IMG/VR virus record: IMGVR_UViG_3300032308_002775
Span: 62,001 to 126,000 of that record
From: a virus
DNA: 64,000 bases
Direction: 5' to 3' (one strand)
Made by a program: the position numbers and the translations under genes. Positions 1 to 64,000 of this stretch are shown piece by piece. Each line of letters starts with the position of its first letter. The first letter of the stretch is position 1. The notes beneath the pieces were generated by a model that was not told the origin of the DNA, ran no database searches, and was given only the letters and a program-made list of their open reading frames with translations.

Positions 1-2
1 AG

Positions 3-1811
3 GGCGGCACGTGGGCCGAGCTTCCCGAGATCACCGTCCGTACGGTGAAGGGACTCGACTTCTCTGGCCCGACCGAGGTCACCGGCGCGACCACGTTCGT
101 GAGCATTGGCTCTAAGGGCGTGGAGATCAAGTTCCACGGCGCCACGGAGTCCACGAGCGTCCCTGCGCTTCGCAAGGGCGACAAGTGGTACATCACGGTG
201 CTTTCCAGCCAGGCTGGCTCGGTGCGCCGATTGATCCTCCGGGATGATATCCCGGTGGACATGGTCGACGCCGCCGACATGGATCTGCGCCTGTTCATTA
301 AGGACAACATCCAGGTCTCGGAGAATCGGATCGGGTTTGCGCCCCAGACGAACTACGAGCAGGAGCCCACGCAGATCTGCGTGCATGAAGGCGTCATCGC
401 TTACCACCCCGAGTGGACGAGCGGCGGCGTCGAGCAGCCGCTTGAAGTGCGCGCGGGCACGCTGTACGTCGAGTACCGCGAGTGGCTCACCGACCTCGCC
501 GACGAGGTAAACGCGATTGGCGACGTGGCCGACCTTGACCAGATCAAGGGCCAGCTCCACCCCGATAACCCGCTGAAGTGGGGCGTTTACAAGGCGCTCT
601 CCAACAGCAACGGGACCGTGGTGAAGTACACGGCAGTTGCCGAGCCGGAAGACCTCGACAGCTGGGTCCAGGTGCTCGAGCGGGTCAAGGGCCGGGACGA
701 TCTTTACAACCTCGTCCCGCTGACCTTCGACCGTCGGGTGCAGAACCTGTACGCGGCCCAGATCGACGCCGAGTCCAGCGAAATCAACAACAACTGGAAG
801 AGCGGCTTCTTCGCTCTGAAGGCTGTGACGAGCAAGATGATCGTCGGCGAAGGCGCCACGATCGCCGGTGTCTCGGGCAACACGATTGCCGACCCGGTCC
901 TCGCGACCCTTTCGGACGATCCCAACGCCACCAACACGCAGTACACGCTGCTCCGGGTGCTTGAGGGGTCGGGCTACTTCATCACCAACAACGTCCAGCC
1001 GGGCGACCTCGTCCGGTATCTGTACACGACGGACGCGTTCGGTGAGGAGCAGTACGAGGAGTTCGTGGTGGATCGCGTGGTCTCCGAGAACTCGCTCGTG
1101 CTGTTCTCCGGCGCCGACGCTGCGGTCACCGTGGCGGCTCGCGTCGAGATTTACCACAACCTCAACCGCAACGAGATCGCCGACGATCTGGCCGAGCAGG
1201 CCGGATCGCTGTCGAATCGCCGGGTCTGCGCCGTGTGGCCTGATCAGGTGGGCGAGGCGGGCACGCTGATGCCGGGTTACTACCTGGCCGCGGCGCTGGC
1301 CGGTCTTGCTTCGGGCGTTGTCCCGCAGCAGGGTCTCACGAACGTCGAGGTCGCCGGTTTCGACGACTTCACGCGCAGCTACAAGTACTTCAACGAGACG
1401 CAGCTGAATCGGATGGCCGAGGCGGGAGTGTGGATTGTGACTGAAGATCGCGACGGTACGCCGCACTCGCGGCATGCGCTGACGACGGACAACCTCGACC
1501 TGAACCGTCGGGAAGAGATGATCCGCCGCAACGTGGACTCGATGTCGTACCTGTTCCTGCGTCGGTTGCGTCCGTACATCGGCCGCACCAATGCCACGCC
1601 GGGAATGGTCGACCTGCTCGCGAACGAAGTCACCGAGCTGATCGACTTCTTCAAGTCGAATGGCGTGACCGCGGAACTCGGCTCGCAGCTCATCGACGGC
1701 ACGATTCGGATCCTCCGCATTCACCCGCTGTTGCGCGATCGGATCGAGATTGTCCTCGATCTGGTGGTCCCGGCACCGCTCAACAACATCGAACTCCACC
1801 TTGTTGTCTGA
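3..1811 (+). CDS. Tail sheath protein (5' end outside window)
   Basis: Contractile tail sheath subunit, which polymerises around the tail tube and contracts during DNA delivery. The C-terminal third has the typical sheath pattern: an Ala/Gly-rich segment (AGLASG near 1310), then GVWIVTEDRDG and the MIRRNVDSMSYLFLRRLR stretch, then a domain ending in hydrophobic strands. The frame is open to the left window edge (codons from base 3), so the GTG at 45 is probably internal and the true start lies outside. The tail tube gene follows directly, the usual sheath-tube order. The function is inferred from family pattern and gene order. Confidence 0.88.
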   Translation, partial: GGTWAELPEITVRTVKGLDFSGPTEVTGATTFVSIGSKGVEIKFHGATESTSVPALRKGDKWYITVLSSQAGSVRRLILRDDIPVDMVDAADMDLRLFIKDNIQVSENRIGFAPQTNYEQEPTQICVHEGVIAYHPEWTSGGVEQPLEVRAGTLYVEYREWLTDLADEVNAIGDVADLDQIKGQLHPDNPLKWGVYKALSNSNGTVVKYTAVAEPEDLDSWVQVLERVKGRDDLYNLVPLTFDRRVQNLYAAQIDAESSEINNNWKSGFFALKAVTSKMIVGEGATIAGVSGNTIADPVLATLSDDPNATNTQYTLLRVLEGSGYFITNNVQPGDLVRYLYTTDAFGEEQYEEFVVDRVVSENSLVLFSGADAAVTVAARVEIYHNLNRNEIADDLAEQAGSLSNRRVCAVWPDQVGEAGTLMPGYYLAAALAGLASGVVPQQGLTNVEVAGFDDFTRSYKYFNETQLNRMAEAGVWIVTEDRDGTPHSRHALTTDNLDLNRREEMIRRNVDSMSYLFLRRLRPYIGRTNATPGMVDLLANEVTELIDFFKSNGVTAELGSQLIDGTIRILRIHPLLRDRIEIVLDLVVPAPLNNIELHLVV

Positions 1812-1833
1812 GATCACTTAGGAGAAAGAATCT

Positions 1834-2343
1834 ATGGCTAATAGCGCATTTGCAGCTGGCGGCGGTAAGGACCAGTTTTTCAACGGTGCCTTTCGCGCTG
1901 ACGATGTGAAGTTGACGTGGACCGGCGGTGGCGCGGGAGAGGGCGCGCTCGTGCAGAGCGCCCAGTGGACCTGCCAGCGGACGGTAAACATGCTGTACGA
2001 GATCGGCTCGACGGCGGTGTACTACGTGGGCAATCGTCGTCAGGGCACGGCGCAGTTCACTCGCGTCGTTGGCGGCAAGGCGACCTTCAAGAACATGGTC
2101 ACGGCTTTCGGCGACCTCTGCAAGCCGAAAGATTTGATCATCAACGCGAAGCAAGCTGCCTGCGGTGGCGGCGGTGGTGGCATCGCCGGGTTCATCGGTG
2201 GCCTGTTCGGCGGTGGCGGTGGTGGCGTCTTGTACACGCTGAAGAGCGCTACGCTGAACTCGGTGGGCGCCAGTGTGACGGCTCAAGAGATCGTCATCAA
2301 CGAGCAGCTCGGCTTCATGTTCGTCGACCTCTACTACCAGTAA
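1834..2343 (+). CDS. Tail tube protein (putative)
   Basis: 169 residues. Position directly after the sheath, small size and a beta-rich C-terminus ending in EQLGFMFVDLYYQ fit a myovirus tail tube subunit, which forms the inner DNA channel. An AGGAG lies 9 bases before the ATG. Oddity: a glycine-rich insert (about residues 109-131, two runs of six Gly flanking IAGFIGGLF) interrupts the otherwise ordinary sequence and is probably a surface or lumen loop. A strong hairpin follows the stop codon, as expected for a highly expressed structural unit. No catalytic motif is present. Confidence 0.72.
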   Translation: MANSAFAAGGGKDQFFNGAFRADDVKLTWTGGGAGEGALVQSAQWTCQRTVNMLYEIGSTAVYYVGNRRQGTAQFTRVVGGKATFKNMVTAFGDLCKPKDLIINAKQAACGGGGGGIAGFIGGLFGGGGGGVLYTLKSATLNSVGASVTAQEIVINEQLGFMFVDLYYQ

Positions 2344-2373
2344 TGGCGTAGGGTAGATGAAGAAAGACACCAA

Positions 2374-2406
2374 GAGCGGCGGTTGCGCAAAGCGCAGCCG
2401 CCGCTT
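2374..2406 (+). terminator. GC-rich hairpin after the tail tube gene
   Basis: A 13-bp stem (2376-2388 pairing with 2392-2404, one G-U) closes on an AAA loop and is followed by TTACGGTATT. A second hairpin with a UUCG tetraloop (2434-2447, GGGCC/GGCCC stem) lies 30 bases downstream. The two occupy most of the gap between the tube and spike genes. They probably end or stabilise the sheath-tube transcript. A long U-run is missing, so this is not a textbook terminator. Confidence 0.55.
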
Positions 2407-2474
2407 ACGGTATTAGGCGTCGTCAGGCGCCTGGGGCCTTCGGGCCCGCAACCACACCAGAATTGGTGGACAAC

Positions 2475-5375
2475 ATGGCAGGAAAACAATCAACGCCCCC
2501 GATGGGGGTGCCGGGCCTCGCACAGACACCGGCTTATGACCCGGGCGCGGCTGTTCGGCACCTTAAGACGCGCAGCGTCGACGCCTCCCGAGACGCCACC
2601 TCTGCTCGCGGCGCGGGAACCGCCGCGGTCGCCGACCCTAACTGCAAGCACGTCGGCTTCAAACTCGGCTTTCAGGATACCGGGCGGCTCTGCCTGGGCT
2701 GGATTGTCGACGGAACCGCGATTGCCAACTGTTATCGGGTACAGATTGAAAAAATGCGGGCGCCCCTGGCAGCGGCGGCGTGCACGCATAACAGTCACGG
2801 CGTGGTCGGAGCTAAATCACTCACGTCGTACGCCCCGGGGACACCGGTCATTCTGATGGTCCACGACAAGATGGACCTGGCCTACATTCTGGGCGCGGTT
2901 CCCAGCGTTCTGGACGTTGCATACCGCGGGTTTCACGACTACATCTCGCAGACGACGCGAAAGCGCGTCGACGACTGCCAGAAAAAGTATCTCAAGCTGC
3001 CCAACAGCGGCTCGATGAGCGACTGCAGCGCCTGGCGACCGATCGACCAGACGCTCGCCAGCGAGTGGGGCGCCATCTCGACGACTGGGTTAAGCGTCTC
3101 GCTCGACGATTTCCTGGTAAAGCTTTCGGTGAACGAGTTTACCGGCGTTTTTGGCTTTTACCATGACTCGATGTTGCGGGTCGCAGGCTACAACATGCAG
3201 ACGTGGACTGGCGGCCACGAGCGCGACGCCTATGTCGACCAGGGCGAGTACAACGATTACCAGGGCTATTCTCCGTATCCCTGGGAAGCGGCCGGGTTGT
3301 TGGATACCGGCGTTCCAAACGTTATCGTTTACGACCCGCTTACCTACCTTCAGAGCAAGGGCAAGCCGTACTATGCGCACTTCGAAAACAAGCACGAGTA
3401 CGCGCAGCCCTATCACCGCACCCAGCAGTTCTTCGGTTACTTGGGCCAAGGCTCCCGCAGCGTTGTTCAGGCGCCGCCGGAGTCCGTTGAGCGCTGGATG
3501 TACAAGCCTGGAGAGGCCACTCCGCCGGGCACGGTGTTTGACTCCCAGATTCAGGCGGAAAACACAAACCCGCCGCAGGCCACATCCGGCGAAGACAAGC
3601 TCAAAGACTACCCCATCGAGGGCAAACCGCCGATCGGCTTGCACGAAGATAACGTCGGCCTCGACGGTCGTCGTTTTATTGCCAGCGCCAAAGGCATCAT
3701 TCTCGCAAAACGAATGTTGCTGCCGATGCCCGTGCGCCTCAAGCGACCCGAGGCGGGCGATGGCGACGACGCGCTTTCCACGGGCGATAACAAATACCGC
3801 GCCGCCGGAAAAGAAGGCATGGGTGACGGGCCGGAACACAAAATTACCGGCGACGTCGAGGCCAACGACACGCACAAGAACATGCAGCGGGCCAGCGGCG
3901 TGCTGGATTTACACGCATACCTGTTTAACTACGCCGGGCTGCACCCGTTTTACTGGCACACCAAGGACTGGAAAACCTACGAGCAGAAAGATCTGAAATA
4001 TGCTGAGTGCAACCACCGCGTGCCGGATTTTTCAGAGCTGACGGGCTCGATGTACCTGAAGGAGCCAACCCCGGTTCCAATCAAGATTGACCACCGCTAC
4101 GGCACTCAGAATTTCTACGAGACGACTGCGGGCATCTCGATTCTCGAGGACGGCAGCATCGTGCTGAGCGACGGATACGGCGCAGAGATCAAGATGAGCG
4201 GCGGCTGCTTGATCCTCTCCGCACCGGGCGACGTGTGGATGAAATCCGGACGCCACACGCAGAGCTGGGCCGGAGGCGACATCATCGAGCGCGCCAACGG
4301 TTCGGTGGATATTTCCACCACGCGCAAAAACATTCGCATTAAGAGCGAAAAGAACGTCCTGATTCTTGCTGGAAACAACGCAAACTCGTCTGAAAAAGAC
4401 GGCGGCGTGCTCATCGAGAGCCGCGCCGACGCAATCTACTACGATTTCGAAAAGGCGGGCGATCAGGCGCGCTTTGGCGGCGTGGCGTTGCGGGCGCCCA
4501 ATTCAAATGTCGTGGGCTTGGCGCACCAAATCTACCTGCGCTCCGGCGGCGGTAATAACGACTTCAAGCCAGGCAACATTACCATCGATGCGGGCAAGGG
4601 CGAGAAGGATCTTGTTACCAAGAGCAACCGCATCTTTAACTACGTCGGTGAAAGCGGCGAGATATGCAACTTCTTTTCAATCGCTGACGCAGGCAAGCCC
4701 CAGGTGGCGCAATACTTCTCGAAAGATTACGTGCTGCTCTGTGGCGATTTTGCTGTAGAGAAAAACATCATTGCGGGCGGCGGCACGCTCTGTCGAGACT
4801 TTCTTCTCTGCGACGGCCCGATTGTCGGCGACTCCGTGGCGTACCCCTGCGAAAGCGACTGTTCCAAAAGCATTCAAAAAGCCATCGACAAGGTCGTCGA
4901 GTACATCAAGAAGAAGCTGCCGAAGATGGCCAGAGATTTCCACAACGACTATCTGTCCAAGTTGTGGTACGACGCGCAGCGCGCCGGTAACGACCGGGTC
5001 ATGAACATCATGGAGTTCTCCTGGCGCACCGACGACGACTACAACATCCCGAACTTCATGCTGTACGAGGACCGCTGGCAGCAGATGGCGCGGCTGACCA
5101 ATAAAATCCCCAGCCGTTGGACAGAAACATCCGTCAAGAGCAAGGTCGCCGAGGGCGGCGAAACGTACCCATTTCCGGGACGAAAGTGGCTGATTGATCG
5201 CCCCGCCTACCGCACTCAAGACTTCAACTTGGTCGAGGTAAAGGGCGGCAACCTCGTCGACAAGGAGCGCGGCGAGAACGGAAACCTGGCTGACGAATAC
5301 AAACAGCCCAAGTTTGCGCAGGCATCGGCGCCAGAAATCATTAACGGGCAGTACCCGATTGTTTCGAATCCTTGA
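2475..5375 (+). CDS. Baseplate hub spike, gpV/gp5/VgrG-like
   Basis: 966 residues. Residues about 58-145 look like the OB-fold of gpV/gp5-type central spikes (strands around LGWIVDG, YRVQIEK and GTPVILMVHD). Residues about 545-660 form a repetitive beta-rich stretch (SILEDGSIVLSDG, LILSAPGDVWMKSG, KNIRIKSEKNVLILAG) like the spike beta-helix of gp5C/VgrG. The part between is long and unassigned, and the protein is longer than usual spike proteins. I chose ATG 2475 because GGTGG lies 5 bases upstream; a TTG at 2463 is the alternative. Its place between tube and tape measure, rather than with the hub gene at 11.6 kb, is unusual. Confidence 0.7.
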   Translation: MAGKQSTPPMGVPGLAQTPAYDPGAAVRHLKTRSVDASRDATSARGAGTAAVADPNCKHVGFKLGFQDTGRLCLGWIVDGTAIANCYRVQIEKMRAPLAAAACTHNSHGVVGAKSLTSYAPGTPVILMVHDKMDLAYILGAVPSVLDVAYRGFHDYISQTTRKRVDDCQKKYLKLPNSGSMSDCSAWRPIDQTLASEWGAISTTGLSVSLDDFLVKLSVNEFTGVFGFYHDSMLRVAGYNMQTWTGGHERDAYVDQGEYNDYQGYSPYPWEAAGLLDTGVPNVIVYDPLTYLQSKGKPYYAHFENKHEYAQPYHRTQQFFGYLGQGSRSVVQAPPESVERWMYKPGEATPPGTVFDSQIQAENTNPPQATSGEDKLKDYPIEGKPPIGLHEDNVGLDGRRFIASAKGIILAKRMLLPMPVRLKRPEAGDGDDALSTGDNKYRAAGKEGMGDGPEHKITGDVEANDTHKNMQRASGVLDLHAYLFNYAGLHPFYWHTKDWKTYEQKDLKYAECNHRVPDFSELTGSMYLKEPTPVPIKIDHRYGTQNFYETTAGISILEDGSIVLSDGYGAEIKMSGGCLILSAPGDVWMKSGRHTQSWAGGDIIERANGSVDISTTRKNIRIKSEKNVLILAGNNANSSEKDGGVLIESRADAIYYDFEKAGDQARFGGVALRAPNSNVVGLAHQIYLRSGGGNNDFKPGNITIDAGKGEKDLVTKSNRIFNYVGESGEICNFFSIADAGKPQVAQYFSKDYVLLCGDFAVEKNIIAGGGTLCRDFLLCDGPIVGDSVAYPCESDCSKSIQKAIDKVVEYIKKKLPKMARDFHNDYLSKLWYDAQRAGNDRVMNIMEFSWRTDDDYNIPNFMLYEDRWQQMARLTNKIPSRWTETSVKSKVAEGGETYPFPGRKWLIDRPAYRTQDFNLVEVKGGNLVDKERGENGNLADEYKQPKFAQASAPEIINGQYPIVSNP

Positions 5376-5388
5376 TACGGAGGAGCAG

Positions 5389-6378
5389 ATGGAGCTCGCT
5401 GATAATAGTCACGTTTCGGACTTCGTGAAAAAGACGCTCGCGCAGTTCGGATGGAAAGACGGCGACCCAATTCCAGCAGACCTGGGACCGCGGTTGTTGC
5501 AGTTAAAGGAAAGCCTGCCTCCCTCGTCGCGCATCGACGTGCTGATTGACGCCGGGGCGCTTTCGCCGGAGCACGTGATTGAAGTGCAGCAAATGCTTGC
5601 CGCTGCAAAAAAGGTGGCAGCGGCGCAGCAACGCAGTGCCGAGATTGAAGCGGCGACGAGCACCATGACGCCTGAAGTCGCGGCGCTGTACAAGCAGCTG
5701 GAGACGACCGACCCGGAGATTGTGGACGACCGCCAGGAAGAAGCAGCAGCGGGGCAAGCGACTACCGCGCCTGAAGCGCCCCTCGAGCCGCCTCCGGCCG
5801 CGCAAGAGCCGGAGCCGGTGCTCCAGGCGCCGATGGTGATCCTGCCGTTCTGCCCGCGGTGCGGCTGGGACATGCGGCAGAAGTTCGATACCGAGGTTAC
5901 GGACCTGGATAAAGAGGACTTTTTGGCCTCGGTTCTAGGTGGAACGAGGTTCTACCGCCGGTTTGATATCTTTGGCGGCCGGATGACGCTCGTCTTTCGG
6001 TCTCTGCTGGCGGAGGAGAGCAAGTTGATCTTCCGGCAGCTCGTCGTCGACCAGGACGCCAAGGCAGCCTTGACCCAAGAAGAGTGGTTTCTGCGGCTCA
6101 TGGAGTACCGGCTGGCCGCATCACTGGATCGAGTTCTCGACAAGAGCGGCAAGGAGCTTCACGTCGTCGTGCCGCTTGACGAGTTTCCCCATGCGCCGCC
6201 GGAGGACAAGCCGCTGGAAACGGCCTGCGTCGCTCAGCTGGCGTACGTGAATCACAAAGTTCTGGCTCAAGAAGTTCTGCGACGCCTTGCCGTAACGCAC
6301 CTGCGGCAGTTTCAGCGCGTCGTGGAAGCCCTTGAAGCCATGGCCCTCGAACCAAGTTTTTGGAACGGGATCGCATAG
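5389..6378 (+). CDS. Tail protein of unknown function, upstream of tape measure
   Basis: 329 residues from ATG 5389, which has a strong GGAGGAG 3 bases upstream; a longer frame from 5314 is less likely. The N-terminal half is Ala/Glu/Pro-rich and probably flexible (about residues 60-140). A single FCPRCGWDM motif (one CxxC) follows, then a helical C-terminal region. Location between the spike and tape measure genes, and a 3' overlap with the next gene in the -1 frame, suggest a tail assembly chaperone or hub component. It is larger than typical chaperones of 100-150 residues, so this is inference only. Confidence 0.6.
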   Translation: MELADNSHVSDFVKKTLAQFGWKDGDPIPADLGPRLLQLKESLPPSSRIDVLIDAGALSPEHVIEVQQMLAAAKKVAAAQQRSAEIEAATSTMTPEVAALYKQLETTDPEIVDDRQEEAAAGQATTAPEAPLEPPPAAQEPEPVLQAPMVILPFCPRCGWDMRQKFDTEVTDLDKEDFLASVLGGTRFYRRFDIFGGRMTLVFRSLLAEESKLIFRQLVVDQDAKAALTQEEWFLRLMEYRLAASLDRVLDKSGKELHVVVPLDEFPHAPPEDKPLETACVAQLAYVNHKVLAQEVLRRLAVTHLRQFQRVVEALEAMALEPSFWNGIA

Positions 6379-6734
6379 CCGCCTACATGGTGCGGGCGGC
6401 TGCGTCCGGGGTGGTCGATTACACCCGGGCCGATCCCAACGACAAGACATGGAGAATTCGACACCGGCTGCTAATCGAGGAATTGCGCCGCCGGGAGAGC
6501 CTGCAGTTGATGGATTCCGTGCACCGGCACTGGCTCAGCCACGTTTCGCACGGCAGCTTGACGGAGGATAGCTATCGCAACGTTAAAGAGCACGCGAGCG
6601 CGACGCTCATCAAGCTGCAGGACTGCATTTACCCGTGGCTTTCAACGTCCAGCCAGGAGGGGGCAACAGATACAATAAGTGTAGCCGACGCGGAAATGAT
6701 CGAGCGATACAAGCGCAGCTTCAAAGCAGAATAG
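6360..6734 (+). CDS. Small tail protein overlapping the previous gene in the -1 frame
   Basis: Up to 124 residues (TTG 6360) or 115 from ATG 6387; neither has a convincing Shine-Dalgarno. The frame is open from 6336 and overlaps the upstream gene by 43 bases in the -1 frame, with a run of five T at 6357-6361 in the overlap. The protein is helical and charged, ending in EMIERYKRSFKAE, with no recognised domain. Two overlapping genes just before the tape measure gene are the classic layout of frameshift-expressed tail assembly chaperones. Expression by frameshifting is possible but unproven. Confidence 0.6.
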   Translation: MERDRIAAYMVRAAASGVVDYTRADPNDKTWRIRHRLLIEELRRRESLQLMDSVHRHWLSHVSHGSLTEDSYRNVKEHASATLIKLQDCIYPWLSTSSQEGATDTISVADAEMIERYKRSFKAE

Positions 6735-6743
6735 TAAGAAATC

Positions 6744-9700
6744 ATGCCCGGTTTTTCTTCCGACAATCCGTTTCAGTCAGGGCCTTTCCGCACGCCCTAC
6801 TACGGCCCCGGCCAGGGCCCGGCGCTGATGCAGGACCCTGCAGCGGCGATGATCATGATGTTCGGAATGCCGTTGCTCCAGGGCACCATGGGGTCGGACA
6901 AGTTTCTGCCGCATTTCACGCCAAACCAGGCCCTGATGGACCAGTTCATGGCGTCTCAGTATCAGCGGTCGAACTTGGCGGCCAGCCTAGCCGCGTCCCG
7001 GATGGGCGAGGAGGCTGTCAGCGACCGCGTGCTGGGAATCGCCTCCATGCTGACCGGCACGCCAGCCAGCCAGCTAAACCGGGAGCAGGCGAACAATTTA
7101 GCGTCGATGATCAATCATCCGATCGCAAAAATGATGCTCGGGCAGCTCATGGGACCCGAGAACATGGAGGCGCTCATGTTCGGCCGACGGGGCGACCCGG
7201 CGGCACTGGCCTCAGCCGTCGGCCGCGTCGGTTTCTTCCGCCGCGACGCGCTTGGCAGCGAACGGATGAACGCGCAGTCCTTGGAAGACTTCTCCAAGGC
7301 TATTCACGCCAATCTCTATGGCGAAGGCGCCAACGTCGACGACATGCGCGGCTTCATGGCCGGGCAGGCCGGGCAAATTTTCGAGAACTTGTTCCAGCGG
7401 GGCATGTTGCCGCAGAGCATCGGCGCGCTATCGGCCGCCGAGCGCGTGCGCCTCTTGGGCGACGAGGCAAATCGCGACCCCGTTACCATGGACCGTTTGG
7501 CCGACGAGTTCGGGCGCCGCGAATTGATGAAGTCCGATCGGACATTCGACGTTGAGGTCGACGGTAAAAAGCTGAGCCGTCGGTTTAACGAGGTTACCGA
7601 AGAGGAGCAAAAGCTCATTCTCGAGCGCGAACGCCCTGGTTTCCGGTCGCGACTGGACGACACGTTTGAGCGCATCGACGAGTTCCGCAAGGAAGATTTC
7701 GCCCGGGGCAAATCGCCCGCCGAAATGGAGACGGCGGCCCGCGACATTGAAAAACTGGCGGGCTACGACGTTACGGCGCGCAATGTAGACGCGTCGAAAA
7801 CCTCGGGCAAGATCAAAGAGTTCGCCGGTGCCGTCGCCGCCGTCCGTGAGATTTTCGGCGACAACGGCAACCCCAACGCCCCCATGCCCGCCCTTTTGGC
7901 CGCGCTGGAGCAACTCACCCAGGGCGCGCTGCCCCAAATGAGCGCCAAGGGCGTCGAGGGCACAATGCGCCAGATGCGGCTGGCGGCCCGGGAGGCGGGC
8001 ATCGGCATGGAACAGCTCATGGGGATGTCGGCCCAAATCGGGGCTTACGGCGACACGCTGGGGATTGCCAGGCCGGTCTCCATGCAGAACACGCTGAATA
8101 CCGCGCTGCTCACCAAGGCCATGCGCGAAGCCGGTTCGTTCTCGAATCCCCGTTTTGGGCAGACAGACCAGGCCACGGCGGCGCAGGACGCGGGGATGGC
8201 GATGCAGCGCGGCGACGCGTCCGGCGTGGGCATGACGCTTGCGGCAATGCGCCGAGCAGTTGAAACAAACCCAGAGCTGTACGCCGGTACTGAGGCGGAA
8301 GCGCTCGTCAACGCTTACAAGAACAACCAAACGACCTACACGTTCGACGGCCGCACGGTCAACCTGGCGAACACGGCGGGCAAGGGCGGAGCGCCAGCTC
8401 TGGCCGAGATCTTCACGCGATCGAACGGTTCGATGGCGACGCTGAACATGTACTCGCTCGATCAAATGACGCAGAAGTACATGAACGCCGGTTACACGTA
8501 CGAACTCCAGTCTGCCGAGCTGCAGCGCGACGTCACGAACGGCGTGCTCGGCGGAATGGTGATGGATCGGCTCGACCTGAACAGCGTGCGCGATACGGCG
8601 CGCGCGTTGGGCGTATCCGAAAAAGACGCCGAAGACGCCCGGTTCGCGTTTGGAAAAACCGTTTCGGATCAGCTTGCCGGAGTGATCATCAAAGAAACAG
8701 GCGGGATGGAACCGGAAGAGCGGCAAAAGTACCTGCGCGACAAGCTGCCCGAGCTGATGAAGAACGTCTTCATGGAAGGCGGCGTCGCCGATCCGGCCGA
8801 GGCAGAGCGGCGGGCCGAGGCATTCATGCCGCTGCTTTTCGGCGCCAACGAAAAAGAACAACTCGACGTGCTGGGCCGGATGATTTCGGCCGTCGATTTA
8901 ACAGTGCAGAATGCAACGGGAAAAACACTGACCGCGCTCGATCAGCGGTCTTCTCCCGAGGTCATCGCCAACTACCGGCGCGAACAGGTTGTCAACAAGA
9001 ACCGCGCGGAGCGGATGGGCCAAATGCAGCGCGGTCGCGAGTCGAGCCTGCTGCAGCGCATTGGCGAAGAGGCAGAGCGAGTTGGCCAGGGCGGTACGTT
9101 TACCATTCAGGACAGCATTGAACGCATCACGAACATCCTAGACGTCGCCGGGCTGCGGGACGCATACGCGCCAGAACTCGCGCAAGGATTCGGCCGCGCG
9201 CTGGAGATAGAGCGCGGCCTCGTGCTGCAAGACGCCGACGTGCTCGCGCTAGCGGATGCCGCTGAAAAGGGCGGCGCCGGTGGCGCGGACGCGCTTAAAA
9301 AGCTCAAGTTTCTGGCGGGCGTCGATGAAAAAATGCAGGTTGTCGCCGACGACGCGAAGGACATTGATCCCAACAAACAGATTACCCGCACAGAACTGCG
9401 CGAGCGCGCGCGTTCGCAGGTCGGCACCGCGGCTGGTTTTACCGAAGAGGCGCGGCGCGAGAACAAAAAGAAACTCGAGCGCCTGAACGACTATTACCAG
9501 GCGATGGTGAGCGGCGATAAGGCAGACCTGGTTACCGCTGCCTCGGACAACCTCGCGGAAGACGCCGCGCTGAAACGACGACTCTCGGAAGAGGATGCAG
9601 AAAAACTGCGCGGACGTTTTGAGAAGGCCGCGCTCGGCGACAAGGACGAACTCAACGCGCTCAGGGAAACGCTTAGCGAAGACGAGTTCAAAATGCTCGA

Positions 9701-10250
9701 GGGCCTGCAGAGCGCGAGCACGCTGGCCAAGCACGGCATCGTGCTAAGCAGCGACTTCATGAACCAGACGATTAACGTCAAATCCGAAGAAGTCGCGCGC
9801 AAGCAAATGGAAGCCGCCGCCGAGGCCGCGCGCAAGGAACGCGAAAACCTCGAGACGGGCATCGACGCAGCAGCCGAGGAGCGCGGCACGCCCCGTCCCG
9901 CTGGTGCCGGTGCAGCAGCCGCGGCAGGCGACAAACCGGCACGCCCACGCGGTGTCGGCGCAGAAACGACGCGGACCGAATCGATGTCGGTAGAGGCGTC
10001 CAAAGTCACCGTGAACATGGCCCGCGAGGCGGCCAGCGGTCAAACAGCCGCGGCCGAGAGTCGCGGCGTCAAAGCGGCGCCAGCAACCGGCGGCGCGGAA
10101 GCTCAAAGCAACGAATTGACCATCAACGGGACAATTGCACTGCGCAACCTGTACGAGGGAATCGTCAGCGTCACCGGCGAGCGGCCAATCGATACCCCTG
10201 ACGGTCCGTCCGTCTTCCCGAGCCGCGGCTCGGGAATGGTTATGGGCTAA
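6744..10250 (+). CDS. Tape measure protein (putative)
   Basis: 1168 residues, the longest protein in the tail module, lying after the presumed chaperone genes. It is rich in Ala, Met, Gln, Glu and Arg, mostly helical, with long coiled-coil-like stretches (about residues 290-360 and 870-1060) and a Gly/Ala/Pro-rich low-complexity zone near 1060-1110. This composition and position fit the protein that sets tail length and occupies the tail lumen. I see no lysozyme or peptidase motif. The N-terminus (Pro/Gly/Tyr-rich, about 30 residues) is unlike the rest. Confidence 0.75.
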   Translation: MPGFSSDNPFQSGPFRTPYYGPGQGPALMQDPAAAMIMMFGMPLLQGTMGSDKFLPHFTPNQALMDQFMASQYQRSNLAASLAASRMGEEAVSDRVLGIASMLTGTPASQLNREQANNLASMINHPIAKMMLGQLMGPENMEALMFGRRGDPAALASAVGRVGFFRRDALGSERMNAQSLEDFSKAIHANLYGEGANVDDMRGFMAGQAGQIFENLFQRGMLPQSIGALSAAERVRLLGDEANRDPVTMDRLADEFGRRELMKSDRTFDVEVDGKKLSRRFNEVTEEEQKLILERERPGFRSRLDDTFERIDEFRKEDFARGKSPAEMETAARDIEKLAGYDVTARNVDASKTSGKIKEFAGAVAAVREIFGDNGNPNAPMPALLAALEQLTQGALPQMSAKGVEGTMRQMRLAAREAGIGMEQLMGMSAQIGAYGDTLGIARPVSMQNTLNTALLTKAMREAGSFSNPRFGQTDQATAAQDAGMAMQRGDASGVGMTLAAMRRAVETNPELYAGTEAEALVNAYKNNQTTYTFDGRTVNLANTAGKGGAPALAEIFTRSNGSMATLNMYSLDQMTQKYMNAGYTYELQSAELQRDVTNGVLGGMVMDRLDLNSVRDTARALGVSEKDAEDARFAFGKTVSDQLAGVIIKETGGMEPEERQKYLRDKLPELMKNVFMEGGVADPAEAERRAEAFMPLLFGANEKEQLDVLGRMISAVDLTVQNATGKTLTALDQRSSPEVIANYRREQVVNKNRAERMGQMQRGRESSLLQRIGEEAERVGQGGTFTIQDSIERITNILDVAGLRDAYAPELAQGFGRALEIERGLVLQDADVLALADAAEKGGAGGADALKKLKFLAGVDEKMQVVADDAKDIDPNKQITRTELRERARSQVGTAAGFTEEARRENKKKLERLNDYYQAMVSGDKADLVTAASDNLAEDAALKRRLSEEDAEKLRGRFEKAALGDKDELNALRETLSEDEFKMLEGLQSASTLAKHGIVLSSDFMNQTINVKSEEVARKQMEAAAEAARKERENLETGIDAAAEERGTPRPAGAGAAAAAGDKPARPRGVGAETTRTESMSVEASKVTVNMAREAASGQTAAAESRGVKAAPATGGAEAQSNELTINGTIALRNLYEGIVSVTGERPIDTPDGPSVFPSRGSGMVMG

Positions 10251-10264
10251 GGACGACCAACACC

Positions 10265-10774
10265 ATGTCTACAAGCGTCTTTCCAGTCTGCGACGGCGTC
10301 GTCTCAATGGTGACGATCAACTGCGCGCAGCCAAACGGCGGTGCCATTTTCAAGATTTCGAGCCCGGGGCTTTCCTTGCCCGTCACAGGCTTTTCACTGG
10401 ATCTGTCGTCAAACTACCAGTTCCAACATTCGCTGAACGAGTTCATTTACGTTTACGCGTTTGGCGAACGCGTCGGCGAGTTGATTCTCTCCGGTATGGG
10501 GTTTCTTGGCGCGTGTGGTAACGCCGCAGGCAAGAACGCCTGCGGCGCGCTAAAGCTCTACAAAGACAAAAGCCTGGGAACGAGCAAAAAGGGCACGACA
10601 ATCACGCTTGGCAACTGCGGAACGTTTTGGGCTTTTTTGACGGGGCTGCGCATAGAGGTGCCGAAGCCAGACGTTTTAGTGGCGTACTGGTCGATGCGTT
10701 TTCACGTGATTCTCAAACCCGGATCCGCGTTCGGAAACGAATTTCGCGGCGGCGGTATCGATAGGTTGCCTTAA
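10265..10774 (+). CDS. Tail/baseplate structural protein, unknown
   Basis: 169 residues, beta-rich, with scattered cysteines (CDG, NCAQ, ACGNAAGKNACG, GNCG). It lies between the tape measure and hub genes, so it may be a tube-initiator or baseplate-tube adaptor, but no family is recognised. The DNA encoding AAGKNACG (10522-10547) is a perfect 10-bp inverted repeat with a 6-base loop inside the gene. The next gene starts one base after the stop, which suggests one transcript. Confidence 0.55.
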   Translation: MSTSVFPVCDGVVSMVTINCAQPNGGAIFKISSPGLSLPVTGFSLDLSSNYQFQHSLNEFIYVYAFGERVGELILSGMGFLGACGNAAGKNACGALKLYKDKSLGTSKKGTTITLGNCGTFWAFLTGLRIEVPKPDVLVAYWSMRFHVILKPGSAFGNEFRGGGIDRLP

Positions 10775-10775
10775 C

Positions 10776-11582
10776 ATGATTAACCACGCCCGCACTCTTC
10801 TGTTGAACGTCGCCAGCGACAACGGCGCACCGGCGGACTTTGGCGAAGAGTACATTCCGACGAGCTTCGTTCCGGTCACGCTGCCGTCGTACATCGTTAC
10901 GCCGCGCCGCATTCTGTTCGGCGCCGCGCCGGATCGGTACTTCCTGAACTTTCGCGGTCGCGAATTGATGCACAACCTGCACCAGACCGAGTTGCAGGAG
11001 TATGTGACTGCGCTCGATCCGCGCGTCACCTACTGGCCCGAGCTTACCGCTCCGTTCTTCACCCCGGCCTCAAAGATATCTAATGCGCACATTGGCGGTC
11101 CGAAGCTGGGGCGTCTTTTCTTTTCCGGCGCGCCTGCTGCGGACAGCGGCCGCGGCCGGAGTCTGCGGGAGTATCTCGTAGAAACGGCCGCGGACACCAT
11201 CACCGTCACTCTCCGCGCCGCTCCTGGCCAGGCCGCCGAAAGCGTCACGAGCCCGTTTGACACTGAAAGCGGCGTGACGCAGGCGGTGCTCATGCCCAGA
11301 AGCCAGCTTCGCGTCCAAATCGGCAATCCGGTCAACGGAGAGCGCTGGCTGGTGACCACGCTGGCCCGCCCGACTCCAGCAATCACCACGCTGTTGCCGG
11401 TGCTGGAGCTGATGGGCGAGCCGGTGGCACTTGAGCTGTTCGGCCCCGGCAACCCGCCCGAGCCCTACAGCACGTTCAAGAACTTGTGGTTTGACCATCC
11501 TAACGCCGTTTATCGGCTGGGCGGCCTGACGCTTGCCATGATCTACCGGACAAACGAAGTCAGGAGCACGCCCAATGGCTGA
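10776..11582 (+). CDS. Baseplate structural protein, unknown
   Basis: 268 residues with no recognised domain. Beta-rich, with many Pro and Thr in the middle (about residues 100-190), consistent with a virion component. It overlaps the start of the hub gene by 8 bases, so the two are probably translationally coupled. The cluster position, between tape measure and hub, is where other myoviruses encode tube-baseplate connector proteins; this is positional inference only. Confidence 0.55.
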   Translation: MINHARTLLLNVASDNGAPADFGEEYIPTSFVPVTLPSYIVTPRRILFGAAPDRYFLNFRGRELMHNLHQTELQEYVTALDPRVTYWPELTAPFFTPASKISNAHIGGPKLGRLFFSGAPAADSGRGRSLREYLVETAADTITVTLRAAPGQAAESVTSPFDTESGVTQAVLMPRSQLRVQIGNPVNGERWLVTTLARPTPAITTLLPVLELMGEPVALELFGPGNPPEPYSTFKNLWFDHPNAVYRLGGLTLAMIYRTNEVRSTPNG

Positions 11583-13230
11583 TGCCGCTCCCTATGTCGT
11601 TACGAGCTTCGCGCTCGAGGCAGAATTCAAACCAGAGTCCGGCGGCGTGATCATTTTCAAGGACGTGATCTCGATCGCGGCGACTTTCGGGTTGAACTCG
11701 ATCCCCGTCGCGCAGCTCGTCGTGGCGACCGGCAAAAACGCGCAGACGGACGAGCTGGCGTCCATCCACAAGAACAAGGGTCGGTTGAAGCACGGCACTG
11801 AAGTAACTGTTCGGCTTACGGTCACAAACCACGACGGCCAGCTCGACAAGATCGAACAAGGCACGTTTGTCATCTTTCACGGCAGGTTTGCAGGCATCGG
11901 CTATCAGCGCAGCTACGACGCGGCCAGCTATACGATTCACTTGGTTCACTGGCTCGACTACCTGAACCACGGCTCAATGGTCAACGGGAACTGGTTTCCA
12001 GGCGCGCCGTACGACCTTGCGCAGAACGCGCTCTACACGGCGCTCGGCCCAGCGCAGGAAGGAAACGCCGGGCTGCGGGGCGATCCAACGCCGCAAATCG
12101 ACGCTAACCGCAAGATCGTGAACTGGGCGAACATCAGGAAAGACCTGTGGGGCGAGGTCATCAAACCGATCTTCAAAAAGATCGCAGCCTGGCCGCTTCC
12201 TCACTATCAGGACATGGCGCAGGGCGGAGAAGAAAACAACAAGCTGGTCCTGGAAGCTCTCGAAAAGATGCCCGGCGACGGCGCCAAGTACTACTCCAAT
12301 CTGCGGCTTGATATGGAGGGGCTGCAATCGGAAAACGTGGCGGAATCCATTCGCCTGGCGCTTGGCAAAGACGCCATGGATTCATTCGCTTACACCACGT
12401 TCTGGAACAAGCTGGTCGGCGAGTACGCGCCGCAGTTCTATTTCGCGATTTCGCCCTGCACCGAGTACGCCCTGCCAATTCCTTTCTTTGCCGGATTGAG
12501 CACGCCCTGGAAAACAATCAAGTCAGACGAATACAACTACGCCAATTTCAACGCCAGCATGATGCTGAACCTGGAGTCGGTTGACATCTTTTATCCGGTG
12601 CAAAGCTCCACGGGCTACCAGATTGGCCCCAGCGCATCGAACGCTCCGGTCGTATCTTTTCGGACGCCGATGGGCTGGTATCCGCCCCAGGACCAACAGA
12701 ACCGGCGCGGGTACAAGCTGCTCAAAGAACCGCCGACCTGGATGACGAACCTCTTTCCTGGCCCGGCGTTCGCTGCCCGATCAACCGGCATTGGCGCCGA
12801 AGGCAAAGACGTCTGCGTTCCCGATCGCGGCGACAAAAACCCGCCGAACAAGTTCTTCAACGGCTCAGGCGCGAACTACGAAGCGAAAAAAAGCGGGGCG
12901 CTAACCCGATTCGCTGAGCACTGGTACAAGACCGAGGTGCTGTACCAACGGCACGGCGAGCTGTCCGGCAAGCTGCGTTTCGATATTGCCCCGGGCTCGA
13001 TCATTGCCATCGAAACTCCTGAATACGATCTCGACAAGAAAGACAAGCTACACGCTACGGTGACGCAGGTCTCTTACGCGATTAACGCAGAGACGGCGCA
13101 GGCAGGAACAAGTTTCACGCTGGCGCACATTCGCACTGAAGATGAAAACGAGGACCAATTTTTGACAGCTAATAAGCCGCCGCTTTACCGCGTAGCGTGG
13201 CGCGGCGCGCCCTTGGCGGAGAAGAAGTGA
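11575..13230 (+). CDS. Baseplate hub protein, gp27/gpD-like (putative)
   Basis: 551 residues. The N-terminal 140 residues read like the first beta-barrel of hub proteins that carry the central spike: alternating strands such as VTVRLTVTNHDGQ and GTFVIFHGRFAGIGY, then a YTIHLVHWLDYL segment. The C-terminal part (LRFDIAPGSIIAIETPEYD) resembles the second barrel. Such proteins form a trimeric hub under the tube and hold the spike, here the 2475 product. An AGGAG lies 9 bases upstream. Sequence-based assignment is moderate; the location supports it. Confidence 0.6.
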   Translation: MADAAPYVVTSFALEAEFKPESGGVIIFKDVISIAATFGLNSIPVAQLVVATGKNAQTDELASIHKNKGRLKHGTEVTVRLTVTNHDGQLDKIEQGTFVIFHGRFAGIGYQRSYDAASYTIHLVHWLDYLNHGSMVNGNWFPGAPYDLAQNALYTALGPAQEGNAGLRGDPTPQIDANRKIVNWANIRKDLWGEVIKPIFKKIAAWPLPHYQDMAQGGEENNKLVLEALEKMPGDGAKYYSNLRLDMEGLQSENVAESIRLALGKDAMDSFAYTTFWNKLVGEYAPQFYFAISPCTEYALPIPFFAGLSTPWKTIKSDEYNYANFNASMMLNLESVDIFYPVQSSTGYQIGPSASNAPVVSFRTPMGWYPPQDQQNRRGYKLLKEPPTWMTNLFPGPAFAARSTGIGAEGKDVCVPDRGDKNPPNKFFNGSGANYEAKKSGALTRFAEHWYKTEVLYQRHGELSGKLRFDIAPGSIIAIETPEYDLDKKDKLHATVTQVSYAINAETAQAGTSFTLAHIRTEDENEDQFLTANKPPLYRVAWRGAPLAEKK

Positions 13231-13231
13231 C

Positions 13232-14044
13232 ATGCCTGACATGAAGAAGCCCGGTATGCCGTCCATTCTTGACGACGTTCCTATGCCGTTCTCCGGCCCA
13301 AAAAAGCCGCAGGGCGTGGGCGACGATTTCGAATCGACGTTCTCGCAGTGGCAGCAGCGACGCACGCCGGAAACAAATACGCAGATTCTCCGGACGGTGC
13401 AGCCAGTAATCGATACGGCGCTGACCAGTTATGCGGGCGGCAACAATAGTCCCACGATTCGGTCCCGGGCGAAGTTGATGGCGCTGAAAGCCTTGGAAAC
13501 GTACGACCCGCAAAAGGGAAACGTCCGGACGCACCTCCTCAGCCAGCTTCAGAGTTTGCGCCGGACCGCGGCGCAGGCGCAAAACATCATCTCGATCCCC
13601 GAGCAGGTCGGACTAGACTACCAGCGGCTCGCCGAGAGCGAGAACGAATTGCGCGACCGACTTGGCCGCGACCCCACGGACGACGAACTGGCCGACCACA
13701 CTTTGCTCTCGCCCCGGCGGATCCGAAAGATTCGCTCGTTTGCGCAGCCTGTCGCCGAGGGCTCCACAGTAGTCGAAAGCGGCGACGAGATGAATGATGG
13801 CGGCGTGGCTAGCACGATTCCCGGCAGCATCCGCGCGGCCGAGGCGTGGATGAATTTCGTGTACGACGACCTCAGCTCGACCGACAAGTTAATCATGGAT
13901 TTGACGCTAGGGCGCAACGGGCGGCGGCGCACCAGTACGCAGGAAATTGCGCGCCGGTTGAATGTCACACCCGGCGCCGTGAGTCAGCGCGCCGCCAAAA
14001 TTCAGGCCATGATCGACAAGCGTTACACGCAGGGAGGTTTCTGA
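13232..14044 (+). CDS. Sigma-70-like RNA polymerase sigma factor
   Basis: 270 residues. Residues about 65-115 match region 2 (helical, with ALETYDPQKGNVRTHLLSQL resembling the FDPEKG...TYA stretch). About 120-170 match region 3 (LRDRLGRDPTDDELADHT, a very typical region-3 signature). The C-terminus has a region-4 helix-turn-helix (TSTQEIARRLNVTPGAVSQR). Its likely role is to direct host or phage RNA polymerase to phage promoters, in the manner of late sigma factors such as T4 gp55. Unusually, it sits inside the baseplate gene cluster. It overlaps the next gene by TGATG. Confidence 0.75.
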   Translation: MPDMKKPGMPSILDDVPMPFSGPKKPQGVGDDFESTFSQWQQRRTPETNTQILRTVQPVIDTALTSYAGGNNSPTIRSRAKLMALKALETYDPQKGNVRTHLLSQLQSLRRTAAQAQNIISIPEQVGLDYQRLAESENELRDRLGRDPTDDELADHTLLSPRRIRKIRSFAQPVAEGSTVVESGDEMNDGGVASTIPGSIRAAEAWMNFVYDDLSSTDKLIMDLTLGRNGRRRTSTQEIARRLNVTPGAVSQRAAKIQAMIDKRYTQGGF

Positions 14045-14562
14045 TGGCGCACGGAAAATCGCTCGGCAAAGTAGACGACAAGTTCAAGGACCGCGTCGCC
14101 GACCTGGAAGAGTACGCCCGAGACGCGGCAGAGCAGTTCAAAGACTGGTCCCGCCCGCGGCCGTGGGCGGTGCCCAAAGTCATGGCGCAGCGCGACCTGC
14201 TCGACGTTCCCGGTCTTCATGAACCTGCCTGGGATCGCAACAAGCTCAACGAGCAGTACTCGGAGGAGGCGCTCAAGGGCCCTGGAGTATTGGGCGGCAC
14301 CGTGGGAGATCTGATCGCCATCAAGTGGCAGGTGGATTTTATGGCCACCGAGGAGCGCGCATTTCGACTGCGGCATGCGAGCCATGCCCGCTGCGCCGCG
14401 TTGCTCCACGGGCGGCTGGACGGTCACGGCAAGCAGGCTTCTGGCATTTTTTCGTTCTTAAAGGACGGCGTGCAGGAATACATTGATTTGGGCAAGGCGC
14501 ATGGCGCAAATGACGGTTTCCAGGGCGACGTGAATCCGGGCGGCGCGGCGGGCCTCGCGTAA
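14044..14562 (+). CDS. Hypothetical baseplate-cluster protein
   Basis: 172 residues, starting in a TGATG overlap with the sigma-like gene, with GGGAGG upstream. Mostly charged and helical at the N-terminus, with an Ala/His/Arg-rich middle (ERAFRLRHASHARCAALLHG). No family recognised. Sitting between hub, sigma-like and gp25-like genes, it may be a baseplate component or assembly factor. A longer in-frame reading from 13846 lies inside the sigma gene and is not supported. Confidence 0.6.
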   Translation: MAHGKSLGKVDDKFKDRVADLEEYARDAAEQFKDWSRPRPWAVPKVMAQRDLLDVPGLHEPAWDRNKLNEQYSEEALKGPGVLGGTVGDLIAIKWQVDFMATEERAFRLRHASHARCAALLHGRLDGHGKQASGIFSFLKDGVQEYIDLGKAHGANDGFQGDVNPGGAAGLA

Positions 14563-14572
14563 GGAACAACTC

Positions 14573-15040
14573 ATGAGTCTCGCAGAATACGCAAATCGCA
14601 AGTACGACTACCTTGCCTTTCAGGGCGTCAAGGCGCTCGGAGAAGCGCGGCTGGGGCTGGCGCTTTATGCCGAAGACACCAGCGGCCAGATCTGTGTGGG
14701 CATTCAAAAGCTCGCCCAGCGGTGGGCGCTGGAGTTCCTGACCGAGCTCGGCTCAATGCCCGGTCTGCCCACTCGCGGCAGCGACTTCATGACGCAGGTT
14801 CGACAGGGTTCGCTGCGCAACGAGGTTGACGTGGTGGCGGCTTTCGGCGCCGCGAGCCTTTACGTCGAGCGCAATCTTCGCAACGAAGAATACGAGAACA
14901 TGCCCAGCGATGAGCAGTTCGATGAGGCCGAGTTAACCAGTGTCCAGTTCTTGCCGGGCTACATGAACTTGCGTGTTATGATTTACAGCCGCGCCGGTGA
15001 GTCGCGTGCGGCCATTCTCCCGATTGAAACTCTTGTTTAG
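14573..15040 (+). CDS. Baseplate wedge protein, gp25/gpW-like
   Basis: 155 residues. Size, composition and position directly before the J-like gene fit the gp25/gpW wedge protein that nucleates sheath assembly on the baseplate. The segment LPTRGSDFMTQVRQGSL followed by a helical ERNLRNEEY stretch resembles the family, in which an N-terminal helix, a short basic loop and a C-terminal beta-hairpin recur. The order W-J-I is the same as in P2-like phages. AAGGAA precedes the ATG. Confidence 0.6.
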   Translation: MSLAEYANRKYDYLAFQGVKALGEARLGLALYAEDTSGQICVGIQKLAQRWALEFLTELGSMPGLPTRGSDFMTQVRQGSLRNEVDVVAAFGAASLYVERNLRNEEYENMPSDEQFDEAELTSVQFLPGYMNLRVMIYSRAGESRAAILPIETLV

Positions 15041-15048
15041 GTGTATTC

Positions 15049-16692
15049 ATGGCCCTTGAAATCGGCAGCCTGACGGAACTTGATCGCGCCCAGATTGACG
15101 CGATGTTTGCGACGTTCACGCAGCTCATGCAGGAACGGCACCCCGAGGTAGAGCTAACCCGCGGCGTGTTTCACGACCTGGTCATCTACTTTAACGCCGT
15201 GCTTAACGGGGCTGTTCGGGAGAACGTCGAGCGCGTGCTGGCGAGTAATAGCCTGCTGGGCATTTCGACCAATCCGGCGCTGGCCGACGAAGCGCTGGTC
15301 GACAAGGTCTTGTCGAACTACAACATGGCCCGCGACTTGGGTTCCCGCGCTGTCGGGGAGGGCACGTTGATTCTGAACTTGCCGAATCAAACGACGATCT
15401 CCGACGCTGTTGTCTTTATTGGCGGCGGCGTTGAATTTCAGCCGACGGCCACTTTTACGCTCCTACCGCCGGACAGTGTGCCTCTCACCGAGACCGAGCG
15501 CGTAATGATCGAGGTCGGCGACGGCACCTATGCCGCGAACATCTCGCTCCGGGCGGTAAACGTCGGCCTGGCCGGAAACATCCGCCGCGGCACCAAGCTT
15601 ATTCCAGATAACATCGTGAACAACACGGCTGACGCGTTTGCGGCTGCCGACTTCGTTAACGGCGCCGACGCTCCGACAAACGCCGAGTACCTTTCGAAAC
15701 TGTCGGCCGGTCTTGCGTCCAAAGCCATCGGCGGGCGACAGAACTACATCGCGCAGATCAAGAATCAGGCGGCGTTCGCCAACATCCCCCACCTGTCGAT
15801 TCTGGGGTGCGGCGATCCCGAACAGCAGCGCGATCAGCACAGCCTGTTCCCGATCAGCGGCGGCGGCAAGGTCGACATCTACTGCCAGACGCACGCGGAC
15901 GCGCAGGAACGAGAACATCTGCTCGAGGCGGTGTACGTTGGTCCGGGCGCCGCAGGCACCATCTGGCAGGTCGCACTCAATCGCGACCTGGCGCCGGGGT
16001 TCTACGAGGTTAGCCGGATTGCTAAGCCGCGCGACACGACCAGCGTGGGTTATTCCGTCGTGCAGGACCTGCGCTTCTGGGACACCTCAGAGGTAGATTT
16101 CGCGCCCGATATCGTCAGTGCCGAAGAGGCCGCGTACACGCGCTACCAGACGGCGATTATCCGGTTCGAGGACACGGACACCAACCCGGGAACGCTTGTT
16201 CCGCAATCCAGCACAGCGCTGTATTCGGTGACAACCGTGGGCCTGCCACTGATCGCAGCCATCCAGGATTACCTGGCGGCTCGTGACGTCCGCAGCCGCC
16301 TGGCCGACGTGCTCGCCCGGGCGGCGGTCCCCTGCTTCACAAAGATATCTTTCGAGATTCGCCAGGCCGCGAACGCCGCCGATCTTGACCCGGCGCCCAT
16401 CAAAGCAGCGATCGCCGCGGCCATTCGCAAAATTGGCTTCACCGGGCAGCTGCACTCCTCGGTGATCAGCGCGGCGGTGCATCCGTTCCTGCCCGGCAAC
16501 GCCGCCGTGAGCGCAATTGACATGTTCGGCCGCATTCGCCGTCCGGACGGAACGACGCAGTACCTGCGAGACAACATCCTGCTGCAAGTTCCGGACGACC
16601 CGAACCGGCAGGTAACGGGGCGCACAACGGTGTTTCTGGTGGGAGAGGACGACATCTCGATCTCCTTTGTAGCCGCGGGTTTTACGAACTGA
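15049..16692 (+). CDS. Baseplate J-like protein (gp6/gpJ family)
   Basis: 547 residues. N-terminal helices, then the pattern of J proteins: a strand-rich domain with GEGTLILNLPNQTTI, IPDNIV-type loops, and the NVGLAGNIRRGTKL motif near residue 190 that resembles the G-x-x-G-N-[IV] stretch typical of the family. J-like proteins form the wedge ring that links hub and fibres. The preceding gp25-like and following I-like genes give the conserved wedge order. AGGTG precedes the ATG. Confidence 0.78.
   Translation: MALEIGSLTELDRAQIDAMFATFTQLMQERHPEVELTRGVFHDLVIYFNAVLNGAVRENVERVLASNSLLGISTNPALADEALVDKVLSNYNMARDLGSRAVGEGTLILNLPNQTTISDAVVFIGGGVEFQPTATFTLLPPDSVPLTETERVMIEVGDGTYAANISLRAVNVGLAGNIRRGTKLIPDNIVNNTADAFAAADFVNGADAPTNAEYLSKLSAGLASKAIGGRQNYIAQIKNQAAFANIPHLSILGCGDPEQQRDQHSLFPISGGGKVDIYCQTHADAQEREHLLEAVYVGPGAAGTIWQVALNRDLAPGFYEVSRIAKPRDTTSVGYSVVQDLRFWDTSEVDFAPDIVSAEEAAYTRYQTAIIRFEDTDTNPGTLVPQSSTALYSVTTVGLPLIAAIQDYLAARDVRSRLADVLARAAVPCFTKISFEIRQAANAADLDPAPIKAAIAAAIRKIGFTGQLHSSVISAAVHPFLPGNAAVSAIDMFGRIRRPDGTTQYLRDNILLQVPDDPNRQVTGRTTVFLVGEDDISISFVAAGFTN
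16341..16352. repeat. 12-bp palindrome AAAGATATCTTT
   Basis: Perfect palindrome within the J-like gene, read as lysine-isoleucine-serine using the codons AAG ATA TCT. The same 12-mer also occurs at 39398 and inside longer palindromes at 34225 and 51711. Confidence 0.6.
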
Positions 16693-16703
16693 GCAGGTGA
16701 CCA

Positions 16704-18287
16704 ATGGCGTACGAGTTTGTCTATCCCGGCAGTGATCTCGACCGAAGCCGTGTGCTGCTGTCGATTCTCGGCAGCTTCTGGGCGCGAACGTACACCGCTG
16801 TCGACCAGGTTCGGTCCTACGTCGACGCTACGGCGCAGTCTGTTGCCCAGTCGCATCGCAACCTGCTCGAGGCCGTCGCCGCGCTGAGCCGCGTGACTGT
16901 ACCGCTTTACCACACTGAAAACTGGACGCCGATAACGCTGCGCCGAAGCGACGCCAACACGGGCCTGGTTGGTGTTGGCCGCTTTGACACCGACCAGCTC
17001 GCGTTTGGCGACGGGCGAGCCAGTTTCGACACGCCGATCCAGCGGCCCTACTTCGCGTTTCCAAAACCCGACAAGCTGGTCGGCGTCGCGCAGATCTTCA
17101 ACAAACTGATTTTCCCCACGGTCGCCCTGACAGATAAGGTCGATTACATCCTGGACGAGACGCGCGGCGCTCTCGTGTTCTCGGCAAACCCGTTTGATTC
17201 CCCCGGGTTTCTGAAGCGCGGTATTTACAAGGGCAAGGATCTCGTCGATGAGGAAATTACCGTCTGGGGTTTTCACGGGCAGTTCGACTATGACTACGTT
17301 TTCAACCAGTTCGCCTACGCCCTGGGAATGCGACTGAAGACGAGTCAGGGCGCCAAGGACTTGATGAACGCCGTATACAGCGGGCTGGTTAACGGCGGCG
17401 CAACCGTGCGCGACCTAGACGCCGCCGTGGCAGCAATTTGCGGCGTGCCCCTGACCGTGGAGCCCGAAGAAACAGTGGAAGTCGTGCAGGTCGACGCGCG
17501 CGGGCTGTTCATCGCCACAGACAAAAATGTGTACCGGTTTCAGGAGAACGCCGCCCCAGTGGTTGCTGTGGGCGACAAACTGCTCGTCGGCTCGCGGCTT
17601 ACCGACGCCCTGGAAATCGTCACGCTCACAAGCGGACAGGTTCCGGCGAGCATCTCCGCGCTGACGCTCGACCAGGGTTTCTTGGCGGCCTGCTTTTACG
17701 GAGACCTTGTGTTCGAGAACAAGGACTTGCCGCTCGCCGTCGACGCGGCCCACCCCAGCGGTTACACGTTCGTCAAGTTTCCGCTGGGCGGTTTCCCGGC
17801 CGACGTGGCCCGCTTTTTCGACGACCTCCACGCGCGGGGCGTCGCGGCGGCGCAAATCGTGCCGGATCCGTGCGACCGCCAGCGCCGCAAGTTGGGGACG
17901 CTGGCGCACATGCTGGACCGCCGCGCCCAGCCGGAAAGCGAGCCGACCGCAAATAATCTGCCAAGCACGATAAATCCGCTGAAATTTATCGTCGCCAATA
18001 TCCTGCGAAACAACGTCATTATTGTGCGCATCAAGGGCGGCGCATTGGGGCAAAATCGGCTGGGCCTGTACAATATCAGGCACCTGCGCCAGCTCTTGCC
18101 GCCCCAGGCCGCCATGATCGTGATTTACGACATGGCGCCGGTCCGGGACGCCCTGAACGGCGCAGAAAACCTGGCCGAAAGCGTCGCGACGTTCACCGGC
18201 GCGGAGCCGCTATCCGACACTGTGACTGACGACCTGGTGCGCGACAACACGGTATACGCACGGACGATCTCCGGGACGTGCCAATAA
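16704..18287 (+). CDS. Baseplate wedge protein, gpI/gp7-like (putative)
   Basis: 527 residues, directly after the J-like gene. The N-terminal 60 residues (SILGSFWARTYTAVDQVRSY) are helical, as in tail proteins I that bind J. The middle (about 200-270) is a helix-rich domain with TSQGAKDLMNAVYSGLVNGG, followed by a small beta domain. It has AGGTG before ATG. The assignment is mainly by gene order; I cannot confirm homology by eye. Confidence 0.6.
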   Translation: MAYEFVYPGSDLDRSRVLLSILGSFWARTYTAVDQVRSYVDATAQSVAQSHRNLLEAVAALSRVTVPLYHTENWTPITLRRSDANTGLVGVGRFDTDQLAFGDGRASFDTPIQRPYFAFPKPDKLVGVAQIFNKLIFPTVALTDKVDYILDETRGALVFSANPFDSPGFLKRGIYKGKDLVDEEITVWGFHGQFDYDYVFNQFAYALGMRLKTSQGAKDLMNAVYSGLVNGGATVRDLDAAVAAICGVPLTVEPEETVEVVQVDARGLFIATDKNVYRFQENAAPVVAVGDKLLVGSRLTDALEIVTLTSGQVPASISALTLDQGFLAACFYGDLVFENKDLPLAVDAAHPSGYTFVKFPLGGFPADVARFFDDLHARGVAAAQIVPDPCDRQRRKLGTLAHMLDRRAQPESEPTANNLPSTINPLKFIVANILRNNVIIVRIKGGALGQNRLGLYNIRHLRQLLPPQAAMIVIYDMAPVRDALNGAENLAESVATFTGAEPLSDTVTDDLVRDNTVYARTISGTCQ

Positions 18288-18296
18288 GGGAGTAAC

Positions 18297-18941
18297 ATGG
18301 CCACGGACACGATTGGAAAGAACGGGTCAGGTGTGCGCGGGCGAGTCACGCTCTGGCGGGTCGACGAGTCCAGCGGCCTGATGGTGCCGCTCCACAGCCA
18401 AAAGAACCAGATCCTCCTGTCCTGGGGCCACGTCGCCGCCCGGCAGCTCGGCTACCGACCGCAGGCCGGTCGGCCCAGCTACCACATCTCCGCGATGTAC
18501 ATCGAGTACGAAAACGTCGGGAGCCCTTCCACAGAGGTGACCGTCGAGGCCTTCGAGCGAGACCTCGATCCGGACTACTACAACAACCTGATGGCCAGCG
18601 CCTCCCGCGACTATCTCCGCGTCGCCCTGCGGCTGGAACCGACGCTGGGTATTTCGACCGACACGGCAGATCTTTACCCGGGTTACTTCACCGACGGCGC
18701 CAACGGTAACGCGCTCACGTTTTTCGCCCAGACCTCCGGCGTCGAGGGCGTGCACGGAAAGGCCTTCGGCGGCAGCGGCAACAACAGCAAGATTTACGCC
18801 GCGTCGCTCGTGGCGACACCCGGCGGCGACGACCCGACGCAGGATGTCTTGTTTGCGCGGACGACCTTCGCGGCAGCTGATCAGGTGACCAAGGAAGCGT
18901 CCTCGCAAATCGGGATCACCTGGGAAGCGGCGTTTGAATAA
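18297..18941 (+). CDS. Virion structural protein, unknown (baseplate/fibre adaptor?)
   Basis: 214 residues. It begins with a Gly-rich stretch, then beta-rich sequence including VRGRVTLWRVDESSG and an aromatic region (YHISAMYIEYENVG). It lies at the junction of wedge and fibre genes, so an adaptor joining fibres to the baseplate is plausible. No domain is recognised. The stop codon is followed at once by the GTTTCAC-type inverted repeat. Confidence 0.5.
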   Translation: MATDTIGKNGSGVRGRVTLWRVDESSGLMVPLHSQKNQILLSWGHVAARQLGYRPQAGRPSYHISAMYIEYENVGSPSTEVTVEAFERDLDPDYYNNLMASASRDYLRVALRLEPTLGISTDTADLYPGYFTDGANGNALTFFAQTSGVEGVHGKAFGGSGNNSKIYAASLVATPGGDDPTQDVLFARTTFAAADQVTKEASSQIGITWEAAFE

Positions 18942-18942
18942 C

Positions 18943-18964
18943 AGTTTCACATGGATTTGTGAAA
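18943..18964. promoter_or_regulatory. GTTTCAC-N8-GTGAAAC inverted repeat
   Basis: Perfect 7-bp arms (GTTTCAC / GTGAAAC) separated by 8 bases, located between two genes and 16 bases before the next ATG, with GGAGG in between. The same arm sequence and 8-base spacing recur at 35651, 51834, 51882 and (degenerate) 52370. It could be an operator for a dimeric regulator or an RNA hairpin. Confidence 0.5.
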
Positions 18965-18980
18965 CCATTGGAGGACACGG

Positions 18981-20882
18981 ATGTCCAACAGTAACTGGCT
19001 GAACAACATCAAGCACGTTGCGCCCGGCGAGCCGGTGCAGGCTGGCGTCGTAAGTCGCCCCGATCGCGCGCTAGTTGACCGCACGAACTACCTCAAGGAC
19101 CGCCTTGACGCCGCGGCCCTCGGCCAGGCGATTTTCGACGTGGATGCCACGGTTGCACCGGACGTGCTGCCCGGCCAGCCCGTGTTTTGGAACCACGAAA
19201 CTCAGCGCTACGAAAAGGCGCTGGCCGCCGTGGAAACGAACCCGGCGACCCAGGCCTTGGTGACGCAACCTTCCTGCGACGTCCTGGGCGTCTGCTACAC
19301 GAAGAAGAACGCCACACAGGCGGACATCGTGCTGCGCGGCCTGGTCAAGCTCCCGGAAATCACCAACGCCGTCAGCGGTACTGTGGCCGCCGGTCGTTAC
19401 TACCTGTCGAGCACCGAGAGCGGCAAGCTCGTTCAAGAGCGGCCGCCCGTCACCGTAAGCGTCTGCTACGTGCAGGGCGCCAAGGACAACTGCGCCGACG
19501 AGCCGTGGGTCGTCGTGATGCCGCAGATGCGCGACTTTCTCGAAGACCACATCCATTACCGCTTTGAGCTGGCGACGCTGCCTGCGGGCGATCACGATCC
19601 GACCGCGGCCGCCACGAATGGCGTGCACACGATCGAAAACGCCGACGAGGAACGCGAGGGCTGGCTTCCGGCTGATCACGCAATCTTCAACGGCACAGCC
19701 CCGGCGGGCGCAAAGTTTGGCTACAACTTTTCTCAGCACGCCGCCATCGAGCGCGTCTGGCCGCCGCAACCGATCCAGGCCGTGGCCATCCTCTGGGACA
19801 AAGGAATCAACAACGTCGGCGCTACGGAGATTCCGCTGGGCGCCGACGGGCTGTGCGTCGTAAACACCCACGGCATCTGGTGGATGAGCGACTGCTATGG
19901 CGAGGTGCCCTGGCCAGCGGACCTTGACACGGCCAGCGTCGAATCCGTGAGCTCGCTGGCCGATTGCCCGCGCGAAGAGCGAATGCGGGTAATCGTCGTT
20001 TATCTTCGGATGCTTTTCGGTAACGACCGCTCCGTGGTGACGAGCCTCAAGCCTGCTGAAGGCAGCCCGATTACCGTCGTCAACTGCGACGGTATTCCGG
20101 CGAATCAAGATAATGCGCTGACGGGCGATCTCGAGCTGGGGCTGAACCTGGCGCTCCTAGACGATCCGACCGAGGTGGCTGGCGGCCGGGTCTACAAGCA
20201 GATCACAACAGATTTTAAGTTCCGGAAGGGGTGGGTTGCTGAAGGCGTCCGCTCCGGCGCCGGGCCGCTGACGATCACCGGCACGCGCAGCCGTGTGCTC
20301 ACAACTGCTGAGAAGACGGCGCTGCAGCTTCCGGCTGACGATGAGTCGCTTCTGCATCAAGGACTGGTCACCATTTCCTACGATGACCAACTGGTTGAAC
20401 GCGAAATCGCGCCGCAGATCATCCGGTTGTCCGACACGGTCGAGCGACTCTATCTCGACATTCCGTACCTCGGGTTTCCACAGAGCCAGGATTCACTGGT
20501 GCGGGTGCGGCTCAACGTTCCCAGCGCGAACCTTGGCGCGCCTCTGGCGCTGCGCATTCGCGCGCAGCTCTTTGGCAGAACCAGCGCCGTGCTGCCCGCG
20601 ATGGCCGTGTCGTATCGGCGCATTCCGCGGCCAGCGTCTGCGGTGACCGCTGCAATGCCGACGCTTCCCGGCGTGAGCGACGAGGTCAACATCGTTTTTG
20701 AAGTGCCCGCCGCGTCGCTTCCCGTCGATACGCCTGTTGAGGTCGAGAGCGAGACGTTCGAGATCGTCGAGGGCGACACTGTCCTGGTGACGCTCGCGCG
20801 ATACGGCACCGCGGACAGCTACGCGGGCGAGGTCGGTCTGTTACGGTTGTCGGGTGTGATCACCGTCCCTGCCGCTGAATAA
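18981..20882 (+). CDS. Tail fibre/baseplate structural protein
   Basis: 633 residues. The N-terminus (NWLNNIKHVAPGEPV ... RALVDRTNYLKDRLD) resembles N-termini of phage fibre or wedge-attached proteins that declare a position on the baseplate. The rest is beta-rich with several domains: residues about 50-190 with regular GRYYLSS/VLGVCYTK strands, then a His-rich loop (EDHIHYRF). No enzyme motif. It heads a run of tail-tip genes. GGAGG precedes the ATG, downstream of an inverted repeat that may control it. Confidence 0.6.
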   Translation: MSNSNWLNNIKHVAPGEPVQAGVVSRPDRALVDRTNYLKDRLDAAALGQAIFDVDATVAPDVLPGQPVFWNHETQRYEKALAAVETNPATQALVTQPSCDVLGVCYTKKNATQADIVLRGLVKLPEITNAVSGTVAAGRYYLSSTESGKLVQERPPVTVSVCYVQGAKDNCADEPWVVVMPQMRDFLEDHIHYRFELATLPAGDHDPTAAATNGVHTIENADEEREGWLPADHAIFNGTAPAGAKFGYNFSQHAAIERVWPPQPIQAVAILWDKGINNVGATEIPLGADGLCVVNTHGIWWMSDCYGEVPWPADLDTASVESVSSLADCPREERMRVIVVYLRMLFGNDRSVVTSLKPAEGSPITVVNCDGIPANQDNALTGDLELGLNLALLDDPTEVAGGRVYKQITTDFKFRKGWVAEGVRSGAGPLTITGTRSRVLTTAEKTALQLPADDESLLHQGLVTISYDDQLVEREIAPQIIRLSDTVERLYLDIPYLGFPQSQDSLVRVRLNVPSANLGAPLALRIRAQLFGRTSAVLPAMAVSYRRIPRPASAVTAAMPTLPGVSDEVNIVFEVPAASLPVDTPVEVESETFEIVEGDTVLVTLARYGTADSYAGEVGLLRLSGVITVPAAE

Positions 20883-20885
20883 GCC

Positions 20886-21848
20886 ATGCCAGTCGGAAAT
20901 TGGAATCTCCAGTGGCTCAACCACAACTCGCAGCGTTCTTATCCGCTGGCTGAGCGCGCTACCAAAACAGACATAACTAGTACGATCCGCCTGCCCGACA
21001 GCTTTATCGTCGCGCTCTATCTGCCAGTACCCGTTGATCCGAACATCGAGCCGGTCAAGTTCTACGTTAAAAGCGTGCTCATTTCGGCAACGGGTTACAA
21101 CATCACGATCGGTTACGACAGCGGCGAGACAGATACGCGCGACAATCCCGACGTTGCCGCAGCGAACATCGCCCGAAGCGCTTACCAGCCGAACCGGGCG
21201 TTTGCGATGGCGGGCGTCGACAGTTTTTCTGACTGCATCGGCGAGGTTGTTCTCGGAAAGCTTGACGAGGTCGATTCGTTACCGCCGGGACTGTACTACT
21301 TCGCTCCCAGCGGCGGACAGCTCGAGGCCGACCCGATTCGGCCGATGATTCGCGGCGTGACGCGCTTGCGCGTTTCAAACAATGGCGACGAGCTGAGCGA
21401 CTTCATTTACGGCGACGTCACGTTGATCGCTGGCTCAAACATGCGAATCATCGTGGAGAACAACGCAGGCACTGATCCCAAGATCATCTTCAGCGCGATT
21501 TCTGGCTTGAACCTGAACACGGATTGCGTCTGCGAAACGCCGGACCCGGGTGAATGTATCCGGTGCATTAACGGCGTGTGTTCTGATGACGGCGACTACG
21601 TCTTCAGCGGCGGCGAGTGCATCGAAATCCGACCCACAACCAGCGGGCTGCTGTTCAACGACTTCTGCGCCCAACCGTGCTGCGGCTGTGAAGAGCTAGA
21701 CGCCCTGTCCCGGCAGGTCGACCGTTTCAGCGACGGTGTTAATACGCTGCAGAACTTTGTAACGCGGCTTGGATCTGAAGTGACGCAAATGTCTCTTGTC
21801 GTCCTGGGAAGCCGTCTCGGCGATTCCGGCTGCAACACCTGTAGCTAG
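20886..21848 (+). CDS. Tail-tip protein, R-x-Y-P family paralogue 1
   Basis: 320 residues. First of four related proteins that share an N-terminal motif; here NSQRSYPLAER at residues 14-24. The C-terminus is cysteine-rich (CVCETPDPGECIRC, CAQPCCGCEE), likely disulfide- or metal-stabilised, and ends with a heptad-like helix (about 270-305) that may trimerise. Likely an extracellular tail component. Function unknown; virion location inferred from position and composition. The start lies 3 bases after the preceding stop. Confidence 0.6.
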   Translation: MPVGNWNLQWLNHNSQRSYPLAERATKTDITSTIRLPDSFIVALYLPVPVDPNIEPVKFYVKSVLISATGYNITIGYDSGETDTRDNPDVAAANIARSAYQPNRAFAMAGVDSFSDCIGEVVLGKLDEVDSLPPGLYYFAPSGGQLEADPIRPMIRGVTRLRVSNNGDELSDFIYGDVTLIAGSNMRIIVENNAGTDPKIIFSAISGLNLNTDCVCETPDPGECIRCINGVCSDDGDYVFSGGECIEIRPTTSGLLFNDFCAQPCCGCEELDALSRQVDRFSDGVNTLQNFVTRLGSEVTQMSLVVLGSRLGDSGCNTCS

Positions 21849-21856
21849 GAGCTGCC

Positions 21857-23383
21857 ATGAGCTGCGAAGACTTCTTTATCGCGCCCGGCGGCCGGGGAGG
21901 CATTGGCGTTATTCAGCCGCAGAGCGGACTGGACTACCCGATCGTCGACCCGTCGGACGACATTAGATATCTAATCGCCGATTTCTATCTGGCCTACGAC
22001 GATCCCGGATACTACCGCGCGAGCGAGGTCATCCGGCAGCACCCGCTCCGCATCAAATGGCTCTACGGCGTCGGGTGCGAGGAGGCAGAAGCGCCGACCT
22101 GGGCACCTGAACCGGTTCACGAGGCCGACATTCTGATCGTCGACGACAACGGCACGACGGTTTTCGACTCGACGCAGCTGATCCCTGATGGCGGCGACCC
22201 CGAGTACCAAAGCTTTCGAAAACTCAGCTGGGGCGACGATTACGACGTCTACGAGTGGAGCGGCCTCGACGCCGTCTGCCGAATGGTCGTGCACAAGACC
22301 TGGCCGCCCTCGTTCGAAATCGACCCGAAGAACTGGCCGGTCCACCTCGTCCCTGGAAACGCCACGTTGGACGAGCGCGCGATTTACAAAATGCCCCGCC
22401 GCCTCCGCTCGCTCAAGGTGATGGAAGCCGACTTTGAACTCGGCGGCGCTCGGCGCACGGGCGTAATTTTTGCGCCCGGGAACAACATGCTTATCGAGAA
22501 CACGGGTACGGAAGTCGTTGGCCTACGGCAGAACACGAATATCGAGTTTGGCGCAGTCCCCGGCGCGGGGCTGGGAAAATACGACGACTGCCCAGACGAA
22601 CCTGACCGGCCGATTTTTCGGCTTGGTGGCGCTACGGCAAACGCCTACGGCGACCTTGTGATTGCCGGGCCTGACTGCATTTGGGTCCGGCAGCCCACGA
22701 CGCTCAACGTCAATGGCCGGGCCGTGCCGGTCAGGCCGAACAACACGGCGGCGCTCATGGTCGGCAGCAACTGCCCGCCTTGCTGCGACTGCCCCGATTA
22801 CGCAAACACGGCGCTGTACATGAACCGCGTCTCGCGCCGTTATTCGACGATCGGAAAACGGGCGCACGACATCAAACTGCTTCACGAAAACAACATTGAC
22901 CGCTGGGTGGAGCAACGCGAATGCCGCCTGCAAAAACCGTTGCGGGTCATTTTAGCGCCGCAACGCTGCCCAGTCCTCGACGTGGTCATCATGTTCTGCA
23001 ACCAGTGTCAGCAGTGCGCGCAAGACGCGACGCTGTTCGTTGAGTTCGACAGTTTTCCGCTCGGCGCCACGGCCGATGTCGAGTGCGGCTACACAATTTT
23101 GCAGGCGCCCGGATACCCCGGCGCCGAATACGTACTTCAAGGCTCGTATCCGTCGTTCAACGCGCCGCTCCCGCCAGTGGACGTGGGCAACTCTGCATAC
23201 GTGAAGTTTCGCCTGCGCTTCTCGACCAAAACGTACCCCTACCTGATTACGGCCACGCTCACAGGAGCCGTGGGCGACTCTTCCGTTCTCGCCGGGTGCG
23301 TAGACACTGCGCCGGTCGCAATGGCCTCTGCCTCGGCGGCGCTCAACTGCGACCTCGCGGGCAACACGATCCGGAAATGCTAG
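21857..23383 (+). CDS. Tail-tip structural protein, unknown
   Basis: 508 residues, flanked by R-x-Y-P family members but without a clear copy of the motif; LDYPIVDPSDDIRYL near residue 25 may be a distant version. It contains a cysteine cluster CPPCCDCPDYA (about 307-317), CNQCQQC (about 378-384) and a C-terminal beta domain of immunoglobulin-like feel (about 390-500). AGGAG precedes the ATG. The gene contains the GATATC palindrome at 21962. Presumed receptor-facing or adaptor protein. Confidence 0.55.
   Translation: MSCEDFFIAPGGRGGIGVIQPQSGLDYPIVDPSDDIRYLIADFYLAYDDPGYYRASEVIRQHPLRIKWLYGVGCEEAEAPTWAPEPVHEADILIVDDNGTTVFDSTQLIPDGGDPEYQSFRKLSWGDDYDVYEWSGLDAVCRMVVHKTWPPSFEIDPKNWPVHLVPGNATLDERAIYKMPRRLRSLKVMEADFELGGARRTGVIFAPGNNMLIENTGTEVVGLRQNTNIEFGAVPGAGLGKYDDCPDEPDRPIFRLGGATANAYGDLVIAGPDCIWVRQPTTLNVNGRAVPVRPNNTAALMVGSNCPPCCDCPDYANTALYMNRVSRRYSTIGKRAHDIKLLHENNIDRWVEQRECRLQKPLRVILAPQRCPVLDVVIMFCNQCQQCAQDATLFVEFDSFPLGATADVECGYTILQAPGYPGAEYVLQGSYPSFNAPLPPVDVGNSAYVKFRLRFSTKTYPYLITATLTGAVGDSSVLAGCVDTAPVAMASASAALNCDLAGNTIRKC
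21962..21975. repeat. 14-bp palindrome ATTAGATATCTAAT
   Basis: Perfect palindrome inside a coding region that is otherwise GC-rich. One of the dispersed GATATC-centred sites (see findings). It lies 5.6 kb from the previous extended site and 5.8 kb from the next. Confidence 0.6.
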
Positions 23384-23386
23384 ACC

Positions 23387-25024
23387 ATGCCCATACGCAA
23401 CCAGAACTGGTACGACCTGCAGGCGACACGGCGCTACCCGCTGGACGAACGCAGCACGGGCGTTGACGACGCAGGCAAGAGCATCCACGACGACATTCTC
23501 GTGGACTGCCATATACGCTTTCCGGTCACGCTTGGGCAGTACTTGTTCGTTCAGGGCATCACTGTGTCTCCGGGTCTGGTGACGTTGGTGTTCGGCGCCG
23601 CGGCCAGCTTGACCGACGCAGCTCCGGTTACCATCGCCGCCGTCTCGCTGCCCAGGTCCACGCCGCAAAACGTCAACCACCCGATTACGCCGCTTGCGGA
23701 CGGCGTGGCGGGCTGGGTTGCGCTGGGGCACGGCCTTGATGAGGAGTTTGTCGGCCGGTACAGCTCGCCGATCCAGACGCTCATTTCACAGCGGTGCGCG
23801 CGACCGTACCGCCCGCTACCAATTCCGTCGCTTGGCAAGCTTGATTTGTCGACGAGTCTTCAGGGCATCGTTACGTTTCTAAGCCAGCCGCCGGTGACGA
23901 CCACGTACATTCCCAAAACATCGGAACAAGCGCTACGAGTTAACAGCACGCCAGTTAATGCGATCGTCTTCAAACTGGAGGACGAGGTGCAGGGAGCAAA
24001 TCCACTCAGAACCTTACTCGGTCCTTGTAACCAGCGCCCCGAGAGCGGAACGTGCCCCAAGCCGCCCATCGAAACCATCAACGGGCTCACGCCAGATTGC
24101 GCCGGAAATATCAACATAACGTTTGACGGCTTCACTCCTGCGGTCTTTGAGAACTGCGGCGGCGTCGATGTCCTCGCCGACACCGGGCTTTCGGAAGCGT
24201 GTGCGGGCGGCGACGGCAACGACGAACGGCGCGCACCGCAGGACAACTGCGTGCCGGGCACTGAAAGCATTGATGACGCGACTTGGTACGACCCGACTAC
24301 GCAGCTGCCCGGGCCGGATTTGCCGCCTGACGTAGTGTCTTCGGAAAGCCTGCCCGACGATAGCGTCATCGGGACGTGCGCTACGCTGCCCGTCTGCGTC
24401 AATTTCGCCGACGGCGCAGCAACCGAATTCGTGGTTCGAGACGGCTTGTTTGTCTTTGATTCTGTGGTTGGTGCGCCGTCGCTCTGTGCAGACGCCTCCT
24501 CGTTGTCGGTGGGCGAGGACGATGCGCACTACGTCTACACTGCCGCAAACATCGTCGGTCGCAACCTAGCGCTGTTCAAGAACTGCGCCAGCGATTGGGC
24601 GCTGTCCAAGACAGTTGGAGTTGAGCTGCAGATCACAGTCTCAGGTTTGCGCCGAAACGGCGGACTGGTTTTGAACTATCTGCGCGGCAATAGCGGCCTG
24701 GGTTCACCAACGCGGTACCTGGTTGCCACGATCGACGCAGACACCGCGCAGCTCAAGCTGTTGCGGTTCAACGGCTCCGCTTTTGTTAACGAATACAGTG
24801 CGCCGTTTCAGGCGATCGTTGACACCTGGTATCGGTTGACCGCTACGCCAGTGCTGGTTGGAAGCGCTGTGGCAATAACGCTAACAGCAGAGGCTGTCGA
24901 CGGAAGCGTGGTGCCGCTTTCTGTATCGCTCACGGTTGCAAACTACGGCGACCCCGTTGGTCAGGCGGGTGTGTTTAGTTCGTCGTCTTACACTCGCTTC
25001 AACAAGTTTACGATCGAGGATTAG
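23387..25024 (+). CDS. Tail-tip protein, R-x-Y-P family paralogue 2
   Basis: 545 residues. N-terminal motif QATRRYPLDER at residues 12-22. Around residue 225 it has ETINGLTPDCAGNINITF, which matches the TINGI..G motif found near the C-termini of paralogues 3 and 4. It then continues into an extra C-terminal beta-sandwich-like domain (about 330-545) that the others lack, resembling carbohydrate-binding or lectin-like domains by strand pattern only. This suggests a modular fibre with an added receptor-binding domain. Confidence 0.58.
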   Translation: MPIRNQNWYDLQATRRYPLDERSTGVDDAGKSIHDDILVDCHIRFPVTLGQYLFVQGITVSPGLVTLVFGAAASLTDAAPVTIAAVSLPRSTPQNVNHPITPLADGVAGWVALGHGLDEEFVGRYSSPIQTLISQRCARPYRPLPIPSLGKLDLSTSLQGIVTFLSQPPVTTTYIPKTSEQALRVNSTPVNAIVFKLEDEVQGANPLRTLLGPCNQRPESGTCPKPPIETINGLTPDCAGNINITFDGFTPAVFENCGGVDVLADTGLSEACAGGDGNDERRAPQDNCVPGTESIDDATWYDPTTQLPGPDLPPDVVSSESLPDDSVIGTCATLPVCVNFADGAATEFVVRDGLFVFDSVVGAPSLCADASSLSVGEDDAHYVYTAANIVGRNLALFKNCASDWALSKTVGVELQITVSGLRRNGGLVLNYLRGNSGLGSPTRYLVATIDADTAQLKLLRFNGSAFVNEYSAPFQAIVDTWYRLTATPVLVGSAVAITLTAEAVDGSVVPLSVSLTVANYGDPVGQAGVFSSSSYTRFNKFTIED

Positions 25025-25025
25025 C

Positions 25026-25808
25026 ATGGCGGCTGCTCGTATCCTGTATCCGCAGTTTCGCGACGAGCAAGCTGACTCGCGCTATCCGTTTGCGGACCGC
25101 GCCACCCTTATTTCCAGTGAGCGCCGATTAGAAATCGGTCGCGATACGTTTTTGGATGCGACCATTTACGCCATCGACGGGGAGCAGCAGGCGTATCTCT
25201 CCGCTGTCGTCGTGACGCCGCAACAGGTTACGATTCGCGTTGGCGACAACGCTAATCGCGCGCGGGCAGCAGCGACCTTCGACTCTGCGGCGCCGCCAGC
25301 GGACGGCGTGCTCGCGCTGTACGACGAGTACGGACGGCCTGCGGGGCAGCTACTGTCAGCGCCGCTGGCCCTCGCGCGCTTCTCCGGCTGGCCCACAGAG
25401 ACGCATACATTTTCTACAGAGTCTGCCGAATTTGTTTCGAGCGTTGTAATCCCGGCGCGAGAACCAGGCGTGCGCGCGCTGACTACGCCGGGCGGTCCCA
25501 TCGTTACCGGAGACGTGTGGCTTGTGGGCGGCCGCGGCATAGTCGTTCGCAAAGAGGGCGAGACTACGATCCGCATAGATATCATTGGGCAGCCGCTCTT
25601 CAGCCGCGAAATCTGTGACGAGTTTGATCGATTTGAGTCGCGCAACTTTCTGCAAACGTTGACAATCAACGGCATATCGTGCGGGCCAGATGAGTACGGC
25701 AATTTCATTATCACCGCGAACGGCCACGAGGCTACCGATACGGTTTTGCGGGTCTATCCGCAAGACGGAAACATTAAAATAGACACTGTTGGCCGAAAGG
25801 TAGTGTGA
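25026..25808 (+). CDS. Tail-tip protein, R-x-Y-P family paralogue 3
   Basis: 260 residues from ATG 25026, one base after the preceding stop; an upstream frame from 24936 overlaps the previous gene and is unlikely. Motif QADSRYPFADR at residues 14-24. The C-terminus carries LTINGISCGPDEYGNFIITA, matching paralogues 2 and 4. The middle is Ala/Pro/Gly-rich beta sequence. No enzyme motif. Confidence 0.57.
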   Translation: MAAARILYPQFRDEQADSRYPFADRATLISSERRLEIGRDTFLDATIYAIDGEQQAYLSAVVVTPQQVTIRVGDNANRARAAATFDSAAPPADGVLALYDEYGRPAGQLLSAPLALARFSGWPTETHTFSTESAEFVSSVVIPAREPGVRALTTPGGPIVTGDVWLVGGRGIVVRKEGETTIRIDIIGQPLFSREICDEFDRFESRNFLQTLTINGISCGPDEYGNFIITANGHEATDTVLRVYPQDGNIKIDTVGRKVV

Positions 25809-25809
25809 A

Positions 25810-26745
25810 ATGCCCCGTCCCGGTTTTTATAACGACAACGAATACCGTGCGTATCCGTTCGTCTACAAAAGCGACTTCTCTGGCCCGCTGCTTCCAGACT
25901 CTGCGGTTGTCGATTGCGGGATCATCATGGGGCTAGACAGCGCGTTTGAACACGAGGCTCACGCGGTGTGGCTGGCGGGAATTACCCGCGCCGCTGGCGT
26001 GATTCGTTTTGAACTGGCGACTGACGCGCCCGGTGCCGCCGCGCTTCCGCTCGTGTTTGAGTGCGCAGACACGGCAGAGGACTGGACAAGCATTTTCGCG
26101 CTATCAGACCCCGCGGCAACTTCGCCCTGCGCGATCGAGCCCACGTGGGAGGGTTTTCTGGTGGTCGGACCGTTGGAGGCGCTGCGGGCGCTGTTGAGCG
26201 AAAACGGCGACGAGCTAACGTTCCCAGCCCGCGAACGGTCGCTCGAGCCCGGGCGCATTCAAAGTCTGGTTAAGAGCTACGTTCGGTCCATCAGTTTAGG
26301 CAATTTACCACGCGTGCGCGCTTTGCCGCCGAGCATCTGTCACGACGAAACCGCGCCCGACCCGCGAGAGCTTGTCGTAAACGCTTTCTGCATGCAAGGC
26401 AACCTGCGCATCAAAGAAGGGTACAATTGTCGCGTTAAACAAACAGACGAGCTTAATGAAATCCGTGTTACCGCCGAAGTCGGTGGCGGCGACACGGACG
26501 TTGATGAACTGTGCGCGCACGGCGGTGAGTTACCCCTCTACCCGGGCGAACCATTTGACCCAGAGACTGGTTTCTTCAGCGGCGGGCCTGCCTGCAATCA
26601 AGTGATCTCAACGATTAACGGTATCGGCGGCGGTAGCGTCAACATTGTTGGCGGCACGGGCGTCAACGTCACCGCAGACGCTGAAACAAACACCGTGATC
26701 GTCGCGCTTGCGCAAAACAACCTTGTCGGTAACTGCAACTCGTAA
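25810..26745 (+). CDS. Tail-tip protein, R-x-Y-P family paralogue 4
   Basis: 311 residues. Motif NEYRAYPFVYK at residues 10-20. The C-terminus has STINGIGGGSVNIVGGTGVN, matching paralogues 2 and 3, followed by short beta repeats. It begins one base after paralogue 3 ends. Together the four genes look like tandem duplication and divergence of a tail-tip subunit, perhaps occupying different positions of one structure. Confidence 0.57.
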   Translation: MPRPGFYNDNEYRAYPFVYKSDFSGPLLPDSAVVDCGIIMGLDSAFEHEAHAVWLAGITRAAGVIRFELATDAPGAAALPLVFECADTAEDWTSIFALSDPAATSPCAIEPTWEGFLVVGPLEALRALLSENGDELTFPARERSLEPGRIQSLVKSYVRSISLGNLPRVRALPPSICHDETAPDPRELVVNAFCMQGNLRIKEGYNCRVKQTDELNEIRVTAEVGGGDTDVDELCAHGGELPLYPGEPFDPETGFFSGGPACNQVISTINGIGGGSVNIVGGTGVNVTADAETNTVIVALAQNNLVGNCNS

Positions 26746-26752
26746 ATAACGT

Positions 26753-28807
<2,055 letters not shown>

Positions 28808-28811
28808 TGAA

Positions 28812-29387
28812 ATGCCCGAATTCACTACGCGAATTGTAGACTTTGGTCCATGCGAATGCTGCGCAACAAGCTCCAGCTCTAGCGACTCCCCGAGCTCCAG
28901 CTCTAGCGGGCCCCCTGGTACTGGTTGGGTATGCCCGCCGCTTACTGGCTGGGTATGCCCCCCAACCAACGACGGTTACATTTGTACTGGCTATGTTTGC
29001 GTAAAAGAATGTCAATGCCCAACGTGCGATGACCCGTTTGCAATTACAGGCACATTTGACGGTATTGTTGCAATAGGCGTTTGTTATGGCGGCGTGTATA
29101 TTGGCCAAAACACCCGCGACGATCTTTTCGGTAGCGGTGGATACGCGGCGTGGAACTACACAGCAACCTGTTTAAACGGCGATTGGTTGTTTGCCGCATC
29201 AATGTGTTTTTTTGATGGGGCAGGCTGCGTAACTGGCGCCAGCTATCGTGCCGTTGTTTTGTGTAAAGACACCGACGAAGATGGATTACCGCGCGCAGGC
29301 ACTATTAACCTTGAACGTGTAGACGACGGCGGGCCGCCCGCAGATGACTGCGAACCTGCCGCGCCGACAATCACAATAACCAAATGA
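28812..29387 (+). CDS. Cysteine-rich tail/fibre protein with Ser linker
   Basis: 191 residues from ATG 28812; a GTG at 28800 overlapping the previous stop is possible. N-terminus ends in GPCECCATSSSSSDSPSSSS, a flexible serine linker, then two GWVCPP repeats, CQCPTC, and a C-terminal globular beta domain with more cysteines (about 75-190). Composition is unlike enzymes and fits an extracellular virion protein. Base composition falls here compared with the upstream genes. Confidence 0.5.
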   Translation: MPEFTTRIVDFGPCECCATSSSSSDSPSSSSSGPPGTGWVCPPLTGWVCPPTNDGYICTGYVCVKECQCPTCDDPFAITGTFDGIVAIGVCYGGVYIGQNTRDDLFGSGGYAAWNYTATCLNGDWLFAASMCFFDGAGCVTGASYRAVVLCKDTDEDGLPRAGTINLERVDDGGPPADDCEPAAPTITITK

Positions 29388-30091
29388 ATATTGCTGTAGT
29401 CGCGCACTTGCCCATATTTTTGCCAGGCCAGCGCGCTGCGTTTGCGCGCTATGCGCCGCACGCTGATTACACAGTTGTAGTTCCGCGCGGTTTAAGTCGC
29501 CTTATGCGTCCATACTGCGAAAGCGCTGAACTTGCGTACGAAGAAGCACCGCACGGAAGTTACCTTGCAATCGTTGACTGGCTGGCGCAAAAAGCACAAG
29601 TGCCTACTCTCATTGTCGAGTGGGATGTTGTGCCAATTCGCCCCGTGGTGTTTTCTGCTGCGTGTTCGTATCGCGGAAAACAGCACGCAAATATGCCTAC
29701 ACCCCCGCGGCGTTTTTATTACCCGAATATTTTGGCGTTTAACCCTGCCGTCGATCAGTACACGCCAAGGTATTTGTCAGCTAGCGCAGAACCGTTTTCA
29801 ACACCATTTCGCGCGCTAGAGCACCGAATAATCGAAGCGGCCCATCCCGGCCTGCCGGACTGCTGTGCAGCCGCCGGGTTCTCGCTTATCGGCGATGAGT
29901 ACGCGCACCATCTGCACGGCGCAATGCAAACACCGGAACGGGCTGCCTGCTGGGCAGCTGTTTTATACGAGATCGGCGCCGGGCGGCATCAAATCTTGCC
30001 GCCAAATAAATTTGACGTCGAGACTACACCGGCACCGGCGCAACAGGTAAAATTTACAGATATTCGCACCGTTTACATTTGCGACAACTAG
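29384..30091 (+). CDS. Glycosyltransferase-like protein (tentative)
   Basis: 235 residues, starting in an ATGA overlap. The N-terminus (NIAVVAHLPIF) and the LIVEWDVVPIRP segment near residue 80 look like the nucleotide-sugar fold with an acidic metal-binding EWD motif, as in some small glycosyltransferases. A cluster of His and Cys (GLPDCCAAAGFSLIG) follows. It lies among fibre genes and 3 kb before the larger glycosyltransferase, so modification of tail proteins or host glycans is possible. The assignment is weak. Confidence 0.4.
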   Translation: MNIAVVAHLPIFLPGQRAAFARYAPHADYTVVVPRGLSRLMRPYCESAELAYEEAPHGSYLAIVDWLAQKAQVPTLIVEWDVVPIRPVVFSAACSYRGKQHANMPTPPRRFYYPNILAFNPAVDQYTPRYLSASAEPFSTPFRALEHRIIEAAHPGLPDCCAAAGFSLIGDEYAHHLHGAMQTPERAACWAAVLYEIGAGRHQILPPNKFDVETTPAPAQQVKFTDIRTVYICDN

Positions 30092-30094
30092 ACC

Positions 30095-32503
30095 ATGCCG
30101 TGCAGAGAAGTCAATTGCGAGCAGTACGCTAGCCTAACGTGCTATCCGACGCCAGAAGCTTGCGCCGAAAACTGCAACGGAGGCGAACCGCCAGAGCCGC
30201 CGCAATGCGATCCGCCGCTGAATTGTCAGGCGCCTTTTAGCATTCCAGATGAAGAAAATTGCGAATGTCTTTGCAATGAAGCTGACGTTCCGTGCGCGGG
30301 CGGAGAAGTAAACGACGATTGTGCGTGTGTTTGCCCAAACGGTAAAACATTAAACGCGGCTGGGCAATGCGTAGATGTAGTTTTTGAGTGCGGCGCGGGC
30401 GGCGTAGTGCCTGTAGAGGGCAACGTAGGTTTTCAAGGAATGCTCGCGGCGCTCGATGCGTGCGGCCCGGACGTCGGCGGCGACGATCCACCGCCGCCGC
30501 CCATACCGTGTGCTCCAATACCGCTGCCGCCAAATAATGTGCCCATTTTTTGCGCTAACGGCCAGCAAATTGGATTTGACACATACCCGTCGTTTAATGC
30601 TGCATTTTGCCGATGGGAGCCGCCAACTCGCGTCCTATTTGGTGTATGCCCTGAAGATAACGGCGGCGGCGGCGGGGGCGGATCATCAGGATCAGCAGGA
30701 GCATCAGGATCATCGGGATCATCAAGCAGCTCGTGCAATATTTGCGACGCTGGATTCCCAGACGGCATAGACTCTCTAGATGTATATGAGCGCGTAGTGT
30801 GCAATGGGAAAAGCACACTTGTGCGCAAACACATGTACACGTTTCGCCTAATCGATGACGAAAAATGCCCAACAAGTTTTGCTATTTATGATTGGTGCTG
30901 CGTAGATTGCGCCGACATACCGGCCGGACTTTTTGAATGCGACGGGTGCTCGCCATTCCCTGGAAACGCGGGTACCGCTTCTATTGTTTGGGTACTCAAC
31001 AAAGATACGTGTGCGTGGGAAAAACGCACTGACGTGATTGTGTCTGGCGATTGCAACACATGCGGCAATCCATTAAACCGCAGCAGCAGTAGTAGTAGCA
31101 CAAGCGCAACAAGTGAAAGCAGCGGCAGTTCTACGTCTAGCTGTTCTGCTGCTGGCGCAACAGCAATCAACTTTAGTTTTCAAAGCGCGGGCGGCACACC
31201 GTTAAACCAACTCACGCCAACAAGCGCGTTTAGTGTGGCGTTTGCTGTGTCTGACGCTGTCAAAGCCGCCAACGAACAAACACAATGGCGACTTTATTCA
31301 ACAGTTAGCCCAAACATAGACATATTGGGTGGAACTGTTCGCGCAAACGAAGCGGGTTGGTCGCGCGCTGTGTCTGCAAGCCTTTTATTAAATACAATGG
31401 GGCTATCAGGAGAGACAGCCCAACCGGGTCGATACTCTTTTCCAATTTGTGCGGCCGCAACTAATTGCGCAGGCGCCACAAATACACGGTGTGGCGGCAC
31501 AGTTACAGTCGTCGTGCCCCCGCGCTCGAGTATTAGCAGCGTATCTACCAGCAGCGTATCTAGCAGCAGCAGATCTACCAGCAGCGTATCTAGCAGCAGC
31601 AGATCTAGCAGCAGCGTATCTAGCAGCAGCGTATCTAGCAGCAGCAGATCTAGCAGCAGCGTATCTAGCAGCAGCAGATCTAGCAGCAGCGCGCCCAGTG
31701 GCAGCGAAAATCCTTGTTCGTTTGTTACTTATCGCCGACACGAACAAACGCTAGCAAGCATTATGTACGGTTCACTAGAAAACCCAAGAACAAAAACAGA
31801 AACAGATGGTGTCGAGCGTGGGTTGGATCCCGGAGAGTTGGTAAGTATTGCCGTATCTTTTAACAACACGTTGTTACTTGAAACGGCTGTAGCAAATAAC
31901 CCGGGTACAATTGGTTGGCGCCTTACTTTAGCATGCGGTGTCGGGGGTCAGCCGTTACAGCAGCCCACCAATAGCGTAACGCTTGGATCGTATCATTTGT
32001 ATGGTGCGACAGCTGGGCTCGGTGCCGTGCCTACTTCCGTGTTGTCACGTCAACTTGTTTGGACCGTTAGTCAAGCGAGAGATAGTCGCGGCCTTGCGCT
32101 AAGCAACTATGCTAATCTTGCTGGTAAACCAATAATCGAACAAACCGATAACGGCAATTTTGTTAGTTATCCAGGCGACGAATATGCGTGGCGGTCGCGA
32201 TTAAATCATACAACTATTAGCACGCTTATTACTTATGATGACGTGTTAACAGCGATGGGTTTAAGCGCGGCGCAGGCTCGACAAGCGTGCCAAAATTCCC
32301 TTAATGAAGACCGTTGTCGCTATTTTTTAAGGCTACATGCGTACGTTGAATTTTATTGCGGTGGAAGTAGGCTCTGGGGAATCTGTAATAGCGATTTGGT
32401 TAATTCATATAGTCAGGGCTGCTCAATTCGGATGCAGTACGTTCGTGAAGACGGTGTTTTGCAAACCGACAGCAACCTTATCGTAAAAGTGCCCGCGCTG
32501 TAG
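30095..32503 (+). CDS. Large Cys-rich, Ser-linker tail protein
   Basis: 802 residues with clear modules. Residues 1-100 have EGF-like spaced cysteines (CECLCNEADVPC, DDCACVCPNGK). A Pro/Gly/Ser linker lies around 195-215. Further Cys-rich domains follow, a Ser linker (about 330-350), a beta domain (about 355-465), then a long [VR]-S-S-S-S repeat linker (about 480-535) and a C-terminal domain of about 265 residues. The architecture of small disulfide-rich domains on flexible linkers is typical of extracellular adhesins. Low GC relative to the tail module suggests separate acquisition. No enzymatic motif. Confidence 0.55.
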   Translation: MPCREVNCEQYASLTCYPTPEACAENCNGGEPPEPPQCDPPLNCQAPFSIPDEENCECLCNEADVPCAGGEVNDDCACVCPNGKTLNAAGQCVDVVFECGAGGVVPVEGNVGFQGMLAALDACGPDVGGDDPPPPPIPCAPIPLPPNNVPIFCANGQQIGFDTYPSFNAAFCRWEPPTRVLFGVCPEDNGGGGGGGSSGSAGASGSSGSSSSSCNICDAGFPDGIDSLDVYERVVCNGKSTLVRKHMYTFRLIDDEKCPTSFAIYDWCCVDCADIPAGLFECDGCSPFPGNAGTASIVWVLNKDTCAWEKRTDVIVSGDCNTCGNPLNRSSSSSSTSATSESSGSSTSSCSAAGATAINFSFQSAGGTPLNQLTPTSAFSVAFAVSDAVKAANEQTQWRLYSTVSPNIDILGGTVRANEAGWSRAVSASLLLNTMGLSGETAQPGRYSFPICAAATNCAGATNTRCGGTVTVVVPPRSSISSVSTSSVSSSSRSTSSVSSSSRSSSSVSSSSVSSSSRSSSSVSSSSRSSSSAPSGSENPCSFVTYRRHEQTLASIMYGSLENPRTKTETDGVERGLDPGELVSIAVSFNNTLLLETAVANNPGTIGWRLTLACGVGGQPLQQPTNSVTLGSYHLYGATAGLGAVPTSVLSRQLVWTVSQARDSRGLALSNYANLAGKPIIEQTDNGNFVSYPGDEYAWRSRLNHTTISTLITYDDVLTAMGLSAAQARQACQNSLNEDRCRYFLRLHAYVEFYCGGSRLWGICNSDLVNSYSQGCSIRMQYVREDGVLQTDSNLIVKVPAL
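31535..31690 (+). repeat. 15-bp tandem repeats encoding [V/R]SSSS linker
   Basis: About ten 15-base units, alternating GTATCTAGCAGCAGC and AGATCTAGCAGCAGC with few variants, encode Val-Ser4 and Arg-Ser4. The high DNA identity suggests recent expansion. Confidence 0.75.
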
Positions 32504-32525
32504 TGCCGGTAATGTGCCGCGCCGA

Positions 32526-32554
32526 TTGACGACAGTTGCGCAGTCTAGTATTGT
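32526..32554 (+). promoter_or_regulatory. Candidate sigma-70-type promoter
   Basis: TTGACG (32526-32531), a 17-base spacer, then TATTGT (32549-32554), in an 89-base gap between genes and 39 bases before ATG 32593. The -35 is 5/6 and the -10 is 4/6 against the bacterial consensus. It could drive the glycosyltransferase operon. Untested; the host promoter rules are unknown. Confidence 0.3.
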
Positions 32555-32592
32555 TTGTTTGTGATTTGCTCCCCCAAAATACAGGCCTGCAC

Positions 32593-33096
32593 ATGAATTG
32601 CGCGTTTGTCGCGGTTACTTGCCCTAAAACGCTAGAAAAATACAAGTGCTACCGTTGCAAAAATTGCGGCAAAAACATCTCTATTGTCGACGACTCTCGC
32701 GTCAACATAGAGGGCGTGTTTGCACAGTTCACGAGCTGCAGCGGCGAGGCAACTGCAGAGTCGACAGTCGGTGGCGCAGCTTATGACTGGGATCCGGCAG
32801 GCGCAGGGACGCAGCTGAAGAAGCTGCTCTCCAAAATTGGAATCAAATCCACCGAAAACTGCAGCTGCAATACCCGCGCAAAGCTTATGAACGCCAACGG
32901 CATCGAGTGGTGCGAGCAAAACGTCAAAGAGATCGTCGGTTGGCTCAAAGAAGAAGCGGCGAAGCGCAGTATGCCGTTTCTGTCGCTGCCTGCGAAGATA
33001 GTCGTGCAGCACGCCATTAAAATGGCCAAGCGCGCCCGGGACAAAAGAGGGCCGACGCCCGAAGCTGCTGAGCCCGAATCCAGCATGACGGCGTGA
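32593..33096 (+). CDS. Conserved hypothetical protein near glycosyltransferases
   Basis: 167 residues from ATG 32593. The N-terminus has a Cys-rich zinc-ribbon-like cluster (CYRCKNCGK). From about residue 80 comes a helical domain with the pattern GTQLKKLLSKIGI..C.C, LMNANGIEWCEQN and WLKEEAAKRSMPF. I recognise this pattern from proteins beside glycosyltransferases in phages and some bacteria, but it has no function I can name. It is immediately upstream of the GT9-GT2 fusion and probably co-transcribed. Confidence 0.55.
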   Translation: MNCAFVAVTCPKTLEKYKCYRCKNCGKNISIVDDSRVNIEGVFAQFTSCSGEATAESTVGGAAYDWDPAGAGTQLKKLLSKIGIKSTENCSCNTRAKLMNANGIEWCEQNVKEIVGWLKEEAAKRSMPFLSLPAKIVVQHAIKMAKRARDKRGPTPEAAEPESSMTA

Positions 33097-33103
33097 GGGG
33101 CGT

Positions 33104-35005
33104 GTGCCAGGCCCGCGGCGGTTACTACTGATTCACAAGCGGGCGCCTGGAGACACGGCCGTCTTGACGGCCCTGGTCAGGGACATTGCCCTGACCCACC
33201 CCGGGCAGTTTCAGATCGGCGTCGATACGCACGCCGCGGCGCTTTGGGAGAACAACCCCTACATCGTCAGCGCCAAGGAACTCCGCGACCATAAAGGGGT
33301 CGAGCACCTCAAGCTGACCTACGGAAAGGGGCTGCGGGACCAGAATCACGAGACCGTCCACTTTCTTGCCTATTTTCACAGGGACTTTGAGGTCCAGGCT
33401 CGGGTTCGTGTCCCGCTGACCCTGCCCTACCCAGACCTGCACCTGTCGGCCGAGGAGCGCTCCCAGAGGCTCGTAGAGGGCCGCTACTGGGTGTTTCTGT
33501 CCGGGGGCAAGTCGGACTTCACCGCTAAGGTGTGGGGCCAGGCAGCGTGGCAGGAGACGGTCCGGCAGCTGAGCGCCCTGGGTATCCCCTGCGTTCAGAT
33601 CGGCGGTACCGAGAAGGGCCACTGGCACCCCGAGATCCAGGGCGCCCTGAACCTGGTCGGGCGCACCGGGCTGCGGGACTGGCTCCGCCTGATCTACCAC
33701 GCCGACGGGGTCATCTGCGGTGTCACCGGGGCCATGCACCTCGCCGCCGCGCTGCAGCGCCCCTGCGTCGTCCTGGCAGGCGGCCGGGAGGCCTGGTGGT
33801 GGGAGGCCTACGTTCGGGAGAACGCCGGGCTGGGCGGCCTGGAGACGGCGCAGAAGCTTACTGTGCCGCACCGCTACCTTCACACGATCGGGCTTCTGGA
33901 TTGCTGCCAGGCCCACGGCTGCTGGAAGAACAAGGTGCTGCCCCTGAACGGCGACCAGTCAATCTGTAAATACCCCGTCGTCCAGCCTGGCCAAGCAGTT
34001 CCTAAATGCCTGGATATGATTACGCCAGAGCACGTTGTCGAGGCCGTGATGAGCTATTACGAAGACCGCACTCTGCCGCCCATCAAGCCGCTGGCGGAGG
34101 TCACGCGTTACCGCCCCGCGGCGTCAGAGGAGCCCGCCCCAGCGCTGGTGCTGGTTCCGGACGCAAAGTTTGAGCGGGCCGAGGCAGGCGTTCCCAATAC
34201 CGTGATCCCCACCGGCGCTCCGGACAAAGATATCTTTGAGAATCCGGTCATCGGCGGGAAGTTCACTGTCTGCGTCCTGTTCTACGGGCCGAAGCAGTAC
34301 CACCCGCTTCACATGCGCTGCCTGAACTCGATTATCTCGACCTGCCCGCCCAACCGAATCGACCTGCGCGTCGGTTCCAACGAGCTGTGCGAGGAGACAG
34401 CCGCGGTGTTAAACCGGCTCGTCGACCACGGAATCGTCACCAAGCATTATCAGCACGCCGAGAACGCGCTGAAGTACCCGGTGATGCGGGAGATGTTCCA
34501 CGACTCGGAGTGCCCGATCACGACGAATTATCTGCTCTGGTTTGATGACGACTCGATCGCCGACAGAAACCAGCAGTGGCTCACGCTGCTGACGCAGACA
34601 ATCCTGGCCAACCCAACGGCCGGGCTGTTCGGCGCCGACATGACGATCCGCCTTGCGCCCAGTCAGCAGCAGCTCTACCGCACGCGGCCGTGGTTCAAGG
34701 GTCGACCTTTTCGTATGAAGAACAAGCGCCCGGCGCCAAACGGAGACAACACCGTGTTCGTGGCGGGCGGGTTCTTCTGCCTGAAGACCGAAGCGATGCG
34801 TGCCGCCGACGTGCCCGACGCGGCGCTTACGCACAACGGCGGCGACTATACAATCGGCGAACAGCTCTATCAGGCCGGTTATGAGGTCGTCGGATGGAAT
34901 CGACAGAAGCAGTTCATTCACACCTCGAGCGTCCCGCGGCGTGGCGAGAGCCAGCCGCATTTCGGCACGGAAAGGTGGCAGTCCACAACCGGAGACCGGC
35001 GATGA
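33104..35005 (+). CDS. Two-domain glycosyltransferase (GT9-like plus GT2-like)
   Basis: 633 residues from GTG 33104. Residues about 1-290 resemble heptosyltransferase-type GT9 enzymes (VFLSGGKSDFTAKVW, then HADGVICGVTGAMHLAAAL). About 385-610 resemble family-2 glycosyltransferases, with LLWFDDDSIAD as the DxD-type metal/nucleotide-sugar site. A Pro/Ala linker separates them. The fusion likely adds two sugars or acts in two steps, on the phage tail proteins or host surface. It contains the GATATC palindrome at 34225. The 3' end overlaps the next gene by ATGA. Confidence 0.7.
   Translation: MPGPRRLLLIHKRAPGDTAVLTALVRDIALTHPGQFQIGVDTHAAALWENNPYIVSAKELRDHKGVEHLKLTYGKGLRDQNHETVHFLAYFHRDFEVQARVRVPLTLPYPDLHLSAEERSQRLVEGRYWVFLSGGKSDFTAKVWGQAAWQETVRQLSALGIPCVQIGGTEKGHWHPEIQGALNLVGRTGLRDWLRLIYHADGVICGVTGAMHLAAALQRPCVVLAGGREAWWWEAYVRENAGLGGLETAQKLTVPHRYLHTIGLLDCCQAHGCWKNKVLPLNGDQSICKYPVVQPGQAVPKCLDMITPEHVVEAVMSYYEDRTLPPIKPLAEVTRYRPAASEEPAPALVLVPDAKFERAEAGVPNTVIPTGAPDKDIFENPVIGGKFTVCVLFYGPKQYHPLHMRCLNSIISTCPPNRIDLRVGSNELCEETAAVLNRLVDHGIVTKHYQHAENALKYPVMREMFHDSECPITTNYLLWFDDDSIADRNQQWLTLLTQTILANPTAGLFGADMTIRLAPSQQQLYRTRPWFKGRPFRMKNKRPAPNGDNTVFVAGGFFCLKTEAMRAADVPDAALTHNGGDYTIGEQLYQAGYEVVGWNRQKQFIHTSSVPRRGESQPHFGTERWQSTTGDRR
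34225..34238. repeat. 14-bp palindrome CAAAGATATCTTTG
   Basis: Perfect palindrome in the linker of the glycosyltransferase gene, read Asp-Lys-Asp-Ile-Phe with the A/T-ending codons AAA GAT ATC TTT. Member of the dispersed GATATC series. Confidence 0.6.
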
Positions 35006-35358
35006 GCGTGGCAGTTCTTACGCGCGACGACTTTGCCAAGCTGCTGTTTAGCGTCGACTTTTTTCGAGCCAACCCGGCGTTCGCACCCGTCGAAGAACAG
35101 ATCGCAGCCTGCAAAACCGCCTATCTGGAAAGCGCCGCAAAAAGCACCTGTCGCTGCGGCGGAAAGCCGGGCCTGCTGTTCGATTGTCTTGACGCTACGC
35201 TCGCCCTGATGGAGACGTTGCGCAGCGCCAACCCGGAAGCGCTCCAGGCGCTGATTGCGTACGTGCGCGACCAGCGAAACGACCCGAGAATCAAGTCGAT
35301 TACGCTATACTATCGCAAGACGGCAGACATTCCGTTGTTGAAGGTCAAATATCCATGA
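35002..35358 (+). CDS. Hypothetical protein with CRCGG motif
   Basis: 118 residues in ATGA overlaps at both ends (with the glycosyltransferase and the Ig-like gene), so it belongs to the same operon. Helical, with one Cys pair (STCRCGGKPG) near residue 50 and a C-terminal beta strand pair. A longer frame from 34894 lies inside the glycosyltransferase gene and is not used. Function unknown. Confidence 0.6.
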   Translation: MSVAVLTRDDFAKLLFSVDFFRANPAFAPVEEQIAACKTAYLESAAKSTCRCGGKPGLLFDCLDATLALMETLRSANPEALQALIAYVRDQRNDPRIKSITLYYRKTADIPLLKVKYP

Positions 35359-35651
35359 CGCCCGATCCCGCGCACTCCAAGTTGCTGTTTGGCAATAAGC
35401 ACCGCGCGGTGGCTGACGGCGAGGCCGCGATCGCCGTAAAGGTCCGGCTTCTGGATGCGCTCATGCGGCCTGTACCAGGTCGACTTGTCGAGCTCATGGC
35501 CGACCGAAGCGGCGTAGAGATTGAGCAACCGGGTCCGACCGACGTGCGTGGCCGTTCCATGGGTTTCGTCCGCGCCACGACGGCAGGCCCGGTAAATATC
35601 AGCGGCGTCGTGCTGCCTTTGGAAGAAACAGGCTCGTCCGAGCCGCTTTGA
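35355..35651 (+). CDS. Single Big_1-like bacterial Ig domain protein
   Basis: 98 residues, of which about 20-88 match the bacterial Ig-like (Big_1/invasin) pattern: VADGEAAIAVKVRLLDA, PVPGRLVELMADRSGVEI, then a QPGPTD turn and FVRATTAGPVNISG. Such domains on phage proteins usually decorate the virion and bind weakly to surface glycans. No signal peptide. Start in an ATGA overlap with the previous stop. Confidence 0.65.
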   Translation: MTPDPAHSKLLFGNKHRAVADGEAAIAVKVRLLDALMRPVPGRLVELMADRSGVEIEQPGPTDVRGRSMGFVRATTAGPVNISGVVLPLEETGSSEPL

Positions 35652-35671
35652 TTTCACATGAATGCGTGAAT
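35651..35671. promoter_or_regulatory. Inverted repeat, TTCAC-N8-GTGAA
   Basis: Arms TTCAC and GTGAA with the same 8-base spacer as the repeat at 18943. It overlaps the stop codon of the Ig-like gene and lies 15 bases before the next ATG. Confidence 0.4.
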
Positions 35672-35686
35672 TGCCAGGAGGGCAGC

Positions 35687-36226
35687 ATGAGCGACTGTAA
35701 CGTTTCTTCATCGTTTGGGGGCGCCATCGAGCTGAACGAGACGCTCGGAATCAATTTCTATGAGCCCGACGCGCCCGTGACGTTGCCGCCCGATTCTGGG
35801 CGCCGGATTCAGCTCAGCTGGGCCGTCAGCCGGTACAACTACCACAGCACAGACGGCGTCCGCGTGCGCATCGAGGCAGCCAACGCCGAGCTGATGCCTG
35901 AGAAAATCTTCGCCTACCTGCTGCTCCCGATGAAGCCCGCGGCCGGTGAGCGCGAGGGCGCCTTCTCGCACGTGTGCTCTCCGACCGACCTGGCGGAGTT
36001 CCCTGAAGACGACCCGGTTCCCGGCGTGCGGCCCGAGTGGTTCCGCCTGAACTACGTCGACGTCCAACTGCGCAGCCGGTCTGAGGCCAAGCAGTTCATT
36101 CAGGATGTAATTGACGACGTTCAACGACTCAAGAGCACCCTCGATACAATGGACACGCTACAGTCCGGCGGCACGATCTGGGTGGGCAGCCCGCCGTCTG
36201 ATTCTTCCTCTTCTGAGGCCCTGTGA
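35687..36226 (+). CDS. Virion-associated protein, unknown
   Basis: 179 residues from ATG 35687, with AGGAGG 5 bases upstream and an inverted repeat just before it. The N-terminal 90 residues are beta-rich (GINFYEPDAPVTL, RIQLSWAVSRYNY). A coiled-coil-like helix (about 130-160: AKQFIQDVIDDVQRLKSTLD) follows, and the end is SSSSEAL. Fibre- or adhesin-associated by composition and position; function not known. Confidence 0.5.
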   Translation: MSDCNVSSSFGGAIELNETLGINFYEPDAPVTLPPDSGRRIQLSWAVSRYNYHSTDGVRVRIEAANAELMPEKIFAYLLLPMKPAAGEREGAFSHVCSPTDLAEFPEDDPVPGVRPEWFRLNYVDVQLRSRSEAKQFIQDVIDDVQRLKSTLDTMDTLQSGGTIWVGSPPSDSSSSEAL

Positions 36227-36528
36227 TGAAAGATCTCGTGGTAATCGAAGACAGCACGATTCTCTCTATGCTGCAGGACGCGCGGTACACAGATACGATT
36301 CCGTGCCTGTTCAATAAAGCAGAGATCTTTCGCGCGGGTCCCGGCTCGTGCGGCGCCTGCGCGCGCAAAAGAAAAGAGAAGCAGCGCGCCGAAATGGCCA
36401 AGATCAAAACCTGCCTCGCTGCGTTGAGCGCTGAAAAAAAAGCGGCGTTCAAGCAGCTTGTCGGCGCAAAGAAAATCCGCGTCACGTATGTGAACGCTAC
36501 AGGCAGCGTTGTGCAGCTGACGTTCTAA
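36226..36528 (+). CDS. Hypothetical protein with zinc-ribbon-like motif
   Basis: 100 residues. It starts in a TGATG overlap with the previous gene. Near residue 42 it has SCGACARKRKEKQRAEMAK, a CxxC followed by a basic helix, which might bind nucleic acid. The gene ends 5 bases before a large hairpin. Function unknown. Confidence 0.55.
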   Translation: MKDLVVIEDSTILSMLQDARYTDTIPCLFNKAEIFRAGPGSCGACARKRKEKQRAEMAKIKTCLAALSAEKKAAFKQLVGAKKIRVTYVNATGSVVQLTF

Positions 36529-36533
36529 ATTTC

Positions 36534-36607
36534 GGCAGAAATCCTGGCATATAAGGTGTACCACCCGCATTGGTTTTGGTGGTACGTCCTTACCAGGAGT
36601 TTCTGCC
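36534..36607 (+). promoter_or_regulatory. Long hairpin burying the ribosome site of the next gene
   Basis: Stems: 36534-36541 pairs with 36600-36607; 36543-36547 (CCTGG) pairs with 36593-36597; 36553-36556 pairs with 36588-36591; and 36559-36565 pairs with 36578-36584, around a 12-base loop. The AGGAG Shine-Dalgarno (36595-36599) and the bases right up to ATG 36608 lie in the 3' arm. The 5' arm contains GCATATAAGG, which resembles a -10 element. It could be a translational switch or block read-through translation. Confidence 0.6.
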
Positions 36608-36979
36608 ATGGCGATTGCCAACTGGACCGAGCTGGAGACGATTGAGGGGATCATCACGGGCCGGATCACGCCCGAGACCCTTCCGTTCGCGGCCCTCGAC
36701 GCCGACAAGCAGGCGGAGATCATCGACGAGATCGATGCCGTCTGCGATGATGTGGCGTCCGGGGTCCTCGAGGCCTACCCGGACCTCGACGATCCGGCGC
36801 AGCGGCTGGACCGGCTCCGGATGTACCGGGCCGAGGTGGTGCGGCGCCAGGACGGCGCGAAGCGCGAGGCCTACGGGGCCTACTTCGACGTCCTGCACGG
36901 CGTCTGCCTCCGCAACGCCGCCGGGCCGCGGACCTACGTGGCCGACGAGAGCGGCTGTCTCGAGCTGATCGTGGCCTAA
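36608..36979 (+). CDS. Hypothetical protein
   Basis: 123 residues, acidic and Ala/Arg/Asp-rich, mostly helical (RLDRLRMYRAEVVRRQ). It is flanked by two large hairpins: one burying its own ribosome site, one after its stop. Codon use is GC-rich (many GCC, GTC, GAC), more so than neighbouring genes. No domain recognised. The paired hairpins suggest it is a separately regulated single-gene unit. Confidence 0.6.
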   Translation: MAIANWTELETIEGIITGRITPETLPFAALDADKQAEIIDEIDAVCDDVASGVLEAYPDLDDPAQRLDRLRMYRAEVVRRQDGAKREAYGAYFDVLHGVCLRNAAGPRTYVADESGCLELIVA

Positions 36980-37012
36980 TCGCCACGGCAGACACTTCTG
37001 AACCTCGTTCGT

Positions 37013-37080
37013 TGCGCGGCTGTGTAGCCGGGCACGAGCATATCTTCGGATATGTTCGTGTTCCGGTTACACAGCCCGCA
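37013..37080 (+). terminator. Very long UUCG-capped hairpin
   Basis: A stem of about 27 pairs (37018-37044 with 37049-37076), with G-U pairs and one bulge, closes on a UUCG tetraloop flanked by C-G, the most stable RNA loop. Four outer pairs extend it to 37013-37080. It is followed by TTATTTAT rather than a U-run. It may be a terminator, a processing site or an RNA-stabilising element, and it separates the 36608 gene from the next one. Confidence 0.6.
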
Positions 37081-37124
37081 CGTTATTTATCAGCTTCCAC
37101 TTTTTCCTTTGCTATCAGAGCTTC

Positions 37125-37649
37125 ATGAAGAAACACACGCTCCCCAAGAAGCCGCCTACCAAGCGCCCGCCTTTCGTGATGAAAGAGCCCAACGACAACC
37201 TTGAGGCGTACGGCTGGTCGCTGCAGTGGCTGCGCTACCAGGCGGCTGACGACCCGCAGATCGCCGGTCGCCCGGTGTTTCAGCTGGCCACGGACCTCAA
37301 GACGATCAAGCGTTACGGCGTCGACTTGTCCTTCATCGACCCGAAGTACATCCAGTACATGCTCGACCAGCGCCCTGAGATCAAGAAGGGCGCAGAAAAA
37401 GTCAGGGCCGCGGGTTACACACCCGAGGCCCTGGAGAAGTTCAAGAACATCGTGGTCAAAACGTTTGAAGAACACGTGCTGGTCGACATCGCCCAGAAGT
37501 TCTTCAAGGTCTCCCCGCTCGTCGCCCAGTTCTACGCCGCCAAGCTCGCTTACGAAGATACGTTTGGCGGCGGAGAAGAAGAGGACAACGACGAGGAGCC
37601 GACCGAGCCGCCTCAGATCGAGGCCAAGACCACGAAGTCCCGGCGGTAG
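37125..37649 (+). CDS. Hypothetical protein
   Basis: 174 residues, very basic N-terminus (KKHTLPKKPPTKRPP) and an acidic C-terminus (GGGEEEDNDEEPTEPP) ending in basic residues. The central part is helical (LEKFKNIVVKTFEEHVL). Its 3' end runs 37 bases into the minus-strand gene at 37613. No family recognised. Confidence 0.6.
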   Translation: MKKHTLPKKPPTKRPPFVMKEPNDNLEAYGWSLQWLRYQAADDPQIAGRPVFQLATDLKTIKRYGVDLSFIDPKYIQYMLDQRPEIKKGAEKVRAAGYTPEALEKFKNIVVKTFEEHVLVDIAQKFFKVSPLVAQFYAAKLAYEDTFGGGEEEDNDEEPTEPPQIEAKTTKSRR

Positions 37650-37891
37650 CCAACGACCGGCCCGCGCTTGCCCAGGAGAAGCTGGTCGTCGGTATTGCCC
37701 TCGGCGTCGACCGGATACGGACCGCTGGCGTTCGAAACGCCCGGGCGATTCAGCCCAGCCTCGGCCGCCTTTTGCAGTACCATGTTCGAGGTGCTGGCCG
37801 CGAGCAGCTCTTCGATGCTCTTGCTGGTGACCACATAGTCGGCCCGGCCGTTCGTGACCTTCGACAAATCATCGAGAATGGAAACACTCAT
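37613..37891 (-). CDS. Hypothetical minus-strand protein
   Basis: 92 residues. Start chosen at 37891 because a perfect GGAGG lies 5 bases upstream on the minus strand; a longer frame from 37960 lacks this. Sequence looks protein-like (SKSIEELLAASTSNMVLQKA, then a Gly/Pro-rich middle and RRDFVVLASI). It overlaps the previous plus gene tail-to-tail. Its ATG shares the CATG with the ATG of the next plus gene. Function unknown; the other minus-strand genes include the terminase. Confidence 0.65.
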   Translation of the reverse strand: MSVSILDDLSKVTNGRADYVVTSKSIEELLAASTSNMVLQKAAEAGLNRPGVSNASGPYPVDAEGNTDDQLLLGKRGPVVGYRRDFVVLASI

Positions 37892-38366
37892 GGAAACCTC
37901 CGAAAACCAGGAATTAACCGTAACGCTGGCCAGTCTAGCGCCGATTCTCAAGCTCGACAAGTTGCAACTGCGCTCGGCGGCCCGCGTTTACAACTACACC
38001 GACGAAAGCGCTGCGCTGCCCAGATTCGTCACCCTGCGGCTGCTTCTGACCGACCTGCTGGAGCGGCTGGCGTTCTTGAAACCCAGCCAGCGCCAGGCGA
38101 TTCTGGAACGATACGACCAGGACGTCGACGATAACCGGGACCAGTGGGAAACCCTGGCTTTCGCCGACGGAAACTGGTGTACCTGGACGGGCCACTACGG
38201 CTGGTTGGATCTGACCAGCGGCGACGTCGTGGCGACGCTGCCCGCCGCTCCGGTTGAGACCATTGGGTACAATCTGGTGACGCTCCATCACCGAGCGATG
38301 GCGCAGCTCAGGAAAAGGATTTCCGATGGCGAAAAACATTCTGCAGGAAGCATGGACGAGCCGTGA
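37890..38366 (+). CDS. Hypothetical protein
   Basis: 158 residues from ATG 37890, which forms a CATG palindrome with the minus-strand start at 37891; a longer frame from 37854 is possible. Residues 10-75 are helical with Leu repeats (LRLLLTDLLERLAFLKPSQ). Trp-rich middle (NWCTWTGHYGWLDL). It overlaps the next gene by 41 bases. No function recognised. Confidence 0.55.
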   Translation: METSENQELTVTLASLAPILKLDKLQLRSAARVYNYTDESAALPRFVTLRLLLTDLLERLAFLKPSQRQAILERYDQDVDDNRDQWETLAFADGNWCTWTGHYGWLDLTSGDVVATLPAAPVETIGYNLVTLHHRAMAQLRKRISDGEKHSAGSMDEP

Positions 38367-39000
38367 AACGTTCGCGACAGTCCTGCTAACACTCTTCCTG
38401 GACCGGTTCGGCGTGGAGGCTCTTGAGTGGGACCCCTCGACGATCGCCCTGGAAATCGAGGAAGAGTTTGATGTCGACCTGCCCCGGCTGAACTTCGACA
38501 AGCTCATGGTGGCTATCCAGATCCTGACCACGGATCGGTTCCACAAAAGCCTGCCGGACTTCATCGAGTTCTGTAACGTCTTGTGCGGCGACATCTACGA
38601 CCCCCACACGTTCGACCCGGCCGACGCCGAGGAGGTCGCCTGGGGGATCACCGAGAGCATGCTCATTGCGCCGCCGGATGACGAGGACAACGAGCCGTTC
38701 ACTGACGAGATCCGCGCCTACATCGGCATGGTGCTCGACCAGGAAGGGATCATGAACGCTCCCGACGTTCTGCGGATCGCGCTGCGCAAGGCGCACGTCT
38801 CCCAGTCCGTCGAAGATTTCTCGGACGACCCGGAAATGTTCAGCGCCATCTACGACGTCGAGGCGGCCAAGACCGCCGAGATCAATCAAACCATTGTCAC
38901 GAAGACGCAAATTCTAGCTGCGCAATTGACTGCGCTGCAGCTGAAGAACGGTAACACGCAAGCAGTAGCCAAAATGCTGCACGACTCTGTGCAGCGTTAG
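38326..39000 (+). CDS. Conserved hypothetical phage protein
   Basis: 224 residues. N-terminal pattern TSRETFATVLLTLFLDRFGV, then WDPSTIALEIEEEFDVDLP, DKLMVAIQILTTDRF and FIEFCNVLCGDIYDP. I have the impression of having met this helical pattern in other phage genomes, but no function is known to me. Overlaps the preceding gene by 41 bases. It ends 15 bases before csrA. Confidence 0.6.
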   Translation: MAKNILQEAWTSRETFATVLLTLFLDRFGVEALEWDPSTIALEIEEEFDVDLPRLNFDKLMVAIQILTTDRFHKSLPDFIEFCNVLCGDIYDPHTFDPADAEEVAWGITESMLIAPPDDEDNEPFTDEIRAYIGMVLDQEGIMNAPDVLRIALRKAHVSQSVEDFSDDPEMFSAIYDVEAAKTAEINQTIVTKTQILAAQLTALQLKNGNTQAVAKMLHDSVQR

Positions 39001-39015
39001 GCAGAAGGGAACCCA

Positions 39016-39219
39016 ATGCTCGTCCTTTCTCGAAAGAGAAACGAGAAAATACTCGTCGGTCACGACATAAGAATTACGGTCGTCGAAATATTGCCCGACC
39101 GCGTCCGCCTGGGAATCGAGGCGCCAGAGCAGGTGAGCGTGGTGCGCGCCGAACTGGCCAAGAACTGGCGCGGCCGTAAGAAGGCCGGAGAAAATGGGGT
39201 GGAACGACCGTCTGCCTGA
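39016..39219 (+). CDS. csrA: CsrA-family RNA-binding translational regulator
   Basis: 67 residues. The first 50 match CsrA closely: MLVLSRKRNEKI, ITVVEI and RLGIEAPEQVSVVRAEL. The key RNA-contact residues Leu4, Arg6 and Arg44 are present. CsrA homodimers bind GGA motifs, often at ribosome sites, and repress or activate translation. The protein could act on host mRNAs or on phage mRNAs with GGA-containing leader hairpins. A basic tail (NWRGRKKAGENG) extends past the usual C-terminus. Its end overlaps the next gene. Confidence 0.92.
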   Translation: MLVLSRKRNEKILVGHDIRITVVEILPDRVRLGIEAPEQVSVVRAELAKNWRGRKKAGENGVERPSA

Positions 39220-39505
39220 TTGCGACGCAGGCTTACCATCCGAAGACGAACGCCAGGCTTATTTCGACTGGCAAGAATATCAGCACTATTGCGCGATGCT
39301 CGACGCGGAAATCGAGCAGCAGTCTGCGCCGCCCACTCCAGAACGGATGGGCATCTCTTCGCAGACCATCGATCCCGACAGCTTCGGGGGCCTGTCCAAA
39401 GATATCTTTCCCGACCGGCCCCTTGCACCAAAGGAGTTTGCCAATGCCCCAGGTCAAATCCAAGACCAAGTCAAAGACAAAGACGATCAAAACCCAGAAG
39501 GATAA
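39194..39505 (+). CDS. Hypothetical protein overlapping csrA
   Basis: 103 residues. ATG 39194 lies inside the csrA tail in another frame, with GGAGAAA upstream, so it is probably translated with csrA. Acidic and Gln/Pro-rich, with an aromatic N-terminal helix (AYFDWQEYQHYCAML). No domain recognised. It encodes the GATATC palindrome at 39398. Confidence 0.6.
   Translation: MGWNDRLPDCDAGLPSEDERQAYFDWQEYQHYCAMLDAEIEQQSAPPTPERMGISSQTIDPDSFGGLSKDIFPDRPLAPKEFANAPGQIQDQVKDKDDQNPEG
39398..39409. repeat. 12-bp palindrome AAAGATATCTTT
   Basis: Perfect palindrome read Lys-Asp-Ile-Phe. Fourth of the AAAGATATCTTT copies; 5.2 kb after the 34225 site. Confidence 0.6.
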
Positions 39506-39794
39506 GATCGTCGCGCACATCTCGCCGGAGACGCTGTTCAAGGACGGCGGCCTGTTTGACGCCGTGGCGCTTCTGTGCTCCATCTTCAACCGCAAGCCTC
39601 GCCGCCCGTGCGTGCGCCAGGCCACGATCTATGGCGTCAAGCAGATCGCGACCATGCTGCTCGCGCAGGACAAGGACGTACCGGAGGCGCTGCGGCTGCT
39701 GGACAAGGACGCGCTGGCGTCTGGCGACGGCCGATCAACCGTTAGCGAGTTCGTACAGGCGCTCGAGCGGAAGAAGACTGTCGGCCGCCGCTGA
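39444..39794 (+). CDS. Hypothetical basic protein
   Basis: 116 residues from ATG 39444 (AAGGAG 9 bases upstream). N-terminus is a Lys/Thr repeat (KSKTKSKTKTIKTQKDK), followed by a helical domain (LFDAVALLCSIFNRKPRR). The end overlaps the minus-strand gene at 39735 by 60 bases, tail-to-tail. A nucleic-acid-binding role is possible from the basic N-terminus but not shown. Confidence 0.58.
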   Translation: MPQVKSKTKSKTKTIKTQKDKIVAHISPETLFKDGGLFDAVALLCSIFNRKPRRPCVRQATIYGVKQIATMLLAQDKDVPEALRLLDKDALASGDGRSTVSEFVQALERKKTVGRR

Positions 39795-40910
39795 CTTCAC
39801 GGCGGGCTCCAGCCCCTTCTCGGCCGCCAGACGGTCGAGCGTCGAGGCCATGCCGCGGTCCAGGGTGGGCACGATCGCCGCGAGCTTGTCGCGGTCGAGG
39901 TACACGCCACCGGCCGTGACGGCATCGGCGAACTCGTCGCCCAGCCAGGCGCGAACGTCGTCCTCGGCGAGCTTCTCAAGATCCTCGAGGTTGTAGACGT
40001 TGCCCGTGGTCGTCTCGACGTGAGCCTTCATGAAGTCCGCGGCCACCTTCTCGGTGATCGCAAACAGAACCTCTTCAGCCCGGGGCAGGCCGCCAGCGTC
40101 GTAGAGCCGGTCCAAGTGGTTCGCCCGGTCGAACTCATCGACCGCGGAGGCCAGCTTGAGCCGCGTCTCGTGCGTCCGGGCCTGCTCCGGGTTGCGGTCG
40201 ACGACCTCGGCCAGCTTCAACATGCTGCCCGCCGACTCGGGGCTGTGGCGCATGACGAGCGCCGCCCGGTTGCGCAGCATATCGCTGGCAACCTTGGCCG
40301 CGCAGGCGCCTTGCCCGGCTGCCAGCTCCAGGGTGTCCTCGGCCTCGCTCGTGTCGGCGCCGTACTCGGCCGCCTTCTCGAGGATCTTCGTAGCGATCGT
40401 GTGCCGGTCCTCAAAGGTGAACTGGTCGCGATGCGCCTTGAAATGGGCGGCTGCGAACTTCACCTCGGTGGCGTTGCGCAGCGGCCAGTGCCGGTCCTTG
40501 TTACCGGCCTCGTCGGCCCAAACGATGGCGAACTCGCTGTCAGGGAGGCTGGCCAGGTCGGTCTTGGTCGACGAGGCCACCTTGCCGCGGAGTTCCTTCA
40601 CGAGGCCGGTAATGCCAAAATAACTGGCAGCGGCGTCGATCCGCTCCTCAATCTGGGCGGCGTTGTCCGACTTAAACGAGGCGCGCTTGTCCCCGAAGAA
40701 AAGGGCGGACATCCACGTTGCGGGCGCGGAGTGGCACGGATAGAGTTTGTTGAGCGGATCAGCGTAAAGATGGCGCTGGAGGTTTTCACCCCCCAGCAGC
40801 CGCTCCTGGCTGGCAGCCTTGACGAAGTCGGGCGCCGGGAACAACGCGGTCAGCCGATGGGCTTCGCGACCACTGATGTCTTGCGTCTGATCGAGCGGAA
40901 TGTTTGCCAT
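39735..40910 (-). CDS. Conserved hypothetical protein, minus strand (possible virion protein)
   Basis: 391 residues from 40910; a start at 40973 adds 21 residues. The sequence is uniform and protein-like: LYADPLNKLYPCHSAPATWMSALFFGD near residue 45, then long Glu/Ala-rich helices (about 100-330), ending in LPLERLYELANG. No domain recognised. With terminase it is one of three minus-strand genes, so it might belong to the head genes outside the window. Its ATG shares the CCATGG palindrome with the start of the primase-like gene, so both lack a separate leader. Confidence 0.6.
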   Translation of the reverse strand: MANIPLDQTQDISGREAHRLTALFPAPDFVKAASQERLLGGENLQRHLYADPLNKLYPCHSAPATWMSALFFGDKRASFKSDNAAQIEERIDAAASYFGITGLVKELRGKVASSTKTDLASLPDSEFAIVWADEAGNKDRHWPLRNATEVKFAAAHFKAHRDQFTFEDRHTIATKILEKAAEYGADTSEAEDTLELAAGQGACAAKVASDMLRNRAALVMRHSPESAGSMLKLAEVVDRNPEQARTHETRLKLASAVDEFDRANHLDRLYDAGGLPRAEEVLFAITEKVAADFMKAHVETTTGNVYNLEDLEKLAEDDVRAWLGDEFADAVTAGGVYLDRDKLAAIVPTLDRGMASTLDRLAAEKGLEPAVKSAAADSLLPLERLYELANG

Positions 40911-43542
40911 GGCGCTGCCTATTTCCTTAGTCCGCCGACACAACCACTTTAAAGCCCTGTCGGCATTGGGCATCCTGCCAGAAAAACCGTTATTTCCAGC
41001 GGTAGTCGACTGTCCTCTCTGCCATCAAGCGGGACTCTACCTGTTCGACGACTTAATGACGGACGGTATCTGGGCGCATTGCGAATCCTGCCGTGCGCAT
41101 GGTGACATTCTAACGTTTGGCGCGCTTGTCTGGAACAACAGCCTGGCCGACGCTATTAACCGGTTTGCCGACCTGGGCGCCGCGGCCCGCGGCGAGGCAG
41201 ACCGGAACGCAGGCGAACACATTCGCTGCTTGGGCCGCTTAAAAACGGCTGAAATGTTCTGGGATACGGCTGCCGGGCAGATCTGGAACCACCACGACGA
41301 CGTTATCGCCTGTCGCCTGCGCGAACTGGGCCTGGACAGTACTGTCGAAGGCTGCGAGGGCCTGATTGGCGTGGCCCATCACGACCAGGTTGCCGAGTTC
41401 TGCAAGGCCGTGGGTCGCGCCACGCCGCCACGAATGCGCGAAAACGGACCGAGTCTGGTCCTGCCTTACTACGATCTACCCGGGCGAATCACGGGCGTCT
41501 TGCTCGTCCAGTACAACGACGAGTTCATGTCGCGGCGGGTTTTCGTACCGCTAACGGGCATCATGCGCCGCAAGGCGGACGCCGGGTATTTTCAGCTGGC
41601 CACGACCCTGCTGCCCAGCCCCAAGGACCTGCGCAACTCGTACTTTGTAACCGATGACCCGTTCTGGGTTATCAAGGCCCAATGCACGCAGCTCAAGGCA
41701 GGACAGCGTCTGTTGCCGCTGGCCGCCAGTTACGCCGGGCCCGAAGCCGTGAGTATCGGACTGAACTGGCAGTCGTTTGCTCCCACGGCGCGGCTGTTTC
41801 ATGCGGCGATGTATACGCCAGAGGTGATTTCCCAGGCCGCCGCTGCCAAGGGTTACGTGTGCATCCTGCCGCCGGAGACCGTGCAGCGGACGCCGCAGCC
41901 CTTGCGCACCCTCCATCGCCTGGCGGCCGTTCGACGCGAGGCGCAGACCTGGCAAACCGCGTTGGAGAAAGCCCTGGCGAACACCAACGAGATGGCCGCC
42001 CAGTCCTTCGTGACCAAACTCACCATCGACCTGAACCGGTTGCAGCACTTCTTTCGCTACCGGCGCCACAAGCTCCCCCAGGACTTCTGCGCCCGGTTGC
42101 TCAGCCAGGTCGAAGACGCGCCCGGTATTCCAGCGAAAGCCCAGCGCCGCGTAATTGTCATCGAGCGCGACGGCTGCTGGTGGACCCATACGAATAATCA
42201 AATCTGCAACGCGCGGCTGCGAATTAACAAAATCGTTTACACCGAGGGCGGCGGGCGGCTGTACGTCGGCACGATCCTGATGGGCGAACAAGAATTCGAA
42301 TTCGCTGACTCGGCCGACAAAATCGAACAGATGGGGTTGCTGGCCTACGCAGCGCAGCATGTGGCAGCCCGCGGCCATCTGCTGATCTACGACCGGCCTT
42401 GGAACTCAAAAAGCCACCAGACGGCGCTGCGTTTCAGCACGCCGGAAATCATCCGGATCACGGGCGTCGCCGGGTGGAACGAGGAAAGCGGGCAGTTCTG
42501 CTTTCGGGATTACTCGATCAGCAATGACGGGACGGTCGTGCCCTGTCTCTACCCGCAAGCCAACAGCGGCGTGCCGAGCTTTCCAGAACCGACCGATGTC
42601 GCCCCCGTAACGATTCACAACCTGCTCACGCCGAGCCACGAGAACGCGCTGTTCTGGTCGACCTTCGCCGCGTTTGCCGCGCAGCTGCTGGCCCCGGTGG
42701 CCGGACGACAACCCGTCGCGACTGCCCTGGTCGGTTCCGCATTCAGCGCCGTTCTGGGTATCGGAGACGCGCTGCAGGGTTTCGTGTTCCGCTCCACGGC
42801 CAGCCAGCGCCAGGCAGCAGCCACAAACCTGATTGCTCACCTCAAGGGCAAACGCTGGCCGGTGCTGGCCCATCACGCGTTCAACGACGCGGAAATGAGC
42901 CGTACCGTGGTGCGCATCCCGGCCGCCGCACTTTTCGTCCGAGCAGCCGAGTGCCCGGCCTGCGTTGCCCCTAGTTATGGCTGGCAGTTCATCCGGGGCA
43001 GCGCCGATACGCTTCCGGACTTTTCAGCCATGCGCTACATTCTGCCCGCCTACATCCAGCGGGCGCTTCAAAACCGCATGGCTGTCGCCTCTCAGCATGA
43101 AAACCTGGCGCGCGCCATCCTGGAAGACCTGGCTGGGTGGCTGAAAGATATCTATGGCGTTACGTTCAATCTGGCCTGCGCGACCAACCGACTGATCACC
43201 CCCGACCGGGCCCACGAGGCCCTGATGGAGGCGGTCAACCTTGGCATCATGGCCGGGAAGATCGATGTCCTGCCCCGCCCCCGTCGAAAGTCGCAGGCCG
43301 GAAACTACGTTTTGAGAAATAAACAGCACTGGTGGTTGAATCAAAAGGCCATAAATCAGTACTGTATTTCTGCTGGCGGAATTAGTCCTAACTGGACAGA
43401 AGTCATTCACCGGCTAACTGCAAACGGCCTGCTCGTTGACGAGCAGAGCGTGCAAGGCATGCCCGGACTTCTGGTCAAGAAAGACTGGTGCGACCAGTTC
43501 TGGTCCGATTACAACCTCACGGATGTGCGCGACATTGGCTAG
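40909..43542 (+). CDS. Primase-like protein with degenerate helicase region
   Basis: 877 residues (880 from ATG 40900). Near the N-terminus is a CPLCH...HCESCRAHGD zinc finger (CxxC-x19-CxxC, as in phage primases). About 120-220 holds a fold with IGVAHHDQVAEFC and GRITGVLLVQYND that may be Toprim-like. About 410-600 resembles DUF927-type primase-helicase sequence (VIVIERDGCWWT, IRITGVAGWNEESG). The expected Walker A is degenerate (GSAFSAVLGIGDAL, no GKT/S), so ATPase activity is doubtful. Likely DNA replication initiation. It contains GATATC at 43147. Confidence 0.6.
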   Translation: MALPISLVRRHNHFKALSALGILPEKPLFPAVVDCPLCHQAGLYLFDDLMTDGIWAHCESCRAHGDILTFGALVWNNSLADAINRFADLGAAARGEADRNAGEHIRCLGRLKTAEMFWDTAAGQIWNHHDDVIACRLRELGLDSTVEGCEGLIGVAHHDQVAEFCKAVGRATPPRMRENGPSLVLPYYDLPGRITGVLLVQYNDEFMSRRVFVPLTGIMRRKADAGYFQLATTLLPSPKDLRNSYFVTDDPFWVIKAQCTQLKAGQRLLPLAASYAGPEAVSIGLNWQSFAPTARLFHAAMYTPEVISQAAAAKGYVCILPPETVQRTPQPLRTLHRLAAVRREAQTWQTALEKALANTNEMAAQSFVTKLTIDLNRLQHFFRYRRHKLPQDFCARLLSQVEDAPGIPAKAQRRVIVIERDGCWWTHTNNQICNARLRINKIVYTEGGGRLYVGTILMGEQEFEFADSADKIEQMGLLAYAAQHVAARGHLLIYDRPWNSKSHQTALRFSTPEIIRITGVAGWNEESGQFCFRDYSISNDGTVVPCLYPQANSGVPSFPEPTDVAPVTIHNLLTPSHENALFWSTFAAFAAQLLAPVAGRQPVATALVGSAFSAVLGIGDALQGFVFRSTASQRQAAATNLIAHLKGKRWPVLAHHAFNDAEMSRTVVRIPAAALFVRAAECPACVAPSYGWQFIRGSADTLPDFSAMRYILPAYIQRALQNRMAVASQHENLARAILEDLAGWLKDIYGVTFNLACATNRLITPDRAHEALMEAVNLGIMAGKIDVLPRPRRKSQAGNYVLRNKQHWWLNQKAINQYCISAGGISPNWTEVIHRLTANGLLVDEQSVQGMPGLLVKKDWCDQFWSDYNLTDVRDIG

Positions 43543-43852
43543 GCTTATCAGTTTGTTTGAACAGTTCAACGAGCTGGCAAAACAATACGCCCGCTTCGAC
43601 GACGGCCTTGACGACGATTTTGTCGAAGAGGAGTGGCAGTTTGTCCACGGGTCAGATGACGACGAGGACGAGGACGACGATTTCTTGCGTGCTCCTGCGC
43701 CGAATTACCTCGAGGAAGACGAAGAAGACGAGGAAGACGACGAGGAAGATTACGAAGACGACGAAGATGACCTGGACTGGGACGCCGGAACAGAAGATTA
43801 CGAAGACGACGAGGACAGTGACGACTGGTACGAAGAGGACGAGGAGGACTAA
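43523..43852 (+). CDS. Extremely acidic small protein
   Basis: 109 residues from ATG 43523, overlapping the end of the primase-like gene by 20 bases. From residue 25 on, about half of the residues are Asp/Glu, in runs such as EEDEEDEEDDEEDYEDDEDD. The N-terminal 25 residues form a normal helix (LISLFEQFNELAKQYARF). Such tails occur in DNA mimics, acidic scaffolds and histone-like chaperones. Function unknown. The stop TAA overlaps the ATT start of the next gene. Confidence 0.6.
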   Translation: MCATLARLISLFEQFNELAKQYARFDDGLDDDFVEEEWQFVHGSDDDEDEDDDFLRAPAPNYLEEDEEDEEDDEEDYEDDEDDLDWDAGTEDYEDDEDSDDWYEEDEED

Positions 43853-44304
43853 TTCAGACTTTTCTGCCCTTCGCGCGCTTTAACAAGTGCGCGTATGTGC
43901 TCGATAACAAAAGGCTTTTCAAACAAGCCGTCGAATGCAAGCAGATCCTTCTAGCGCTCGGCGTATCAGTCGGCGCCAATAAGCCAACAGGCAGCAAGGC
44001 CTGGCAGAATCATCCGGCGGTCCGCATGTGGCGCGGACATGAGCTGGCCCTGGCGATCTACTCGGTCCACATGGCGCTGGAATGTCGGCGCCGCGGCTAC
44101 AAAGACGGCCTGCTCGCGGAATTTCTTGAGGTCGTCCGGCAGCTGCGCAAGCCCGACGAGCCCGCGCGCTATCCGCCGTGGATGAAAGACTGGAGTATTA
44201 TGACCAGCCACCGGTCCAACCTCCTGCGCAAGGACAAGGACCACTACACACGGTTCGGCTGGCTCGTGAAGCCGGACCTTCCCTACAAGTGGCCCGTACC
44301 ATGA
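43852..44304 (+). CDS. DenV-like (pyrimidine-dimer DNA glycosylase-type) protein with ATT start
   Basis: 150 residues. The full family N-terminus QTFLPFARF..CAYVLDNKRLFKQ is encoded only if reading begins at ATT 43852, and GGAGG is just upstream (43843-43847). A GTG at 43897 would cut off 15 conserved-looking residues. Family features: AWQNHPAVRMWRGHELAL, ECRRRGYKD, then SHRSNLLRKDKDHYTRF and KPDLPYKWPV. These fit small endonuclease V/pyrimidine-dimer glycosylase-like proteins, likely DNA repair. Overlaps the previous stop (TAATT). Confidence 0.65.
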   Translation: MQTFLPFARFNKCAYVLDNKRLFKQAVECKQILLALGVSVGANKPTGSKAWQNHPAVRMWRGHELALAIYSVHMALECRRRGYKDGLLAEFLEVVRQLRKPDEPARYPPWMKDWSIMTSHRSNLLRKDKDHYTRFGWLVKPDLPYKWPVP

Positions 44305-44317
44305 GCGCGAGGTTTGA

Positions 44318-44629
44318 ATGACAGCGCTGCCAAAACGCGCTATTGAAGTTGTAGACTTTACTGATTTTCATGATCGCCTGTCGCATGATTTATACGTCGC
44401 ACTTATTGACACCATCAATCAAAGCGACGTTTCATGGGGCACCAACGCCGACACGCTGATTACGCCCGCTGTTTGCGTCGATTTTCTAGCGCAGACGCTA
44501 GAAGACTTTTTAGACGGGCGCGACGAGGCAAATCGACTTGAGTGGGTAGAAACCATCGACGAAGCTCGCGCGCTGATCCGAGAAGTTGGCGAGTTGCCAG
44601 ACACCGTGTTTATCGCCCTGGGAAGCTGA
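44318..44629 (+). CDS. Hypothetical acidic protein
   Basis: 103 residues, acidic. Helical with Trp/Asp-rich segments (RLEWVETIDEARALIREVGE). No recognised domain. It starts 13 bases after the DenV-like gene and is followed within one base by the next, so co-transcription is likely. Confidence 0.6.
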   Translation: MTALPKRAIEVVDFTDFHDRLSHDLYVALIDTINQSDVSWGTNADTLITPAVCVDFLAQTLEDFLDGRDEANRLEWVETIDEARALIREVGELPDTVFIALGS

Positions 44630-44630
44630 T

Positions 44631-44963
44631 ATGGAAACCGTTGAGCGCGACGAGTACAGGGTTTCCGCGCGCGTTGTTCTCTGTAAGGGCGACATGTTTC
44701 GCGCTAGCGGCGGCCCCTACTACACTATGCGTGACGAAACTGGCAAACGGATCAAGTCCAGCATGGCCGCAAAAGGCCCGTTCAGATTTATTTCGTATTG
44801 CGAGCGCGGTCGGCGAAAATGGATCGTGGCCTATTCCATCAAAGAAGGCGGCTACGCGACGCTGCCACTGACCAGGTGGAAGACCGTCGACCTACCAAAC
44901 TTCGTAAACCGACCCTACACGATCGTGGGTAAGAAACGCCCGCCAAAGAAAGGGAAGCGATGA
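44631..44963 (+). CDS. Hypothetical basic protein
   Basis: 110 residues from ATG 44631; a longer frame from 44586 lies inside the previous gene. Beta-rich centre (FRFISYCERGRRKWIVAYSI) resembling a small nucleic-acid-binding barrel, and a Lys/Arg/Pro tail (KKRPPKKGKR). Function unknown. Its end overlaps the next small gene by ATGA. Confidence 0.58.
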   Translation: METVERDEYRVSARVVLCKGDMFRASGGPYYTMRDETGKRIKSSMAAKGPFRFISYCERGRRKWIVAYSIKEGGYATLPLTRWKTVDLPNFVNRPYTIVGKKRPPKKGKR

Positions 44964-45124
44964 GTCGCACACGCAAGCGCCCCTACACGGGCATAAAAAG
45001 ATTCGACAGCAGTTGCCGCTGTCACGGCAGCTGCAGCTACTGCCGCAACAACCGGCTGCACAGCACGCAACGGCGGCGCAGCTCGGCTGACGAGCAGCTG
45101 CACGCCTACCGTCGCGCGGACTAA
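44960..45124 (+). CDS. Small Cys-rich protein
   Basis: 54 residues, starting in an ATGA overlap. N-terminus SRTRKRPYTGIKRFD is basic; C19, C21, C25 and C28 form CRCHGSCSYC, a compact zinc- or disulfide-binding cluster, followed by a basic Arg/Gln stretch. Many phages carry comparable small basic Cys-rich proteins of unknown function. The gene ends 10 bases before a hairpin. Confidence 0.55.
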   Translation: MSRTRKRPYTGIKRFDSSCRCHGSCSYCRNNRLHSTQRRRSSADEQLHAYRRAD

Positions 45125-45134
45125 AGTTAACACC

Positions 45135-45167
45135 CCTCCGTGCGATAAACTTAATATCGTACGGAGG
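45135..45167 (+). promoter_or_regulatory. 13-bp hairpin burying the ribosome site of the next gene
   Basis: CCTCCGTGCGATA (45135-45147) pairs with TATCGTACGGAGG (45155-45167) with one G-U and a 7-base loop AACTTAA. The ACGGAGG Shine-Dalgarno lies in the 3' arm, 6 bases before ATG 45174. TTAACA...TTAATA in and before the hairpin could be a weak promoter whose transcript would lack the 5' arm. Confidence 0.65.
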
Positions 45168-45173
45168 CGCGCT

Positions 45174-45626
45174 ATGAATTTCGAAGTCCGGATCAAAGAT
45201 ATCAATCACCTGGGTCTTACGGACGTGACGGCCATCATGAGCCGCCTGTCGCACCCCAACTCCGGGAGCGCCAGCTCTATCCAGCCAGAGCTGATCAAGC
45301 GCTACGTCAAGCCGGAGCCAGGCCCGCACCCGCCCATGTGGCTGGCGATGGTCTGGCAGAACGGCCTGTTCGTCAGTTGGGTCGGCACCCGGCTGTGGCC
45401 CGAGAAATTCAAGGGCGACCTCGTGATGGCGCAGACGATCGAGTGCTTTACTGATTCGGAATGCCGTCGACACGGGCTTGCCCGGCTGGGGCTCCAGGCG
45501 CTGATCTCCGCAGGTTTGCTCGACCGGAACAAGATTGTCTCGGTCTACGCCGCGGAGGTCGTCAAGATGGCCCAGCAGTGCGGGTGCAAGACGGTTATCC
45601 TCTGCCACGCCGAGGAGGAAACGTGA
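45174..45626 (+). CDS. GNAT-like acetyltransferase (tentative)
   Basis: 150 residues. WLAMVWQNGLFVSWVGTR could be the central strand pair and TIECFTDSECRRHGLARLGL the acetyl-CoA-binding loop and helix, with MAQQCGCKTVIL at the end, as in small GNAT N-acetyltransferases. The R-x-x-G-x-A/G P-loop is only approximate, so this is tentative. Its ribosome site is buried in a hairpin. The stop overlaps the next GTG start (GTGA). GATATC at 45198. Confidence 0.4.
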   Translation: MNFEVRIKDINHLGLTDVTAIMSRLSHPNSGSASSIQPELIKRYVKPEPGPHPPMWLAMVWQNGLFVSWVGTRLWPEKFKGDLVMAQTIECFTDSECRRHGLARLGLQALISAGLLDRNKIVSVYAAEVVKMAQQCGCKTVILCHAEEET

Positions 45627-45868
45627 AACGTTACCACGAAGAACAACACATCGCGGCGCACCGCGTAAAACTTTACAAGCAACTGGGCGGTTATCTCGGC
45701 CCGGCGCACGATAAGTATGTTCCAGACACCGGACGGTTTCGCAAGACGCTTCGATGCGCGGGCTGCGGTCGTGCCCGTTGCCAAGTGTGTCATTCAGAAA
45801 AATTTCCTAAGCGTACGCCTACCCGACAAGAGCAACAGGCGCAGCGCGACTTTACCCAGGAGGACTGA
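45623..45868 (+). CDS. Hypothetical zinc-finger-like protein
   Basis: 81 residues from GTG 45623 in a GTGA overlap, with GAGGAGG upstream. Contains RCAGCGRARCQVCH, a possible zinc knuckle, in an otherwise basic protein. Function unknown; could bind nucleic acid. The longer frame from 45461 is inside the previous gene. Confidence 0.58.
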   Translation: MKRYHEEQHIAAHRVKLYKQLGGYLGPAHDKYVPDTGRFRKTLRCAGCGRARCQVCHSEKFPKRTPTRQEQQAQRDFTQED

Positions 45869-46581
45869 TGGGCGCGTGCTTTACGAGCACCAAGTTTGAG
45901 GGCAACCTCACCAGCACAGAATTGCGTCGCCAATACGACGCCTATATCACTGATCTCCTGCACGAGCACGGCACCGACGCCTACAACGGCACGCTGACTA
46001 CCACCAGCGGACTGATCATCGAGGACAAAATCTTCGACACAGAGAAGGCGGCCTACGATCACGTCATCAATAACACCCAAAAGTGGCAAGAAGCGCGGGC
46101 CGTAAAGTTTCGCGACATCCAAACCGAGCCCGACAAGCAACCGACTTACAACGGGCAACCGTTGCGTTTCGGCATCGGGCTGCTCGCGGGTGGCGTGACA
46201 CTGCGAAGCGTCACGGGCGTGTTTGTCGACAGCGCACGGCAGCTAATTCCAGCCGACCAGCTCCCCGCGGCGCACAAAGCCAAAGCCGTTGCGCTATACG
46301 CGGACTACGATGAGAAATACGCCGCGTATGGCAGCGTGCGCCAACAGATCGACCAGCTCGTCACTGAGAAGATTCAGAACGTCAAGGCCGAACTGCCGAC
46401 CACGTCCGACTACTCCGAGTTGAAGCGGCTGCTGAAGCAGCGCAAGCGCGCTTATGTCGCCTTGCAGAAGGCCTGCACGAAGATGCAGGAGTTTGATATT
46501 ACACAATCGGCCAAGATCTACAGCACCAAGCAGGTCGACCACGGAACCAAGTGGTTCGTAGGCGGCTGGGCTGCCGAGTGA
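45868..46581 (+). CDS. Hypothetical phage protein
   Basis: 237 residues, with the stop of the previous gene overlapping its start. Helix-rich in the second half (about 130-220: QQIDQLVTEKIQNVKAEL, LKRLLKQRKRAYVALQKA), which looks like a coiled coil. The N-terminus (YDAYITDLLHEHGTDAYNG) resembles conserved phage proteins of unknown role. AGGAGG precedes the ATG. Confidence 0.58.
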   Translation: MGACFTSTKFEGNLTSTELRRQYDAYITDLLHEHGTDAYNGTLTTTSGLIIEDKIFDTEKAAYDHVINNTQKWQEARAVKFRDIQTEPDKQPTYNGQPLRFGIGLLAGGVTLRSVTGVFVDSARQLIPADQLPAAHKAKAVALYADYDEKYAAYGSVRQQIDQLVTEKIQNVKAELPTTSDYSELKRLLKQRKRAYVALQKACTKMQEFDITQSAKIYSTKQVDHGTKWFVGGWAAE

Positions 46582-46609
46582 CCCTAACCACACCAAGAAG
46601 GAGAACCTC

Positions 46610-46921
46610 ATGGACTACGTGAAGCAGATTCAGGACTGCGGCCTCGCCCTGGCGGACGCCGTGAAGATCGAGATGGACCTCGAGAACCGGCGCCACAATT
46701 TCAAGCTGGACGCGATCGGCCGGATCATGAAGTCGGGCGACAACCCGCTCACCAATAAGCCGCACAGCTACAGCTCGGCGGAAGCACTGGTCACGACGGA
46801 CCAGCGTTACGCCGATTACCTGGACGCAATCGCCAACGCCGTGCGCGGGAGGATTATCGCTAAGGCCCAGTACGACGCGGCCCTCGCCGCCGCCCGGCTC
46901 GTGGAAGCAACCGAGGTATGA
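46610..46921 (+). CDS. Conserved hypothetical phage protein
   Basis: 103 residues, helical: a long central helix and an Ala-rich C-terminus (RIIAKAQYDAALAAARLVEA). It has a GGAG Shine-Dalgarno. No domain recognised. It overlaps the next gene by ATGA. Confidence 0.6.
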   Translation: MDYVKQIQDCGLALADAVKIEMDLENRRHNFKLDAIGRIMKSGDNPLTNKPHSYSSAEALVTTDQRYADYLDAIANAVRGRIIAKAQYDAALAAARLVEATEV

Positions 46922-47262
46922 TGACTGAAACTAAGCAAGCAGTTGGGTTTGAGGCCGTCAGGGCCGCCATCAAGCATTTTGAATCTATCCAGGTGATGAA
47001 TCGCGCGTATGGTGCCCTCGACACCGAACCTGATGGCGTTTTCCAGCGAATTCTCTGGGACGTGATCAACGACAAGGACACCAGCATCCCCATGAGCGGC
47101 GACGGCTGGGAGCTGTACACCAGCAGCATGGACTGCACCAAGGCGGCCGATGCGTTGCACCTGGCTGCAGTGGCCGCCGTGCAGGCAATCTTTGCCTGCC
47201 GAATTGCCGACCGCCGCAAGGTGCGTGAGTATCTCGAAGACTACTGCTGGCGGTGCAACTAG
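46918..47262 (+). CDS. Hypothetical protein
   Basis: 114 residues in an ATGA overlap with the previous gene. Ala-rich helical segment (TKAADALHLAAVAAVQAIF), with Cys at the C-terminus (DYCWRCN). No recognised domain. Confidence 0.57.
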   Translation: MMTETKQAVGFEAVRAAIKHFESIQVMNRAYGALDTEPDGVFQRILWDVINDKDTSIPMSGDGWELYTSSMDCTKAADALHLAAVAAVQAIFACRIADRRKVREYLEDYCWRCN

Positions 47263-47279
47263 CCGTGGGCCGCGCAAAC

Positions 47280-47723
47280 ATGAAACAGGCGCGCGAGCAC
47301 GTTAAGGCAGGCAACCGCTTTAGGGGCTCAAACGTCTTTGGTCGAAACCTGCACAACGGATCGTATTGCGTGTGGTCCTACACGGAAGCGTGGCCGCTTT
47401 ATTTGCGCTGGTGCGGCGAATGGTTTGGCAATTCCGGCTGGTATTCGCGTACAACACACCAGCACAAAGTAATACTGTGTCCGGGAGACAAGATCAGCTG
47501 GCTGCCGCGTTCGGTGATGCAGGTGTTCGTGGCGTACTGCGATTCGGCGTCTTGGCACTCAAAAGACACGCCGCTAGATTACGTGCTCGAGACCAGTGGC
47601 TTAATTCCGCCAAGGGCGGTGGTTGCGGTACCGCAGCCGAACATCCCCGAAGTCACGACGCATCTAGCTCGCGCTGAGGTTGACTGGGGCGCGGTTCGCA
47701 GGCGCCGGGTTATGCCGGTTTGA
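47280..47723 (+). CDS. Hypothetical aromatic-rich protein
   Basis: 147 residues from ATG 47280 (GTG 47253 or 47265 are alternatives). Rich in Trp, Tyr and His (YCVWSYTEAWPLYLRWCGEWF). The C-terminus AVRRRRVMPV resembles the ends of two later proteins (see findings). Its stop lies 6 bases from the convergent terminase stop. Function unknown. Confidence 0.55.
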   Translation: MKQAREHVKAGNRFRGSNVFGRNLHNGSYCVWSYTEAWPLYLRWCGEWFGNSGWYSRTTHQHKVILCPGDKISWLPRSVMQVFVAYCDSASWHSKDTPLDYVLETSGLIPPRAVVAVPQPNIPEVTTHLARAEVDWGAVRRRRVMPV

Positions 47724-47729
47724 TATCTT

Positions 47730-49655
47730 TCAGAACCCGCTGAAGAACCGGTCGCCCAGGTCGTCGTCGGCCCAGTTGTCCGGGTTCTCGGCGGCTACAG
47801 TCTGCGCGCTGAGCCGTCCGAGCCCGGCTATCTCGGCGAAGTTTGGCAGCGACTGGTTGATGTGCCAGAGCGCGTTCGTGCCGAAGTTTACGCTTTGGGC
47901 AAAGTCGTCCGAGAGCAGCACGTTCCGGGTAATGGTGTAGATGTCGCCCGAGCTGCGGCTCTCGGTCTTGTTTTCGATGAGCGACAAAAAGTCAGCGATC
48001 AGTCCGGGATTGTCCTGCGTGATCCAGTCGTACTGGAAGAACCGGACCTGCTTGAGCTTGATTGCCTGGCAGGTGTACAAGAGCGAGCGCGTCTTATCGA
48101 GCGAGTAATGCGCGCGGTGGTTGAACGCCGTGGGTTCCTTGTAGACCATCAGGTCCTGCGCCGCCGAGCGGCACAGCCGGATGGCCATGACACGGTCGAG
48201 GTTAAACCCTGCCTGGACCATCACTGTTTCGCGCACCGTTCCGGCGCCGGTGTAGTCGTGCGTGACAAAATCGCACTTAAACAACTCCGAGTACTTCATG
48301 CACTCCACGGCCTCGGCCAGGTGCTCGCCGCCCAGCATGATTCGCTTGCCCCACAGCACGTCGATCACGCCATCGGAACGGAAACCCAAGATCGAAATTA
48401 CGGTGAAAGAAACACCCGCCTCACCGCCGCCGCCCCAGTCAATCGCCAAAATCCGGTGCTTGTACTGATCGAGGTTCTTCAAGCACTCAGGGTCCGGCTC
48501 GCGCTTGTTCTCCCACGGGAGCAGGCAGGCGTTGCGCAGGTCGGTTTCCGTCACGAGCTTCTGCCCGGCGTCAATCGATTCGCCGAGCACCTCGTTGTAG
48601 AACTGGGCCTGCGTGTAGTTAAAGCCTTCGCGTTTTTGCAGCAACGTTGCCCACTTGTCGGGATCGGCGTAGTGCAGGGGCAATAAAAGCTGCGGCACGT
48701 GATAACCCGCGAAGTTCCATCGGCGATCCGGATGCCGATGAACCCAGCGGCCGTGCCTTGGATTGATTGGCTTCTGGCACTTGGCGCAGACCGTGGCTGG
48801 CGCCTTCTCGCTGATGTCGTCCCGGTAGGGGCCGATCATCGCGTCAAGGTCGTGCTCGCGAGACGGAATGTTCCAGTGCCTGCACGAGTGGCACGGGATG
48901 AACCACTCGGCTGCCGAACTGCGCTGATATAACCCCTCTAAAGGGTTATCCAGGGTCTTCGGCGTGCCCGTGAAATGGCTCATCGCGAACCGCGAGTACG
49001 ACATTGTCTCCTGGATAATCGGAATGTGGTCGGGGTCCATGTCCTGGACCTCGTCGATGCACATCCGGTCGCTGGACACACCACGCACCCGGTCGGCGTC
49101 GAGCATCGCGTAGCTGAACAGCATCATGCTCTTGTTCTTGAACGAGCGCTGCAGCACGTTGTTGTCGGTTTCGCTGCCGCACCACTGCGCTTTGATGGGA
49201 GACTGCTCGATAAAGCTCCGAACATAGTTGTTGCTGAACCGACGTATCTGTTCAAAGAGCGGTGTTACGTACAACGTTTTGAAGAACGGGATACTATTGG
49301 CTACCACAACACCATGCGCCGCCAACGAAGTGGATTTCGAGAGCTGACGGCCCGTCTTCCAGACCTGGCTCTTAGGCATGAGCACCCTGAACAGGGGCGC
49401 AAAGGGAAAGTGATCGTGGATTGAGTACGGCTTGCCGTTCAGGTTTAACACCAGCGGCAGGATCGGCTCCAGAGACGGAAACGCGCGCTGCTCGGCCAAC
49501 GCCTTGAGCACCTGCGTTCGCTCATTTGCAGACCTCTGGTCGGTGACGTTAATACCGGCCAGTTCTTCCAGCAGCGATCGAACCCCGTTACCGGGCACTT
49601 CATGCGCTGCTAATTCCAGCGGGTTCACCGCCCGCGTATCTATCGATGGTGACAT
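47730..49655 (-). CDS. terL: Terminase large subunit
   Basis: 641 residues from ATG 49655. The ATPase/nuclease motor that packages DNA into proheads. Walker A-like GRQLSKSTS (about residues 102-110), Walker B CIDEVQDM (about 199-206), two CxxC pairs in a zinc-binding-like segment (about 255-293) and the nuclease ILAIDWGGG (about 402-410) with a further acidic site THDYTGAG. The size is typical. Minus strand, convergent with the preceding plus gene and abutting the ATG of the next one at CATATG. In-frame starts at 49691 and 49676 exist. Portal and capsid are not in the window. Confidence 0.9.
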   Translation of the reverse strand: MSPSIDTRAVNPLELAAHEVPGNGVRSLLEELAGINVTDQRSANERTQVLKALAEQRAFPSLEPILPLVLNLNGKPYSIHDHFPFAPLFRVLMPKSQVWKTGRQLSKSTSLAAHGVVVANSIPFFKTLYVTPLFEQIRRFSNNYVRSFIEQSPIKAQWCGSETDNNVLQRSFKNKSMMLFSYAMLDADRVRGVSSDRMCIDEVQDMDPDHIPIIQETMSYSRFAMSHFTGTPKTLDNPLEGLYQRSSAAEWFIPCHSCRHWNIPSREHDLDAMIGPYRDDISEKAPATVCAKCQKPINPRHGRWVHRHPDRRWNFAGYHVPQLLLPLHYADPDKWATLLQKREGFNYTQAQFYNEVLGESIDAGQKLVTETDLRNACLLPWENKREPDPECLKNLDQYKHRILAIDWGGGGEAGVSFTVISILGFRSDGVIDVLWGKRIMLGGEHLAEAVECMKYSELFKCDFVTHDYTGAGTVRETVMVQAGFNLDRVMAIRLCRSAAQDLMVYKEPTAFNHRAHYSLDKTRSLLYTCQAIKLKQVRFFQYDWITQDNPGLIADFLSLIENKTESRSSGDIYTITRNVLLSDDFAQSVNFGTNALWHINQSLPNFAEIAGLGRLSAQTVAAENPDNWADDDLGDRFFSGF

Positions 49656-49820
49656 ATGCCCAAGTATCCCGAGCATGGTCGTTACGCGCAACCAAGCGCC
49701 GAAGGAGAACTCCAGTGGCTAGAGGACGGGATTCACGTCCTGTTTGAAGTCACGTGGCAAGCAACTGCCACGCTTCTCGGCGCGCTGATTGGCGTCATCA
49801 CCGGCGAAGAGCCGTGGTGA
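49656..49820 (+). CDS. Small membrane-associated protein
   Basis: 54 residues: MPKYPEHGRYAQPS, then a helix with ATLLGALIGVITG, likely a membrane segment, ending GEEPW. Its ATG directly abuts the divergent terminase ATG (CATATG), with GGTGA upstream. It is followed by a terminator-type hairpin, so it appears to be a single-gene unit. Function unknown; too short for confident family assignment. Confidence 0.55.
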   Translation: MPKYPEHGRYAQPSAEGELQWLEDGIHVLFEVTWQATATLLGALIGVITGEEPW

Positions 49821-49839
49821 CGGCATAACGACCGTGAGG

Positions 49840-49879
49840 CCTGGACGAGTATACTCAAGGGTGACTCGTTCAGGTTTTT
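49840..49879 (+). terminator. Intrinsic terminator
   Basis: Stem CCTGGACGAGT (49840-49850) with ACTCGTTCAGG (49864-49874), one G-U, 13-base loop, followed by TTTTT (49875-49879). It follows the small membrane protein gene. The next gene's AGGAG Shine-Dalgarno begins right after the T-run, so terminator and ribosome site adjoin. Confidence 0.7.
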
Positions 49880-49891
49880 AGGAGCGCCGCC

Positions 49892-50116
49892 ATGGCTAAT
49901 GTGGGACACAGCGCCAAGCTGTATCAGGAACGACGTGAGCCGAACTTGCGTGTAACTTTGCGCGGCCCAGGCCCGCAAATTTACCTGCCGGACAACGCGG
50001 CCAATCACCTTAACCTGGAGGCGCCGCTTCCGTTACCGACCCTGCTTGAAGACAACTGCGCGCCCGCTGACGTGAAAACGCAGGTGTGGCCGCACGGAGA
50101 CAAGTATGCCCCGTGA
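49892..50116 (+). CDS. Hypothetical protein
   Basis: 74 residues, with AGGAG 7 bases before the ATG. Pro/Leu-rich middle (LNLEAPLPLPTLLED) with a basic N-terminus. Its stop overlaps the next GTG. Function unknown. Confidence 0.58.
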   Translation: MANVGHSAKLYQERREPNLRVTLRGPGPQIYLPDNAANHLNLEAPLPLPTLLEDNCAPADVKTQVWPHGDKYAP

Positions 50117-50307
50117 ATGAAACCTACGATTATGAACGCTTGTTTCTGGTATTTGGAGGCGGCATCGTCGTGGTGTCCGCGATCGCTGTTCTAGGCGGTT
50201 GCCAATCTTTCGGCGATTTTGCTGCCGCGCTATTGGCGGGATACGTTCTGCTGCGCATCACCAACACAATGCGCCAAGAAGACACGCAGTACAGGAGGCG
50301 CCGATGA
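50113..50307 (+). CDS. Small membrane protein
   Basis: 64 residues from GTG 50113 in a GTGA overlap. Two hydrophobic segments (about 9-27: LFLVFGGGIVVVSAIAVLG; about 34-48: FAAALLAGYVLLRI) separated by CQSFGD, then a basic tail RRRR. A lipobox-like LGGC is present but there is a second membrane segment, so a lipoprotein is uncertain. It could be a holin-like or inner-membrane protein; this is speculation. Confidence 0.5.
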   Translation: MNETYDYERLFLVFGGGIVVVSAIAVLGGCQSFGDFAAALLAGYVLLRITNTMRQEDTQYRRRR

Positions 50308-50711
50308 TTTCGGTTCTCGATTTCTTCGCTGTCGTCATGGCTACCGGCGCCGTAATCGAAGTCTGGCACAAAGGCTCAATCTTCGCCGACCTCCGCGCCA
50401 GGGCGCAGGCTATCCAAGACGTCACCGAGCCGGACACGCTCAAGGGCAAGCTGCTCGAGCTGCTGATGTGCCCTTTCTGCAAGAGCTACCACGTGCCGTT
50501 CTACCTGGGCGTCATGATCTTGCTAGGTGACTGGGCTGGCGCTACGATCGGGGCAGTCGCGCGCCTGCTCGTCTACAGCCTGGCCGCGACGCGCATTTCC
50601 AACATCGTTGACGGGCTATTGCCGCCCAATCTTCAGTACGACCCACCCATTGAAGGAACCACCAGTGGAAAATCAGACGCCGGAGATTCAGTCAGATCGG
50701 CTTCCGTTTGA
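50304..50711 (+). CDS. DUF1360-like membrane protein
   Basis: 135 residues from ATG 50304 with AGGAGG. First hydrophobic segment about 3-20 (SVLDFFAVVMATGAVIEV), then LMCPFCKSYHVPFYLGVMI with a CPFC motif as in DUF1360-type proteins, and a second hydrophobic segment. Probably an inner-membrane protein. Role unknown. A longer frame from 50199 is not needed. Confidence 0.55.
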   Translation: MISVLDFFAVVMATGAVIEVWHKGSIFADLRARAQAIQDVTEPDTLKGKLLELLMCPFCKSYHVPFYLGVMILLGDWAGATIGAVARLLVYSLAATRISNIVDGLLPPNLQYDPPIEGTTSGKSDAGDSVRSASV

Positions 50712-51048
50712 CGTTCAACTTTTCAAAGCTGCTGACGAGTTCTCCTCGGCTGTCATGAAGGCTGTGCCCGAGCTGCACGGCATCGCCATCGTTCCGATTT
50801 GGAACACGCAGCCCAAAGACACGCCCTCGGGGCTTCTGCGGCTGCGCAATCCGCAACCGCCGTTCGTTGCCAGCCTGCTATCGCTCTTGAAGCGCCTTAC
50901 GGCGTTCAGCGTCGAAGTCCACAAGGACCTCATGAACCAATTCGGCATGTACGACCAGTACGCCGCCGAGTTGTCGCGCCAGATCGCTGCAAAGCAGGAA
51001 GAACTGGCCGCTCCCGCGGCGCCGCAGAGTGAGGACGCGAATGGCTGA
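50665..51048 (+). CDS. Conserved hypothetical phage protein
   Basis: 127 residues from GTG 50665, with AAGGA upstream, overlapping the end of the previous gene in another frame. The pattern LFKAADEFSSAVMKAVPEL and LHGIAIVPIWNTQP gives the impression of a conserved helical phage protein, without known function. The C-terminus is helical with Glu/Ala. Confidence 0.55.
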   Translation: MENQTPEIQSDRLPFDVQLFKAADEFSSAVMKAVPELHGIAIVPIWNTQPKDTPSGLLRLRNPQPPFVASLLSLLKRLTAFSVEVHKDLMNQFGMYDQYAAELSRQIAAKQEELAAPAAPQSEDANG

Positions 51049-51343
51049 CGACAAGACTCCGACAACCGAGATTACGATTGCCGCAGATAATGAGACGCTG
51101 CGGGATTTGCTCCAGAACCAATACGGCCGCTGCGAAGCGGGCGAAGTTCGCGCTGCGCTCGAGGGACAGTACTCGATCGTCTGGAACGAAGACGAGTTTC
51201 AGACGGCATTCGACCTTGTCGAGACAGCTCCGCCTTACGTCACTGTGGTAAACAAAGAAACCGGACAGCCCGGCACGCTGATCTACGTAGACAGCCCGCG
51301 GTTCTACTTCCTGTTCAACCCCGAGATCAACAATGGCGAATGA
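51041..51343 (+). CDS. Hypothetical protein
   Basis: 100 residues from ATG 51041, overlapping the previous stop. Beta-rich C-terminus (YVTVVNKETGQPGTLIYVD, RFYFLFNPE) and helical N-terminus. No domain recognised. Confidence 0.58.
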   Translation: MADDKTPTTEITIAADNETLRDLLQNQYGRCEAGEVRAALEGQYSIVWNEDEFQTAFDLVETAPPYVTVVNKETGQPGTLIYVDSPRFYFLFNPEINNGE

Positions 51344-51797
51344 GGCCAGGCATCATTTCGACACCGGCGCAGTTCGTTCCGCAGACGTCGACGAGGAGCG
51401 TTGGGACCTGATCAGCCCGATTGGTCTGCAAGCGCTTGCCCGCACCTATGCCGAGGGCGCAAGGAAGTTTGGCGCGGCAAACTGGGAGAACGGCATGCCC
51501 GTGACGGATCTACTCAACCACGGCATTGCCCACATCTTCAAGTTCCTGGCTGGCGACCGGGCGGAAGACCATCTGGCCCACGCGGCCTGGAACATTCTGG
51601 GAGCTATCCACTCACTGGAAAAGTGGCCGGAATTAAATGAGGGCCTGCTGCGTGGGCCGGGCTGCACTTGCCCACCCGCAGCCGCCACGCCCGCGGCCAA
51701 TGGCGACAATCCAAAGATATCTTTGGGACCAGACGAGGTTCGCCAAAGGCTGGAGCAACTCGCGAAGAAGCCGCCAGCCTACGGCAGCTCGACCTGA
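51333..51797 (+). CDS. dATP/dGTP diphosphohydrolase-like protein (DUF5664/MazG-like)
   Basis: 154 residues. The first 100 match the DUF5664-type pattern: FDTGAVRSADVDEERWDLIS, LARTYAEGARKFGAANWENG, LLNHGIAHIFKFLAGD and EDHLAHAAWNILGAIHSLE. Such proteins are linked to nucleotide pool control, some with dATP/dGTP hydrolysis in phages. The rest (about 105-154) is a Pro/Ala linker with a short helix, lacking the second domain seen in some relatives. GATATC palindrome at 51711. No PurZ-like gene is seen. Confidence 0.7.
   Translation: MANEARHHFDTGAVRSADVDEERWDLISPIGLQALARTYAEGARKFGAANWENGMPVTDLLNHGIAHIFKFLAGDRAEDHLAHAAWNILGAIHSLEKWPELNEGLLRGPGCTCPPAAATPAANGDNPKISLGPDEVRQRLEQLAKKPPAYGSST
51711..51726. 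repeat. 16-bp palindrome CCAAAGATATCTTTGG
   Basis: Perfect palindrome near the end of the DUF5664-like gene, read Pro-Lys-Ile-Ser-Leu. Longest of the AAAGATATCTTT copies. Confidence 0.65.
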
Positions 51798-51833
51798 TCG
51801 CTCGCGCGGCCCGCAGCTCTGATTGCAGACCTG

Positions 51834-51935
51834 TTTTCACAGCATTAAGTGAAACATTTTCCTGGCGCCCTTGTTTCTTGCGTTTCACAGATTACTGTGG
51901 AACGGAATTCGCCGCTGCGCACTAGAGTGCGCGGC
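51834..51935. promoter_or_regulatory. Intergenic region with three tandem hairpins
   Basis: TTTCAC-N8-GTGAAA at about 51835, GTTTCAC-N8-GTGGAAC at 51882-51903, then GCTGCGCACT/AGTGCGCGGC at 51914-51935. Together they fill most of the 185-base gap before ATG 51983. The first two repeat the GTTTCAC element. Probably a control region for the HTH-like gene that follows. Confidence 0.5.
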
Positions 51936-51982
51936 TATCTCACGCAACCATGAAGGTTTTTTCTCGTAAGCGGAGTTCTTCC

Positions 51983-52363
51983 ATGCCCTTCAAGACCTAC
52001 CGGCCCAGCAAGTCCGACCAGGCACGCGCCGTCGCTGCTCAACTCAAAGCCGAAGGCAAACCCGTCCGACCGAAGACGGTGCTCGAGATTCTCGCCAAGC
52101 GCGGCGTCGTGATGGATCCCGGCCAATGCTCAAAGCTCACCGGCGAGTTCTGTAAGCGCCGCAAGCGCACCTGGACGCGCCGCGCCTCGAAGGTCCGGAC
52201 AGTGTCCAGCAACAACGGAGCGGCCAACGTCTGCGCCCCTGTTAAGACCTACAAGCACCTAGAGCTTGCCGCCGCGTTCGCCCAAAGTTGCGGCAGCGTT
52301 CACAAAGCGCAGCAGGCGCTAGCCGATCTGGCCACGATCGTCGAACCGTTTGTCAAGTCCTGA
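51983..52363 (+). CDS. Small DNA-binding-like protein (HTH family), copy 1
   Basis: 126 residues from ATG 51983 (GGAG upstream); ATG 51950 is an alternative. Residues about 8-60 look like a helix-turn-helix: SKSDQARAVAAQLKAEG, RPKTVLEILAKRGVVMDPGQ, then basic KRRKRTWTRR. The end (HLELAAAFAQSCGSVHKAQQ) resembles a short helical repeat. Related to the next gene. I associate this architecture with a planctomycete gene family; the function is unknown, perhaps DNA binding or nucleoid-related. Confidence 0.6.
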   Translation: MPFKTYRPSKSDQARAVAAQLKAEGKPVRPKTVLEILAKRGVVMDPGQCSKLTGEFCKRRKRTWTRRASKVRTVSSNNGAANVCAPVKTYKHLELAAAFAQSCGSVHKAQQALADLATIVEPFVKS

Positions 52364-52369
52364 TCTGAT

Positions 52370-52390
52370 TTCACACATCACCGTAAAATA
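52370..52390. promoter_or_regulatory. Degenerate TTTCAC-N8-GTAAAA repeat
   Basis: Half-matching copy of the GTTTCAC-N8-GTGAAAC element, with the same 8-base spacer, 17 bases before ATG 52408. Weak alone, but its position matches the other copies. Confidence 0.3.
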
Positions 52391-52407
52391 TCCCCAGAGG
52401 ACCAGCT

Positions 52408-53142
52408 ATGTCTGACACCGAAGTCGACCCCATCTGGGACACCACCGAGCCGTTTGCCGAGCAGGCGCGCCCGGAACCAAAGTTGTCCAGGAAGAAAAAG
52501 TCCGGCACGGAGGCCGAAATCGTTCTGCCCGAAACCGACGAGCTGCCAGAGCCTGTAGAACCAGGCGAGCTAATCGACGGATCGGAGGACGACATTTCCG
52601 CGCTTGAGGAACAGGACCCCACTGTTCCAATCGAGGTCGCTGTTGACCTCGAAGACCGTGCCCGTGGCAACGCCGAAAAGGCGGCTGCCCGAAAGAGGAG
52701 TGAACCCATGTCCGAGAAGACCAAGACCAAGGCCGAATGGATCCGCGACGAGATCGCCCAGCGCAAGGCCGACGGCGTCGAAACCATCCGCCCCCGCGAC
52801 ATCATCGCGGCGCTGGCGGAGAAGGGCGTCAAGGTCACGGCGCCCCAGGTCAGCGTGACCCTGCGCGATTTCGACAAGCCGAAGGCGGCCAAGCCCGCGA
52901 AGACCATCAAGGCGGGCAAGCTGGTTGCGGCAACCAAGGCTGCTGAGAAGGCCAAGTCCCGGGAGCCCAAGCGGGCCACGGCACGGCTCAGCGCCGTTTC
53001 GGCAAAGCAGGCGCCCGCGGCCAACAAGCCGTCCTACGAGGCGCTGGAGGCCACGGCTGAGTTCGTGAAGACCAACGGCGGCCTGGAGACGGCGCGCCAG
53101 CTGCTCGATGCCTACGCGAAGTTGTTCAACCCGGCGGGCTGA
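52408..53142 (+). CDS. Small DNA-binding-like protein (HTH family), copy 2
   Basis: 244 residues. An acidic N-terminal half (about 1-95, VLPETDELPEPVEPGELIDG), then the same core as copy 1: TKAEWIRDEIAQRKADGVE, RPRDIIAALAEKGVKVTAPQ, followed by Lys/Ala-rich linker and a C-terminal ALEATAEFVKTNGGLETARQ. ATG 52710 (SEKTKTK) is an internal alternative that would remove the acidic part. Likely a chromosome- or regulation-related DNA-binding protein; the family is common in planctomycetes in my knowledge. Confidence 0.6.
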   Translation: MSDTEVDPIWDTTEPFAEQARPEPKLSRKKKSGTEAEIVLPETDELPEPVEPGELIDGSEDDISALEEQDPTVPIEVAVDLEDRARGNAEKAAARKRSEPMSEKTKTKAEWIRDEIAQRKADGVETIRPRDIIAALAEKGVKVTAPQVSVTLRDFDKPKAAKPAKTIKAGKLVAATKAAEKAKSREPKRATARLSAVSAKQAPAANKPSYEALEATAEFVKTNGGLETARQLLDAYAKLFNPAG

Positions 53143-53249
53143 GAGTCCTTCCTGTCGCCTGCGCGGCCGGTGTCCGGCGCGTGTCACCACACGTCTGCCC
53201 CACCCGGCCCGGCTCCGCAGGTCCTCAAATTCGGGCGCGCTGCCCAACC

Positions 53250-53270
53250 GCGCGGCTTATCTGGCCGCGC
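53250..53270 (+). promoter_or_regulatory. GC-rich hairpin in the intergenic gap
   Basis: GCGCGGC pairs with GCCGCGC around a 7-base loop, 8 bases before the GGAGG of the next gene. The 144-base gap 53143-53286 otherwise holds only a weaker CGCGGCCGG/CCGGCGCG pairing and no convincing gene. Termination or leader structure is possible. Confidence 0.4.
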
Positions 53271-53286
53271 CGCCCACGGAGGTTCT

Positions 53287-53568
53287 ATGCCTACAGCCTG
53301 CCCCCTGCGCCCTCGTCGCGCCTATCAGGCCATGACGATGCCCGCGGGGACCATCAAACGTATTCATGTGAACCAGCACATTATCAAGGCCAACGTCTCC
53401 AACCAGACCGACGACCAAGCGGTCACCGTCCAGTGGCGCGGCAAGAGCTACATCGGCCGCGACGTCCAGATCAAGGGCGCCAGCACCGTGATGCAGCGCA
53501 TGGCCAAACCGCTTTCCTGCGGCGCCCGCATCTGGATCGAGACCCGCGCCGAAGTGGAAATCCTATGA
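53287..53568 (+). CDS. Hypothetical basic protein
   Basis: 93 residues from ATG 53287 with GGAGG upstream; ATG 53332 is an alternative, giving a 78-residue beta-rich core. Segments IKRIHVNQHIIKANVSN and VTVQWRGKSYIGRDVQI suggest a small beta barrel. First gene of the accessory operon that includes DUF1257-DUF2997-AAA. Function unknown. Confidence 0.6.
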   Translation: MPTACPLRPRRAYQAMTMPAGTIKRIHVNQHIIKANVSNQTDDQAVTVQWRGKSYIGRDVQIKGASTVMQRMAKPLSCGARIWIETRAEVEIL

Positions 53569-53879
53569 GTCGCTATCACGAGACCCAGCGCGACGAGGAC
53601 CTCGGCAGCCTGACTAACGCGCTGCAGTACCTCGACCAGATTCGCGCTACCTTTGGCGACGTGCTCGCCATTCCCGAAGTGATCACGATCCAGGACGTCA
53701 TGGCCATCGCCCTGGACACGACCAAGGGACCCCAGCTCATCGGCGACGTCTGCAGCCGCGACGAGATCGTCCATATCCTCCGGTCCTTCGCCGACAACCC
53801 GTGCGGCGACCCGGCCCTGATTGCGCAGTACGCGCTCAACGACTATCGCGAAACCCAAAAACTCACCAACAAGGAGTAA
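53565..53879 (+). CDS. Hypothetical protein
   Basis: 104 residues starting in an ATGA overlap with the previous gene. Helical and acidic (LTNALQYLDQIRATFGD, HILRSFADNP). It directly precedes the DUF1257 gene, so it may be a component of that system. No domain recognised. Confidence 0.6.
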   Translation: MSRYHETQRDEDLGSLTNALQYLDQIRATFGDVLAIPEVITIQDVMAIALDTTKGPQLIGDVCSRDEIVHILRSFADNPCGDPALIAQYALNDYRETQKLTNKE

Positions 53880-53882
53880 CGC

Positions 53883-54245
53883 ATGAGCCACATCGTGCAG
53901 ATTAAGACGGAAGTGAAGGATGAAATGGCGGTCCGCGCCGCCTGCCTGCGCCTCAAGTGGGAGCAGCCCGTGTTTGGCAAGCACCGCGTATTCAGCGTCG
54001 ACCGCGAAGGCCTCGGGGTGACGATTCCCGGCTGGCACTTCCCGGTCGTCGTCAACATGTCGACCGGCGCGCTCGACTACGACAACTACAACGGCCACTG
54101 GGGCGAGCAGAAGCTGCTCGATCAGTTTCTCCAGGCCTATACGATCGAGAAGGCCAAGCTCGAGGCGCAGAAGATGGGTCACTCGGTGTATGAAGAGCCG
54201 ATGGCCGATGGTTCGATCAAGCTCACCGTCACCGTGGAGGCCTGA
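53883..54245 (+). CDS. DUF1257 (Ycf35-like) protein
   Basis: 120 residues that match the Ycf35/DUF1257 family by eye: SHIVQIKTEVKDEMAVRAA, PGWHFPVVVNMSTGALDYD, DNYNGHWGEQKLLDQFLQAY and KMGHSVYEEPMADGSIKL. The family is found in cyanobacteria, plastids and planctomycetes, next to DUF2997 and an AAA ATPase, as here. Its biochemical role is not established. The gene is followed within 5 bases by DUF2997. It belongs with 54251 and 54452. Confidence 0.85.
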   Translation: MSHIVQIKTEVKDEMAVRAACLRLKWEQPVFGKHRVFSVDREGLGVTIPGWHFPVVVNMSTGALDYDNYNGHWGEQKLLDQFLQAYTIEKAKLEAQKMGHSVYEEPMADGSIKLTVTVEA

Positions 54246-54250
54246 CCAAC

Positions 54251-54442
54251 ATGACCAAGATCATCGAAATCATTGTTTCCCCCAAGGGCGAAACCAAGCT
54301 CGAGACCAAGGGCTTTGCGGGCAACAGCTGCCAGGAAGCCACGCGAGCCCTCGAGGCTGCGCTGGGCGCCAAGACCGACGAATCCCTGACCGGTGAGTAT
54401 TACACCGAGGTCAACACCAACCAGCTCGACGTCCAGAACTAA
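54251..54442 (+). CDS. DUF2997-like small protein
   Basis: 63 residues. KIIEIIVSPKGETKLETKGF, then SCQEATRALEAALGA and a short acidic tail: the pattern of DUF2997 proteins that accompany Ycf35 and Ycf46-like AAA ATPases. Small, beta-alpha fold by strand pattern. AGGAG precedes the next gene. Function unknown; possibly a partner or adaptor of the ATPase. Confidence 0.8.
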   Translation: MTKIIEIIVSPKGETKLETKGFAGNSCQEATRALEAALGAKTDESLTGEYYTEVNTNQLDVQN

Positions 54443-54451
54443 GGAGACCCG

Positions 54452-55945
54452 ATGAATCTTTCCCAGCAGATCAAGGAACTCGTGTGCGCGGGCTTCAGCG
54501 GCATCTGGGTCGACACTCAGGAGTCGGACGACGCCGTGGCCACCGTCAAGAAGCTCTGCGAGGAGCGGGACTGGGGCTTTGAGGTCTGGGACCTCGACCG
54601 CCAGCTCTGCGTCCACAACGCCACGCCCGCTCCCGGCCCTGTCCAGGCGCTCCGCTGGCTCGACACGCCGGACGCGCGGGCCAAGAGCACGCAGCTCCTG
54701 CTGCTCAAGAACTTCCACAAGTATCTGCCCAACCCCGAGGTGATGCAGGTCCTCCAAAACCGCGTTATTACCGGCAAGGCGATCGGCCAGCACGTGATCG
54801 TGATGAGCCCCGTGCTCCAGCTCCAGCCGGAGATCGAGAAGCTTTTCACGATCGTTCACCACGAGCTGCCGGACCGCGCGCAGCTCACGACGATTGCCAA
54901 CGAACTGTTCACCGGCGAGGGCAACACGTTCGAAAAGCCCGCCGACGAGGTGATCGCTAGCGTGATCGACGCCGCCAGCGGGATGACCCGTCTGGAGGCC
55001 GAGAACGCGTTTGCGCTCTCGCTGGTCCGGCACAACACCCTGAGCCCGGACGTGATCTGGAATCTCAAAGCGCAAACCCTGGAGAAGGCTGGCACCCTGG
55101 CCCTCTACCGGGGCGACGCCAGCTTCGACGGCCTGGGCGGCCTCGATAACCTGAAGCAGTTTTGCCTGCGCGCCATGAAGCGCCAGGGCGAGGCTGACCC
55201 CGAGCGCCGTCCTCGCGGCGTGCTCCTGCTCTCGCCTCCGGGCTGCGGCAAGTCGCAGTTCGCCAAGGCGCTGGGCAACGAGGTCGGGCGACCCACAGTC
55301 GTCCTCGACTTCGGCGCGCTGATGGGCAAGTTTGTCGGCGAGTCGGAGGGCAACATCCGCCGGGCGCTCGCCCTGGTGGACGCGATGGCGCCCTGCATCC
55401 TGTTTGCCGACGAGATCGAGAAGGCGCTCTCCGGCGTGGGCAGCTCGGGTCAGACCGACTCGGGCGTCACGGCGCGCCTCTTCGGCACGTTCCTCACGTG
55501 GCTCAACGACCACAAGTCTGACGTGTTCTTCATCGGCACCTGCAATGACGCCAGCAAGCTCCCGCCCGAGTTCACTCGTGCGGAGCGCTTCGACGGCGTG
55601 TTCTTTGTTGACCTGCCGACGGCCGACGCCCGAAACTACATCTGGGACCTGTATCTCAAGAAGTTTGGCCTGGACAAGAACCAGGCCCGCCCGGACGACA
55701 CGAACTGGACCGGCGCCGAGATCAAGAGCTGCTGCCGCTTGGCGGCGTTGCTCGACGTCTCGCTCATCGAGGCCGCGTTCAACGTGGTGCCGGTGGCTGT
55801 GACCAACGCCGAGGCGATCACCAACCTGCGCACGTGGGCTGACGGCCGTTGCCTGTCCGCCGACAACAAGGGTTATTTCAAGAAGGCCGCCGTGAAGGCC
55901 AACGAGCCTGGCACCCGCCGTCGGGTTGCGCCCAGTTCTAACTGA
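54452..55945 (+). CDS. AAA ATPase, Ycf46-like
   Basis: 497 residues. The N-terminal about 250 residues are a family-specific domain. Walker A SPPGCGKSQ (about residue 261), Walker B CILFADEIEKAL (about 314) and sensor-type IGTCNDASKLPPEFTRAERFD (about 355-375, with an arginine finger-like RAERFD) are complete. The ATPase presumably remodels a protein or nucleic-acid complex. The DUF1257-DUF2997-AAA order is the typical genomic cassette. The stop is followed by a GATATC palindrome. Confidence 0.87.
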   Translation: MNLSQQIKELVCAGFSGIWVDTQESDDAVATVKKLCEERDWGFEVWDLDRQLCVHNATPAPGPVQALRWLDTPDARAKSTQLLLLKNFHKYLPNPEVMQVLQNRVITGKAIGQHVIVMSPVLQLQPEIEKLFTIVHHELPDRAQLTTIANELFTGEGNTFEKPADEVIASVIDAASGMTRLEAENAFALSLVRHNTLSPDVIWNLKAQTLEKAGTLALYRGDASFDGLGGLDNLKQFCLRAMKRQGEADPERRPRGVLLLSPPGCGKSQFAKALGNEVGRPTVVLDFGALMGKFVGESEGNIRRALALVDAMAPCILFADEIEKALSGVGSSGQTDSGVTARLFGTFLTWLNDHKSDVFFIGTCNDASKLPPEFTRAERFDGVFFVDLPTADARNYIWDLYLKKFGLDKNQARPDDTNWTGAEIKSCCRLAALLDVSLIEAAFNVVPVAVTNAEAITNLRTWADGRCLSADNKGYFKKAAVKANEPGTRRRVAPSSN

Positions 55946-55956
55946 TAGATATCTAT
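55945..55956. repeat. 12-bp palindrome ATAGATATCTAT
   Basis: Perfect palindrome overlapping the end of the AAA gene and the gap after it. Member of the GATATC-centred series. Confidence 0.5.
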
Positions 55957-56008
55957 TGAGTTCCCCCTGGGCGCGACTGTGTAGTCTCGCCTTTTCTCAG
56001 GAGACCCC

Positions 56009-56971
56009 ATGAGCACAACTCTCGACGAAGCCCCGCCAGAAATTCCGGCGGGCGACGGCGCGCCAGTCGCCGAGGCCGCGCAGGAAATGCGCGCTTCGAT
56101 GGGCGCCGTCGAGCTGCGTTTCACCTGGCTCGGAACCCAGCGCAAGCTGGCCGACAGCCAGACCCGGCAGGCGGCCGACACCTTCCACGCCGATGCCAAG
56201 AGCGTCAGGGCCAGCAAGGTCCTCATTGACGCCAAGCACCCGGCGTATCGTGCGGCCACCGTCATTCGCAGTCAGGCCCGGGGTTTTCTCCGCGGTATCA
56301 GTCTGCCTTATCCGCAGGAAGGCATCCGCCTGATCAAGTACGACGACATCTCGCGCTTCGAGGCGCAGATGCTGGAGTTTCGCGAACGGCTCGACAATGC
56401 CGTGGCGACGCTCCAGGAACACTACGACGCGATCAAGGCCGACGCCCGCGAGCGGCTGGGCGACCTCTACAACGCGGCCGACTACCCGGCCAGCTTGGAG
56501 GGCGTGTTCAGTCTCACCTGGGATTATCCCAGCATCGAGCCGCCGGAGTACCTGCTCAACTACAACCCGGGGCTGTACCGGCAGCAGCAGGCGCGCGTTC
56601 AGGAGCGTTTCGAGCAGGCCGTGGTCCTGGCCGAAAACGCCTTTGGCGAGCGGCTCCAGGAACTGATCGACCACCTGCTCGAGCGGCTGCGGGGCGTGGA
56701 GACGGGCGAAGCCAAGCGGTTCAGTAACTCGACCGTGGAAAACTTCGCCGAGTTTGCCGCCGAGTTCCGCCGGATGAACATCCGCGGAAACACCCAGCTG
56801 GAAAGCCTGATCAACCAGGCGCAGTCGATTGTGTCCGGCGTCGACTCCAAAGCCATCAAGGCCAACGGAGACCTTCGTCAGACGTTGTCGACTCAAATGG
56901 GTGAAGTGCGCGACGCGCTTGATACGATCCTGGCCAACCAGCCTCGGCGCCGCGTCATGCGGATGGACTGA
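56009..56971 (+). CDS. Conserved hypothetical protein (accessory module)
   Basis: 320 residues. Pattern WLGTQRKLADSQTRQAADTF, then KVLIDAKHPAYRAATVIRSQ and LPYPQEGIRLIKYDDISRFE, DLYNAADYPASLEGVFSLTW, and long helices. Together with the DUF1257 cassette this pattern occurs in planctomycete genomes and their phages, to my knowledge, possibly near DUF3150. It ends RRRVMRMD, similar to two other proteins here. A coiled-coil structure is likely. Confidence 0.6.
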   Translation: MSTTLDEAPPEIPAGDGAPVAEAAQEMRASMGAVELRFTWLGTQRKLADSQTRQAADTFHADAKSVRASKVLIDAKHPAYRAATVIRSQARGFLRGISLPYPQEGIRLIKYDDISRFEAQMLEFRERLDNAVATLQEHYDAIKADARERLGDLYNAADYPASLEGVFSLTWDYPSIEPPEYLLNYNPGLYRQQQARVQERFEQAVVLAENAFGERLQELIDHLLERLRGVETGEAKRFSNSTVENFAEFAAEFRRMNIRGNTQLESLINQAQSIVSGVDSKAIKANGDLRQTLSTQMGEVRDALDTILANQPRRRVMRMD

Positions 56972-58017
56972 TGGATCCGGCCGCCAAGATTCTCGACCCG
57001 ATGATGCCCGACCTTGCGAATCCTCCCCAGGTTCGCAAGCGTCGGGCACCGAAACACGATTTCAAGGACGGCAAGGGCCGTGTATTTGCGCATCGTCACG
57101 ACAACGGCGGCGGTTGGGTTGCCGACACGGCCTGGGTAGCGCCGACAGCGAAGGTCACACGCAACGCCCAGGTTTTCGACTACGCCCGCGTTCACGACAA
57201 CTGCGAGATTACCGGCCAAGCCCGCGTCTTCAACCGCGCGCGGCTCTTCGATAGCGTTGTACTCTCGCAGCGCGCTGCCGTACATGGCCTCGCCATGGTG
57301 CGCAACAGCGCCACAGTCAAAGACAACTGCCAGATCTTCGGCAGTGCGCATGTGTGCGGTAACACCCACCTAAACAACAACGTGCACATCTATGACCACG
57401 CCGTAGTTATCAATTCCAATCTTTGCGGTCCGCGCCGCCAAGACTTTTTTGGCGTTGTTCGTGGCGCCGCGCGCGTGCTTAATTCGCGGTTTCACAACTG
57501 GTTCTCTGTGAGCGATGCAAGTTTGCTTGAAAACGCGCACATCCAGAACGTTGTAACGACATACTCAGCGCGTGTTGTCAATTCGTCCGTGTTCACCAAC
57601 ATTTCGTGGACTTACCACTCGTGGCTCAACGGACAGATCAAAGACCTACCAGAGAATCACGCGCCATACAACGCAGATTCAGTGATTCAGGTGGTTGGTA
57701 CCGTTATCAACTCCGCCATCAACACCACGCCTTGGCGAGTCCATGAGCGCGCGCAGTTTGTAAATTGCACACTTATGTGCGCAATGACCGGCCTGCCAAC
57801 CGACAACACAGCGTTGCACGACGTGTTAGACCCGTTTGACCGCGCTATGGTGGGCGCGGAAGCGCGGCAGCTAGAAGCTATTACCAACGCGGTAAACCGA
57901 ATCATGAATCCGGCAGCCGTTGCGGCAACAGCGCCAATCCCGGCCATCGCCGCGCGTGGAGAAGCCAACTTCGAAGCTGTGCGCCAGCGCCGCATCATGC
58001 GGATGGAGGAAACGTGA
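56971..58017 (+). CDS. Left-handed beta-helix (hexapeptide-repeat) protein
   Basis: 348 residues overlapping the previous stop by one base. Residues about 48-160 hold repeated six-residue turns (AWVAPTAKVTRNAQVFDYAR, DNCEITGQARVFNRARLFDS, SAHVCGNTHLNNNVHIYDHA), the signature of left-handed beta-helices used by acyltransferases and some structural proteins. Catalytic His or transferase residues are not apparent, so a structural or scaffold role is also possible. The end VRQRRIMRMEET matches other proteins here. Slightly lower GC than neighbours. Confidence 0.7.
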   Translation: MDPAAKILDPMMPDLANPPQVRKRRAPKHDFKDGKGRVFAHRHDNGGGWVADTAWVAPTAKVTRNAQVFDYARVHDNCEITGQARVFNRARLFDSVVLSQRAAVHGLAMVRNSATVKDNCQIFGSAHVCGNTHLNNNVHIYDHAVVINSNLCGPRRQDFFGVVRGAARVLNSRFHNWFSVSDASLLENAHIQNVVTTYSARVVNSSVFTNISWTYHSWLNGQIKDLPENHAPYNADSVIQVVGTVINSAINTTPWRVHERAQFVNCTLMCAMTGLPTDNTALHDVLDPFDRAMVGAEARQLEAITNAVNRIMNPAAVAATAPIPAIAARGEANFEAVRQRRIMRMEET

Positions 58018-58286
58018 ACCTGTACATCCGACCCGACGGCACACTCCAGGCGATCTACGGCGAGGACGTCGATCTGGGCGCGCTTGGCGCCGTAAACGTC
58101 CGCCGCGCGTCTCATGTCGAGCCCGCGGCCAACGGACCGGGCTGGACTGCCGACCTTACCCCAGTCGGCGGTCCGGTCCTGGGGCCGTTCCAGAAACGCA
58201 GCGAGGCCCTGACGGCCGAGATCGCGTGGCTGGACACACGCCTGGCCAACGGACCAGTCACGGTCAGCGGAGGCGGCGGTGAGTAG
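58014..58286 (+). CDS. Small conserved protein of the accessory module
   Basis: 90 residues from GTG 58014 (GGAGG upstream). Contains VRRASHVEPAANGPGWTADL, then PVGGPVLGPFQKRSEALTAE, a pattern I know from small planctomycete proteins beside similar genes. Beta-rich; function unknown. Overlaps both neighbours in GTGA-type junctions. Confidence 0.65.
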   Translation: MNLYIRPDGTLQAIYGEDVDLGALGAVNVRRASHVEPAANGPGWTADLTPVGGPVLGPFQKRSEALTAEIAWLDTRLANGPVTVSGGGGE

Positions 58287-58608
58287 CTGTGTGCCGTGGA
58301 CTTTTGAAGACTTCGAAGGCGACAATCCGTTTGAAAGCGCCGGTACGTTTGATTTCAACATCTGGTACGAGCTGGACTACCCAGACCCAGAGCAGCCTGC
58401 TTTTTACTCTGCAGATTTTGAGATCACTGGCGTCACCTGCACGCATGTAAAATTTGACGGTGGCGGTGACGTACGCCGGGCAACCGACGACGAAAACGAA
58501 CAGCTGGCCGACTGGTTCTCCAGCTATATCGACGGCCATCTCGACGAGTACGAGGCAATCAAGGACCACGCGTTTCAGTACAGTTTTGTGGACGCAGACG
58601 ACGAATAA
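58279..58608 (+). CDS. Hypothetical acidic protein
   Basis: 109 residues from GTG 58279, overlapping the previous stop. Acidic, aromatic-rich beta protein (FDFNIWYELDYPDPEQPAFY). Cys in VTCTHV. No domain recognised. Likely in the same transcript as the preceding genes. Confidence 0.6.
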   Translation: MSSCVPWTFEDFEGDNPFESAGTFDFNIWYELDYPDPEQPAFYSADFEITGVTCTHVKFDGGGDVRRATDDENEQLADWFSSYIDGHLDEYEAIKDHAFQYSFVDADDE

Positions 58609-58637
58609 CGGTTTGCAACGCATCAACATGTAAACTG

Positions 58638-58667
58638 ATAACGTTCCCCCGCTGGGAGAAACGTTAT
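58638..58667 (+). promoter_or_regulatory. Hairpin covering ribosome site and start codon of the next gene
   Basis: ATAACGTT (58638-58645) pairs perfectly with AACGTTAT (58660-58667), which includes the first two bases of ATG 58666. The GGGAG (58654-58658) lies inside the loop, where it can pair with CCCCC (58646-58650). This is a third example of a hidden Shine-Dalgarno (see findings). Confidence 0.55.
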
Positions 58668-59373
58668 GTTTACACGACTGTTGTTGCTGTTGTCGTTGAC
58701 GTTTGCTTGTCTCTCCGTTCCGGCCAACGAGCCGGAATTTTCGTTTCTGAAACCCGTGTGGGAGGAGAACGCGCAGCTGCCGCCCAGCCTGCGCTGCATC
58801 GAAGCTAGACTCGAGCGCAATCATGACCTGCGCGTCGAGGACCAGATCACCTGGGCGCACGAGGGCACGCACTACATCGACGCGCGCCTCAGTCGTTCTC
58901 CAGTGAGAGCCTTCTATTGCCTCCGCGGCAGGGTTGCGCGGTTTCGCAATCCTCGGATATCTATAACCCAAGTCGCGCGGGCCACACCGCCTGCGTTGCG
59001 AGGGACAATCTTCAACACGTATCTGAACAACCCAGACAAACGTGTGTGGGACGATGACCCGCTGTACGTCGTCCACGAATGGAACGCCTACACCAACGGC
59101 TCCCAGGTCCGCAAAGAGTTGGGCTGGGAACGTCGTGGTGAGACTTTGGCGCATATGGCGGAAATGGGGGTTTACGTCTCTGTCTTTGTTTCCTTGACAG
59201 AGTTGAAAGACCCTGCCTATGATCTCGGGCCTCTCGTGGCGTTTGTTCGATGGAACGCGTTGCGAGGGAAAGAGATCGCGGGCGACCAATGGAATGGTCT
59301 CCCGGCGTTCGTTGCGGCCGCACAGCAAGCGTATGCTCCGGCCTTGGATCTGATGTTTCTTGAAAAGGAGTGA
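58666..59373 (+). CDS. Secreted putative zinc metallopeptidase-like protein
   Basis: 235 residues. N-terminal signal peptide (MFTRLLLLLSLTFACLSVPA, cleavage near residue 20). Near residues 65-69 is HEGTH, fitting the HExxH zinc motif of metallopeptidases, in the segment ITWAHEGTHYIDARL. HEWNAY about 80 residues later could supply a third ligand. Conserved Cys pairs are not obvious. A secreted or periplasmic hydrolase or an inactive relative is plausible. Ribosome site is in a hairpin. No homologue confirmed. Confidence 0.55.
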   Translation: MFTRLLLLLSLTFACLSVPANEPEFSFLKPVWEENAQLPPSLRCIEARLERNHDLRVEDQITWAHEGTHYIDARLSRSPVRAFYCLRGRVARFRNPRISITQVARATPPALRGTIFNTYLNNPDKRVWDDDPLYVVHEWNAYTNGSQVRKELGWERRGETLAHMAEMGVYVSVFVSLTELKDPAYDLGPLVAFVRWNALRGKEIAGDQWNGLPAFVAAAQQAYAPALDLMFLEKE

Positions 59374-59376
59374 GTT

Positions 59377-59754
59377 ATGAAGTCTGTTTTCTTTGCCCTT
59401 GTTGCGATCGTCTGTGGTTCGGCTCTTGCCGGTGAGTCGGTGAGCGTGCTCAAGCACAGCGACACCGTTGCGACGACCCCTGCCCCCGCTGCCGCTGCGC
59501 CTGTCGCAGTTCCGGCCAACGAGGTGCTTGTCGTCGAGAGCCAGCCTGCACGGCAGATCGTGATTGTCGAGGGCGCCCCGCGGCGCTGCGTGAACGGCCG
59601 TTGCAGCACCAGCTCCCGCTCGGTCTGCACGGGCCCGAACTGCCAGAAGTACGTTGTGCAGGAAGACGCCACCGAAACCGTGCGAAAGCGCTGGTTTGGC
59701 GGCGGCTACGTGGTCCGGAACAACGCCCGTACGGTCGTCAAGCCGGTTCGCTGA
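59377..59754 (+). CDS. Secreted Cys-containing protein
   Basis: 125 residues. Signal peptide-like N-terminus (KSVFFALVAIVCGSALA). A Pro/Ala linker (TPAPAAAAPVAVPANE) follows, then APRRCVNGRCSTSSRS and VCTGPNCQK, Cys-rich, and a basic end (VRKRWFGGGYVVRNNART). It begins 3 bases after the previous gene, so the two secreted proteins form an operon. I associate this short form with planctomycete surface proteins; function unknown. Confidence 0.6.
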   Translation: MKSVFFALVAIVCGSALAGESVSVLKHSDTVATTPAPAAAAPVAVPANEVLVVESQPARQIVIVEGAPRRCVNGRCSTSSRSVCTGPNCQKYVVQEDATETVRKRWFGGGYVVRNNARTVVKPVR

Positions 59755-59781
59755 TTCGATCAGCCTGACAATCTCCTTGCC

Positions 59782-59823
59782 ACGGAGGGCGCATGGGTGT
59801 GTACCTGTGCGCCCTCCGTCTTT
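59782..59823 (+). terminator. Strong terminator hairpin
   Basis: ACGGAGGGCGCA (59782-59793) pairs perfectly with TGCGCCCTCCGT (59808-59819), 14-base loop that itself can pair GGT/ACC, followed by CTTT. Located after the secreted-protein operon and before ATG 59848. Confidence 0.7.
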
Positions 59824-59847
59824 ACACCCCCAACCCAAGACAAAATC

Positions 59848-60087
59848 ATGCCCACGTTTCGCATCAACGTGTCTGAACAGCACCACAAAGAATTCGTCGT
59901 CACCTGCGACGACCGCCGAAAGGCTGAGGAGCTAGCGGCCAGCATCTTGACTGACGGAGAAATAATGTCGGCCTTGACTACAAAGCCGATTCTTCGCACA
60001 CACGACTCTAAGTCGACTGACTGCCAGATCAACGAAGAGCCGACCGGTTACTACGACTCCGTAGTCGAAACCGCGCTCAACGGTTGA
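59848..60087 (+). CDS. Hypothetical protein
   Basis: 79 residues from ATG 59848; the longer frame from 59797 runs into the terminator. N-terminus FRINVSEQHHKEFVVTCDDR is beta-rich, followed by a short helix (KAEELAASILTDGE). No domain recognised. Confidence 0.58.
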   Translation: MPTFRINVSEQHHKEFVVTCDDRRKAEELAASILTDGEIMSALTTKPILRTHDSKSTDCQINEEPTGYYDSVVETALNG

Positions 60088-60110
60088 CCCCTTCTAACCC
60101 CAAGGACACC

Positions 60111-61652
60111 ATGGCACGACTGACCAAGCGCCAGAAGACGATCATTTCCGATGTCGTGAGCCGCTGGGCTCACACTATCAGCGGCACCGAGCCAGAAACC
60201 GTCGAGCGGGTGCAGGCCATTCTGGACCCGGTCTATCGCAGAGAGAAACTCATTCGCCACGTTAAGGTCAAGAAAAAGAAGAAGAACGACACCCGCTGGC
60301 GCGGCTGGCGCACGATTACAAAACGCCTGTCAGCGCCAAAGATCCACGTCGTTCACTCGCCGATCGCGTTCCGAATCGCCGCAGGTGTTCTCCGCGGGCG
60401 GCTTTCCAAGAAGCGCGCCAAAGAGATCTGCCAAGCTTTCGGCGTCACTGACACGTTTGTTGACGGTTTGAAACGGGACACGCTGTTCCGGACCCGCCAG
60501 GACCCGCACTGGTACCGAAACTGCTCAGCGCTGACTGAGGCGTGGGACGAGACGATGCGCGACCCGATTCGAGGAGCGCTCTTGGCCTTGTTTGACGAAG
60601 ACGAAAACGGCGTGTCGCAAAACGAGGCGCTGGCTCGCCGCGCTCGCCGAAGACGACGCGGCGAAACGCGCGCTGACGCAACCAGAGAACGATATCGCGC
60701 CATGTTCACCAAGATGTTTGGCGACCGCGTGCCCGCGTCGCGAAACCTGCTGAAACGAAATCTGGAAAACAACAACCTGTGGCAGGTAATGTTGCCAATT
60801 AACAGACAAAATTTTGGCGCAACAGATAGCCGCACTGCGCTGGGCAACTTCTGGCAGAACGAGAACGGCGGCGGTGCCTCACGCGAGCTGCTTGAAATTC
60901 CGCACAGCCCCGGCGAGCGCACGTCGCTGCACATTCGCCTGGAGTCCGCTACTCTGGATGAAAGCTGGACGACAACCGCCGTCGACGCTGAGATCATGTG
61001 CGCCGGATTGCAGTTTCGTGAACACACGCAAACTTGGCGCAATGACATGCTCCACGCAGCTTCGGTCGTGATGACGTTCCACACGCAGGCCCTGGTGTTG
61101 CTAGGCCGCCCTGCGCTGCACTGCAACCGGGAAGGCGAGCTGCACAACGATGAAGGTCCGGCCGTGGTCTACGCTGACGGCGCCAAGCAGTACTACCTCG
61201 ACGGTCATGCCCTGGGCGCACTCGGCGACAAGATCGTCGAAAAGCCCGAAACTCTCACGCTTGCCGACATTAACGGCGAGCGCAACGAAGAGGTCAAACG
61301 GCTGGCAATCTCGGCTTACGGCTGGTCGCGCTATCTCGACGAGATCGGCGCCGAGGTGATTGACCGGCGCCGAAACGACGTGGACAACACCGTCGAAGCG
61401 CTCGTTCGAATTGCGGAAAATGTCCCGTCGGCGCGTTGGGACAATTTTAATCGCCGCATGCTCGAAACCAACACCACGATTTACAAGAACAAGTTGGTAT
61501 TGGCTTGCCGCTCCACGGCGCGGCAATATTTCCTGTCCGTGCCTGATTTCATCAATACCTGCGAAGCGGGCCAGCAGTGGCTCCATGCAGGTGCAGCCAC
61601 CGATGTCGTGGACGTTATGAATCATCCCGTGCGCCTGATTGGCGCGTCCTGA
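60111..61652 (+). CDS. DUF6745-like protein
   Basis: 513 residues from ATG 60111 (AAGGA upstream); the frame from 60084 begins TTG. The N-terminal half is basic with helical segments and a Lys run (KVKKKKKND), about 300 residues. From about 340 on it matches DUF6745 by eye: RPALHCNREGELHNDEGPAV, YYLDGHALG, IVEKPETLTLADINGERNEE, AYGWSRYLDEIGAE. That domain is common in actinobacteria and planctomycetes with unknown role. It precedes the 61673 gene with a similar background. Confidence 0.65.
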   Translation: MARLTKRQKTIISDVVSRWAHTISGTEPETVERVQAILDPVYRREKLIRHVKVKKKKKNDTRWRGWRTITKRLSAPKIHVVHSPIAFRIAAGVLRGRLSKKRAKEICQAFGVTDTFVDGLKRDTLFRTRQDPHWYRNCSALTEAWDETMRDPIRGALLALFDEDENGVSQNEALARRARRRRRGETRADATRERYRAMFTKMFGDRVPASRNLLKRNLENNNLWQVMLPINRQNFGATDSRTALGNFWQNENGGGASRELLEIPHSPGERTSLHIRLESATLDESWTTTAVDAEIMCAGLQFREHTQTWRNDMLHAASVVMTFHTQALVLLGRPALHCNREGELHNDEGPAVVYADGAKQYYLDGHALGALGDKIVEKPETLTLADINGERNEEVKRLAISAYGWSRYLDEIGAEVIDRRRNDVDNTVEALVRIAENVPSARWDNFNRRMLETNTTIYKNKLVLACRSTARQYFLSVPDFINTCEAGQQWLHAGAATDVVDVMNHPVRLIGAS

Positions 61653-61672
61653 ACAGCAACCAAGGAGCTACC

Positions 61673-62236
61673 ATGAGCACCGCTACTCTCAAGAAGAGCC
61701 GCGTTTCCCAAACTCTCAGCCAGATCGCCGATGCGGTCGAGGCCGTCAAGAACGACGGTCTGCAGATCTTCAGCGAGGCCGCCAGTGTCGGCGACAGCCT
61801 CCGCCAGGGCGACGTCGTCCTGCAGTATCTCGGCAATAACGCCGCTATCCCCGCCCATATCTATCGCAAGCTCGACACGCCCGTCCTCCAGCTCGCTCCG
61901 GGCAGCAGCAAGGGCAGCCGCCACATCCTCTCCAGCGCCGAGGGCGTCGAGATGTGGGAGCCGGTTCCCACGGACGAGGCCTGCGCTCGGTACGTTTACG
62001 CGAAGCACGGCCAGAAGTTCCCCAAGGGCGCCGTTAGTTGGCATCTCGATCACGCCGAAGAGCGCGGCGCACTCGAGACGGCCATGGCGATGGCTGGTCC
62101 GATCTTCCAGCTCTCGCAGCCGACCGTGCTGACCCACCCCGAGCACGGCGACTGGCAGCTCCCCTGCGGCACCTACCGCGTGATCTTCCAGCGGACGCTG
62201 GATGAGCAGGAGCGGATCCAGCGGGTCCTCGACTGA
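61673..62236 (+). CDS. Conserved hypothetical protein (DUF6745-associated)
   Basis: 187 residues from ATG 61673 with AAGGAG. Pattern SLRQGDVVLQYL, then PVLQLAPGSSKGSRHILSSA and LTHPEHGDWQLPCGTYRVIF, which I have seen next to DUF6745 in bacterial genomes. Beta-rich, cupin-like in feel, but no metal site is clear. Presumably works with the DUF6745 protein. Confidence 0.6.
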   Translation: MSTATLKKSRVSQTLSQIADAVEAVKNDGLQIFSEAASVGDSLRQGDVVLQYLGNNAAIPAHIYRKLDTPVLQLAPGSSKGSRHILSSAEGVEMWEPVPTDEACARYVYAKHGQKFPKGAVSWHLDHAEERGALETAMAMAGPIFQLSQPTVLTHPEHGDWQLPCGTYRVIFQRTLDEQERIQRVLD

Positions 62237-62260
62237 TCGATCGATAGATATCTTTGGGCG

Positions 62261-62282
62261 GGAGTCCGTGTGTACGGACTCC
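62261..62282. terminator. Hairpin GGAGTCCG/CGGACTCC
   Basis: 8-bp perfect stem, 6-base loop, in the gap after the 61673 gene and 46 bases before ATG 62328. No T-run follows, so it may be a weak terminator or a processing site. GATATC at 62247 lies next to it. Confidence 0.4.
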
Positions 62283-62327
62283 GCGTCCTCTCTCTCTTCA
62301 CGGCAGCGCACACCACCAGGAGTTTTT

Positions 62328-62615
62328 ATGGCAATTGCGCCTCTTCACGTTCAGGTCAAAAGCGGGCCAGACCAGACCGCTTACGATATTCATCATTTTA
62401 TTCCAACAGTTCGCGCGTCTTCGCCATCGCCGCTAGGCGCGCGGTATGACTACGTTGTGCTGTACGGCAACAAATATGACAGCCCAACGCAGGTTCGCAT
62501 ATTCGTGGATCATGCCGAAGTGCTGGAGCTCTACGACCAGCTCACGCCTATCGTCGAAAAATGGCGCGCGGGGCAGCTTGAAGTTGCGGCGGCTGGAGAG
62601 ACGGCGCCGGTATGA
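62328..62615 (+). CDS. Hypothetical protein
   Basis: 95 residues from ATG 62328 with AGGAG upstream. The N-terminus (APLHVQVKSGPDQTAYDIHH) and a strand-rich middle with VRIFVDHAEVLELYDQL give no recognised family. Overlaps the next gene by ATGA. Confidence 0.58.
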   Translation: MAIAPLHVQVKSGPDQTAYDIHHFIPTVRASSPSPLGARYDYVVLYGNKYDSPTQVRIFVDHAEVLELYDQLTPIVEKWRAGQLEVAAAGETAPV

Positions 62616-63040
62616 GCAACACTGAAACAGACGAGTGGTTTGTCAATTATCAACGGCTTGCCGCAGAAAAAAAGCAGGCAGCCGCGGCCCAGCTTAAGGC
62701 CGCCTGCTCTCCGCTGGCGTCGATTGGAATTACACAGATCCACTGGGCGTACGACGGTGCGGGCGACTCCGGCGACATGGAAAGCCGAACGATCACGGAC
62801 GTCCACGGCAACTGCGCAGACGAGTACTACGCCGCTGCCGTCAAAGGCCTCAACCAGGAACTTCAGAAGCAGCTTGCGCTGGAAGAGCTTGAAAAAGCCG
62901 TGTGGGAACTGCTACCGGGTGGCTTCGAGATCAACGAAGGCAGCTACGGCGAGGTGATTCTCGACACAGCGCAGCAGAAGATCAGCGTGCATCACAACGC
63001 GCGCATCATAGAGACAGAGTATTCGGAACAAGAGTACTAA
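62612..63040 (+). CDS. DUF6878-like protein
   Basis: 142 residues. The pattern PLASIGITQIHWAYDGAGDSGD, then LEELEKAVWELLPGGFEINE, GSYGEVILDTAQQKI and HHNARIIETEY matches DUF6878 by eye. Such proteins are widespread and of unknown function. The next gene starts in a TAATG overlap with its stop. Confidence 0.7.
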   Translation: MSNTETDEWFVNYQRLAAEKKQAAAAQLKAACSPLASIGITQIHWAYDGAGDSGDMESRTITDVHGNCADEYYAAAVKGLNQELQKQLALEELEKAVWELLPGGFEINEGSYGEVILDTAQQKISVHHNARIIETEYSEQEY

Positions 63041-63447
63041 TGGCGCATCCGTACCATCACGCCGTCAGCTCTGCTCGCAAGTTTGGCGGCGTGCCCGAAG
63101 ACTACATCAAGTACCACGACTGGCTTGATGGGTCCAAGGCGCACGTCGCCGACTTCCGGCACCGCGCCCTCCGCCACCACACGGAGGGCATTTTCATGAT
63201 GGAGCAGCTGTTCGGCTCCACGATGACCAATTCCGACGGCCGCGTCGTGCCGGTGCGCTACATCGGCGAGCAGCACGTCAAAGAAGACCTGGGGCGCATT
63301 CCCACGGTCGCCGACTGGTTGCTCCACATCGAGCCCCAGCGCTGGATGCTCGGCCGCGGCAAAGACTTGGCCAAGCAGCTCAATGAGACCGCAGGCCCGA
63401 TTGACATTCCCCAGGAGGAACCGTGCCCGCCATCCGCCTCCGCGTGA
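63040..63447 (+). CDS. DUF6915-like protein
   Basis: 135 residues from ATG 63040. Pattern MAHPYHHAVSSARKFGG, YIKYHDWLDGSKAHVADFRH, RHHTEGIFMMEQLFGSTMTN and RYIGEQHVKEDLGRIPTVAD fits DUF6915 by eye. Several conserved His could form a metal site (RHRALRHH), as in possible hydrolases, but activity is unknown. Overlaps the previous stop and the next start. Confidence 0.7.
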   Translation: MAHPYHHAVSSARKFGGVPEDYIKYHDWLDGSKAHVADFRHRALRHHTEGIFMMEQLFGSTMTNSDGRVVPVRYIGEQHVKEDLGRIPTVADWLLHIEPQRWMLGRGKDLAKQLNETAGPIDIPQEEPCPPSASA

Positions 63448-63707
63448 CCGAAGACGAGCTCAAAGATATCAAACCCGATTCGCCGCTCTACAAGCGCGCG
63501 GCTGAAGAATTAGCCGAGTTTGCAAACGGCAAACCGTATCGCGAATATGCCCAGGCGCGCCTGCACCGCGACGGCGATCTAGAAATTGACGACGACGCCG
63601 CGGTCAGCCTGGGCGCCGACGACGGCGCATACATCATGTGCTGGAAATGGATCGCCAACGACACGATGCGCGCTGAGGGTTATTTGGAGACCACCGATGA
63701 CAATTAA
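63423..63707 (+). CDS. Hypothetical acidic protein
   Basis: 94 residues from GTG 63423 with GGAGG upstream, inside the end of the previous gene in another frame. Acidic, with VTEDELKDIKPDSPLYKRAA and LEIDDDAAVSLGADDGAY. No domain. Overlaps the next gene by 11 bases. Confidence 0.58.
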   Translation: MPAIRLRVTEDELKDIKPDSPLYKRAAEELAEFANGKPYREYAQARLHRDGDLEIDDDAAVSLGADDGAYIMCWKWIANDTMRAEGYLETTDDN

Positions 63708-63906
63708 CGAGGCAATTGAGAATCTCAAAGCCGCTAAAAAGCGCGGTGTAAAGAGCATCATTCTGGCCTACTGGGAAGCCGACCAGTTTCAGCGCCCAGA
63801 CGACGAGGCGTGGGAACACTCCGCAGAGTTAGTTGAGCGCAAAATGGACTGGTCCGGTACGCACGACGACCTGACTATGGTGCTAGACCTTTACACAAGC
63901 GAGTAA
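63697..63906 (+). CDS. Hypothetical protein
   Basis: 69 residues from ATG 63697. Pattern NEAIENLKAAKKRGVKSIIL, then a helix and an acidic tail (HDDLTMVLDLYTSE). Probably part of the same run of small coupled genes. Confidence 0.58.
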   Translation: MTINEAIENLKAAKKRGVKSIILAYWEADQFQRPDDEAWEHSAELVERKMDWSGTHDDLTMVLDLYTSE

Positions 63907-63909
63907 CAC

Positions 63910-64000
63910 ATGCCCTCACGCCCAATCGACTATTTCACCGACGAACTCGTCACGATCCTAGAGTTTCTTCGGGTCGCCGTAAAAGGCTTTCCCAAGACGA
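63910..64000 (+). CDS. Partial gene at the right edge
   Basis: ATG 63910 and an open frame to the window end (30 codons: MPSRPIDYFTDELVTILEFL). It starts 3 bases after the previous stop in the same small-gene run. Cut by the window; too short to assign. Confidence 0.4.
   Translation, partial: MPSRPIDYFTDELVTILEFLRVAVKGFPKT

What the first reader, a model, noticed from the sequence alone, without database searches (positions are those of the whole stretch)
53883..58286. Phage carries a DUF1257-DUF2997-AAA (Ycf35/Ycf46-like) cassette
Three adjacent genes match the DUF1257, DUF2997 and Ycf46-like AAA ATPase families in their usual order, with intact Walker motifs in the ATPase. The families are known from cyanobacteria, plastids and planctomycetes, and their role is still unclear. 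Finding them as a compact operon inside a tailed-phage genome with further planctomycete-type neighbours (56009, 58014) is unusual and may point to a phage-encoded complex that acts on host metabolism or nucleic acids.
Basis: partly seen in the sequence, partly recalled or inferred. Interest (0 to 1): 0.75.

Follow-up and report, generated by a model that had tools for sequence, protein, structure and literature searches.

The report
Phage AAA machine with shared C-tails
A tailed phage carries a small gene set around an ATP-driven protein machine of the Ycf46/Vps4 type; the set turns out to be widespread on phages and plasmids, and the machine and several unrelated neighbouring proteins end in the same short tail, which looks like a common docking signal that nobody seems to have described.

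Summary
53883 is DUF1257-like, 54251 is DUF2997, and 54452 is an intact AAA+ ATPase, in a tight operon on a 153.7-kb phage record with contractile-tail genes. The "unusual in a phage" reading does not hold. At least 154 IMG/VR stretches encode a relative of the ATPase. Named phages (Rhizobium L338C, Rhodobacter RcKickapoo, Tunturi_3, Agrobacterium JP1) and plasmids, including IncA/C resistance plasmids, carry versions of the cassette, and phage and plasmid copies intermingle in the tree. Gene 56009 is a divergent DUF3150 protein, and 58014 belongs to a recurrent companion family.

The new result is a shared C-terminal tail, roughly R-[RK]-[ILVM]-x-[ILVMF]. It occurs on the ATPase (RRRVAPSSN), on 56009 (RRRVMRMD) and on the hexapeptide protein 56971 (RRIMRMEET), and in other genomes on many unrelated neighbours. 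In loci fetched after the motif was noticed, 10 neighbours carry it at their very end, against 0.64 expected. The opposite strand gives 0 against 1.05. Tails of non-homologous proteins match within a locus better than between loci (p<0.001). DUF3150 proteins of MoxR/vWA operons lack it (0 of 5). Most likely it is a docking peptide that gathers AAA and clients on one receptor, perhaps DUF1257·DUF2997. The receptor and the purpose are inferred, not shown.

The parts
53565..53879 (+). 104-aa ORF upstream of DUF1257; no known family; conserved only in near relatives
53883..54245 (+). DUF1257 (Ycf35)-like protein, 120 aa, invariant S-H after the start Met; alpha/beta model, pLDDT 86.5; no C-terminal tail motif
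54251..54442 (+). DUF2997 protein, 63 aa; no C-terminal tail motif
54452..55945 (+). AAA+ ATPase, classical Cdc48/Vps4-like AAA module (about 230-460) after an N-terminal region; ends in tail TRRRVAPSSN
55916..55942 (+). C-terminal tail of the AAA protein (RRRVAPSSN)
56009..56971 (+). DUF3150-like helical protein, 320 aa; model pLDDT 87, no PDB fold match; last residues disordered
56945..56968 (+). C-terminal tail of 56009 (RRRVMRMD); its second Arg (R314) is one of three invariant columns among 36 homologues
56971..58017 (+). hexapeptide (left-handed beta-helix) repeat protein, 348 aa; ends in tail RQRRIMRMEET
57988..58014 (+). C-terminal tail of the hexapeptide protein (RRIMRMEET)
58014..58286 (+). 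90-aa companion protein; family of 24 ORFs next to the cassette in other phages and in the Manganitrophus plasmid
47253..47723 (+). 156-aa protein about 7 kb upstream ending VRRRRVMPV; tail conserved in two relatives at 42-48% identity; probable further tail carrier
47697..47720 (+). C-terminal tail of the 47253 protein (RRRRVMPV)

Best explanation
The cassette encodes a dedicated AAA+ remodelling machine of a mobile family found on phages and plasmids. Its core is AAA, DUF1257, DUF2997, usually a DUF3150-like protein and a small 58014-type protein. Shown by sequence: the ATPase and several non-homologous proteins of the same locus end in a short, flexible tail R-[RK]-[ILVM]-x-[ILVMF]. The tail sits at the very C-terminus and takes on the same local variant in all carriers of one locus. 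Inferred: the tail is a docking peptide for one common receptor, so that the ATPase and its partners or clients (56009, 56971, perhaps 47253) are brought together and the ATPase can remodel or assemble the clients. Inferred more weakly: the receptor is the DUF1257-DUF2997 pair, which never carries the tail, stays next to the ATPase and is naturally fused in one locus. In this phage the clients may be virion or assembly proteins; this last step is a guess.
For: Tail shared by AAA, 56009 and the hexapeptide protein in the window and in its relatives. Strict motif at the C-end of neighbours that are neither AAA nor DUF3150: 15 against about 0.9 expected; in loci fetched after the motif was noticed, 10 against 0.64 (P 2e-9); opposite strand 0 against 1.05. 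Carriers have no common family: hexapeptide protein, HhH membrane protein, other membrane proteins, a fibre-like protein, small unknown proteins. Within-locus tail matching: p=0.0009 with one locus per AAA lineage, 0.008 with a reduced alphabet. Hold-out plasmids: a neighbour with the R-type tail in 3 of 5 loci. DUF3150 proteins in MoxR/vWA operons have no tail, 0 of 5. R314 of the tail is one of only three invariant columns among 36 DUF3150-like homologues. The tail is disordered in a confident model. Tail by loose motif: DUF1257 0 of 44, DUF2997 0 of 37, DUF3150-like 33 of 46; by a still looser motif, AAA 77 of 85. Natural DUF1257-DUF2997 fusion in L113. AAA catalytic motifs intact.
Against: No binding, structure of a complex or function has been shown. 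In the Corndog-like lineage the ATPase keeps an RxLDL tail although no DUF1257 or DUF2997 was found beside it; a small 'MPCDT' protein sits there instead. That argues against DUF1257-DUF2997 as the only receptor. In Bacillus and Paenibacillus plasmids the Arg is lost and only a DLDL/DLELF-like end remains. Only 49 of 97 AAA proteins match the loose regex. The permutation tests are not fully corrected for relatedness, and neighbours were called with a simple ORF finder.
Confidence: 0.5

Rival explanations
1. The tail is a client handle gripped directly by the ATPase (substrate signal, like the MuA tail read by ClpX); the ATPase's own tail regulates itself. DUF1257 and DUF2997 are regulators, not the receptor.
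For: MuA ends in RRKKAI, a C-terminal ClpX signal of the same basic-hydrophobic kind (PMC8138137). AAA tails persist where DUF1257/DUF2997 were not found. The tail is disordered.
Against: An ATPase bearing its own substrate signal in nearly every lineage (77 of 85 by a loose motif) is odd for a simple substrate tag.
Confidence: 0.25
2. The tails are degrons for a host protease, so that all cassette proteins are short-lived together.
For: Resemblance to the MuA/ClpX signal.
Against: Hosts are too diverse (cyanobacteria, Bacillota, Actinomycetota, Pseudomonadota, Nitrospirota) for one host protease code to fit each locus, yet tails match within loci. DUF1257 and DUF2997 of the same operon lack the tail.
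Confidence: 0.08
3. The tails are coincidental: basic, hydrophobic C-termini are common in such genomes and the motif is short.
For: The motif is loose; about 2-3% of unrelated C-termini match the loose regex.
Against: Strict motif 15 against 0.9 expected at the C-end beside the cassette, none on the opposite strand; within-locus matching; hold-out hits; absence in MoxR/vWA DUF3150.
Confidence: 0.05
4. Auxiliary metabolic or photosynthesis-related cassette taken from cyanobacteria (Ycf35/Ycf46), acting on host metabolism.
For: In cyanobacteria DUF2997 and Ycf35 sit with ferredoxin fed7 (PMC4284462), and Fe-S proteins lie beside several plasmid versions.
Against: No Fe-S or metabolic gene in the phage cassette. 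Versions occur on plasmids of many non-photosynthetic bacteria and in phages of Mycobacterium, Rhizobium and others.
Confidence: 0.07
5. A conflict system (AAA of the IetAS/SgiAT type with a toxin).
For: The AAA domain hits IetA profiles (E 6e-16) in PADLOC.
Against: Only the generic AAA part aligns; the score is far under the NCBIfam cut-off (49.7 against 510); no serine protease partner; no PADLOC hit for the other cassette proteins tested.
Confidence: 0.05

Closest known systems
AAA-DUF1257-DUF2997 (Ycf46/Ycf35-type) cassettes of plasmids and phages (Manganitrophus plasmid, IncA/C plasmids, Rhizobium phage L338C)
   Same: Same families side by side; the Manganitrophus plasmid also has DUF3150 and the 58014-type protein
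   Different: Gene order differs; the window adds a hexapeptide-repeat protein with the tail; no function is published for any of them in the library searched
MoxR-DUF3150-vWA operons of plasmids and cyanophages
   Same: An AAA ATPase next to a DUF3150 relative of 56009
   Different: Another AAA family, a vWA partner instead of DUF1257/DUF2997, and no C-terminal tail
Mycobacterial Mpa/Bpa with shared C-terminal GQYL docking motif on the 20S proteasome
   Same: An ATPase and a non-homologous protein share a C-terminal docking motif (PMC4254994); the logic proposed here
   Different: Other motif, no proteasome; receptor here unknown; works-like only, not a member
MuA-type C-terminal ClpX signal (RRKKAI)
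   Same: Basic-hydrophobic C-terminal signal for an AAA+ machine (PMC8138137)
   Different: Here also on the ATPase itself and matched per locus

Membership tests
Classical AAA ATPases (Cdc48/Vps4/Ycf46 group) | AAA domain with Walker A, Walker B, sensor 1 and Arg finger | tested here: met
   PF00004 5e-26; PPGCGKS at 262, ILFADE at 316, GTCND at 362, RAERFD at 376
Ycf46 proper (cyanobacterial/plastid orthologue) | Orthology to Ycf46 | not tested
   No Ycf46 sequence was placed in the tree
DUF1257 (PF06868) | Score over the Pfam gathering cut-off | tested here: inconclusive
   15.8 bits against 22.2 for the window protein; homologues in the same position pass; same family by iterative search
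DUF2997 (PF11211) | Score over the cut-off | tested here: met
   61 bits against 24.1
DUF3150 (PF11348), gene 56009 | Score over the cut-off | tested here: not met
   No PF11348 hit for 56009; joined to a PF11348-positive protein only by iterative profile search and tblastn: a relative, not a formal member
IetAS / SgiAT conflict systems | IetA ATPase with subtilisin-like protease partner | tested here: not met
   IetA score far under cut-off, no protease gene in the cassette
MoxR-DUF3150-vWA systems | MoxR ATPase and vWA protein | tested here: not met
   Classical AAA instead of MoxR; no vWA hit among the cassette genes
Proteasome-type C-terminal docking (HbYX/GQYL) | C-terminal hydrophobic-Tyr-X docking into a 20S core | tested here: not met
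   Tails are RRRVMRMD and similar, no Tyr; analogy only

The most novel reading that the evidence does not exclude
A widespread mobile AAA+ machine uses a short C-terminal peptide code: the ATPase and any protein that is to be handled by it carry the same R-[RK]-hydrophobic-x-hydrophobic tail, matched locus by locus, and clients are exchanged freely (hexapeptide, fibre-like and membrane proteins) by acquiring the tail.
Probability: 0.4. Interest if true: 0.85.

Novelty: new variant of a known kind. Interest (0 to 1): 0.6.

Why it matters
DUF1257, DUF2997 and DUF3150 have no known function, although they occur from plastids to resistance plasmids; nearly 600 IncA/C-type plasmid records carry a version of the ATPase at 90% identity or more. 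The shared tail gives a first concrete, testable handle. It predicts which proteins belong to the machine, where they bind, and a simple peptide-binding experiment. It would also be a clear case of a client code for an AAA+ machine that can be passed between unrelated proteins.

Tried and rejected
PDB sequence searches for DUF1257, DUF2997 and 56009: nothing significant. Fold searches of 56009 and DUF1257 against the PDB: best E 0.096 and 0.29, not significant. A DUF2997 genome-wide scan failed with the diverse alignment and gave one locus with a narrow one. In Nitrospirota the family occurs in 4 of 148 genomes, so it is accessory. A mixed DUF1257+DUF2997 alignment for the fusion was misaligned and not folded. 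The tail of 24936 (GRKVV) was dropped because it is only partly conserved in relatives. Profile comparison of the Corndog-type +1 protein with 56009 is only suggestive, and the 'MPCDT' protein does not match DUF1257 or DUF2997. The IMG/VR scan with the IncA ATPase found no relative. Literature: no paper on DUF3150; DUF1257/DUF2997 only in passing, e.g. beside fed7.

Full report
OBSERVATION. The window is positions 62001-126000 of a 153,669-bp IMG/VR virus record. Tail-sheath and baseplate-wedge hits make it a phage with a contractile tail. 54251 is DUF2997 (61 bits, cut-off 24.1) and 54452 is AAA (PF00004, 5e-26). 53883 alone is a weak DUF1257 hit (15.8 bits, cut-off 22.2), but iterative search places it with DUF1257 proteins found beside AAA/DUF2997 elsewhere. 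The operon is tight and each gene has a ribosome-binding site. About 20 near relatives on contigs of up to 205 kb keep the order DUF1257-DUF2997-AAA-56009-hexapeptide-58014 where the contig is long enough.

DISTRIBUTION. The cassette is not rare in phages. An alignment query found 154 IMG/VR stretches encoding a relative of the ATPase, of which 80 were fetched. Among named phages DUF1257 and/or DUF2997 stand near the ATPase in Rhizobium phage L338C, Rhodobacter phage RcKickapoo, Tunturiibacter phage Tunturi_3 and Agrobacterium phage JP1. Plasmid versions occur in Candidatus Manganitrophus, Paenibacillus, Nostoc, Geminocystis, Paenarthrobacter, Rhodococcus, Bacillus, Rhizobium and IncA/C plasmids. 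In a tree of 85 ATPases the window's subfamily is one clade (support 100), but plasmid and phage copies are mixed, with at least six changes forced for plasmids. In Nitrospirota DUF2997 occurs in 4 of 148 genomes. This is a mobile, accessory module.

COMPOSITION. Iterative profile searches in 106 loci found 46 relatives of 56009, 44 DUF1257, 37 DUF2997 and 24 relatives of 58014. 56009 itself does not hit PF11348, but it is linked to DUF3150 through a tblastn match to a cyanophage DUF3150 protein (2e-11) and through a PF11348-positive Manganitrophus protein in the same profile family. DUF1257 and DUF2997 are fused in L113 (10230-10742), which points to a physical pair. The AlphaFold model of 56009 is confident (pLDDT 87), mostly helical, and unlike any solved structure at a significant E-value. 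DUF1257 is a small alpha/beta protein, also without a match.

THE TAIL. Reading C-termini showed that three non-homologous proteins of the cassette end alike: AAA ..TRRRVAPSSN, 56009 ..PRRRVMRMD, 56971 ..QRRIMRMEET. Relatives change them together, for example L035 with RRIMNKPSVN, RRIVPMND and RRIVPV. The same happens far away: IncA plasmid ATPase GRKLAIGD with two membrane-type proteins ending KRKIILD; Javan368 RKVLV and RKIKI; L077 RKINV, RKINI, RKINV; L116 RKLSI, RKLEV, RKLEV.

TESTS. (a) Position: among 704 same-strand neighbours within 3.5 kb that are neither AAA nor DUF3150-like, the strict motif R[RK][LIVM].[LIVMF] ends within two residues of the C-terminus 15 times; its density elsewhere in the same proteins predicts 0.9. 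In the loci fetched after the motif was noticed the figures are 10 against 0.64 (P 2e-9); opposite-strand ORFs give 0 against 1.05. Genes further off on the same strand also show some excess (5 against 0.78), mostly in one phage (L148), so clients may lie away from the cassette. (b) Matching: tails of the ATPase and of a non-homologous neighbour are more alike within a locus than between loci (one locus per lineage, n=13: p=0.0009; reduced alphabet p=0.008; wider sets). (c) Hold-out: five plasmid loci fetched later gave an R-type tail on a neighbour in three; in the two Bacillota loci the ATPase and a neighbour share a DLDL/DLELF-like end without Arg (this last reading is post hoc). (d) Context: DUF3150 proteins of MoxR-vWA operons have no such tail, 0 of 5. 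(e) Conservation: in 36 DUF3150-like proteins with identities down to 12% the only invariant columns are Y159, P160 and R314, the last being in the tail. (f) By the loose motif DUF1257 and DUF2997 lack the tail (0 of 44, 0 of 37) and the DUF3150-like family has it in 33 of 46; by a still looser one the ATPase has it in 77 of 85.

MECHANISM. The economical reading is a docking peptide for a shared receptor. The precedent is mycobacterial Bpa, which was found because it shares the C-terminal GQYL of the proteasomal ATPase Mpa without other homology, and which binds the same 20S core (PMC4254994). The tail-free, adjacent and sometimes fused DUF1257-DUF2997 pair is the first candidate receptor. 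Against it, the Corndog-like lineage keeps the ATPase tail although neither protein was found there. The alternative is that the ATPase reads the tails itself, as ClpX reads the RRKKAI of MuA (PMC8138137). What the phage gains is open. A hexapeptide protein and, in relatives, a fibre-like protein among the carriers suggest assembly work, but this is inference.

KNOWN AND NEW. No paper in the library treats DUF3150, and DUF1257/DUF2997 appear only in passing, e.g. beside fed7 in Synechocystis. The families are known; the shared tail was not found described in the searches made, which do not cover subscription journals.

Noticed in passing
L032:7160-7947 (also L024, L034, L036; probably L033, whose contig ends early): In relatives of the window phage the ATPase gene is interrupted at the Walker B codons by a group I intron (RF00028, 72 bits) with an HNH endonuclease-like ORF; the window copy has no intron.
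   Followed up: partly
window 51333-51797: dATP/dGTP diphosphohydrolase N-terminal domain (PF18909, 6e-15), a domain linked to 2-aminoadenine DNA; no PurZ-like adenylosuccinate synthetase (PF00709) in the 153.7-kb record.
   Followed up: partly
L053 and plasmid hits: Nearly 600 plasmid records, many of them conjugative enterobacterial plasmids of the IncA/C type, carry the ATPase at 90% identity or more; in the one read (L053) it has DUF2997 and two membrane-type proteins ending KRKIILD.
   Followed up: partly
L050, L052, L056, L162, L163, L164, L166: Plasmid versions of the cassette repeatedly lie beside a 4Fe-4S single-cluster or cluster-binding protein; cyanobacterial DUF2997-ycf35 lies beside ferredoxin fed7.
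   Followed up: no
L094, L103, L106, L108, L111, L126: In the Corndog-like lineage a 106-122 aa protein starting MPCDT or similar and ending near GG.[ST]W..H follows the ATPase and its partner, in the place of DUF1257/DUF2997; no profile link found.
   Followed up: partly
window 51950-52363 and 52408-53142: Two tandem genes with related C-terminal halves, upstream of the cassette and kept in near relatives; no Pfam or NCBIfam hit.
   Followed up: no
L012:7557-7838, L014:7566-7850, L039:8177-8434: Small fibre-like protein (GELAYNFADG..LYIG) with tail RRRLLPFE just after the ATPase in relatives; absent between 55945 and 56009 of the window.
   Followed up: partly
window 33104-35005 and 60084-61652: Heptosyltransferase-like glycosyltransferase (PF01075, 6e-13) and a DUF6745 protein (3e-14) on the phage.
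   Followed up: no
L048:8126-9012: The DUF3150 gene of the Manganitrophus plasmid is split into two overlapping ORFs; the second ends RPKRKIRILPEAQEAVA, a tail-like end.
   Followed up: no
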